A DNA stretch of 43,673 nucleotides from a virus: positions 1-43,673 of the IMG/VR virus record IMGVR_UViG_3300047563_000463; one strand, written 5' to 3'. This document shows, one piece after another, positions 1-43,673 of the stretch. Position 1 is the stretch's first letter, and every line of letters begins with the position of its first letter. The translations under genes and the position numbers were made by a program. The notes beneath the pieces are model-generated. The model was not told the origin of the DNA, ran no database searches, and saw only the letters and a program-made list of their open reading frames with translations.

Positions 1-103
1 CTCCAAGATACATAGCTAAATTAGTGGCAGTCTCATTTTTCTCAATAAGTAAATTCTTTAAATAATGTTGAAATGTAGGATACTGATGAATAATATAAGG
101 CAT
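1..103 (-). CDS. N-terminal fragment of an unknown protein, cut by the window edge
   Basis: An open frame of 34 codons runs from an ATG at 103 to the left edge without a stop. A GAAGGG ribosome-binding site lies about 6 bases upstream of the ATG, so the start looks genuine. The peptide begins MPYIIHQYPTF and continues with a short amphipathic stretch ending in LAMYLG. That end loosely resembles the first helices of an XRE-type helix-turn-helix, but too little is visible to name a family. It follows nrdB on the same strand after about 36 bases and is probably co-transcribed with it. It does not look like the N-terminus of a ribonucleotide reductase alpha subunit. Confidence 0.55.
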   Translation of the reverse strand, partial: MPYIIHQYPTFQHYLKNLLIEKNETATNLAMYLG

Positions 104-139
104 AAGGGACCCTTCACTTTTATAGATTGCGTTGCTCTC

Positions 140-1123
140 TCACCAAGAGAGCCCCATACCCGATTGATACTCAATAACTCTTGATTCAAAAAAATTCTTT
201 TCTTTAGGCAAATCCATGATCTCATTCATCCATGGGAAAGGTGTCTGAGGTATGCCATAAACTGCTGGGAGATTAACACTTTCCAATCTACGATCTGCAA
301 TATACCGAATATAAGATTTAAAATTATCAATCGTCATCCCTAAAATATCTTTAGGTAAAGACTCTTTAATAAATTCATCTTCTAATTCTACAATTTTATG
401 GATATCTAAAGTAATACCAGCCTTTAACTCTTCAGTCCAAACCTCAGGATTTTCTTTTATAAATTGGTTTATAAGCTGTGTCCCAAATTTACAATGTAAG
501 CTTTCATCTCTTACAATGTACTCTAACTGCTCTGATGTCCCAACTAAAAGATTCCTTCTCTTAAAGTTCAAAAGGAGGACAAAAGCACTATAAAATTGCA
601 TACCCTCAAGCCCTAAGTAATAGGCACAGAGATTCCTTAAGAACTGACTCCTCCCTGCGACAGTATGCAAAGACTCAGATGAGGTCTTCAGATCAAGGAG
701 AAAAGATTCTTGATGATCATGTTTATTCTTTATCACTCCATTTTTTTTGAATTCAGAGAATATCAATTCCTGATCCATAGACAAAGATTCTACAATGTGA
801 GCGTAGCTCCAAGAATGAATAGACTCTTGGAAAGCTTGAGCACAGAAGTATTGTCGGCATTCAGGATTAGAAATCCCATTGTAGATACCTAGCCATAAAT
901 TGGTGGATACGAGCACATCTGTGTTAGCAAAAAAACTTAGAATCTTTTGAATTAAAAATTTCTCTTCCGGGGTTAAAGCATCTTTGCTTTTCCATTGTGC
1001 TATATCACTCCCCATAGAAATTTCTTGAGGTAGCCAATGGTTCTTACAAATATTCTTAAACTCTTCCCAAGCCCAAGGGTATTCAAATGGCATAAGTTGT
1101 GGACGATCATTATTGATTAACAT
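140..1123 (-). CDS. nrdB: Ribonucleoside-diphosphate reductase, class I beta (R2) subunit
   Basis: This is the radical-generating subunit of class I ribonucleotide reductase, which with an alpha subunit turns ribonucleotides into deoxyribonucleotides. Counting from a TTG five codons upstream, the metal ligands are D74, E105, H108, E178, E212 and H215. The radical tyrosine is Y112. The spacings D+31=E, E+3=H and H+4=Y match E. coli R2. The tyrosine separates it from chlamydial class Ic enzymes, which have Phe there. I chose the ATG at 1123 because an AAAGGGG site lies 5 bases upstream; the TTG at 1138 overlaps that site. The protein is then 327 residues, normal for the family. No alpha subunit is in the window, so it must be beyond the left edge or come from the host. 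With ThyX and Tmk it forms a dTTP-supply set. Confidence 0.95.
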   Translation of the reverse strand: MLINNDRPQLMPFEYPWAWEEFKNICKNHWLPQEISMGSDIAQWKSKDALTPEEKFLIQKILSFFANTDVLVSTNLWLGIYNGISNPECRQYFCAQAFQESIHSWSYAHIVESLSMDQELIFSEFKKNGVIKNKHDHQESFLLDLKTSSESLHTVAGRSQFLRNLCAYYLGLEGMQFYSAFVLLLNFKRRNLLVGTSEQLEYIVRDESLHCKFGTQLINQFIKENPEVWTEELKAGITLDIHKIVELEDEFIKESLPKDILGMTIDNFKSYIRYIADRRLESVNLPAVYGIPQTPFPWMNEIMDLPKEKNFFESRVIEYQSGMGLSW

Positions 1124-1158
1124 AGCAACCCCTTTCAAATCCTCAAAAATTTAAACGA

Positions 1159-1818
1159 TCAACCTCGAACCTGACTCAGGAAATCATCAATTTGCCCTGC
1201 ATCATAGAATCCGCTAGAGGAATGTTTACCTCCTCTCATCACCCGGATCTTCCTCACTCCAACTTCAACCGGTACTTCAAAATCATTCTCATCCGCACCA
1301 TAGGATCTTAGAATTTTAACAACCTCCTTGTTCCCAACTCTTAATGCTTCACTTAAAGGGTAAGCATCTTTGTTATCATCCTCATCCCTAGTCCCTGCAA
1401 ACCCAACCTCACAATACTCGCACAATGCTTTAATGATGCTTAGATCGGGGTTCTTTTTACCACAAAGATAAAGAAGAGTCTGATGGACAATTTCATCTTT
1501 TCTCTGACCACCTAATTTTAAAAATTGAAGAATCAAAGGCTTAATTTGGCGTTGCCCAGCTTCAAAGAAGGCGCTTTTTTGATTTTTTGTCCAATAACTA
1601 TCCTTTAATTTTAACTCTTTTAAAAAATCAATCCCTTCCACCGCATAAGGATTTGCACCTTTACTCAAAAGTTCTTGAATCGAATCTTTTATTTTTTCAT
1701 ATCCATTGTCCACATTTTCCAAAATAAGAAAATAGAAATTCATATCCAATTTAGCCTGGATTTCAGGCCTTACTTTCTTATTAGTCAATGAAACAAAAGA
1801 ACTTTTAGCACTTGACAT
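1159..1818 (-). CDS. Ankyrin-like repeat protein (219 aa)
   Basis: Residues from about 40 to 185 show degenerate ankyrin-type helix pairs. The clearest are IQELLSKGANPYA and the late EALRVGNKEVVKILRSYGAD, which has the V-x-x-L-L-x-x-G-A-D signature. Ankyrin repeats normally mediate protein-protein contacts, and no catalytic motif is seen. The C-terminal 30 residues are basic and Gly/Ser-rich and lack repeats. A GGGAGCGG site precedes the ATG. It is the most divergent member of the four-gene minus-strand ankyrin block and lies just upstream of nrdB. A 99-base AT-rich gap separates it from the previous ankyrin gene and may hold its own weak promoter. The function is unknown; interaction with a host or eukaryotic target is inference. 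Confidence 0.8.
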   Translation of the reverse strand: MSSAKSSFVSLTNKKVRPEIQAKLDMNFYFLILENVDNGYEKIKDSIQELLSKGANPYAVEGIDFLKELKLKDSYWTKNQKSAFFEAGQRQIKPLILQFLKLGGQRKDEIVHQTLLYLCGKKNPDLSIIKALCEYCEVGFAGTRDEDDNKDAYPLSEALRVGNKEVVKILRSYGADENDFEVPVEVGVRKIRVMRGGKHSSSGFYDAGQIDDFLSQVRG

Positions 1819-1917
1819 AGACCGCTCCCTTTTATTTAAACCGCTCTAAAAACCTATTTCTTAGAACTTCTAAACTGTAACAAATTCCATTTTGTTTATC
1901 AAATTTACCGTCAAATT

Positions 1918-2574
1918 CTATTCATCTCTTATTAGAGGCGCAAAATCCATCCTGAAACACTCATTTTCTGAATAGAGACCCTTGATTATTTCACCCACAT
2001 CCCCGCGACATGAGATCGCGGGAACGCCACGTCTACGAAGTAGAGTGAATAGTAACGATCCACTATTTATCCCATTATCATTACGAGCTTCAAGTTTAGC
2101 TCCTTTGAGATATAATAAATCTAAAAATTCAAAATCCGAGGGATTCCAGATACGGCGGTCTTCTTCTAACATAGCCATTAGTAAAAGATGAAGCGGTGTA
2201 TTCCCATCATAATCAAATGAATTTATATCAATTCCGGAAGATAATAAATATTCAACTTGGTGGAATTGAATTGAAGTAGCTGCATAGTGTAAAAGGTTTT
2301 GACCTTTTTGATTCTTTATTTTTTTTACTTCTATTTTAAATTTTTCCTTAATTGCATCAAAGAGATAACTTCTTTCCTCACATAAGCAATAAAATAAAAG
2401 ACGGCTATCTAAAAATTTACACTTATCAAATAATCTTAAGATTTCCCCCCTACGATTATTTGATATACATTCTAAAAGATCTTGAAATTCTTTTTCCGAA
2501 TCTTTTTGGGCATTTAGACCTGCAGGCCCTTCAGTATTTTCAAGGATGGTAATCGTTCCCTCATAACTATACAT
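1918..2574 (-). CDS. Ankyrin repeat protein (218 aa)
   Basis: Canonical ankyrin motifs are visible at about residues 90-170: NLLHYAATSIQFHQVEYLL, then NTPLHLLLMAM, then LLYLKGAKLEARNDNG. The N-terminal 80 residues are helical and do not fit the consensus well. No signal peptide, membrane segment or enzyme motif is visible. An AGGAG site lies 8 bases before the ATG at 2574, inside the end of the preceding ankyrin gene, whose stop is 3 bases away. The two genes are therefore likely translationally coupled. It belongs to the four-gene ankyrin operon expressed from the promoter at 4092-4118. Confidence 0.85.
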   Translation of the reverse strand: MYSYEGTITILENTEGPAGLNAQKDSEKEFQDLLECISNNRRGEILRLFDKCKFLDSRLLFYCLCEERSYLFDAIKEKFKIEVKKIKNQKGQNLLHYAATSIQFHQVEYLLSSGIDINSFDYDGNTPLHLLLMAMLEEDRRIWNPSDFEFLDLLYLKGAKLEARNDNGINSGSLLFTLLRRRGVPAISCRGDVGEIIKGLYSENECFRMDFAPLIRDE

Positions 2575-2577
2575 TTT

Positions 2578-3210
2578 TTAAACTCCTAAAATTGAATGAG
2601 TTGATTGTGTTTTTGACGGAATACGGCCTCTCTGGATGCAGGCTCTAATCTCTGGGTCTTTTGCAAGATCAAGAGCTGTTTCACCTCCAAGGTTTTCTAT
2701 AGCTGTATTAGCCCCCAATTGAATTAGTGTTCGAACTGGACTTATTCCGTATCCATATAGAGCAGCTATATGTAACGGTGTATTTCCTTTGTAATTTTGA
2801 CTATCAATATCCGCACCAGAACGAACTAGTAATTTCATATTTCCTGGACAGCTATATAGAGCTGCTTTATGTAAGCAAGTATCACCATAAGAATTTTTTA
2901 CATTAGGGTCAGCCCCATTCTCTAAAAGCAGAGTCATTATTGAATCTGATAGCAAAGTATGGAACAAAGATGTGCAATCCAAAAAATCAACTTTATAATT
3001 TACATCAGCTCCGGATTTAATCAGAAGCTCAAGAATATCTAAATCCCGATAAAATCTGTATTTATGGGAGTATAAGTACGATGCTAAATATAAGGGAGTC
3101 CACCCTGAAACCTCTATATAATTTACGTTCACTCCCGATTGAATTAAGGACTTAACTAACTCCAAATCTGAGCTCTTAATTGCATCAAAAATACTTAAAT
3201 GTTTAATCAT
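2578..3210 (-). CDS. Ankyrin repeat protein (210 aa)
   Basis: Five to six ankyrin repeats cover nearly the whole protein. Visible units include GWTPLYLASYLYSH, DILELLIKSGADVNYK, GDTCLHKAALYS and NTPLHIAALYGYG, ending with GETALDLAKDPEIRACI. The N-terminus MIKHLSIFDAIKSSDLELVK aligns with that of the next ankyrin gene upstream (MLKDLTIFYAIQNDDLNTVK), so the two are recent paralogues. An AAGGA site precedes the ATG. No other domain is present. It is a repeat-only protein, probably cytosolic and acting by binding another protein; the target is unknown. Confidence 0.9.
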   Translation of the reverse strand: MIKHLSIFDAIKSSDLELVKSLIQSGVNVNYIEVSGWTPLYLASYLYSHKYRFYRDLDILELLIKSGADVNYKVDFLDCTSLFHTLLSDSIMTLLLENGADPNVKNSYGDTCLHKAALYSCPGNMKLLVRSGADIDSQNYKGNTPLHIAALYGYGISPVRTLIQLGANTAIENLGGETALDLAKDPEIRACIQRGRIPSKTQSTHSILGV

Positions 3211-3231
3211 GTAACAATCCTTTTTTCAAAA

Positions 3232-4026
3232 TTAAGTGGAAGGTACACTATGGCTTAGTATAAGCCTTCTCACCTCTTCATCCTTTGTGTAGTCCAAAGC
3301 TGTTTTACCTTCAAGGTCTTTTATAGTTGTATCAGCCCCAGATTCAATTAAAAATTTTGCAATAGTTAAATCTTTATAATATAACGCCATTACTAGGGGA
3401 GTGAAATTATAAAATTGTAAAGCATTTAAATCTGCCCCCTTTTCAACTAAAAATCTTACAGTACTTAAATCACCGCATTCAACAGCCTTATGCAAAGGGG
3501 TAAAATTTATATTGTCCTTGATATTTATGTCAGCCCCTAATTCAATTAATTTTTGAGCTATATTTAGTAACTTCAATATACAAGCTTTTGCTAAAGCTGA
3601 AGATCCTCCTACTGAACCTCGAAAATTAATATCCGCGCCATAACGGACGAGTAACTCAATCATTGGTAAGTTTTTATTCCAAACTGCCTCCAATAAGCAA
3701 GTTTTACCCCAATAGTCTCCTATATTAGGGTTCGCACCTTTATTTAGAAGTATCCTTACATGATCGAAATTATTTTGCATTATAGCTTTTAACAAAGGAG
3801 TTTCCCCGTAAGTTGTTTTACACTCTACATCAAAGCCTGACTCGATCAAAAATTCTAGTATTTCAGTATTATTTCTATTAAGTACTGAAAAATGAAGAAG
3901 TCCCCACCTCCCTGTTCCTTCCGCTCTTAGGTTTATGAAGAAGTCTTTTTGTTTTTTAATTAAAGACTTTACTGTATTTAAATCATCGTTTTGAATTGCA
4001 TAAAAAATAGTTAAATCTTTAAGCAT
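3232..4026 (-). CDS. Ankyrin repeat protein (264 aa), first gene of the ankyrin operon
   Basis: Seven or eight ankyrin repeats in tandem make up the whole protein. Examples are GLLHFSVLNRNNTEILEFLI, GETPLLKAIMQNNFDHVRIL, FTPLHKAVECGDLSTVRFLV and the last unit GKTALDYTKDEEVRRLIL. I moved the start from the in-frame codon at 4089 to the ATG at 4026. Three things support this: a GGAG site lies upstream, the N-terminus then aligns with the neighbouring paralogue, and the promoter at 4092-4118 would start transcription near 4085, downstream of 4089. It is the first gene of the four-gene ankyrin unit. Confidence 0.9.
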   Translation of the reverse strand: MLKDLTIFYAIQNDDLNTVKSLIKKQKDFFINLRAEGTGRWGLLHFSVLNRNNTEILEFLIESGFDVECKTTYGETPLLKAIMQNNFDHVRILLNKGANPNIGDYWGKTCLLEAVWNKNLPMIELLVRYGADINFRGSVGGSSALAKACILKLLNIAQKLIELGADINIKDNINFTPLHKAVECGDLSTVRFLVEKGADLNALQFYNFTPLVMALYYKDLTIAKFLIESGADTTIKDLEGKTALDYTKDEEVRRLILSHSVPST

Positions 4027-4091
4027 GTAACAAAGCTCCACTAAATTATGAATCGCGACTAATAGAACCATCCTATTAATCTTAAACATAA

Positions 4092-4118
4092 ATTATAAGG
4101 AGTAGGAAAATATGTCAA
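4092..4118 (-). promoter_or_regulatory. Sigma70-type promoter of the minus-strand ankyrin operon
   Basis: On the minus strand TTGACA (4118-4113) is followed by TATAAT (4097-4092) with a 15-base spacer, or by TAATTT with a 17-base spacer. Both hexamers are at full consensus in the first reading, though the spacer is short. It lies just downstream of a terminator and about 65 bases upstream of the chosen ATG at 4026, so it would start a separate ankyrin transcript. Confidence 0.6.
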
Positions 4119-4168
4119 GTTTTGTAAGATATAATTTTGACGCGTAGGAAAATTTGGATTTTAGGTAT

Positions 4169-4223
4169 AAAAAAAACCCCGGTATCTGATCACTGAGATT
4201 TCTCAGGGGAAGAAAATCCGGGG
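4169..4223 (-). terminator. Rho-independent terminator behind the tmk/membrane-protein unit
   Basis: The minus strand reads CCCCGG, a loop containing an inner CTGAG/CTCAG hairpin, then CCGGGG followed directly by eight T residues (opposite A 4169-4176). The outer 6-bp stem is perfect. It lies about 60 bases after the stop of the small membrane-protein gene and ends that transcription unit just before the ankyrin operon promoter. Confidence 0.8.
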
Positions 4224-4280
4224 CGTCTAATCAAAAAGTTTAGTTTTTTGATCTCAGTTGTCAACCATGTTTCCCCTTTA

Positions 4281-4661
4281 TTAAAAAAAAGTTTTAAATT
4301 TAAAGATAAACCCCATAAGAGAATAAAAAGTTAATCCAACTCCTACCACCCCCCACATAATCCCTAGAGCTAAGATTAGGGATACGATCAAATAGAAAAC
4401 AAACTTAAATACAGCTTTGAGCAATCTAAATCTCACGGGGGGTATGTATTCAAACGTAGAGGCCGTCGACGACGAAACAGAGCGCGCTGGCGTAATAGAC
4501 GGGGAAGGTGAAGGAGAGGGCATGGTATAACGTCTCACTCTTCGAGTATCTCGGTTTTGAGGCCTTCCAAGATTAGGTCTTCGAATATCCCGTGAATGGT
4601 CCAACCGGTGATTGTGAACTGTTGGATTTAAAAAATGAAAATGGTAATTAGAATCAACCAT
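4281..4661 (-). CDS. Small membrane protein with a disordered N-terminus (126 aa)
   Basis: The first 70 or so residues are polar and rich in Arg, Asn, Pro and Ser, including a run SPSPSPS, and look disordered. Residues about 80-126 hold two hydrophobic segments, FVFYLIVSLILALGIMWGVV and VGLTFYSLMGFIFKF, so the C-terminal third is probably membrane-embedded with the tail in the cytosol. An AGAGGA site lies upstream of the ATG. It follows tmk by 125 bases and is closed by the terminator at 4169-4223. I do not recognise a family. A holin role cannot be excluded, but it sits away from the lysis genes. Confidence 0.75.
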   Translation of the reverse strand: MVDSNYHFHFLNPTVHNHRLDHSRDIRRPNLGRPQNRDTRRVRRYTMPSPSPSPSITPARSVSSSTASTFEYIPPVRFRLLKAVFKFVFYLIVSLILALGIMWGVVGVGLTFYSLMGFIFKFKTFF

Positions 4662-4698
4662 AAAATCCTCTTGATAGGATGTAGATTTCTATTTAGTG

Positions 4699-4752
4699 GA
4701 GCTGCCTAGACACAGCTCATCTCGGTAGGTTTAATCTAAATAATAGATTATA
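4699..4752 (-). promoter_or_regulatory. Leader region with a -10-like box and a hairpin before the small membrane-protein gene
   Basis: On the minus strand a perfect TATAAT (4752-4747) is followed about 30 bases later by the perfect hairpin GAGCTG-8 bases-CAGCTC (4718-4699). No good -35 box is visible, so promoter activity is uncertain. The hairpin would lie in the leader RNA, about 40 bases before the start codon. Confidence 0.35.
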
Positions 4753-4786
4753 TAAGCATATCATATAAATTATAAAAAGTCTTCTA

Positions 4787-5470
4787 TCAAAGCAGTTTGA
4801 TCATACCTTTTTCAGGATAAACTCTTTCGGATTCCCAGAGATTAACCAATTTATCCGAAATTTCATCCGGAGTCCCTTCTGCATCTACCAAAATTCTTCG
4901 AGGTTTCTTTCCATTAGGGAGTGCTAATCTCCTCATAACGAGCTTCAAATAAGCTTTAGATAGAGTTCTATGTTTATGAATGTCGAAAGGGGTAAGAGCT
5001 CCATCTCTTTTCTGTAATCGGCTTGCTGCAGTCTCTGAACTGCACGTTAAAATAAATGTGAGATTGGGAGTCAAAAGATTGCAGCAAAACTGATTAATAG
5101 CTGAAAATCTGAACTTAGGAAATTTCTCATATCGAACTTGGTAAGCGTATCCACTATCCAACCAGCGATCAACAACCAGCCATTTTAGATTTTTAGTCTC
5201 AGTATTTGCTTGACCTAGTACGTGGGGCCATAAAATCTCTTCGGCTAAAATACAACGATGCAAAGCAAAGAAATGCGCTTTGACAAGGGAGCTAGCATTA
5301 GTAAGTTTCCGTGGCAACTGTTTTGAGGCTACAGAACTAATATCAATACCTCGAATTGCCAATTTTTTGACAAACAATTCCAAGACTGTGGTTTTTCCAG
5401 CACCATCAGGCCCTTCAATAACCACCCATGGTTGGCACATCCATGCTTCGGGCTCTCCATACAATGGCAT
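4787..5470 (-). CDS. tmk: Thymidylate kinase
   Basis: It phosphorylates dTMP to dTDP with ATP, the step after thymidylate synthase. The P-loop GPDGAGKT is at residues 20-27. The thymidylate-kinase DR motif is at D101-R102, followed by the S-x-Y-A-Y-Q segment (S106-Q111) that contacts the thymine. A later SRLQKRDG segment fits the LID region. The 227-residue length is normal. An AAGGGG site lies upstream of the ATG, and a promoter candidate (5533-5561) lies about 60 bases before it. The metabolic partners thyX and nrdB are also in this window. A broader deoxynucleoside monophosphate kinase role is possible, but the DRW..S.YAYQ motif favours dTMP. Confidence 0.9.
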   Translation of the reverse strand: MPLYGEPEAWMCQPWVVIEGPDGAGKTTVLELFVKKLAIRGIDISSVASKQLPRKLTNASSLVKAHFFALHRCILAEEILWPHVLGQANTETKNLKWLVVDRWLDSGYAYQVRYEKFPKFRFSAINQFCCNLLTPNLTFILTCSSETAASRLQKRDGALTPFDIHKHRTLSKAYLKLVMRRLALPNGKKPRRILVDAEGTPDEISDKLVNLWESERVYPEKGMIKLL

Positions 5471-5532
5471 TTTTTACAACCCCTTCTATAAAAAAATAAA
5501 AACTAGGAGCCATAGAAATTTATGGCCCATAG

Positions 5533-5561
5533 AGTGTACTTAAAATAGTCAAAATTGACAA
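5533..5561 (-). promoter_or_regulatory. Promoter candidate for tmk
   Basis: The minus strand has TTGTCA (5561-5556), a 17-base spacer and TACACT (5538-5533), matching 5/6 and 4/6 consensus positions. Transcription would start about 55-60 bases before the tmk ATG. A small palindrome CCATA-GAAATT-TATGG (5513-5528) falls near the start point and could be an operator. Confidence 0.45.
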
Positions 5562-5590
5562 ATTTTTGAAACTAAAAGAACAGTAGGCAC

Positions 5591-5614
5591 CACACGCCCC
5601 TTTACACACGCCCC
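5591..5614. repeat. Direct repeat of CACACGCCCC
   Basis: The decamer CACACGCCCC occurs at 5591-5600 and again at 5605-5614. These are GC-rich words in an AT-rich intergenic region, upstream of the tmk promoter candidate. They could be a protein-binding site; nothing more can be said. Confidence 0.4.
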
Positions 5615-5633
5615 CTTGGATCTAGATCAAGAT

Positions 5634-5702
5634 CGAAGCCCCCGAAGGGGGTTTCGAGCGAAGATCAACAAGGATAAAAGCTCAATACCAGCTTTAAGAT
5701 CC
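5634..5702. other. Two adjacent strong hairpins in the gene-free control region
   Basis: Hairpin one (5634-5656) is CGAAGCCCCC-GAA-GGGGGTTTCG, a 10-bp stem with one G-T pair and a three-base loop. Hairpin two (5672-5702) is AAAGCT-7 bases-AGCTTT with an outer GGAT/ATCC pair. Neither is followed by a T-run on either strand, so they are not typical terminators. They precede the 105-bp inverted-repeat element and may form one structured RNA with it. Confidence 0.5.
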
Positions 5703-5712
5703 TATTCGACCA

Positions 5713-5817
5713 GCTGTCTGAAGCTTGAAAAATAGCCGGTAGTGGAGTGCATGAAGGCGAATGTAATGAGCCGAAGGAACGCAACGAAGGCGTCATTTTT
5801 TCAAGCTGGAAGACAGC
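5713..5817. repeat. 105-bp inverted-repeat element (MITE-like, or structured RNA)
   Basis: The ends are imperfect inverted repeats. GCTGTCT plus AGCTTGAAAAAT at 5713-5733 pair with ATTTTTTCAAGCT plus AGACAGC at 5795-5817. Nineteen bases pair, interrupted by a small internal loop and one bulge. The roughly 60-base centre is clearly more GC-rich than the surroundings and holds its own small ACGC/GCGT hairpin. A 62-codon minus-strand frame crosses it but has no ribosome-binding site. The form suits a short palindromic mobile repeat or a folded RNA. No target-site duplication is evident. Confidence 0.45.
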
Positions 5818-5919
5818 GTTCCTGTATCTTACTTCATCAATCACACAATCCATGATCTAAAAAATATAGGTTAAAGGTTTTTTTTAATATCCTATATTCA
5901 AGATCGGCGCAAACACTAA

Positions 5920-5950
5920 TTCAAGCATCCAGGTTCCCTGTATCCTTGAA
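5920..5950. promoter_or_regulatory. Operator-like imperfect palindrome
   Basis: TTCAAGCATCCAGG (5920-5933), a TTC spacer and CCTGTATCCTTGAA (5937-5950) form a palindrome matching at 12 of 14 positions. It lies just downstream of the start expected for the leftward promoter at 5961-5989, where a repressor dimer or an RNA hairpin could act. Confidence 0.45.
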
Positions 5951-5960
5951 TCGGATCCAG

Positions 5961-5989
5961 AAAATATCATATTTTGATAGTTTTGTCAA
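5961..5989 (-). promoter_or_regulatory. Leftward promoter of the divergent pair
   Basis: The minus strand has a consensus TTGACA (5989-5984), a 17-base spacer and TATTTT (5966-5961). The spacer contains CTATCAAAA, the motif also found next to the rightward promoter. The nearest downstream gene is tmk, so the promoter either drives a long structured leader or an unannotated RNA. Confidence 0.5.
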
Positions 5990-6060
5990 TAGTTATTTTT
6001 TTATAGGTATGAGTTGTATATTTTTAAATTCAGGTAACTAAAAATAATTGACTATCAAAA
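5972..6060. promoter_or_regulatory. Shared inverted motif TTTTGATAG / CTATCAAAA at both divergent promoters
   Basis: TTTTGATAG occurs at 5972-5980 inside the leftward promoter spacer. Its exact complement CTATCAAAA occurs at 6052-6060, immediately before the rightward -35 box. In both cases the motif is close to TTGAC on the strand of its promoter. One regulator binding both copies could co-regulate the two directions. Confidence 0.4.
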
Positions 6061-6061
6061 C

Positions 6062-6090
6062 TTGACAAGGTTTTATTGCCTCTGTAGTGT
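6062..6090 (+). promoter_or_regulatory. Rightward promoter of the ankyrin/NTPase cassette
   Basis: A consensus TTGACA (6062-6067) is followed after 17 bases by TAGTGT (6085-6090). Transcription would start near 6097, about 58 bases before the chosen ATG at 6155. No further strong promoter was noticed before 10.8 kb, so it may drive the whole plus-strand cassette. Confidence 0.5.
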
Positions 6091-6154
6091 GTTTTATAGG
6101 TTCTAGGGAGGGGTTCCCTTGATCCGAAAGGGTTATCAAGAAAGGGTTGTTAGA

Positions 6155-6601
6155 ATGAACGAGTTCTCCAGTAAAGCGTTAGAAAAATTATTTATGGATT
6201 TGAATCATTCATTAACTTTCGGAGATGTTAGCCTGATGGAAAGTTGCCTAGAACGGGGGTTTCCGATTAATGCCCACTACTGGAATGGAACTGCGCTTTA
6301 TCATGCAGCTTCAAAGGGTCGGTTAGAACTTTGCAAATACTTATTGAGCAAAGGTGCGGATTCTGAAATTCACGGAAGTGATTCTGCACCTACCATGTTT
6401 GTTAGAACACCTTATCAAGTGGCTTATGAGAAAGGGTATACAAGTATTTGTGTACTCATCAGAGCTCACCAAAGACAACGAATTAAAGATATGAAGGCTG
6501 AATGGATTAAGGCTAGAGAAGATTTAGAAGATTTGGAATTAAGGGAGACGCACAGCCCCAGGGGCCACCGGGTCGAAGAAGCTTCTAAATTCCTGCCCTA
6601 A
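6155..6601 (+). CDS. Ankyrin repeat protein (148 aa), first gene of the plus-strand cassette
   Basis: Two to three ankyrin repeats are visible. The core GTALYHAASKGRLELCKYLL is followed by SKGADSEIHG, and then a charged C-terminal tail (residues about 110-148) lacking repeats. I chose the ATG at 6155 over an in-frame TTG at 6119. An AAAGGG site lies 8 bases before the ATG, and its N-terminus matches the next gene (FMDLNHSLTFGD versus FIDMNCVVTSGD). The two proteins are tandem duplicates. Short ankyrin proteins like this have too few repeats for a large scaffold and probably bind a single partner, which is unknown. Confidence 0.85.
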   Translation: MNEFSSKALEKLFMDLNHSLTFGDVSLMESCLERGFPINAHYWNGTALYHAASKGRLELCKYLLSKGADSEIHGSDSAPTMFVRTPYQVAYEKGYTSICVLIRAHQRQRIKDMKAEWIKAREDLEDLELRETHSPRGHRVEEASKFLP

Positions 6602-6633
6602 CAACTGCTCGAATTAGTTAAGGAGTTACAATC

Positions 6634-14425: not shown

Positions 14426-14499
14426 TTTATTGTGTGTTAGGTTTCTATACGCTGTCAAGTAGCAGCGTTCTATTTCTGACAAAAAGGGAGATAAGGGGT

Positions 14500-16419
14500 A
14501 TGTTTTTTATAGAAAATATCGTCTATTTGGATTTTGAGTATTTGCAAGATGCCGTCAAAGAACACTTTCATATGATTTGTTGCTCTGTCTATGATTGCAA
14601 GAAAATGAATGTACTCAATTTTGATTTAAGGGCGAGCTATGATGAATTGAAGATTTATCTCAATTCATTAGATCTAAAGTCCACCATATTTGTTGGGTAT
14701 AATATTTCGGGAGCTGAAGTTCCTTGCCTTTGTCAGATAATGGGAAGGCAGTGGGCCTGCGCCTCAACATGGATCGACCTGTGGACTGAATTTAAGATGT
14801 TCGCATTAACACATACCAAATACCGATCAAACACAACGGGACTTTCTGAATGCATATCTTCATTGGGGATTGTGGACCAATATCAAGCAGATAAAGAAGG
14901 TATCCGGGATCTCATAATCTATGACTCCAGGAACCAAGCTCTCCCCTCTACCCAGAAGAAAGACCGGCTTGAGACTAAAACATTCGAATATACTGATGAA
15001 GAATATAAGAAAATTGAGTTCTATTGTTCTGAGGATGCAAAGATCCTTTTATTTGTTATGGATAAATTAAAAAATCTATGGGGGAAATATCATGTGGAAA
15101 AAGATGAAGTTTTAAGGAGGGGACAGCATTGCAAGTACATGGGTATCTCATTCTTTTTCCACAAAGGGTATCCAGTCGACACCGATCTTGTAAAATCGAT
15201 CTTTGAAAACATCCCCAAGATTAAAACTTCGATTCAAGAAAACTGTAATGCAAAAACCGGTTACCAAATCTACGAAGCTAAATATGTGGGGCGCAAGAAT
15301 GAAAAAGTATTTTCACACTATCAATTCAATATGGAGACCTTCTCTAAGTATCTCGAAGACAAAAAGTTAAATGAGGTGTGGGAAAAGACAAAGACTGGAT
15401 ACAAACTCCAAGAAGATTATATTGAAGAAATGTTGTCTGCGTACAAAGATATTCTTGAACCAATTTACACTGCACGTAATACGATAAAACAGCTGAATTC
15501 TACAGATCTGAGCAAACTCCTTACTCCAGATGGGTACATCAAATCGGTAAGCTGGCCATTTCATCAAAAAACCGGACGCACAAGCCCAAAACCAAAACTT
15601 GGGTTTCTATTAAACCTTACCCCCTGGCTTCGGATGTTGATTAAACCTAAACCCGGCCGAGCCTTTGTGGGGATTGATTTTAAAAGCCAAGAAGTTTTGA
15701 TTGCTGCCTGTTTATCCAAAGATAAAAGCATGTTAGAGGATTACCTTGGCGACATTTATATGGGCCAAGCAATTAAGACTGGATTTGCACCTAAGGGGGC
15801 CACAAAGAAAAGTCATCCGATCCTACGAGACAATTTCAAACCTATTGTATTAGGTGTCAACTTTGGAATGCAGGAGAGAAGCTTATCTCTTAGATTTTAT
15901 AATCTTTTCAAATCCCTGGGACAAGAAAAGACACAAAATGAGTGTTTTTATCAAGCTAAGAAATTCTTAAACTCCCACAAGAACATTTATTATAAATATT
16001 ATAAATTCTTAGAAGATCATTTTATAAAAGCTAAGAATAAAGGGTACTACAAGACTCAGGAGGGCTGGTATTATTTTGTGGATTCCACAACTCGTCTGAC
16101 TCAATTGCAAAATGTTCCATGTCAAGCAACAGGGGGAGAAATTCTGAGACTCGCACATGATATCTGTGTGGCACAAGGAATTGATGTAATTGGTCTACAT
16201 GACGCTCTATATTTTGAATGCAGCGAAGACGAAACTGGGTTGTTATGTGAAAAAGTCTCGAACATTATGAAGATTGCAAGTTCTAAAATCCTCGGATTTG
16301 ATTACATGGGGGTTGAGTCAAAAATCTTCACAAATCAAAAACCTTATTATGATGTGAGAGGGGTAGAAGTATTTGATTTAGTTATTAAAACTTTGAATTT
16401 AAAATTTGAGGGAGGGTGA
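14500..16419 (+). CDS. polA: DNA polymerase, family A, with 3'-5' exonuclease domain
   Basis: This is the replicative polymerase of the phage (639 residues). The proofreading exonuclease opens almost at the N-terminus with Exo I LDFEY (D11, E13) and ends with an Exo III-like YCSEDAKILL near residue 180. Polymerase motif A is FVGIDFKSQEVLIAACL. The O-helix motif B is RDNFKPIVLGVNFG, with R and K kept but Leu and Phe at the positions of E. coli Phe762 and Tyr766. Motif C is GLHDALYFEC: the catalytic Asp is kept, while the Glu after it is Ala. I chose the ATG at 14500, preceded by AAGGGAG, over a GTG at 14434. It starts the plus-strand replication unit. Confidence 0.93.
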   Translation: MFFIENIVYLDFEYLQDAVKEHFHMICCSVYDCKKMNVLNFDLRASYDELKIYLNSLDLKSTIFVGYNISGAEVPCLCQIMGRQWACASTWIDLWTEFKMFALTHTKYRSNTTGLSECISSLGIVDQYQADKEGIRDLIIYDSRNQALPSTQKKDRLETKTFEYTDEEYKKIEFYCSEDAKILLFVMDKLKNLWGKYHVEKDEVLRRGQHCKYMGISFFFHKGYPVDTDLVKSIFENIPKIKTSIQENCNAKTGYQIYEAKYVGRKNEKVFSHYQFNMETFSKYLEDKKLNEVWEKTKTGYKLQEDYIEEMLSAYKDILEPIYTARNTIKQLNSTDLSKLLTPDGYIKSVSWPFHQKTGRTSPKPKLGFLLNLTPWLRMLIKPKPGRAFVGIDFKSQEVLIAACLSKDKSMLEDYLGDIYMGQAIKTGFAPKGATKKSHPILRDNFKPIVLGVNFGMQERSLSLRFYNLFKSLGQEKTQNECFYQAKKFLNSHKNIYYKYYKFLEDHFIKAKNKGYYKTQEGWYYFVDSTTRLTQLQNVPCQATGGEILRLAHDICVAQGIDVIGLHDALYFECSEDETGLLCEKVSNIMKIASSKILGFDYMGVESKIFTNQKPYYDVRGVEVFDLVIKTLNLKFEGG

Positions 16420-16440
16420 GAAAAAAATGACATAGAAATT

Positions 16441-16469
16441 TTGACAAAGGTTAGAAGTTTATGTAAAAC
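16441..16469 (+). promoter_or_regulatory. Promoter candidate after the polymerase gene
   Basis: A consensus TTGACA (16441-16446) is followed after 17 bases by TAAAAC (16464-16469). It lies in a 146-base gap and would give a second start for the recombination and lysis genes. Confidence 0.4.
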
Positions 16470-16523
16470 CATAAAGGTCCGGCTCCAAGGTTGGGGGGTT
16501 TGAACAAAGTTTTAAACCATAAA
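16466..16523. repeat. Direct repeat AAACCATAAA, 48 bases apart
   Basis: The decamer AAACCATAAA occurs at 16466-16475 and 16514-16523, around a G-rich stretch (GGTTGGGGGG). Two copies are too few to call iterons; a binding site or chance are both possible. Confidence 0.3.
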
Positions 16524-16565
16524 AACCGAGACTTAGTATTAACGGATCCTAGAAAGGGTTGAAGT

Positions 16566-17180
16566 ATGCAACAGATTCCTAAGTTTTTTGGTGATGCCTC
16601 CTGTGGGGTAGAGATCAAAAAGAAGAGTTATGATTTTGAAGCATGGGGCGGAGCAGTAGAAGGGATAAATGTAAATGTAAATGACTTTATACAGGGTGTT
16701 GTTTTAGAAGTACAAGAAGCAGCATCCCGGTATCCTAATCAAAAGTTAAAATATAATCTATATCTTTACAACCCTCATTTTAAATCTGGAAAAATAGTTA
16801 TTTGGGGGAATACTAGTTTAAATAGATTTTTGGTTGGTCCTGATGGCTCTCTTTTGATTCACCCCAAGCAATTTATCCAAGTTCGGTATGATGGAGCGAC
16901 ACCTCTTCAAACTGGAAAGTTTATGCACAAATACACTCTAGCAGTCTGCCATGCATACAAATTGACACAGGATGACGAATTAGCGGTAACAAATCATCTC
17001 AATAGAAAGCAGAATCAAGGTGGACAACATTTAACATTTCAAAATAGAGTAATGGCTCCGACCTTTACTGCCCCAATTCAAGTTGCCGTGCCCCAGCAAC
17101 CAGCAGAGTTTGTGCCTGTAGATCAAAAGGAGGTGGCGGGTAGCATTCGGGAACTCTTGAACAGCATGAACAACTTCTAG
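16566..17180 (+). CDS. Uncharacterised replication-region protein (204 aa), possible ssDNA-binding protein
   Basis: An AAAGGG site precedes the ATG. Residues about 1-145 are mixed alpha/beta with several strand-like stretches (LKYNLYLYNPHF, GKIVIWGN). The last 60 residues are Gln- and Pro-rich (QVAVPQQPAEFVPV) and probably disordered, ending in a short helix LLNSMNNF. A beta-rich body with a flexible tail, between polymerase and a RecE-like exonuclease, is what one expects of a phage single-strand DNA-binding or annealing protein. I see no decisive motif, so this is a positional suggestion only. Confidence 0.7.
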   Translation: MQQIPKFFGDASCGVEIKKKSYDFEAWGGAVEGINVNVNDFIQGVVLEVQEAASRYPNQKLKYNLYLYNPHFKSGKIVIWGNTSLNRFLVGPDGSLLIHPKQFIQVRYDGATPLQTGKFMHKYTLAVCHAYKLTQDDELAVTNHLNRKQNQGGQHLTFQNRVMAPTFTAPIQVAVPQQPAEFVPVDQKEVAGSIRELLNSMNNF

Positions 17181-17271
17181 GATGTTTTTTTCAAGCTGAG
17201 GCCTAACCGCTAATTAGTCTTCAGCTCTACATTACTGCCAACTACTACCTTCACCACGAAAGAGGATTAAC

Positions 17272-18384
17272 ATGCCTGGTAGGATTACTCAAGCTCCGTC
17301 TCCAGATTTTACAAATAGATGGGTGGAGCTATCGAATGCACAACACCATCGATTGAATTGTATCACCTCAAGTAAATTGAAATTTTTAGCTGATGGACAT
17401 AGTTTACATAATTTTTATGAGACGTATGTCTTAAAAACGACAGAAAAGAGGAAAACCTCCCCAGAAATGATTTTTGGGACAATAGCCCATCTAGCAGTCT
17501 TAGAACCTGAGAAATTTAATAGGGTAGTTCGTGTTTGTGATTTAAGCCCGTCTACAAATGAGTACAAGGAGTTTAAACGCAAGCTATCGACACCTAGGTT
17601 CTCAGACCTTTCACAGGATCAGCAAAAGATTTTGGTTGATAGGTACAATGAAAGTTTGATTCAGGGTCAGGCAGCGCTGAAACGGAAGAAGAAACCGATT
17701 AAACAGGAGCAAGTATTTGAGGATACCCTAAACCAAGAAATTGAGAGCCCCGAGAATCTGGAGAACTCAGACTTTCAAAAGAAACTTTTAGAGTTCTATG
17801 AGCCGATCGATAATTCTGATGGAAGCTTTGTAGGATCTGATTTTGAGGATGTATTCTTAGTTAGCTCAGAAGAGTATGAGATCTTTCTTAAATACCAAAA
17901 AGCAGTCCAAAGTCATGAAAAAATGAAAAACTTGCTTCCGACTTTAATCCCTGAAAGCTCAGGGATCGCTCAAGATCCTCAAACAGGGTTATGGTTGGCT
18001 CTTCGGGGGGATTGGAGAAGTGAGAAGTATCGTCTTTTTGTGGATATCAAAACGATCAGAGGCTGCTTGACCGAGTCAGCAATGCAAAGTTATGGGTACC
18101 GGTTAAACCATCAGATTCAAGCCGCTCATTATCTTGAGACTGCGAATTTAATTGACCCAAATCACTACAACCTTTTTCTTTTTCTATTTCTTAGTAAAGA
18201 CCCCCCTTATGAAATAGCTTTAACTACTTTGCACCCTACTAATATGATGGATGGTATTGACAGTAGAAGGAAATATTTGAACCGAATAAAACAATGTGAA
18301 GACCAAGGTAAATGGCCATGTATTGATTACAATGATGGTCAAAATTATATGGTTTTAAAAATGTATACTAAAAGAGGATCTTAA
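17272..18384 (+). CDS. RecE-like PD-(D/E)XK exonuclease (exodeoxyribonuclease VIII family)
   Basis: A 5'-3' double-strand DNA exonuclease for recombination is the likely role. The family shows in FGTIAHLAVLEPEKF (residues about 67-81), then TGLWLALRGDWR and FVDIKTIRG with the D-x-K core of the nuclease, and NHQIQAAHYL after it. Lys- and Glu-rich residues 130-190 form a variable insert. The length of 370 fits stand-alone RecE nuclease domains. An AAAGAGG site precedes the ATG. RecE-type enzymes usually work with a RecT annealase. None is obvious here, unless the preceding unknown gene has that role. Confidence 0.85.
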   Translation: MPGRITQAPSPDFTNRWVELSNAQHHRLNCITSSKLKFLADGHSLHNFYETYVLKTTEKRKTSPEMIFGTIAHLAVLEPEKFNRVVRVCDLSPSTNEYKEFKRKLSTPRFSDLSQDQQKILVDRYNESLIQGQAALKRKKKPIKQEQVFEDTLNQEIESPENLENSDFQKKLLEFYEPIDNSDGSFVGSDFEDVFLVSSEEYEIFLKYQKAVQSHEKMKNLLPTLIPESSGIAQDPQTGLWLALRGDWRSEKYRLFVDIKTIRGCLTESAMQSYGYRLNHQIQAAHYLETANLIDPNHYNLFLFLFLSKDPPYEIALTTLHPTNMMDGIDSRRKYLNRIKQCEDQGKWPCIDYNDGQNYMVLKMYTKRGS

Positions 18385-18391
18385 ATTTCTC

Positions 18392-18958
18392 ATGGGGAAA
18401 AATAAGGATGTAAATTTTAGGAATCACCAAAAAGTGAAAGCTTTTGTTTTAAAAAATAAAAAAAGGTCTTATAAAGATCTTTGTTTAGCATACGAGGATT
18501 TTTATAAAAGAATTCCTCCGTATGCGACATTAGCTAAACTTTATAATAAGACATTTTTTGAAAGCGAAGAATGCAAAATCCAAATTGAAGAGTTAAAAAA
18601 AGGTAATTCTAAATTAATAGATCGGCTCTCTTATGACGAAGGATTAAAAAATCCTATATGGGAGACCTATAGTTTAGATTATTTAAGTAAAGCTTCTAGA
18701 ATTTCAAAAAAAGAAATTTTGAAATTTGTTCAAGGTGGAAATAGTATTGAGAGCTTAATTGACTCTGAATTACTTGAGGAGAAAGAAGAAGTTCCACGGT
18801 GGTGGGCATACTCGGAATTAATGAATTTTGCAAGAAATAGTGAAGACTTAATTTATGAAAAAGTCGAAGCTTCTAAACTTAAAAGGAGAATTAACCCAGA
18901 AACCGGTACTCAAGAATTTTGGTTTTCGACGGAATTTGTTTCAGAGAGTAGGAAATGA
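18392..18958 (+). CDS. Uncharacterised protein (188 aa) between two nucleases
   Basis: It begins 7 bases after the RecE-like gene and overlaps the VRR-NUC gene as ATGA, so all three are co-translated. The sequence is helical and highly charged. Residues about 10-55 (KVKAFVLKNKKRSYKDLCLA, ATLAKLYNK) could form a helix-turn-helix. Near residue 137 there is a PRWWAYSELMNFAR segment. No catalytic motif was found. A DNA-binding recombination partner is a reasonable guess from position only. Confidence 0.75.
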   Translation: MGKNKDVNFRNHQKVKAFVLKNKKRSYKDLCLAYEDFYKRIPPYATLAKLYNKTFFESEECKIQIEELKKGNSKLIDRLSYDEGLKNPIWETYSLDYLSKASRISKKEILKFVQGGNSIESLIDSELLEEKEEVPRWWAYSELMNFARNSEDLIYEKVEASKLKRRINPETGTQEFWFSTEFVSESRK

Positions 18959-19332
18959 TTTATCAAAAGCAGAGGGTGAGAAAGTCTAAAGATAGCTCCA
19001 CAAAGAGTGAATCTTTGATCACAAAAGACCATGAAGAGTTTTTTAAATCAAAGAATATATTGTATTACCACACTAAAGTAAAAGGAGATTTGCAGACTTG
19101 TAGAGGGAAACTCATTATGAAGAAAAATCGGAATTGCGGATTTTTTGACATGGTGCTGATTATTGATGGCAGATTTGTAGGTTTGGAATTAAAATCTGGG
19201 TTAGGAGGTTACTGGATGCCAGACCAGATAAGAGTTCATGCAGATGTTATTAAGGCGGGAGGCCTTGCATTGGTCAGTAATTCTGTGCGGGATACTGAAG
19301 CATTTTTAATTCAAAATGGGTTAGTAGTTTAA
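18955..19332 (+). CDS. VRR-NUC domain nuclease
   Basis: This is a small stand-alone PD-(D/E)XK nuclease of the VRR-NUC family (125 residues), related to FAN1 and to phage Holliday-junction-type endonucleases. The active site is readable: D65 in CGFFDMVLI, then E78-L-K80 in GLELKSG, and Q91 in the following helix. The ending AGGLALVSNSVRDTEAFL is typical. Its ATG overlaps the previous stop by four bases (ATGA). It probably resolves branched replication or recombination intermediates before packaging. Confidence 0.88.
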   Translation: MIYQKQRVRKSKDSSTKSESLITKDHEEFFKSKNILYYHTKVKGDLQTCRGKLIMKKNRNCGFFDMVLIIDGRFVGLELKSGLGGYWMPDQIRVHADVIKAGGLALVSNSVRDTEAFLIQNGLVV

Positions 19333-19353
19333 TTTTTTTTAGGAGTTATCGTT

Positions 19354-19956
19354 ATGGATTTAAGATACAAAAGAGAAGTTCGTCAATTAACCTCAATCAT
19401 CAAAAATACATATTTTGATATTGAAGAATTAATGAAATACAAATTAGATTGTGAGGGTCAACCAAAGCTAGACATTATCCATTATTATTTAACGATGCTT
19501 GAAAGAGATACTTTGACTCTCGTTAAAAAGGGAAGTTTGTCTTCTCATTTATACTATCTTCTATATATTCAAATGGAGGTTCTCTATTACAAAGAAAAAG
19601 TGAACTACAAAAATGATGATGACTGGGGACAAAAATTCTATACATCTATTTTATTTTTAGAGAATGGGATAATTTACAATCTCAACTTGGAGAAGAATAA
19701 AAAGAAAGGCGATATAGAAGCGTACAGCTTTGAGGAAAAAAAAGATTATCTTCTAGATGAAATTAAAGAAGCGAGAGAAGAAGTTTTAAAGTTAGAATCT
19801 ACTTCTGGTTCGCCAGTTGAAGAACTCCTTCTCCTATTAAATTCTGAATTAGCTGATATTGGGGCGTATCTTCTTAGCCTTTATCTTCCTAAGAAAGAAA
19901 CCCTTTGTGGAAGGTTGTGGCGTGCTTTAAAACTGATTTTTACGGGTAAGGAATAA
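19354..19956 (+). CDS. Possible MazG-like all-alpha NTP pyrophosphohydrolase (200 aa)
   Basis: The protein is almost entirely helical. In its C-terminal third it has E136-x-x-E139-x-x-E142-E143 and, 22 residues later, E165-L-A-D168. That is the E-x-x-E...E-x-x-D metal-binding pattern of MazG and dUTPase-like all-alpha pyrophosphatases. The N-terminal 120 residues match nothing I know. MazG-like proteins in phages hydrolyse (d)NTPs or the alarmone pool. The motif is short and the rest of the family signature is missing, so the call is tentative. An AGGAG site precedes the ATG. Confidence 0.6.
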   Translation: MDLRYKREVRQLTSIIKNTYFDIEELMKYKLDCEGQPKLDIIHYYLTMLERDTLTLVKKGSLSSHLYYLLYIQMEVLYYKEKVNYKNDDDWGQKFYTSILFLENGIIYNLNLEKNKKKGDIEAYSFEEKKDYLLDEIKEAREEVLKLESTSGSPVEELLLLLNSELADIGAYLLSLYLPKKETLCGRLWRALKLIFTGKE

Positions 19957-19985
19957 AGATTAAAAATCTATAATAAAGAAGAGGT

Positions 19986-20444
19986 ATGAGGTTGAAGACA
20001 CGTGACTTATCTGCGGCAGTCGCCTTCATAAAAAAATTTGAAGGCTTAAAATTAGATGCTTATTTAGATAGTGCGGGGAAACCTACTATAGGGTATGGTA
20101 CAATACAGTACAGAGATGGCACATGGGTAAAATTAGGAGATCATATAACGGAGACGTCTGCCGAACTGATATTACTGGATTATCTCAAGTCCGAAGTCGA
20201 TAAGGACTTACAGAGATTACTTGGAAGTTGGTACGAGACCTGCCCTATTAATCTACTAATAGCCCTAGCCTCTTTTCTGTACAACCTGGGGTATTCCAAA
20301 ATTGGGCCCGGGTTGAAATCCTCAATACAAAGTAGAGACCTACCAAGCATTGCAACCCAGATGAAGAGATATTGTCTGGCGGGTGGAAAAATCATACCCG
20401 GGCTACGCAATAGGCGTGAAGCTGAGGTCTCTATATTTCTTTAA
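19986..20444 (+). CDS. Endolysin, GH24 lysozyme (T4 lysozyme family)
   Basis: It cleaves the MurNAc-GlcNAc bond of peptidoglycan at lysis. The catalytic triad is E19 (KKFEG), D28 and T34 (GKPTIGYGT), with the spacings of T4 lysozyme E11, D20 and T26. The length of 152 residues is normal for the family. There is no signal peptide or membrane anchor, so release depends on a holin. The ATG is used here, but a TTG two codons later (MKTRDLS) has the GAGG site at a better distance and could be the real start. A spanin-like gene follows and a holin candidate lies on the opposite strand. Confidence 0.93.
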   Translation: MRLKTRDLSAAVAFIKKFEGLKLDAYLDSAGKPTIGYGTIQYRDGTWVKLGDHITETSAELILLDYLKSEVDKDLQRLLGSWYETCPINLLIALASFLYNLGYSKIGPGLKSSIQSRDLPSIATQMKRYCLAGGKIIPGLRNRREAEVSIFL

Positions 20445-20466
20445 CCCAGAAATAGGAGATACTCAG

Positions 20467-21036
20467 TTGCCAACTTTTAAAAAATATCTGGTCATTGCGG
20501 CTTGCTGTAATTGTTTTTTACTTGGAAGATACTCAGCTAAGAGAAAAAATCAGCTAATAGAGGAAGAAAACCTTCAAATCTCTCTAAAGGCCCATAATAC
20601 GTCAAGGGTGGAGTCCACCTCCCTAGAGAGTAAATCAGCCTCTCATCTAAATAAAAATTCAACCTTGGGCCAAATAATCACTAAAAAAAACTATACATTT
20701 GATTCTAAGGGTCGAGTAAAATCAAAAACCGAAGTGACAAAAGAGACGATCACACAACAGTCGGTAGATCACAATTTGACGTCTTTAAATTTGGAAATTG
20801 GGAGTCAAAAGAGTACAGAAGCTGATCTTCAACAAGAAAGTCTAATAAAAAAGAAGAAAGAACTTTTGTTAACGGATTCCAATTGGTCAATAGGTGTGAT
20901 GTCCCCCATAGGGAATTACCAACTATCTACTTTAGAATTGAATGTCCAATATCGGCTATTTTCGGGTATCCATATTGGTTTGGGGAGTAAAGTTCTTAGC
21001 CCTGATTTTAAGATAGGTCTGTCTGTGGATCTTTGA
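20467..21036 (+). CDS. Spanin-like membrane-anchored protein (189 aa) with a TTG start
   Basis: I chose a TTG start at 20467, 9 bases after an AGGAG site and 22 bases after the endolysin stop. An upstream GTG at 20383 would lie inside the endolysin gene. From the TTG the protein begins MPTFKKYLVIAACCNCFLLG, one hydrophobic segment after a basic start, then about 120 polar, Lys/Ser-rich residues. It ends with alternating strand-like segments (LELNVQYRLF, HIGLGSKV, FKIGLSVDL) that look like outer-membrane beta strands. VIAAC could also be read as a lipobox, but the hydrophobic part before it is short. Position after the endolysin and an envelope-spanning design suggest a spanin; no homology is recognised. 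Confidence 0.7.
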   Translation: MPTFKKYLVIAACCNCFLLGRYSAKRKNQLIEEENLQISLKAHNTSRVESTSLESKSASHLNKNSTLGQIITKKNYTFDSKGRVKSKTEVTKETITQQSVDHNLTSLNLEIGSQKSTEADLQQESLIKKKKELLLTDSNWSIGVMSPIGNYQLSTLELNVQYRLFSGIHIGLGSKVLSPDFKIGLSVDL

Positions 21037-21364
21037 GTTCTGGGAAATTAAAGAAAATAGGTTTTAGAATTACAAGGGCCTCAGGTGAAATAGGTAGACC
21101 TGCTAGGATTCCAAAGTCTAAACAAGCTTTAATCTTAGAGTCAGATTCTGCAAGTTGAGTCCGGAGTTCTACACTATCTGATTCTTCGGGAAATTGAGCT
21201 TCAATTCCTTTGAGCTTCTCTAAACAAACTTTAAATTCCGAATCAATACTTTGACAAAGCTCAAGTACTCCAATCGAGGATTCAGAAGGGAATGAAAGTT
21301 TTGTCAGACTTGTAAACGCAGTAATAAACTTTTCCGAAGTAAGGTATCCATATTTGATAAACAT
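21008..21364 (-). CDS. Uncharacterised phage protein (118 aa)
   Basis: It is a helical protein with an acidic middle part (IEAQFPEESDSVEL) and a C-terminal GLPISPEALVILKPIFFNF segment; no family is recognised. The gene is convergent with the spanin-like gene and overlaps its 3' end by 29 bases, marking the meeting point of the early plus-strand and late minus-strand transcripts. A weak AGGA site lies upstream. As the last gene of the late operon it may be a lysis or tail accessory. Confidence 0.65.
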   Translation of the reverse strand: MFIKYGYLTSEKFITAFTSLTKLSFPSESSIGVLELCQSIDSEFKVCLEKLKGIEAQFPEESDSVELRTQLAESDSKIKACLDFGILAGLPISPEALVILKPIFFNFPELKDPQTDLS

Positions 21365-21471
21365 AAGATCTAGTCTTCCTATAAAATAAGTTATTAGGGC
21401 CCGTTTTCAATTAAGCCAGATTCAATTCACTCGGGTGCTGTAATTGATTTAAAAATTATAAGACTAAAAAA

Positions 21472-21696
21472 TCACTTGTCAACTTTCTGTTGATGAAATA
21501 CTAACCCGCCTGAAAGAAAAGGAATGAGGATCTCTAAAAAATTATTATCTTTTACCATCGACATTAAAAATGTATGAAGAACTAGCTTATCGCAATATAT
21601 GGAATAAGCTGTCACAAATAAAAATATGCCTATCCATGTAGATCTCTGTTTAATATTCTGAGACCACCAGTTTATCACTTTTTTAAAACGCATCAT
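21472..21696 (-). CDS. Holin candidate (74 aa, two membrane segments)
   Basis: The layout is basic N-terminus (MMRFKKVINWWSQNIKQ), first hydrophobic segment RSTWIGIFLFVTAYSIYC, loop, then second segment FLEILIPFLSGGLVF and a short charged tail. Many phage holins of about 70-100 residues show a K/R-S-T-W-x-G first helix like this one. Its ATG overlaps the stop of the upstream gene (ATGA). Endolysin and spanin-like genes lie within 1.5 kb on the other strand. The alternative is a non-lytic membrane protein. Confidence 0.6.
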   Translation of the reverse strand: MMRFKKVINWWSQNIKQRSTWIGIFLFVTAYSIYCDKLVLHTFLMSMVKDNNFLEILIPFLSGGLVFHQQKVDK

Positions 21697-22337
21697 ACCC
21701 CCAATTTGTAAGACATATAATCGAGGGATTTTTCTTCAAGATTACAAATTGAATTTTGAAAAAATAAATCCCAATTACCTGTAACATCTAATAGACCAAC
21801 CCCTAAACTATTTTCAGAGCTAATAGGGCCATTTCCCAATAAAAAACTGTCATAGTCTTGATAGATATTGTAAGATATAGTGATAAAATTCTGAAATGCA
21901 AACACCCCAGATTTAACTTGCAACCAGGCTTCAGGATACTCTGCACCAGTATCTTCATCCACAAAATCAAAAGTAAATCCAGAGGGACTAGCGCTAATCC
22001 CAATCTCTGTAAGGGACAAAATAAATTTTAAAGAATCCAAAATTTGAGTACTCAGATTACAAATGGAATTTGAAAAATAGGTCTCATAATCTGAAGTAGT
22101 ATTAATTTCTACGAAAGGGGGAGGGTTTGCTACAACCGGTTTCTTTCCTTGTAGAAATAGGGACTGAGACAAATAAACTTGAAAGCTAGTTGAGTAAGAT
22201 TGCAGCCCTTGATAAAAATTCCCATCTAATTGATACGAAATAGCTGTAATTTGTATCCAGGCATTTGTATAAGTCTTTTTACTGACAGGATCATAATAGG
22301 TTGCAACAAATCCAATAGGTAGAGGTGCTAAAGTCAT
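21693..22337 (-). CDS. Tail-tip associated protein made of two internal repeats (214 aa)
   Basis: The two halves are related. Residues about 5-105 contain KTYTNAWIQITAISYQLDG and end in YFSNSICNLSTQILDSLK. Residues about 120-210 contain AEYPEAWLQVKSGVFAFQNF and end in FFQNSICNLEEKSLDYMSYK. The shared N-S-I-C-N-L and A-W-[IL]-Q motifs show an internal duplication of about 100 residues. The composition is typical of virion surface proteins. It lies directly after the long fibre gene, so it may be a fibre accessory, chaperone or receptor-binding tip. No family is recognised. Confidence 0.75.
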   Translation of the reverse strand: MTLAPLPIGFVATYYDPVSKKTYTNAWIQITAISYQLDGNFYQGLQSYSTSFQVYLSQSLFLQGKKPVVANPPPFVEINTTSDYETYFSNSICNLSTQILDSLKFILSLTEIGISASPSGFTFDFVDEDTGAEYPEAWLQVKSGVFAFQNFITISYNIYQDYDSFLLGNGPISSENSLGVGLLDVTGNWDLFFQNSICNLEEKSLDYMSYKLGV

Positions 22338-22351
22338 AGGAGCTCCTTAAA

Positions 22352-24430
22352 TTAAGCAGGTTCGATTATTTGATAATATACCACAGATGTATCCCCGCCC
22401 CCTTTGGACGTGATTACAAAATTAGATCCCGGAGTTCTAGAAGTCACACCCACTCCTTCAGGACGGGCTACTCCACCCAAAGAATTGGGGGTTAATAAAA
22501 TTCTACTAGATGCAGTGACAGAAGTATTGGAAACAGTGACTGACCCAGATACCAATTGGGCAATGCCAGATTTAGCATTTGTACCTTCTGCAATTCTAAA
22601 GCCTGATCCAACGGATGTAACTGCACAGTTTCCTCCAACAGATACCGGGTGAGCAGGGGTAGAATTTGTCCCAAACCCGCTATTTCCTTGGACTACCATG
22701 GCAAAATTATTGAGTCCAGATTGAGGAGTGGTAATTAACACAGAGATATTAGGCTGTATTCCAGTAGTTGGAGCTATACAACTGAACACAGCTCCATAAA
22801 CATTAGTATAAGTCCCAGATCCGCTAATCGCAAAATTTGGAATATTATGAATCCCAATTCCAGTATTTGTTAAACCTGATGTTGTACACGTACCAGCAAT
22901 TTTGAGTTGAGAAAAAGTAGCACCCGATAAAGGATTTGTAATTGTTCCATAAACTCCAATAAAAGTAGAATCTGCATTTGCTGCAGTTATGTTTGCACTA
23001 ATTTGAAGAACTCTAGCAATACAAGAACCATTGAAATTCACCATTACAGGATCCGATCCAGAGCCTGTCACAGTAAATGTTGAATAAGTCGGTAATTGGG
23101 ATAAAGCTACAGTTCCAGCAATATTTGAAAAACTAGGTTGGGCAGAACTTTGAACACCCAAATTATTAATAAAAGTCAAAAACTGGTTCGCAGTAGCTGA
23201 AGCTCGAGGTTGGACAGTGTTACTTGCTGCATCCGGCAGCGTGACAAAACGATTTGCTGTAAGAAGAGAAGATGCAATCTGATGAGTAAAAGACCCTCCC
23301 ACCAAGGCAACATTTGAGACGATGATAGAAAAGAATTGAGGTGTAGCTCCACTATGAATGTTTTGAGGAAGACTTAAAACTGCTGCAGACCCACTAACAG
23401 GGGTAGTAAACGACCCATTAACTAATATTTGATTTGCGGTTCCTTGGATGCTAGGTATTGTAGATCCAATAGTTGCTAATGTCCCACTGGGCGGTAGGGT
23501 TACACTAGTAGTAGCGGTAGTTGTAAGGGTTAACGGGTATGTTCCAACAGTGGTGAAATTCCCCGAAGTTATTAAGGAGCCAGCTGTAGAAATTATCCCA
23601 TCAATAGATATCGTAGCTCCTCCGTTATTTACTCCGGTGCCCCCTTGTGTTGAACTTAGAACTCCAGAAAAGCTAGATAGTGAGGGTTGAGCTGAGAATT
23701 GAGTTCCTGTAGAATCTATATGTGTCAAAAACTGGTTAGCAGTAGCTGAAGCCCTTGGTTGTATCGGATTACTATCAGCATTCGGTAATACAAAACTTCG
23801 AGACGCGGTTAATGTAGTCGACTCTAAAGTATTAAAAAAAGAACTAGAAGGCAAAGATAGAGAATTAAATTGAACATCTGCAGTTGTATTAATATTCTGA
23901 GGCAGTGTAAGAACAAGGTCTCCACTTACAGGAGATCCAAATGAGTTATTTACGAATACTTGATTTTCTGTCCCAGTTACACTAGAAACTACTGGACCCT
24001 CATTAGAAGATTCAATAGTGATAGAACCTGGAGCATTTGTTATTAGGATCCCAGGACCTGCGGTTAATGTAGATTTAACCAGGCCCCCTGATGTGGAACT
24101 ACCTATCAACAATTGGCCATCTGTATAAGTAGTTTGCCCCGTGCCGCCTTTCACGGAGGATAAAATCCCTGACCAACTGACTTCTAAGTTAGTAGGAGCT
24201 AGAAGGCTAGTATTTGGACTCCCTGTTAAAGAAATTAAAATGTTAGGGTCACTAGTCACAGTAAATGGGTGGCTAGGGATAACTGGTGGATGTGTATTAA
24301 AATAATTTAATGTTACAAGATCATTTAAATCTACAGGCTCAACAAGACATTTTACTCCACCACTAAAGATGTTAAGCTCAGTGAAAGTATTTGTTGTAGA
24401 TAGGTCTGCTAGGACTCCGTAATATGCCAT
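22352..24430 (-). CDS. Tail fibre protein (692 aa)
   Basis: It is a long Ser/Thr/Gly-rich protein with the GGTGQTTYTDGQLLIGS motif common in phage fibres. A unit of about 110 residues occurs twice: NQVFVNNSFGSPVSG...LPQNI...PRASATANQFLTHI, and again NQILVNGSFTTPVSG...LPQNI...PRASATANQFLTFI. The C-terminal 75 residues (GIAQLVSGSVTV, SNFVITSKGGGD, YYQIIEPA) match a terminal domain I know from many phage fibres and surface proteins. I chose the ATG at 24430 (MAYYGVLADL), 18 bases after the previous stop, rather than an in-frame TTG at 24484 inside the previous gene. It probably carries the receptor-binding function. Confidence 0.85.
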   Translation of the reverse strand: MAYYGVLADLSTTNTFTELNIFSGGVKCLVEPVDLNDLVTLNYFNTHPPVIPSHPFTVTSDPNILISLTGSPNTSLLAPTNLEVSWSGILSSVKGGTGQTTYTDGQLLIGSSTSGGLVKSTLTAGPGILITNAPGSITIESSNEGPVVSSVTGTENQVFVNNSFGSPVSGDLVLTLPQNINTTADVQFNSLSLPSSSFFNTLESTTLTASRSFVLPNADSNPIQPRASATANQFLTHIDSTGTQFSAQPSLSSFSGVLSSTQGGTGVNNGGATISIDGIISTAGSLITSGNFTTVGTYPLTLTTTATTSVTLPPSGTLATIGSTIPSIQGTANQILVNGSFTTPVSGSAAVLSLPQNIHSGATPQFFSIIVSNVALVGGSFTHQIASSLLTANRFVTLPDAASNTVQPRASATANQFLTFINNLGVQSSAQPSFSNIAGTVALSQLPTYSTFTVTGSGSDPVMVNFNGSCIARVLQISANITAANADSTFIGVYGTITNPLSGATFSQLKIAGTCTTSGLTNTGIGIHNIPNFAISGSGTYTNVYGAVFSCIAPTTGIQPNISVLITTPQSGLNNFAMVVQGNSGFGTNSTPAHPVSVGGNCAVTSVGSGFRIAEGTNAKSGIAQLVSGSVTVSNTSVTASSRILLTPNSLGGVARPEGVGVTSRTPGSNFVITSKGGGDTSVVYYQIIEPA

Positions 24431-24447
24431 TCTAAGATCTTTCTTAC

Positions 24448-24846
24448 TTAATAAGTGATTTGTCCAACAAGAGTTAAATCGCAAACATTAGTCCCAGGAT
24501 TTGGAGTCCATAAAATCTTAGCATATTTAGTAGTTACTAGCCCCTGACTATCTACTACAGTTTTAGTATCATCTGAATCTAGAAATTTATTATCCACTAA
24601 TTGAAATTTTTTCCAATAACTGCTAGACCCTGTACTGAGTTCTGGATCTTCATTTTGAAGAAAAATAAAAATAAACCCATTCATTTTTGGTTCTGCAAGA
24701 GGTATACCTTCTAGAGTTAGATCAAAACTCCAATTTCTAGGTAAAGAATAAGAAAATCCCACGTTATGGCGAGTAGAAAATTCTTTTACAATATAAGAGT
24801 TTGTCATACCCAGATAAAGCCTGTCTGTCCAATCAGTAGATGCCAT
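24448..24846 (-). CDS. Tail/baseplate-associated protein (132 aa)
   Basis: The start is the ATG at 24846 (MASTDWTDRLYLG), with an AAGGAG site 6 bases upstream; an in-frame TTG at 24867 would overlap the previous gene. The protein is beta-rich (NWSFDLTLEGIPL, NGFIFIFLQNED, KYAKILWTPNPGTNVCDLTL) without a known motif. It sits between two fibre-type genes in the late operon, so a role as fibre adaptor or virion surface protein is likely. It ends 18 bases before the long fibre start. Confidence 0.75.
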   Translation of the reverse strand: MASTDWTDRLYLGMTNSYIVKEFSTRHNVGFSYSLPRNWSFDLTLEGIPLAEPKMNGFIFIFLQNEDPELSTGSSSYWKKFQLVDNKFLDSDDTKTVVDSQGLVTTKYAKILWTPNPGTNVCDLTLVGQITY

Positions 24847-24856
24847 ATTTGTCTCC

Positions 24857-25771
24857 TTAAAATCCAATACTTAAAACAAAATTACCCACATCATTATTAG
24901 CACGAATTGCTTGTTTTAACACAGTAACCCGAGTATCTAATATATTTGGTTGAAAGTTTACAAGAAAGTATGCTTGCTGTCCGATATCCAAGAACACTGA
25001 TTGTAGTGTAGTCCACCTCGGAAAATTATAAATTATTCTATAAGTATTAAATCCTATTTCTTGAATAGCATCTACTATTTTAACTTGATCATAAACCTTT
25101 CTAGGTCCATGAGGAGTGACCATATTAATAACTAAGTTAGTTGGGCCAAAAAATAGAGGCGACGCCCCAGAACCAGAGTCTACAATTAACTCATACGACA
25201 TAATTGTATAAACTGATATGTGATAAAGGGTTTTATAAAAAGATACTAAAGTGTAAGAATCCCAAGTCCCATCAGGGGTATTATAAAAAAAGTAAGAACA
25301 GACAAATTGAACCCGCGTGATTTGAAGATCAGAGGCGGCAACTTCAAAATACCAATCATTAGAAGTACCAGAAATATTACATGTTTGTCTCGCTTTTAAA
25401 AATGCAACTTGACTCTCTAATGACCCTACTTGTAATTGAAGAGCGGCTACTTTAGATTCAAGAACAGTTACCCTCGATTGAAGGTCTGCAACATTCACTT
25501 GTAATTCTGTGACATCTACAATCAATTGGGCACTTGCCGTTTGTAAGTATTGAATCCACGTCCCTGTAGACAGACATAACCAATTAACCCACTGGTAAGG
25601 AGGTTTTTGGCCTATTTCTTGACCTAAAATAGGAACCCATCCCGATAATTTTTGGCTATCTGGTGGCTCTGTCACACGAGCTCCTGAACTATAGGCCCAT
25701 AATGGAAGCCCTATAGTTGGAGGTGTAGGATAAGAGGATAAAGTTGATTGCAGTAGGTTATATGTAATCAT
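24857..25771 (-). CDS. Fibre-like tail protein with coiled coil (304 aa)
   Basis: The N-terminal 75 residues carry a pattern common in fibre attachment domains: LPLWAYSSGARVTEPPDSQK, then GWVPILGQEIGQKPPYQWVN followed by WL. Residues about 80-128 form a trimeric coiled coil of heptads (TELQVNVADLQSRVTVLESK and onwards). The rest is beta-rich. The ATG overlaps the previous stop (ATGA). This design suits a short fibre or tip protein bound to the baseplate through its N-terminus, next to tail protein I. Confidence 0.78.
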   Translation of the reverse strand: MITYNLLQSTLSSYPTPPTIGLPLWAYSSGARVTEPPDSQKLSGWVPILGQEIGQKPPYQWVNWLCLSTGTWIQYLQTASAQLIVDVTELQVNVADLQSRVTVLESKVAALQLQVGSLESQVAFLKARQTCNISGTSNDWYFEVAASDLQITRVQFVCSYFFYNTPDGTWDSYTLVSFYKTLYHISVYTIMSYELIVDSGSGASPLFFGPTNLVINMVTPHGPRKVYDQVKIVDAIQEIGFNTYRIIYNFPRWTTLQSVFLDIGQQAYFLVNFQPNILDTRVTVLKQAIRANNDVGNFVLSIGF

Positions 25772-26478
25772 AGGGATAAAAAGAACCCTCCATTAATAGA
25801 CTCTCCGCCAGGCGTCAAACTAGCGAATCCAGCATTACCTGGTTCGACAGCTTCAGGTGGGTCATCAGTAGGTAAAGAGGCAAGCTGGAAGTAGGGAATC
25901 GTATCCCCGAATACAATAATTTTTATACCTGCAGATTTAAGGTTATTCATATCTTGGATGAAAGAATTAATAGGGTTAGGATTAGCAAGGGGGTCATCAA
26001 TAAAAGGGACTTGAAAATAAAGAGTTGCATTTCCTATTTCCTCAACAGAATCATTATTGAATGATGATATTAGTCCATTTGATACAAAATAATTGTAAAA
26101 ATCAGATATGCGACCTCTGGAATTCACAAATAAGATCTTATTCCTTATTCGACCTATTGTCACATCGATGGGAGTATCAACATTCAATTGTACTCCAAAC
26201 AAAGAGGCTAGCATTTTAAGATATATCCCTACAGGTATTGCTTGTGAGGTATCTTGACTTGTGGGGCTATTCAAATTTAAAACATTAACTAAAGATCTGA
26301 TTACATCATAAATATATTGTGACTGCTCACTAATGGTACGAATTACCTCAACAAAGTTTGGAGCATTTCGATACACACTAGGGAGTAAATTGTAGCCTAA
26401 ATCAAAGAAATCTAAAGATGGAAGTTGAGTCGTTTGACCCTTTAAGAATAATTGTGGAGTAAGTTGCTCAATAGTCAT
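25768..26478 (-). CDS. Baseplate tail protein I-like (236 aa)
   Basis: It directly follows baseplate J and overlaps it as ATGA, the position of P2 gpI-type or DUF2612-type wedge proteins. N-terminal helices (about residues 25-100) and a LASLFGVQLNV segment fit the family. The later AGIKIIVFGDTIPYFQLA and the Gly-rich ending GFASLTPGGESINGGFFLSL resemble the C-termini of these proteins, which anchor fibres. No catalytic motif is expected or seen. The identification rests on order and general pattern rather than a diagnostic residue. Confidence 0.75.
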   Translation of the reverse strand: MTIEQLTPQLFLKGQTTQLPSLDFFDLGYNLLPSVYRNAPNFVEVIRTISEQSQYIYDVIRSLVNVLNLNSPTSQDTSQAIPVGIYLKMLASLFGVQLNVDTPIDVTIGRIRNKILFVNSRGRISDFYNYFVSNGLISSFNNDSVEEIGNATLYFQVPFIDDPLANPNPINSFIQDMNNLKSAGIKIIVFGDTIPYFQLASLPTDDPPEAVEPGNAGFASLTPGGESINGGFFLSL

Positions 26479-28307
26479 GCACTTTTATCCACAGCTGAGA
26501 ATTGAAAATTAGCAGGACTAAGATTAAATATTGACCCTGGTACACGACGTAGATAAGTCAACCCTACTGAACCCAGGTATCCAAAAGAGAAATAGGTACT
26601 ATTTCCTATTAAAGCTACAATACCTGTAAAAGAGGATTGTATGATCTTGTATAACTCATTAGTAGAATACAAAGTATCAGACGGCAATGTCTTGGATAAA
26701 AAATAGTTATTTATTATTGTGAGTAATAGATCTTTTAAATTACCTAAAAGAGCTGTATCAAAGACCCCATTACCAATACCTGAATCTTGAGGTGTTGTGT
26801 TGTAAATGATCCGAAGATTACAGGTTACAGGGGATTGAGATACCGGATTTAGAATCACTTCAGATTTATACCCAGAATAAGGAGTATCAATATAGTAAGT
26901 AGTCCCGCCTACTGGACCTGGGTAAAATTGAGTCCCAAAGCTATGATAATTATAACAAGATTGTGCAATAAGTTTTAAATAAGGGTCTTCAGGATTCAGC
27001 TTACCATCAAATCCTAAAGGGTAAGATAAATAGACTGCATATCCTCGAGAGCCAAGCCCGTTTAAAGCACCCAAGACAGCAGGACTTGGATTATTGATTG
27101 AAGTAATTTGAGTTGGATATGGTGAATCTGCACTTGTAAAAGCGCCAGCTGGGATTTCAGTAACCAAGTCCCTACTAAAGACTGCAATATATTTTGTACC
27201 AGATGTTTGAAACACAAACTCTTCATTTGTTTTGTACTCTGATGTGGGAGACACAGATCCACTTACTGTCCAGCCTGCAGGAATTAAGACTGAGGGGCTT
27301 GTACCAAGATCTACTACCAGCTCAATGATGCAGATTGAAGATACATCTGAGTCATTAATAATTTCTTGGACTTCGACAGATTGCAATCCAGGAACCTGTA
27401 ATCCCAAAATTACTTTTTCAAGGCCATAATAAGTACTACCTTCAACATTTAAATAGATCTGTCGTCTTTTAGCTAATTGCTCATCTGTCTCTTGAGCTAA
27501 ACCTAATAACGAAGAATTAGGATTATAGATTCCTAGAATCTGTCCTCCAAAGTTGCTAGAAACGGTATCCAATCGACCTTGGGCAATAGATGTTAAGATT
27601 TCATCACTATATAATGTCACATCCTTAAATCCAGGAGTATCAAAGACAAGATTTTGAGAAGGGGAATAAGTAGGGGAAGAAGATCCTAGATAAGAGGCAG
27701 ACACTTTCCAAGAAGTAGGAATTGTGAGTTGCCCCAGCTTTGCAGATTGAGGATTTATGATAGTGAAATTTAATCCTGGTAAAGGATCTGCTCCTGTAAC
27801 ACTACCGGAAGGAATCGGGGTTGTAGTGTCAGTAGAACTGATTGTTAAATAATACAATCCAGGACCTGGAACATTAATGGAATTTCCTAAATACCTATAA
27901 GTATCAGGTAATATGGCTTCAGAATAAAACAACCACCCTGTTGGCAAGGTCCCAGACCCTGAAGTTACCGTTACTATGACATCACATGTTGAATATATAG
28001 GACCTACTTCTATTGTGACATCACAAGAACTTTTAGTTGCGGGCCTCCTTGTCAAATTTAATATGGTAGAGGATAGGATATCGAGTCCTAACCCACTAGC
28101 TGTGTTGCTATTAATCGAGTTCCATAATATTTGTAGCGCATCTTGAATCTTTTTATCAAATACTGACTTAACATAAAACTGAATATATGTCGGGCTATCT
28201 GGGTTTGTCGCATTCGGGAAAATTGGTGCTAGCTGTTCAAGGTAGTTAGATAAAATTGTATCAAAAGAGTCAGGTATAATACCAAATGTCGTACCATCCA
28301 CTAGCAT
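26475..28307 (-). CDS. Baseplate J-like wedge protein with three repeat modules (610 aa)
   Basis: This is a core wedge component of the contractile-tail baseplate. The N-terminus (TTFGIIPDSFDTILSNYLEQ, FPN, and TASGLGLDILSSTILNLTRR near residues 69-88) and the AQETDEQLAKRR motif near 271-282 are family hallmarks. It is longer than most J proteins. A module of about 75 residues with the pattern [IL]P-x-x-W...F...G...S...P-x-G...NP-x-[SA]-x-x-LG occurs three times, at about 121-193, 196-270 and 342-415. The third copy follows the ETDEQL motif. Overlaps and tight spacing join it to gp25 and tail protein I. Confidence 0.9.
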   Translation of the reverse strand: MLVDGTTFGIIPDSFDTILSNYLEQLAPIFPNATNPDSPTYIQFYVKSVFDKKIQDALQILWNSINSNTASGLGLDILSSTILNLTRRPATKSSCDVTIEVGPIYSTCDVIVTVTSGSGTLPTGWLFYSEAILPDTYRYLGNSINVPGPGLYYLTISSTDTTTPIPSGSVTGADPLPGLNFTIINPQSAKLGQLTIPTSWKVSASYLGSSSPTYSPSQNLVFDTPGFKDVTLYSDEILTSIAQGRLDTVSSNFGGQILGIYNPNSSLLGLAQETDEQLAKRRQIYLNVEGSTYYGLEKVILGLQVPGLQSVEVQEIINDSDVSSICIIELVVDLGTSPSVLIPAGWTVSGSVSPTSEYKTNEEFVFQTSGTKYIAVFSRDLVTEIPAGAFTSADSPYPTQITSINNPSPAVLGALNGLGSRGYAVYLSYPLGFDGKLNPEDPYLKLIAQSCYNYHSFGTQFYPGPVGGTTYYIDTPYSGYKSEVILNPVSQSPVTCNLRIIYNTTPQDSGIGNGVFDTALLGNLKDLLLTIINNYFLSKTLPSDTLYSTNELYKIIQSSFTGIVALIGNSTYFSFGYLGSVGLTYLRRVPGSIFNLSPANFQFSAVDKSA

Positions 28308-28310
28308 TTC

Positions 28311-28670
28311 TTATACTCCAATTGATATTTTACCATAGACAGTACTAACATCGAAACTCGCAGAAAACAACCGACTTGATTCTGTATATTCAAAAAAACT
28401 TACATCTACGGATTCTACATTCTCAATTTCTAAAAGTTCATTTACAATAATCTGCAAATAAGCATTGGGGTCTGTGTTGTTTTGGTTGTTTGCTATAAGT
28501 GGAATTCCAAAATTTAAATCATCGGCCCACTCACCTTGAAATGTATTTAGCTTAATTAGGATTTTACTTTTTATGACTTCTAAATTCCCTTCATCCCCCC
28601 CTACTGTAAACTCATTTTTAATATCATAAAAACCTAGCTCTTTATTATAACTCCAAACAATCTCCTTCAT
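28311..28670 (-). CDS. Baseplate wedge protein, gp25/W-like
   Basis: A small wedge protein of the T4 gp25 / P2 gpW family (119 residues) that joins inner baseplate to sheath. The typical segment is LIKLNTFQGEWADDLNFGIP near residues 38-57, followed by a helix and two strands (NVESVDVSFFEYT). It lies between the Gp138-type spike and baseplate J, the standard order. Its ATG overlaps the spike stop by four bases (ATGA). Confidence 0.9.
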   Translation of the reverse strand: MKEIVWSYNKELGFYDIKNEFTVGGDEGNLEVIKSKILIKLNTFQGEWADDLNFGIPLIANNQNNTDPNAYLQIIVNELLEIENVESVDVSFFEYTESSRLFSASFDVSTVYGKISIGV

Positions 28671-29323
28671 TCTTGTTGGCCTTTAAATTTAACAAGGTTA
28701 TTCAAAACCTGAGATGCGACAGTCTCTAATTCTTTGGCAGCTACTCCTACCGGTTTTGAATAGCTAGCCCCTGTCAATTGAACGGGATCCGGTATACTAT
28801 TTCCTAGGTTAATAAGAACTTTAGTGAAAGAATCTAGGGACTGAGATAGTTTGCTGATTTGCTCTATTAATTTAATCCCTGAGCTTTCAATCTCGACTCC
28901 TGCAGATTTAAACATTTGTTGGTCTGAAAAAGAAGAGATAATCGGTAAAAATATACATGCATTCAGGTCATCCAGGTCCCCAGAGTCTGGGGTGGTTATG
29001 TTACCTTTTCCATTAAATAAACAAGAGTATATTTCACGATCTGCCCATAGGAGTAAGCCTAAATCTCCAGGGTTTAAAGGCAAATGGAAAGTGTAGTTTT
29101 GATTATTTAAATTCCCTACAACCACATGGGTAAGTATTGGAGGATCTTTCCATTTATCTACCTTATCAAAGTATCTTATTAATGGCTGTACATCTACAGA
29201 TCTTGGATTTTGGTTAACAGATACTATTTTCCCGATCGAGCATCTATGACTTTGGTTCTTATCATTCCAAATTGCTCGCTCTATTATGTCGGCTTCATCA
29301 TAAAAAAATGGAGTATCTGACAT
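28667..29323 (-). CDS. Baseplate spike protein, Gp138 N-terminal (OB-fold) type
   Basis: It forms the membrane-piercing central spike. The OB-fold region covers about residues 20-110: CSIGKIVSVNQNPRSVDVQP, ILTHVVVGN and LPLNPGDLGLLLWADREI, the pattern of the Gp138_N family (phi92 gp138). The C-terminal half has helical content (LIEQISKLSQSLDSFTKVL), unlike the long beta-helix of larger spikes, so the spike is short. The start codon immediately follows the hub stop (TAG-ATG), which indicates translational coupling. Confidence 0.88.
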   Translation of the reverse strand: MSDTPFFYDEADIIERAIWNDKNQSHRCSIGKIVSVNQNPRSVDVQPLIRYFDKVDKWKDPPILTHVVVGNLNNQNYTFHLPLNPGDLGLLLWADREIYSCLFNGKGNITTPDSGDLDDLNACIFLPIISSFSDQQMFKSAGVEIESSGIKLIEQISKLSQSLDSFTKVLINLGNSIPDPVQLTGASYSKPVGVAAKELETVASQVLNNLVKFKGQQE

Positions 29324-30259
29324 CTATTTACTCGAGTCTGGCCAAAGTTTAAGTGTTGAATTCCAGGTGGAAGATCTCCATTCACCTGCTTGAGTTAAGC
29401 TAAGAATCCCATAGTAGCCTTTGAAGTATTCTGTATCGACATAGACCTTATCATACAATCTATACGGTTGCAAAAGAGTTGATAACCCTATGATCGCTAG
29501 ATTCTGATTGAGTTGTAGATTATCAAAGTAGGTCACTGGAAATAATTGTAAAGACAAGGATTCTGCTCTTGGATATCCAACCAATCCTGTGTCCTTTGAT
29601 ATACGGGGTACACTTGAAGCTGTTTGTGTTTGTAAGCTCTTGGGTATCATAGATATCACACCAAGGTGCAAGCTGAATATGAGATCTGCGTCTGCTGCAA
29701 TACCTTTGAGTATTGGTATGAGCTGTCCTCTAAAAATTCTAGGAGTCTTATACACTTTTGTTAGGTACTGATAACTGTTCACATCTAACACAGCAATGCT
29801 TCCATATGCATTGAGCAAGCTTTTAACTGCGGATAGATTCGATGTCCCAGCTGGGAAAGACTGTATAATCCCCTTCCCTATGAGGTTGAGGAACACATCT
29901 CCTGCTTCAACCTCCGTGATAATATCTGGCCCAACTCGATATGTGTTCACATAGCAAGTGAGCCCTTTGAATATTGAAAATCCCTGACTGTTAGGGTTAC
30001 CGTACCAAGTCTCAAATCTAAATCCTCGACGGGTATTTGCCCCAATAAAGAAGTTAATAGTGTCTTTGCTTATATTATAAAATTGAAACTTAGCCGTGTT
30101 TTGAATGTTGTTCGATACCGAATAGCTAAATGAGAAATTCACACTATTCTTGATCTCAATTCCTGGAATATCTGTCACGGTGTACGGACCACTTCCTGAA
30201 ACTTCAAAGAATGTGAATCTATAATTCCTATTGAAATTTAATCCAGGTTGTATGGCCAT
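29324..30259 (-). CDS. Baseplate hub protein (311 aa)
   Basis: The protein is beta-rich throughout. The N-terminal part (residues about 1-120: NTAKFQFYNISKDTINFFIG, SIFKGLTCYVN, ITEVEAGD) and the later VDTEYFKGYYGILSLTQAGE resemble hub proteins in Pam3-like and other small contractile phages, functionally like T4 gp27. It lies between the plug protein and the spike, as expected for the platform that holds the spike trimer. No enzyme motif is seen. Confidence 0.82.
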   Translation of the reverse strand: MAIQPGLNFNRNYRFTFFEVSGSGPYTVTDIPGIEIKNSVNFSFSYSVSNNIQNTAKFQFYNISKDTINFFIGANTRRGFRFETWYGNPNSQGFSIFKGLTCYVNTYRVGPDIITEVEAGDVFLNLIGKGIIQSFPAGTSNLSAVKSLLNAYGSIAVLDVNSYQYLTKVYKTPRIFRGQLIPILKGIAADADLIFSLHLGVISMIPKSLQTQTASSVPRISKDTGLVGYPRAESLSLQLFPVTYFDNLQLNQNLAIIGLSTLLQPYRLYDKVYVDTEYFKGYYGILSLTQAGEWRSSTWNSTLKLWPDSSK

Positions 30260-30262
30260 AAG

Positions 30263-30589
30263 TTACCTGCTCTTTGCATAGAGAAATATGCTGTTATCGT
30301 TCAGAGTTTGGAAGTTGATCTTCTCAACAAGGTTTGTCCCTTGGTTCTTAAAAAACAGGAGATATGGAAATCCTGCATCAACAAGATTAATATAGTTCCC
30401 AAAGCAACATCGATAACTGCCAAAGTAGATCGGACTCTGATTCTTACCATATACCGACATAAACAGATTATTTTCAATAGAATTGAGATTGAAGTAGAAG
30501 GTATATGCGGCATTCTCAATCGATATTGTTATTGAATAATCTTTTGTGTCATCTGCAAATGTAGGAAGAGGGAGATTCCACGTTGTCAT
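30263..30589 (-). CDS. Baseplate plug protein, DUF6983-like (108 aa)
   Basis: A small beta-sandwich protein of the type described as baseplate plug in the cyanophage Pam3 structure. The pattern is a run of strands with YSITISIENAAYTFYFNLNS, a mid segment NQSPIYFGSYRCC, and LVDAGFPYLLFFKNQG. It overlaps the Dit-like gene as ATGA and lies 3 bases from the hub gene. The similarity is by pattern only and the assignment leans on the conserved order Dit-plug-hub-spike. Confidence 0.7.
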   Translation of the reverse strand: MTTWNLPLPTFADDTKDYSITISIENAAYTFYFNLNSIENNLFMSVYGKNQSPIYFGSYRCCFGNYINLVDAGFPYLLFFKNQGTNLVEKINFQTLNDNSIFLYAKSR

Positions 30590-31191
30590 AAATCGACCCC
30601 ATCAGCAAGCTTTGCTTGACTTAGAGCTGAGGTTGTAAGTTGTCCATTTATACTTGTGATGTTTATCTGTTTAAAAACTATTGAGAATCTAATACTTGTT
30701 TTTCCATATTTTGGATCTCGGGGTATGTCTAATGATTTGATAGCTAGGTTATCAATTCTTAAGAAATTACTTGTCGGTAATCCGACAGCGGGTGTTGCGC
30801 CATAGAGTAATCCTGTGGTCAAAGATAAACCAGTACCTTTTTCTCGCATTTCAATGAGTAAGTCGACCCCTTTCCCGAGTTGTGAGAATGAGAGTCCTCC
30901 GAAGAAAGAGGTGGTCACTAGACTAGTTAGAAGTCCTGTGACAGGAATCTCAAGAGGGAGCTTGATAATGTGGTCAGAAATATTTCTACTGTTCTCTACA
31001 GGGTGATCTGTGATGATATTTTCAAAATGGTAGTTCTCTTCCATTGAACAGGAAAGCCCATTATTTGAATTCAAACCCCCTCGTCTTAGGGATGAAAGAA
31101 CTTTAGAGTTGGACCCAATTCCAAAATCATTGAAATATATCCCTAGCTTTGTTTTACCTGTTTGCCACCAATTCAAATAAAATCCCGACAT
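30586..31191 (-). CDS. Dit-like tail protein (201 aa)
   Basis: The segment ITDHPVENSRNISDHIIKLP near residues 59-78 is typical of Dit-like N-terminal domains of contractile phages, where the protein joins tail tube and baseplate hub. After it come Gly/Leu-rich residues (TGLLTSLVTTSFFGGLSF) and a beta-rich C-terminal half. It follows the tape measure gene by 3 bases and overlaps the plug gene. The function in tube initiation is inferred from family and order. Confidence 0.8.
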   Translation of the reverse strand: MSGFYLNWWQTGKTKLGIYFNDFGIGSNSKVLSSLRRGGLNSNNGLSCSMEENYHFENIITDHPVENSRNISDHIIKLPLEIPVTGLLTSLVTTSFFGGLSFSQLGKGVDLLIEMREKGTGLSLTTGLLYGATPAVGLPTSNFLRIDNLAIKSLDIPRDPKYGKTSIRFSIVFKQINITSINGQLTTSALSQAKLADGVDL

Positions 31192-31194
31192 AAT

Positions 31195-32514
31195 TTAACC
31201 TCCAGTCACTTTGCTAATTGCACTTGTACTTGCAGGTTTACCTGAATTCCCAGGACGTGATTGATCCATGGGCTTTTGACTCATAGTCGTAGGAGTATTC
31301 ATTTTCCTAGTTTCTATAGCCTTTAAACCATGTTTGTCTATTTCTTCTTTTATGAATGTACCGCCTTTGACGGCTAGATTCGCCCCTTGTACTATGAGAT
31401 TTACGATCTCAGCTTTTACATCCATTAAATTAGTGGCGATGTTTTTAGCAATATCTCCGCTTGTCACTGCATTACGAATTGCTGCCCCCATTTCTAATTG
31501 AGCTCCTTTAAAATCTAATATTTCAGATTGGAGTTGTGCCCCTGTATGAAATGGATTTTGACCTCCTTTAGTCGCAACATTATAAACTTTCTCTGCTCTT
31601 TCTTTTACATCTTTTTGATATATAAATCTTCTCGAATCTGCTTCCTCATCTCCATACCCTAATCTCCTCAGCATAGCTGTACGGATCATGGGGTCTTGGC
31701 CTTTGTATGCTTTATTTACTGACTCATAAACTTTTTGATTAGTCGCTGCAAGATTCCCCCCAGACTTCAAAAGGAGATCTCGAGGGTCAATATTCAAAGC
31801 CATCAAAATTTGAGTTTTTTCTTGAGATAAGCCCCCTAGTAGCTCATCTGCAAACCTTTGATTTGAATCTATAATCGTATCAAGGGAAGTCCCTGCTAGC
31901 TCTGCTTGTTTTTGTAATTTATATAACTTCTCTACTGACATCCCTGTTTGGTAATTAAGTTGTCGAAAATGCATATCCTCTGAGATTCTATTATCCAAAT
32001 AAGGAACTACTTTTTCTAGATTCCCTGATACTTTGTTAGCTACCTTTGAAAACAATTCCCCAAAAGCAGCACCAATCTTAGCTCCAATAAGAGGGCTACC
32101 TACAAGGAGTCCTAATACCCCTCCGATAGTTCCTCCCGCAGCAGTCCCTGCACTAGGTATCGGGTTCTTCATAAGGGAGTCTGAAGCCCCTTTATTTCGA
32201 TCCTCAGACCCCATTTTTTTTATAGAATTCTTAAGCCCTTCTCCCTCCTTTTTAGTAACCTCTACAAATTCTTGAGAATTTACTTTTATATCTTTTAATA
32301 AACCTACAACATCCTCAGTTGCTCGACTAGCTTGGGCGGAATCTGAATCTTTCTGTTTAGGGAACGGAATTACGCCATTTGATGCCAGCTTACTTGCTCG
32401 AACTTCACCCTCTTCTTTTAGCTCTGCGATTTTCTTTTTCAATAAATCTAAATCTGTGAAATCGACTTTAGTGCCGATCTCTATGATTAACTCATTCTCC
32501 GCAGTCTGGCTCAT
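31195..32514 (-). CDS. Tape measure protein (439 aa)
   Basis: The protein starts with a helical, charged region (residues about 15-60), then a Gly/Ala-rich hydrophobic segment near residues 123-155 (AGTAAGGTIGGVLGLLVGSP), then long helices. That is the usual form of a tape measure, with a membrane-active central part. At about 0.15 nm per residue it predicts a tail near 65 nm, a short contractile tail. It directly follows the tail-assembly chaperones, and the -1 frame of the chaperone fusion overlaps its first 23 bases. It is the most likely tape measure because no longer gene exists in the tail block. Confidence 0.82.
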   Translation of the reverse strand: MSQTAENELIIEIGTKVDFTDLDLLKKKIAELKEEGEVRASKLASNGVIPFPKQKDSDSAQASRATEDVVGLLKDIKVNSQEFVEVTKKEGEGLKNSIKKMGSEDRNKGASDSLMKNPIPSAGTAAGGTIGGVLGLLVGSPLIGAKIGAAFGELFSKVANKVSGNLEKVVPYLDNRISEDMHFRQLNYQTGMSVEKLYKLQKQAELAGTSLDTIIDSNQRFADELLGGLSQEKTQILMALNIDPRDLLLKSGGNLAATNQKVYESVNKAYKGQDPMIRTAMLRRLGYGDEEADSRRFIYQKDVKERAEKVYNVATKGGQNPFHTGAQLQSEILDFKGAQLEMGAAIRNAVTSGDIAKNIATNLMDVKAEIVNLIVQGANLAVKGGTFIKEEIDKHGLKAIETRKMNTPTTMSQKPMDQSRPGNSGKPASTSAISKVTGG

Positions 32515-33024
32515 TTAAAGTCGCCTCTTTCTCTAAAGCTATGTAGGCTTCATAATCACCTAATGTCCAGGAATTGAAAATTTCAATGTATGAACCTAAA
32601 CCCCTTTTAGAAAGCATCATTGAGATACGTTTAAAACAAATCTTTTTTAAAGCTTCACCTAAACTCTCCGATTCAATTCTTCTTGCTCTTAAAGGGTTAT
32701 CGGAATGATCCTTTGAGCTTTTGAAAAAAAACCAAAGTTAAACTCAAAAAAGGCGGTTAGTAATGGGAGAAAACAATCTACGTGCTCATCTAAATCACTT
32801 AAGGATAAGTTGGACTCATTTCTTTTATGCTTAATGTTTTTACACATAACTTTTTGAATCAACTCCCAATCTCCCTCGGATAATTGACCAAATATGTTCA
32901 GATCCCCGAGAAGCATTTTCATGACGGAATTTGAAACAAATGAAAATATACTATTCGCTTCTTTTAGACTGATTTTATGGATAACCAAATCCAAATCATC
33001 CATCTGAAATTCCTTAGTGTCCAT
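32492..33024 (-). CDS. Tail-assembly chaperone fusion made by a programmed -1 frameshift (about 177 aa)
   Basis: In the -1 frame after the run of eight T residues (minus strand, opposite A 32724-32731) an open frame runs without a stop from the end of the 111-residue gene to a TGA at 32494-32492, inside the tape measure gene. The slippery heptamer T TTT TTT occupies 32731-32725 in the right phase: zero frame TTT-TTT, next -1 codon TTC. The added 77 residues are well-formed protein (for example RARRIESESLGEALKKIC and LGSYIEIFNSWTLGDYEAY). Lambda G/GT and P2 E/E+E' use the same device at the same place before the tape measure, P2 at T TTT TTG. Confidence 0.8.
32689..33024 (-). CDS. Tail-assembly chaperone, unshifted product (111 aa)
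   Basis: This is the zero-frame product, equivalent in position to lambda gpG or P2 gpE. The ATG at 33024 has an AAGGAG site 7 bases upstream and overlaps the end of the preceding gene; in-frame TTG codons before it are unlikely starts. The protein is helical and acidic (SLSDLDEHVDCFLPLLTAFF). The frameshift site lies nine codons before its stop, so most of it is shared with the fusion product. It should bind the tape measure during tail assembly and be absent from mature virions. Confidence 0.8.
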   Translation of the reverse strand: MDTKEFQMDDLDLVIHKISLKEANSIFSFVSNSVMKMLLGDLNIFGQLSEGDWELIQKVMCKNIKHKRNESNLSLSDLDEHVDCFLPLLTAFFEFNFGFFSKAQRIIPITL

Positions 33025-33445
33025 CAACAAACTCCTTAATCTTTAATTTAAACTGTGTAGGGTCCCGGAGGGCTAGAAGATCCCAATCCTCCTGTCGATC
33101 AGATCCAGCATTCATGTAGTTCAATACGTAATCTTTATATGTGAGAATGAGCTCTTTGTATACCCTAAAGATACATTCATTCATAAGTGTCTTATTTGAA
33201 TAGTCGATATCTTTTATTTCTTGAAGATATAGCTTGAAGTGATAAGAGGATATACCCTGTTTCAAATAATGAATGTTATATATGAAATCAAATACATTTT
33301 CTGGGTAGAGGGAGTGGGTTAGTTTTAATTCTTTTTCAAATTCCATGCAGAAATTGTATTTGATTTTAGACAGATCTGCTCGGATATTTTTTATATGCTC
33401 CCGCCTGAATAAGACAAGTAATTTATCAACTACAAACGGAAGCAT
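33014..33445 (-). CDS. Uncharacterised tail-region protein (143 aa)
   Basis: The start is an ATG at 33445 with an AAAGGG site upstream; a TTG two codons earlier is less likely. The protein is mostly helical (FRREHIKNIRADLSKIKYNF, MNECIFRVYKELILTYKDYV) with no motif I know. It sits between the tail tube and chaperone genes and overlaps the latter by 11 bases. In related small myophages this slot often holds a short tail protein or an extra chaperone. It may assist tube or tape-measure assembly, but nothing in the sequence shows it. Confidence 0.75.
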   Translation of the reverse strand: MLPFVVDKLLVLFRREHIKNIRADLSKIKYNFCMEFEKELKLTHSLYPENVFDFIYNIHYLKQGISSYHFKLYLQEIKDIDYSNKTLMNECIFRVYKELILTYKDYVLNYMNAGSDRQEDWDLLALRDPTQFKLKIKEFVDGH

Positions 33446-33463
33446 AATCAACCCTTTCTTTTA

Positions 33464-33889
33464 TTAAACTCTAATCGTGTTATGCAGGAGTATTGTGAAC
33501 TCCCTATACATATCTGCTGCATTCACTGAGTATGTCTCATCTGGAAATCTTTGTATATGAGAATTTGTACTCAATGTCGTATCAAGCAGGTAATCAGTAT
33601 TTGTAAAACTACTTAGTAAGTAAACCCCAGTAGATCTAAATAAAGTAGCTGCGATCTTCATCAGTTGATATGATGGGTTATCAAAAGACATCCTGAGTTT
33701 TGCAGTACTCGTATTATCTGCAATAAGGTTAATATGTAATTCCCCATCCGCACCTACATCCTTATTTGAAATGTCAGAACTGGGTGTGATGGTAAGGTAG
33801 GTCCCTGAAGCAAGGCCTGTAATAGGGATACCTACTGCTAAAATGATTTGATGCTCTGGGTTAAACGCCATTCTTGAAACATTTGCCAT
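33464..33889 (-). CDS. Tail tube protein, DUF3277-like
   Basis: It forms the inner tube of the contractile tail (141 residues). The pattern SDISNKDVGADGELHINLIA, then STAKLRMSFDNPSYQLM in the first half matches the DUF3277-type tube proteins, which show a D-x-G-x-x-G strand followed by S/T-A-x-[LV]-x-[MF]. The small size and the position directly after the sheath gene fit. It is expected to be made in many copies. Confidence 0.85.
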   Translation of the reverse strand: MANVSRMAFNPEHQIILAVGIPITGLASGTYLTITPSSDISNKDVGADGELHINLIADNTSTAKLRMSFDNPSYQLMKIAATLFRSTGVYLLSSFTNTDYLLDTTLSTNSHIQRFPDETYSVNAADMYREFTILLHNTIRV

Positions 33890-33915
33890 TTAAATCACTC
33901 CTTCTATTCTTTAGA

Positions 33916-35391
33916 TTAAAGCCCGAGATTGACTGTTAATGAAACTCTATGAATCCGGCTCAAGAAAGTAGCATTGAATGTAAGATCTTGGTAAACTCGG
34001 TTTGTAATATCCGCTAAACTGACTTCTCTATATGTTTTGTATACAAAATCCGAGTTTTGAAACGGTTGAATAACTTGCAAATCTACTAATTTTTGAGCAG
34101 ACCCCTTTACCGTGGATAGAATCTGTTGAATTCCAGTATCATTAAAAGGTAAGGACCCTGTAATTTGAGAGTTAACAAGTAAGTTTGTCAAATCTGCTTG
34201 TGTGACCACTTGAAGATAATCTGCACCTACTACTTGATCTAAATAAATCCGGGTTGTGGGGGTGGAACTTGTTGCATGCCCATATTGCAATAAGGCTAAA
34301 GATGTTCCAAACAAAGCATAAATGTTATTGTTCCAACCTGTAAGATTTGCAAATCCAGACGTAGTATCCGGTTGTCCAATAGTCGTTGTAGTTACAAAGG
34401 GGTCAGTTGGTTGACCTTTCAATTGTGTTGAAGATAGGCATTTCAACCCAACCCCTGTTTTAAACAAATCTGTAAAATACTCAGCTAAAAATGCGCCATG
34501 GATTGAAGGCCGAACAGACGCACTGTAAAATTGAAAATGTTGGCTATGCTCCAGAATCAGAATTGAGTTGCTGCCACCAAAAGCTGTTTGCACTTCTCTA
34601 GCCACTACGGGGTCATTCGCGGGTAGAAAAAGATATTTTAGATTGTTATCTGCCCTTAAAGCCGCCAACATACTTGTCAATCCGGTGGTCGGAGTCATAA
34701 TACCAGAAAGATGATTTGTTGCTGCAAGTAAATTATCAACTTGAGAAATCTCAGGGAAAGAACCAACTAACCCATCAAAATTATGGGCGGGGACCGCGGT
34801 AATGCCGTCTCGACTAAAAAAAGGAACTCTATAAGTTCCTGCAGTGGGTATATAAAAATCTTGAGCTATAAAGTAAGGAGCAGTTGTTGTGACGCCTCCA
34901 GATAATTGTGTATCGGCTCTCAATAAAACAGCGGAAGTTGTAGTAATTAAAGCGATCACCCTGGAATATTCATTTTCTAGTATCATATCACATATAGTGA
35001 ACCCATAAAAATCATTATTTTTTGAAATAATATTCTGCATTACTGATGAATAATTCACATTTGCGAATTGAATAGCAATTCTACCTACTTGTAAAATATT
35101 AGGTGTCAACCTTTGAGAAAAAAAAGCAGCGCATGTATCTAAAAAATGTTGAATATTATTAGCTTGGAGTGTATCCCCATTTGAAATTACTAAAGAAAGT
35201 ACAGGTGCAAAATCTGTTTGAAGAGTAATTAAATCTGTATAGGTATGCGTATAGCTGCTATATGGGAACCAAGTACTAGGAAATGCATCAAACACCCCAA
35301 TAATCATACAATTATTAAAAGACTGAGGTTGAATAACAGTTGTATTAATTGATACATTGACTTTTGCTAACCAGCTGGTAGATACACTCAC
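33916..35391 (-). CDS. Tail sheath protein, DUF3383-like
   Basis: The contractile sheath subunit (491 residues). The N-terminal VSINTTVIQPQSFNNCMIIG, the DTCAAFFSQRLTPNILQVGR segment and the C-terminal YKTYREVSLADITNRVYQDL followed by TFNATFLSRIHRVSLTVNLG fit the DUF3383 sheath family, in which N- and C-terminal arms weave adjacent subunits. The middle part (about residues 150-400) is the variable outer domain. The sheath defines this phage as a myovirus. It overlaps the neck terminator gene as ATGA and is followed by the tube gene. Confidence 0.9.
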   Translation of the reverse strand: MSVSTSWLAKVNVSINTTVIQPQSFNNCMIIGVFDAFPSTWFPYSSYTHTYTDLITLQTDFAPVLSLVISNGDTLQANNIQHFLDTCAAFFSQRLTPNILQVGRIAIQFANVNYSSVMQNIISKNNDFYGFTICDMILENEYSRVIALITTTSAVLLRADTQLSGGVTTTAPYFIAQDFYIPTAGTYRVPFFSRDGITAVPAHNFDGLVGSFPEISQVDNLLAATNHLSGIMTPTTGLTSMLAALRADNNLKYLFLPANDPVVAREVQTAFGGSNSILILEHSQHFQFYSASVRPSIHGAFLAEYFTDLFKTGVGLKCLSSTQLKGQPTDPFVTTTTIGQPDTTSGFANLTGWNNNIYALFGTSLALLQYGHATSSTPTTRIYLDQVVGADYLQVVTQADLTNLLVNSQITGSLPFNDTGIQQILSTVKGSAQKLVDLQVIQPFQNSDFVYKTYREVSLADITNRVYQDLTFNATFLSRIHRVSLTVNLGL

Positions 35392-36311
35392 GGTGCGCTC
35401 CCTGTTGTAAAAATAGGTGGGACAGATAAATCAAACTTAATAGTCTCAATGATACCAATGCTCGGATCAGACGAGCTTATATTCTCCTCTACAATCCAAC
35501 TAAATCTAACAGGTACGGCCATATAGAAAATAGTACGATCTTCATATACTACTTTATCCACTATTTTATCAGAAAAATCTAGACCCAGAAATGCAAGAAC
35601 TCTACTTTCTAAATCATAGTTTGACCTCCTTAGTGTAAACCTTTCAACTAGATCTAGAAGCTGGATCTGGTCTAAGGTATAAAAAGTAAAATTAACTTTT
35701 AGTTCCTTATTCATGCTTCGAGATAGGGTATCGGTCCCTAGGTTAACATAGGGCGTATTGTCTATATTTGTCACAGATTCAATACTAATCGCGCAATAAG
35801 GAAAGTTAGGTTGTAACTCTTGTTGGGAAGACCAAAAAACCGAGATAGGCGATTCTATGAAACAGGAGGTTACCATTTCAACTAACTTAAATAAAGGAGC
35901 ATACACACTATCAATTTCAGGTATCGGTAGATTGATAGAAGATCCATCCCATTTTAACCGATTATCTTTCACAATCGTGTTTTGAACATGATTTGTCGTA
36001 TATGCTGTAAAATGTTGATAGCTTTGTGAGGATATAACTTTGTATATCTGATTATACCAGATGAAATAATTCCCAAGACTCGACGTAGTTGTGTCAGCTG
36101 TGATTGGGTAATCTGTAAAAGCTTGGAGGTAATCTGCATAGTGTGTTCCTTCAGGTAAAAATTTAATACCTCCACTGCTTAAAGGCTGCATCGAGGCTAA
36201 TATTCTTTTGATCTCATAGGGTGGCAGCTCTGCAAAACCCTTAGAGTTGTATGTTAACTCCCCATCGAATTTTATAATATTCACCCATTGAAGGTCATCA
36301 GGACTAATCAT
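35388..36311 (-). CDS. Neck/tail terminator protein, LIC_12616-like, with an N-terminal extension (307 aa)
   Basis: The C-terminal 180 residues hold the terminator fold: SPISVFWSSQQELQPNFPYC, then AISIESVTNIDNTPYVNLG, KVNFTFYTLDQIQLLDLVER and a closing IETIKFDLSV strand. This resembles the phage neck terminator proteins of the LIC_12616 family. The first 115 residues (LPPYEIKRILASMQPLSSGG and onwards) are an added domain without a match I know. It lies between the gp10-like protein and sheath, the place of the ring that stops tube growth. Confidence 0.78.
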   Translation of the reverse strand: MISPDDLQWVNIIKFDGELTYNSKGFAELPPYEIKRILASMQPLSSGGIKFLPEGTHYADYLQAFTDYPITADTTTSSLGNYFIWYNQIYKVISSQSYQHFTAYTTNHVQNTIVKDNRLKWDGSSINLPIPEIDSVYAPLFKLVEMVTSCFIESPISVFWSSQQELQPNFPYCAISIESVTNIDNTPYVNLGTDTLSRSMNKELKVNFTFYTLDQIQLLDLVERFTLRRSNYDLESRVLAFLGLDFSDKIVDKVVYEDRTIFYMAVPVRFSWIVEENISSSDPSIGIIETIKFDLSVPPIFTTGSAP

Positions 36312-36313
36312 CT

Positions 36314-36853
36314 TTAAGCCTTGTCTTCAATTTTAAATGTAATGCTATTTCTCAATTGCCCTGTATCAATGAGGGGTTTGCTAGACCCTTTGTGTTTTAC
36401 TGTCTTAGGGGATAGAGCTGGGTCGATACCATCAGCAATTCTTTGCTGGATTAAACCTACAACATACGTCCCTATAAGACCCAAACTTTTTTCAGGAGAC
36501 TTTAATACGGCCCCCATAAAAGTTTTTCTAATTTTGTCTTTGTTTATATTAAAAGTCTCTTTTATGAAAGATCTGGAAGGAATAACTGGAGTCCCTTTTT
36601 TGTTCTTAGTACCTTTTTCTTGATAAATAGCTACTTCTTCGACTGTTAAATCTTCATTGATTTTAAACCTAGATCTCTTTTTTTTATTCTTTTCGTCCTT
36701 ACCCTCGCCTTTTGGTTCTTTTGGGAATTGCGCGGATTGAGACATAAATCGGACAAGCTTTTTCTGTTCGCCTTTTTCTCCTTGAATACCTATAGTTAGG
36801 GTTTTTGTTGATAGATTCTGAATATCCCTAAGCTTTTCTTCAATGTTAAACAT
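36314..36853 (-). CDS. Head-tail completion protein, HK97 gp10-like (179 aa)
   Basis: The C-terminal half has the usual pattern of gp10-like/virion morphogenesis proteins: IPSRSFIKETFNINKDKIR, a helix IGTYVVGLIQQRIADGIDP, then LSPKTVKHKGSSKPLIDTGQ followed by LRNSITFKI. A Lys/Glu-rich stretch (PKEPKGEGKDEKNKKKRSR) is inserted near residue 50. The start is uncertain. An ATG at 36853 with a weak GTGG site is used here; TTG (36874) and GTG (36865) codons further upstream lie nearer an AGGGGG run. It overlaps the DUF4054 gene. Confidence 0.8.
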   Translation of the reverse strand: MFNIEEKLRDIQNLSTKTLTIGIQGEKGEQKKLVRFMSQSAQFPKEPKGEGKDEKNKKKRSRFKINEDLTVEEVAIYQEKGTKNKKGTPVIPSRSFIKETFNINKDKIRKTFMGAVLKSPEKSLGLIGTYVVGLIQQRIADGIDPALSPKTVKHKGSSKPLIDTGQLRNSITFKIEDKA

Positions 36854-37241
36854 ACCCACAGCCACCAGATACAAAACCCCCTTTGCAAAAAGCGAGCCTG
36901 GAAACTATGGAGGAGAAGATCTGCCCATATTTGGTCAGATATAATTCTTCTTCTGCTGGATTTGTCCCCGTATATGTTTTGAAACTCCTTGATACCTGGG
37001 ATGTTGATTCTGCAGTCACTCCTCCTCGGTATGAAACGACTTGAGTCTCATATACAAGCATAAAATGACCAAGTAAATTCAAGAACCCATTAAAATAAAA
37101 TTTCCCAAATACCATTTCAGTTACTAATCCTTTATCTGAGATGTCTGTGATCCAATATTGGATCCGATCAGCAGGCATTTCAGATAATAATCGGTCACTT
37201 TGAAAAAATTCAATTGCTTGTGCTACGGTCGGGAGTGGCAT
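36846..37241 (-). CDS. Head-tail connector protein, DUF4054-like
   Basis: A helical adaptor of 131 residues that docks below the portal. The DUF4054 pattern is clear: a short N-terminal helix with F-x-x-x-[RD]-F-like spacing, GFLNLLGHFMLVYE with the conserved His near residue 58, YRGGVTAESTSQVSRSFKTY, and YLTKYGQIFSSIVSR near the C-terminus. It lies after the major capsid gene, as in related phages. The last 10 residues (GGFVSGGCGYV) are Gly-rich. Confidence 0.85.
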   Translation of the reverse strand: MPLPTVAQAIEFFQSDRLLSEMPADRIQYWITDISDKGLVTEMVFGKFYFNGFLNLLGHFMLVYETQVVSYRGGVTAESTSQVSRSFKTYTGTNPAEEELYLTKYGQIFSSIVSRLAFCKGGFVSGGCGYV

Positions 37242-37276
37242 TTTATATTACAAACCTTTCCGTAGCGATTAATTAA

Positions 37277-38434
37277 TTATTCTGCTGGGTTATTAAGTCC
37301 AGTAATTTTGTAAATAAATTCAGGACGCTTTACAACAAGCCCAGCTGAGTTTAGCTGATATCCATAACGATAAGATGTTGTAGCGCCATCATAATCTGTT
37401 GGATAAGGTAGAGGGGCCCCTGCTGTTGCAAGCTCAATATTCATAGGGTCATTAATATACATATACCCTACAGTTTTATCTGTGAATATAGGTAGCCCAG
37501 CAAGACGAAGTTGAAGGTTGTCTGTTAAAATTTGCCAAAGGGGTTGACCTAGAAGGTCGCTATACGCTTTTCTGAAAGTTCCAATATTATCAATGGAGGA
37601 GATGAAAGAGAAGTCTTTCTCTCTTAGAATCCCTTTGTAAACCCCTCTAATCAATGCTTGAATCCGTACAAACTCATTTTGAATATCAGAAGGTTTTGCC
37701 GCAGGGTCTAAAAGCTTAGGTCCTTGCCAAGGAATAGAGGGAATCAATGTGTGTTCAAATAACCCATTCCTGTAAGGGAGTGTATACCCTCCAGCATATC
37801 GATAGTGAAAAGCATAATTTTGTTCTTCCTTAGCTAGTTCCATACCGCAGCTATTCGTTAGGATGTCAATTAAGGGGATTTGTTGAGATACTGCGATGTC
37901 GAGTTCGTCTACCGATACTGCAAATCCTATTTTAAATTTTTCAACCATACGATCAATAGAATCTGCCCGAGCCTGGATATATCTCATACTTGCATTGACA
38001 ACCCCCATCCTACTATCTTCAGGAGTCAAACTACTCGTAGGGGTATTTGCAGTTGTACCTGTAACTCCGACTCCCCTAATGATGTATGAAACATCTGTCG
38101 GCTTTATTCTAGTGGTTTCATAAAAAATCCTCTCATTAGGGTAATTATCAAATGTAGCTCTCAGCATGCTTGTTTCAACAAGCTGCCTAACAATTCTCTC
38201 ATCAAAATTAATTGAAGTTTCATAAAGTTGCAATCCGTAATTGGCATCTAGGACTTTACCAGTAGCTTGGCTTCTGGTTCCAAATCGGGATTTAAAAAGA
38301 GGTAAAAATCTTTCAAAACTATTTTCAGATTCTTCAAATCCTCCATCTACCCTTTGTTTAAAAATACGGGCGTAGTCAGATTCTGATCTGATCAATTTAT
38401 TTTTAAATTTGTCCATACTTGAATATTGAGACAT
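37277..38434 (-). CDS. Major capsid protein (DUF2184-type, HK97 fold)
   Basis: The protein of 385 residues sits between cement protein and connector genes, where the major capsid gene belongs. Patterns fitting the DUF2184-like capsid family are LRATFDNYPNERIFYETTRI, KIGFAVSVDELDIAVSQQIP and a C-terminal region with YKITGLNN. An AAGGAT site precedes the ATG. No long N-terminal delta domain is evident, in agreement with a separate scaffold fused to the protease gene upstream. It should be the most abundant head protein. Confidence 0.85.
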   Translation of the reverse strand: MSQYSSMDKFKNKLIRSESDYARIFKQRVDGGFEESENSFERFLPLFKSRFGTRSQATGKVLDANYGLQLYETSINFDERIVRQLVETSMLRATFDNYPNERIFYETTRIKPTDVSYIIRGVGVTGTTANTPTSSLTPEDSRMGVVNASMRYIQARADSIDRMVEKFKIGFAVSVDELDIAVSQQIPLIDILTNSCGMELAKEEQNYAFHYRYAGGYTLPYRNGLFEHTLIPSIPWQGPKLLDPAAKPSDIQNEFVRIQALIRGVYKGILREKDFSFISSIDNIGTFRKAYSDLLGQPLWQILTDNLQLRLAGLPIFTDKTVGYMYINDPMNIELATAGAPLPYPTDYDGATTSYRYGYQLNSAGLVVKRPEFIYKITGLNNPAE

Positions 38435-38446
38435 AAATAATAATCC

Positions 38447-39049
38447 TTAAATAGTTTCAATTGTTAGAGGGTTAAATAAAGGAGCAATAGTAAAAGGGAA
38501 TACGGCTGTTGTAATACTGATGGGTACGATTCCTGCAGACGCGATATTCCCAACAAAGAACCAAGGGGTGAGTACAAAATTTGCCCCATCCGAGCTATTG
38601 GAAACTGTACCTACTCGTTGAGTTGCCGGGTTTGGAGCAAATTTACGAACGTATACTGCTTGCCCATGTAATGCGGGAGTTTCACAGTGAACTGCTACAT
38701 CTCCATGGTCCACAATCGCTCCCCAGGACCCATCTACTAATCCGTCACCACTTGATAGGGTGGGAACCCCAGAAGAATTGACAGACTTAAAATTATTGCG
38801 TTGCGTAAGGAGTAAAGCTCCAAATGCTTTAAATTGCCCAAATCCTGCATCATCCAACGATTTCAAATAAGCGCCAGACTGAAGAGGGACAACTTGCGTA
38901 TAGGACGCATAAGCTACGATTGTTCCAAAATAAAGAATAGGTGTGGTTGCAGTAGTTTTACATGTTCCAGTAAGAGTATGACTAGGGTTACTCGATACTA
39001 ATTGGCCAGGTAAATTAGCTGAGGGGTTGATATTTGGAATATATGCCAT
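38447..39049 (-). CDS. Capsid cement/decoration protein, Gp24-like (200 aa)
   Basis: A beta-rich, Gly/Ser/Ala-rich protein immediately before the major capsid gene. DGSWGAIVDHGDVAVHCETP and LHGQAVYVRKFA resemble the structural cement proteins of related phages (family named after Gp24), which stabilise the shell at threefold or quasi-threefold sites. An AGAGG site precedes the ATG. It is expected at a copy number similar to the capsid protein. Confidence 0.78.
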   Translation of the reverse strand: MAYIPNINPSANLPGQLVSSNPSHTLTGTCKTTATTPILYFGTIVAYASYTQVVPLQSGAYLKSLDDAGFGQFKAFGALLLTQRNNFKSVNSSGVPTLSSGDGLVDGSWGAIVDHGDVAVHCETPALHGQAVYVRKFAPNPATQRVGTVSNSSDGANFVLTPWFFVGNIASAGIVPISITTAVFPFTIAPLFNPLTIETI

Positions 39050-39058
39050 TATTTTTTA

Positions 39059-40030
39059 TTAACCTCTTTTATTTGGAATAAGACTTTTGTAGTAAGACTG
39101 AATATCAAAAGACTTTTGAGAGCTATCCCCTCTAGACCTGGAAAAATTATAATTCCAAGAATCTTTTTTACTTTTATCTTTCTTCTCTTTCTTTTTCATT
39201 TCGTCTTCATCTTCGTCTTCGTCTTCGTCTTCGTCTTCGTCTTCATCCTCAGATTTCTTTTTCTTTTTCATTTCTTCTTCGTCTTCATCCTCATCCTTTT
39301 TATCGGATTTAGACTTTTTTTCTAAGGTAGAAATTAGTTTATCCAATTTTATATGGAGAGGAGTTTGACCTCCAGACTCCATTGAATCCATTTTTGTTTC
39401 AAGAGCTTTTAGTTTTTCAGATAGCCTCTCTACAAGATCTGAAGAGTCCTCTTTTTTACTAGCCCCACAGGTGCATGAATCTTTTTTAGCCTCTGTCATG
39501 GTCTCCCCATCATTGACAATTGAACAAATCTCCCCACATCGGGCGCTACTTACGACCGCTAAATGATTATAGGAAATATCTCTTTGTATACCTATATAAG
39601 GTATACCATCAAAAACTCCAGGGGTTTCATCTAGTTCCCTAGTGTACCCTAAGCTGAATTCTTTAATTTTTCCTGAGGTAATTTCTTCTATGAGTAATTT
39701 ATCAGTTATTAATATCTTGTCAAGTTTCATCAAAGAGTGTACTGAGTTGTCAACTACTTTCAATGGCTCAGAAGCAACTACCCCCTTTTGAAATCGATTC
39801 GCATTATCCATGTTTACCATCGACCCCCCAGAGGGGTGTTCCCATGTTACAGGGATCCCAAAAAGAGTATCTAAGGAGTCTTGTTTAAAGACCTCTTCTT
39901 CTGTCCTCAGCTCATTACCTTCAGGGTACTTAAAAACACCAGTTCTAGTTACTATCCCAGAGATATTTAGAAACCCGGTAGGCGTGAATTTGAATTCTTT
40001 GATCTTCACTGAGTCATAACGAGTTTTCAT
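39059..40030 (-). CDS. Prohead protease (DUF2213) fused to a scaffold-like C-terminus (323 aa)
   Basis: Residues 1 to about 170 form the DUF2213 protease: VTWEHPSGG near 62-70, EFSLGY with S126, and NHLAVV with H156 followed by R164. Residues about 175-323 look like a scaffold: a coiled-coil stretch (LVERLSEKLKALETKMDSME) and then a very charged tract of alternating DE and KK blocks encoded by hexanucleotide repeats. Fusion of protease and scaffold lets the scaffold be removed after shell assembly. A small CTC motif at 187-189 is unexplained. It overlaps the minor head gene as ATGA. Confidence 0.85.
   Translation of the reverse strand: MKTRYDSVKIKEFKFTPTGFLNISGIVTRTGVFKYPEGNELRTEEEVFKQDSLDTLFGIPVTWEHPSGGSMVNMDNANRFQKGVVASEPLKVVDNSVHSLMKLDKILITDKLLIEEITSGKIKEFSLGYTRELDETPGVFDGIPYIGIQRDISYNHLAVVSSARCGEICSIVNDGETMTEAKKDSCTCGASKKEDSSDLVERLSEKLKALETKMDSMESGGQTPLHIKLDKLISTLEKKSKSDKKDEDEDEEEMKKKKKSEDEDEDEDEDEDEDEDEMKKKEKKDKSKKDSWNYNFSRSRGDSSQKSFDIQSYYKSLIPNKRG
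39201..39250. repeat. Hexanucleotide tandem repeat coding for the DE tract of the scaffold
   Basis: Five perfect copies of CTTCGT lie at 39211-39240 (plus strand), flanked by near copies with CTTCAT. On the coding strand they give a run of alternating Glu and Asp. Each unit is two codons, so slippage would change the tract length without a frameshift. Confidence 0.75.
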
Positions 40031-40800
40031 TTTGTACTCCCCTCATCGATCTCTATTATTGGAATCAATACACAACGGCAATTATAGTCATTATATTCCG
40101 GAGGTAGATTATCATAACTAAATATTTTACCTTCTAATACCCTGTGACTTGGTCGAACTCTTTCATCCAGGGAGGTAGACCACCTGCATTTTTCCACCCC
40201 AATGTTTGTTGCTAGAGTGGCATTAAGATCCCTGTTTAAATTATTAATCTCTGTCCTTGAATGAGTTTCTGTAAAGTTATACTTGGGATCAGGGTACTTT
40301 TCCTTGAATATCTTATTTTTTTCTGGGCTATTGAATAGGAAAGAGTCCTGAAAATTACTTACCTGGGATTTCCTTGTTTCAAATATTGAAGCATATTTAT
40401 ATCTGATAAACTCTTTCTCTGCTTTTTCAAACCCACTAGCTCGTTCTTGAGTCTTATTATTAAACTGTGAGTATTTAATTTGGGTTTTCATCTTTTCTTT
40501 TTCATAGTCTTCTTTGGTTTTTAAAGGAGTCTTTTTACCCCTCTTTGGCTTATTAGATTCTTGGATTAACTCTTCTAGATATCTTTGAGTCTCTTTGAGT
40601 GATTGATTAAATACTTTTGTGATAGGGTCATAGTTTATCTTATTAAGAAACTCAAATAAGAATTTTTCATCCAATTTAGATTTAGTCTCGATTGCTTTTA
40701 ATGCTTCTGTCATCAAGGCTGAGTCAAAAGATTTGAACAACTCTCGAAGCCAAATTTTATAATAAAGCTCCATCTTTTTTGTTCTAGGTTTTTTGACCAT
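40027..40800 (-). CDS. Minor head protein, Mu F / SPP1 gp7-like (257 aa)
   Basis: The C-terminal domain is a clear Mu F-like head morphogenesis domain: KCRWSTSLDERVRPSHRVLE near residues 200-220, then GKIFSYDNLPPEYNDYNCRC with the paired C-x-C. Residues 1-190 are long charged helices. The start ATG at 40800 overlaps the portal stop (TGATG); a GTG one codon earlier is possible. Such proteins bind the portal and may enter the cell with the DNA. Order terminase-portal-Mu F is standard. Confidence 0.9.
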   Translation of the reverse strand: MVKKPRTKKMELYYKIWLRELFKSFDSALMTEALKAIETKSKLDEKFLFEFLNKINYDPITKVFNQSLKETQRYLEELIQESNKPKRGKKTPLKTKEDYEKEKMKTQIKYSQFNNKTQERASGFEKAEKEFIRYKYASIFETRKSQVSNFQDSFLFNSPEKNKIFKEKYPDPKYNFTETHSRTEINNLNRDLNATLATNIGVEKCRWSTSLDERVRPSHRVLEGKIFSYDNLPPEYNDYNCRCVLIPIIEIDEGSTK

Positions 40801-42251
40801 CACTCATCTTTCTCAATATCCGATTCCGTCTGATTCATTAAAAATTCTTCTTTAGATTCGTCTAATTCTTGGAATGTTGCTTCTTGCGATATGTCTAACC
40901 AGCGATTCAAGATGTATTGAGATCCATCTAACCCTTGATTTGCTAAACTCTCCAAGGAAGCAGCTGAGATCTGCAAAGCTTGAGCATCTTCTAGAGGTGT
41001 AGGAGTTTCACTATGTTCAAATGTAATCTCATAAGAATGCGGAATCTCTAAACCATCTAAGGATTGAAACACCTTCATAAAGAATTCAATAATCGGGTAA
41101 ATTTTAAATTTTTGTTCGCTTTGAATAAAGGTTTCCCAATTTGATTTTTCCGTTCTACCACTTGTTGTTCCCTGAGAACCTTCCCCAAACAACACATCAT
41201 GTGGCATATTAATCTCTAGGCACAGTTGATCTTTGATTTGATTGATCAAATCGGAGTAACCTGAAAGACTAGGAGAGACCAATTCATATTCTTCCCGAGT
41301 ATCCATGACACTGATGTTGTGAGTGCTTCTCATCCTCTCTCGTGCAGCCATCATCCCAGCAAAATCACTTCTCATTTCTGGGGAAAGGAGTAAATTACTA
41401 AGATTCTCATGTTTGCTGATAGCATATGGGATCTTTGAAATCAGTGTACTGATATTATCAATCGCCACATGATAGTTTTTTACCGCATTCTCTATTTTTC
41501 GAATGTAGGTATCATGAAAATGGTAGTTTAACCTATAGAGATAGGGGGGGAGTTTGCTTCCCCAACAGGTAGGAAGACGAGTATAATGGATCCTACTCAT
41601 AGATAATTCTCTTACCATTTGAGAAAATCTATCAACTCCTGCAGGGTTATTTAAACTTTCCCCCGAGTACGAAATCATAGGTTGTTGGATCAAATGATAA
41701 TGAATTGGCTCAAATAGAAAATTTCGCTCTGGAATTTCAGGAGCAATCATATATCGAGGGATGACCTGAATAGAGTCAAGAGACCTGATTTTTTTAAAAT
41801 TTAAGGGTTTTTCAAGTTCTTTATTATCATCCAAATCTGGAAATAAAAATGATTGTCCAAAGATATTTCCATATGTGTAAAGTTCCCTCACCTTCTCTTC
41901 GATTTTATGTTTGGTCCATAATTTTTTAAATTTTGCATTGTACTTTTTATCTTCAGACTCTATCTTGAAATCATTTTTGAATACTGCAAGAGTTAAAGTA
42001 TTTAGAATTTTATTAATGGTAGGATCCATTGCATAGAGCTCTTCAAGCTCCATAAATGGGTAAATGGAAAATGGTTTAATCCGAGCTGCCGTTGAGACAT
42101 CCTGGGGTGTTCCTAGCCCAGTAATCTTGTTTTGATAAATGGAGTCAGATCTTCTACTTTGTAACTCTTGATTGATTAATCTTTCTCTCTCCAGGTTTAG
42201 TTCAGACTCTTTATATTTGTCTTCATAATTAACTCGTGGTCTATGTCTCAT
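40800..42251 (-). CDS. Portal protein, DUF1073-like
   Basis: It forms the twelve-subunit DNA channel at the packaging vertex (483 residues). DUF1073-type signatures are an early AVFKNDFKIESED near residue 90, a long stem helix region and MPHDVLFGEGSQGTTSGRTE near residues 350-370, followed by NWETFIQSEQKF. The ATG overlaps the terminase stop as ATGA. Some anti-CBASS nucleases are annotated under the same DUF; the head-gene context here points clearly to a portal. Confidence 0.9.
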   Translation of the reverse strand: MRHRPRVNYEDKYKESELNLERERLINQELQSRRSDSIYQNKITGLGTPQDVSTAARIKPFSIYPFMELEELYAMDPTINKILNTLTLAVFKNDFKIESEDKKYNAKFKKLWTKHKIEEKVRELYTYGNIFGQSFLFPDLDDNKELEKPLNFKKIRSLDSIQVIPRYMIAPEIPERNFLFEPIHYHLIQQPMISYSGESLNNPAGVDRFSQMVRELSMSRIHYTRLPTCWGSKLPPYLYRLNYHFHDTYIRKIENAVKNYHVAIDNISTLISKIPYAISKHENLSNLLLSPEMRSDFAGMMAARERMRSTHNISVMDTREEYELVSPSLSGYSDLINQIKDQLCLEINMPHDVLFGEGSQGTTSGRTEKSNWETFIQSEQKFKIYPIIEFFMKVFQSLDGLEIPHSYEITFEHSETPTPLEDAQALQISAASLESLANQGLDGSQYILNRWLDISQEATFQELDESKEEFLMNQTESDIEKDE

Positions 42252-43673
42252 ATGATATGTCCAGATAAATATTGGTATCCCTTAGATATAGCAGAAAAAT
42301 CTTTCAATCCATATTCTTTGAAAATATAATTGATAGCTTGTGTGGTCTCATCCACCATATCGTCGTTTTTACCTCTAGGAAAACTCTTTAACTGATTTAA
42401 GAATTGATTATAGTGTACCATGTTTTTATATATTTTTAAATGACCAGTCTTTATAAATGGCTGTGCAGCATAAGCTCGAGCTACTTTACCACCTTCTGGT
42501 TCAATTGGTATGAACCCAGTGAACTCTTTACTGAGGACATTGATTACCGCATCTCCATTAGCTTTTGCTTCCACTAAGCAGAACATGCATCTGTGAAGCT
42601 TAAAAAGCTCTCTCACCTTTATGACAGTATTTGAAAAATCCAACCGACTATTGACCTGATCTATTTTGTACAAATCTCCAGACTTATTGCAATATTTATA
42701 GACACCAATAGCTACGAAGTCACTATTTTTTGTATCTTTGAAAGCGCAATCTACGCTAAGGAATGTAATCAATCCCTGAGGGATTTCTACTAGGGTTTGG
42801 AAGCTATGCTTGAGAATTAAATCCTCGTTGAATAGTGCGCCATCTGGAGGCACTGGGCACCCTTGATACAGGGCGTATCCATCCCCCTGGGCGAGAAGCA
42901 TCTTCATTTTGATCGAATCAATATCAAACCTTTCCGGACACAGGGCTTCCCCTATTTGTCTCCCTAAAGGGTCATCTTCTGATTCGCAGATCGCTGGGAG
43001 ATTTATGTACTTATATTTGAAATCTGCACCTAATTCTTCAACTTTTGTAATGATCTGACCTATCAAATCATTCTCATGCCACCGGGTATGTGTAATCTCT
43101 AATTTAAATTTCTTTTGAAGGCGGGTGATAATCGCTGTGGCAAACCCATTCCATAAAGTCTCCTGGTAAGTCTCACTACATGCATCATTGATGTTTCGAA
43201 TAGGGTCATCGATAATAATCCAATCTGCGGGCTTTGAAGTCAGGCCGCCAGAAAACCCGCAAAAAGAAATTGATCCGGTTAAGTTCGAAAGAACTATCTC
43301 TTTTTGAGATTTAGAATAGAGAGGTATATTTTCTTTTTCCAGGATAGCCAGAATTTCTCTATGAAACCGTGATGTAATATCAAGGTTGTAACTGATTATA
43401 ATCCCTCGGGATAAAGGATTTTTAATAAGTCGATATGCCGCCTTGTGGATTGTGAAAGTAGTTGTTTTACCATGCTGGGGAGGGACGCTAAACAAGATAA
43501 TGTCATTTTCTTGCTGCTGGGATTCCATGTACTGAATCCACGGATAATCAAAATTATATTGAGGGCTTACTCTTTTACAAAAATCAAGAAAAGCTTCTTC
43601 TGGTTTATAAAAATTCTCTTCTTTTTCTTTTAATTTTCTTTCTCTAGTTTCCAATAAATAAATAATTTCAGAA
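42248..43673 (-). CDS. terL: Terminase large subunit, 5' end beyond the window
   Basis: The DNA-packaging motor. The ATPase domain has Walker A SVPPQHGKT and Walker B WIIIDDP, with the coupling segment THTRWHENDLIGQI. The nuclease domain has FLSVDCAFKDTKNSDFV (first Asp), LVEAKANGDAV and the C-terminal GKNDDMVDETTQAI. The reading frame stays open up to base 43673. The first in-frame start-like codon (TTG at 43654) has no ribosome-binding site, so the true start is probably outside the window. A small terminase gene is expected there too. Confidence 0.93.
   Translation of the reverse strand, partial: SEIIYLLETRERKLKEKEENFYKPEEAFLDFCKRVSPQYNFDYPWIQYMESQQQENDIILFSVPPQHGKTTTFTIHKAAYRLIKNPLSRGIIISYNLDITSRFHREILAILEKENIPLYSKSQKEIVLSNLTGSISFCGFSGGLTSKPADWIIIDDPIRNINDACSETYQETLWNGFATAIITRLQKKFKLEITHTRWHENDLIGQIITKVEELGADFKYKYINLPAICESEDDPLGRQIGEALCPERFDIDSIKMKMLLAQGDGYALYQGCPVPPDGALFNEDLILKHSFQTLVEIPQGLITFLSVDCAFKDTKNSDFVAIGVYKYCNKSGDLYKIDQVNSRLDFSNTVIKVRELFKLHRCMFCLVEAKANGDAVINVLSKEFTGFIPIEPEGGKVARAYAAQPFIKTGHLKIYKNMVHYNQFLNQLKSFPRGKNDDMVDETTQAINYIFKEYGLKDFSAISKGYQYLSGHII

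Follow-up and report, generated by a model that had tools for sequence, protein, structure and literature searches.

In phages lambda (G/GT) and P2 (E/E+E'), a tail-assembly chaperone is produced in two forms by a -1 shift and its gene lies immediately upstream of the tape-measure gene. The locus described here shares this two-product -1 layout before the tape measure, a likeness of arrangement, and the slippery sequence of lambda, which is not a T run, differs from the one found here. Under the model for lambda, both gpG and gpGT attach to the tape measure and tube subunits are brought in by the T domain, and -1 G-T frameshifting is widely conserved in long-tailed double-stranded DNA phages (PMC5009743). 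A frameshifted tape-measure chaperone is also stated in the genome papers of phages Moogle and Mijalis (PMC4319497, PMC5543628).

Here we analyse the genome of an uncultivated virus, of which the whole 43,673-nucleotide stretch is referred to as the window. One of its genes is very probably a lambda G/GT-type chaperone, with short and fusion forms made by -1 ribosomal slippage. The Ounavirinae chaperones (e.g. those of Moogle and Mijalis) resemble it in gene position and in the phase of the heptamer at homologous NFG(S)FF codons; their heptamer is T TTT TTC, and their -1 frame ends at the tape-measure start. The window differs from Ounavirinae in having U_UUU_UUU instead of U_UUU_UUC, no upstream Shine-Dalgarno-like element and an additional ORF (33014-33451) that separates tube from chaperone; its protein is also shorter and has diverged strongly, with about 18% identity in a global alignment to the profile of the relatives. 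Pseudoalteromonas phage H101 and Vibrio phage ICP1, share with the window an in-phase T TTT TTT at the homologous motif, and their -1 frame stays open until close to the tape measure. Unlike the window, both have an AAGGAG-like sequence upstream of the slip site. Neither chaperone is annotated as a joined frameshift gene.

Tail module and gene order

The window carries a contractile-tail module on its minus strand, in the order sheath, tube, one extra ORF, chaperone and tape measure, with the first two genes and the last identified by PHROG profile (Table 1). By these matches the chaperone gene lies between tail tube and tape measure, the position that characterizes the lambda G/GT class. The extra ORF has no annotated counterpart at its position in the relatives examined. 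Its tblastn match was weak (E 9) and set in unrelated gene surroundings, and was discarded; its structure model (pLDDT about 41) is too poor for use.

Table 1. Features of the tail module and slip site in the window
Feature	Position	Strand	Evidence or remarks
IMG/VR virus record IMGVR_UViG_3300047563_000463	1-43,673		Metagenomic, single record, uncultivated
Tail sheath protein	33916..35391	-	PHROG 205 tail sheath, E 1.6e-20; tblastn to H101, VPs20 and Ounavirinae tail sheaths
Tail tube-like protein	33464..33889	-	PHROG 280 virion structural protein, E 1.9e-11
Extra ORF, 145 aa	33014-33451	-	No recognisable relatives
Putative short tail-assembly chaperone (gpG-like), 0-frame ORF, 111 aa	32689..33024	-	ORF; sub-threshold Pfam/PHROG; position between tube and tape measure
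Slippery heptamer T_TTT_TTT, inside a run of eight Ts	32725..32731	-	X_XXY_YYZ phase in the 0-frame
Possible stimulatory hairpin, from 6 nt after the heptamer	32685..32718	-	dG -8.9 kcal/mol; weak
Putative -1 extension (gpT-like domain of the fusion), 77 codons + TGA	32492..32725	-	Open frame; codon usage; profile match
Tape-measure protein, 439 aa	31195..32514	-	PHROG 8125 tail length tape measure, E 1.8e-6

Other regions of the window are also distinctive. At least seven ankyrin-repeat proteins are encoded at 1159-4089 (minus strand) and 6634-8268 (plus strand) by matches to Pfam Ank families, that at 1159-1818 being sub-threshold, and the ORF at 6119-6601 resembles ankyrin-repeat proteins by eye; this ankyrin density is unusual for one phage genome. 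A SocA/Panacea-domain antitoxin-like protein adjoins a ThyX-type thymidylate synthase at 10894-12167 (minus strand).

The slip site and the open -1 frame

The short product is 111 aa long when read from the ATG at 33024, which has AAGGAG 7 nt upstream; an alternative start, TTG at 33030, would add two residues (113 aa). On the minus strand the 0-frame ends ...TTT AAC TTT GGT TTT TTT TCA AAA GCT CAA AGG ATC ATT CCG ATA ACC CTT TAA. An earlier note had the short gene ending in GGT TTT TTT TCA; the T run is there, but the ORF continues for 11 codons beyond the slip site, to 32689. Its placement of an in-phase T_TTT_TTT at 32731-32725 on the minus strand holds, as do the 77 open codons of the -1 frame, whose TGA ends at 32492 and which overlaps the first 23 nt of the tape-measure ORF (ATG 32514). 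The gap between the 0-frame stop and the tape measure, put earlier at about 175 bases, measures 174 nt.

When the segment is resampled under a first-order Markov model, 77 codons stay open with a probability of about 0.005. In-phase T6/T7 heptamers are not rare in the window (21 over 13,539 codon positions, T7 accounting for ten; about 0.025 expected within the 16-codon overlap), and a lone heptamer therefore proves little. The T7 heptamer is uninformative by itself; what is informative is its place inside the open -1 overlap, together with its conservation.

The -1 frame also has coding character up to the tape-measure start, as in the lambda G/GT class. Scored over 32725-32515 against the window's own codon usage, it reaches 0.198 bits/codon, where true genes have a median of 0.218 and out-of-frame 70-codon controls from the window a median of -0.79, none of the latter attaining 0.198. 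Its first 39 codons hold no ATG, GTG or TTG, so separate translation of the entire extension is unlikely. That the -1 ORF is instead an independent small gene, translated from a start of its own, is exceedingly improbable, even though the open frame contains ATG ATG after about 40 codons and the annotation of some relatives lists a small gene by itself at this place (H101 gp011, BUCT696 gp53, Sf14 gp115). Initiation at the ATG ATG would leave out the first half of a frame that has coding character, inspection by eye shows no Shine-Dalgarno-like sequence ahead of it, and the corresponding frame of relatives extends upstream beyond the slip site.

Conservation in homologous tail modules

The comparative set comprised 19 relatives, namely 18 phage records and L026, an uncultivated IMG/VR phage, and spans Ounavirinae, Chaseviridae, H101, ICP1, a Vequintavirinae phage, L026 and others. 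Distant relatives were reached by sheath tblastn, and others by chaperone searches seeded from those matches; L026 was reached via the protein downstream of the tape measure. In 16 of the 19, T TTT TTC or T TTT TTT occurs in 0-frame phase at homologous codons, and the open -1 frame reaches the tape-measure start or its vicinity, its end ranging from 57 nt short of that start to 14 nt inside it where the start is known. Such conservation of the arrangement in homologous phages is a mark of the lambda G/GT class. The slip site falls within a motif of the N-[F/Y]-x-FF type (FNFGFF in the window, ANFGSFF in Moogle, NFEGFF in H101, NFLDFF in GJ1 and ANSFF in L026). PAK_P3 and PAK_P5 (L015 1800-2102 and L024 1731-2033) have an open -1 frame with GTTTTTC and no strict X_XXY_YYZ heptamer, and pAh6-C is unreadable as one ORF from the homologous start. 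The frameshift is annotated as a joined CDS in the Moogle record; in many records of relatives the extension is annotated as a separate small gene or left out.

A check for stop codons in the -1 frame of homologous phages thus did not refute the earlier proposal of a programmed -1 frameshift that makes a tail-chaperone fusion. The same heptamer type with an open -1 frame in 16 of the 19 relatives supports it, the fusion product itself being predicted. The same comparison bears on two other accounts of the T run. A one-base assembly error at T8 that split one long chaperone gene, or a real inactivating mutation, might be suspected in a single metagenomic record, homopolymers being error-prone, but is highly improbable given that independent cultured phages share the two-frame layout at the same codons. 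RNA polymerase slippage on T8, which would yield the -1 product from mRNAs that have gained one U or lost two, has a precedent in some bacterial elements, where transcriptional slippage replaces ribosomal slippage (PMC5009743), and the run of eight Ts is one longer than the heptamer needs. Because the T run of relatives is only six or seven long (TTTTTTC, TTTTTTTA) and keeps strict X_XXY_YYZ phase, we prefer ribosomal slippage and regard slippage by the polymerase as the source of the -1 product as very unlikely.

Searches of IMG/VR with the fusion, sheath, tube, capsid and tape-measure proteins returned no relative that spans the slip site. The terminase search led to the close relative L002, with a 91% identical terminase; L002 stops before the sheath gene, and for this reason there is no close relative across the slip site. 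The other terminase matches examined (L003 and L005) showed no tail module and were dropped. No matches were returned by tblastn of the fusion against phages or by a genome-contig search with the protein adjoining the sheath, and a genome-contig search with the terminase gave only distant terminases, mostly from Alphaproteobacteria.

The comparison with L002 also revealed uneven divergence in the head genes. A major-capsid-like protein and the protein preceding it, in window 37277-39049 (minus strand) and L002 4725-6462, are 43% and 40% identical, respectively, compared with 83-91% for the other genes compared. This low identity suggests a head-gene swap or fast divergence.

Profile comparisons of the fusion

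The fusion matches Pfam Phage_TAC_15 (TAC_15) with an E value of 0.0068 and 17.4 bits, below the cut-off of 22, and PHROG 1613 tail assembly chaperone weakly (E 0.028), so that the window chaperone lies under the cut-off of either family. A PDB search by sequence found no relative, and the structure model of the 0-frame chaperone (pLDDT about 41) was left unused.

Comparison with chaperones of related phages, which the earlier note had proposed as a check, bore out its reading in rank but not in absolute score. Against the alignment of relatives the fusion outscores every control, whether another protein of the window, either half by itself or a shuffle, at an absolute probability of only 7%, or 14% when L026 is added to the profile. 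When the N-terminal part was kept intact and the -1 extension shuffled, none of 60 trials reached the real score in either local or global mode, a result that supports the -1 reading specifically. Homology rests chiefly on position and the slip-site motif; the window gene would work like the TAC_15/PHROG 1613 chaperones as a homologue by position and motif, not as a scored member of either family.

Candidate stimulatory elements

The possible hairpin downstream of the heptamer has a z-score of -1.8 on a 51-nt fold, with 14 of 200 shuffles equally stable; with 61 nt folded the z-score is -0.5, and 105 nt adopt another structure. Rfam matches were sub-threshold snoRNAs only and were taken as chance. 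An upstream Shine-Dalgarno-like stimulator was tested for at the slip site of the window and is absent, whereas several Ounavirinae relatives have one. Strong anti-Shine-Dalgarno pairing upstream of the slip site occurs in Moogle, Sf14, wV8, Wc4-1, H101 and ICP1 and, as in the window, is not strong in most Chaseviridae, a descriptive difference only; several relatives likewise lack the upstream element. It is conceivable, though unlikely, that the T8 run acts without a strong stimulator on either the 5' or the 3' side, in part perhaps through RNA polymerase slippage, and that the ratio of short to long product is set differently from that in the Ounavirinae relatives.

Proposed mechanism and significance

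Under -1 ribosomal slippage, most ribosomes would terminate at 32689 and release the 111-aa G-like protein. In a minority, both tRNAs would move back one base on UUU UUU (32730-32725) into the -1 frame, yielding a G-T-like fusion of 177 aa. By analogy with lambda, the short form may coat the tape measure, the extra domain of the fusion may recruit tail-tube subunits, and neither form would stay in the virion. The slippery site, its phase, the coding character of the -1 frame and the conservation in homologous tail modules are direct observations; slippage, its efficiency and these binding roles are inferred.

The window gene is a divergent additional member of the lambda G/GT class, and the event is of a kind already known and one that a specialist would expect at this position. 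It alters no open question, and its practical use lies in correct gene calls. The analysis adds a divergent lineage of uncultivated myoviruses to those with this well-known recoding event, and the comparative set places one slip site at constant codons across Ounavirinae, Chaseviridae, H101, ICP1 and others.
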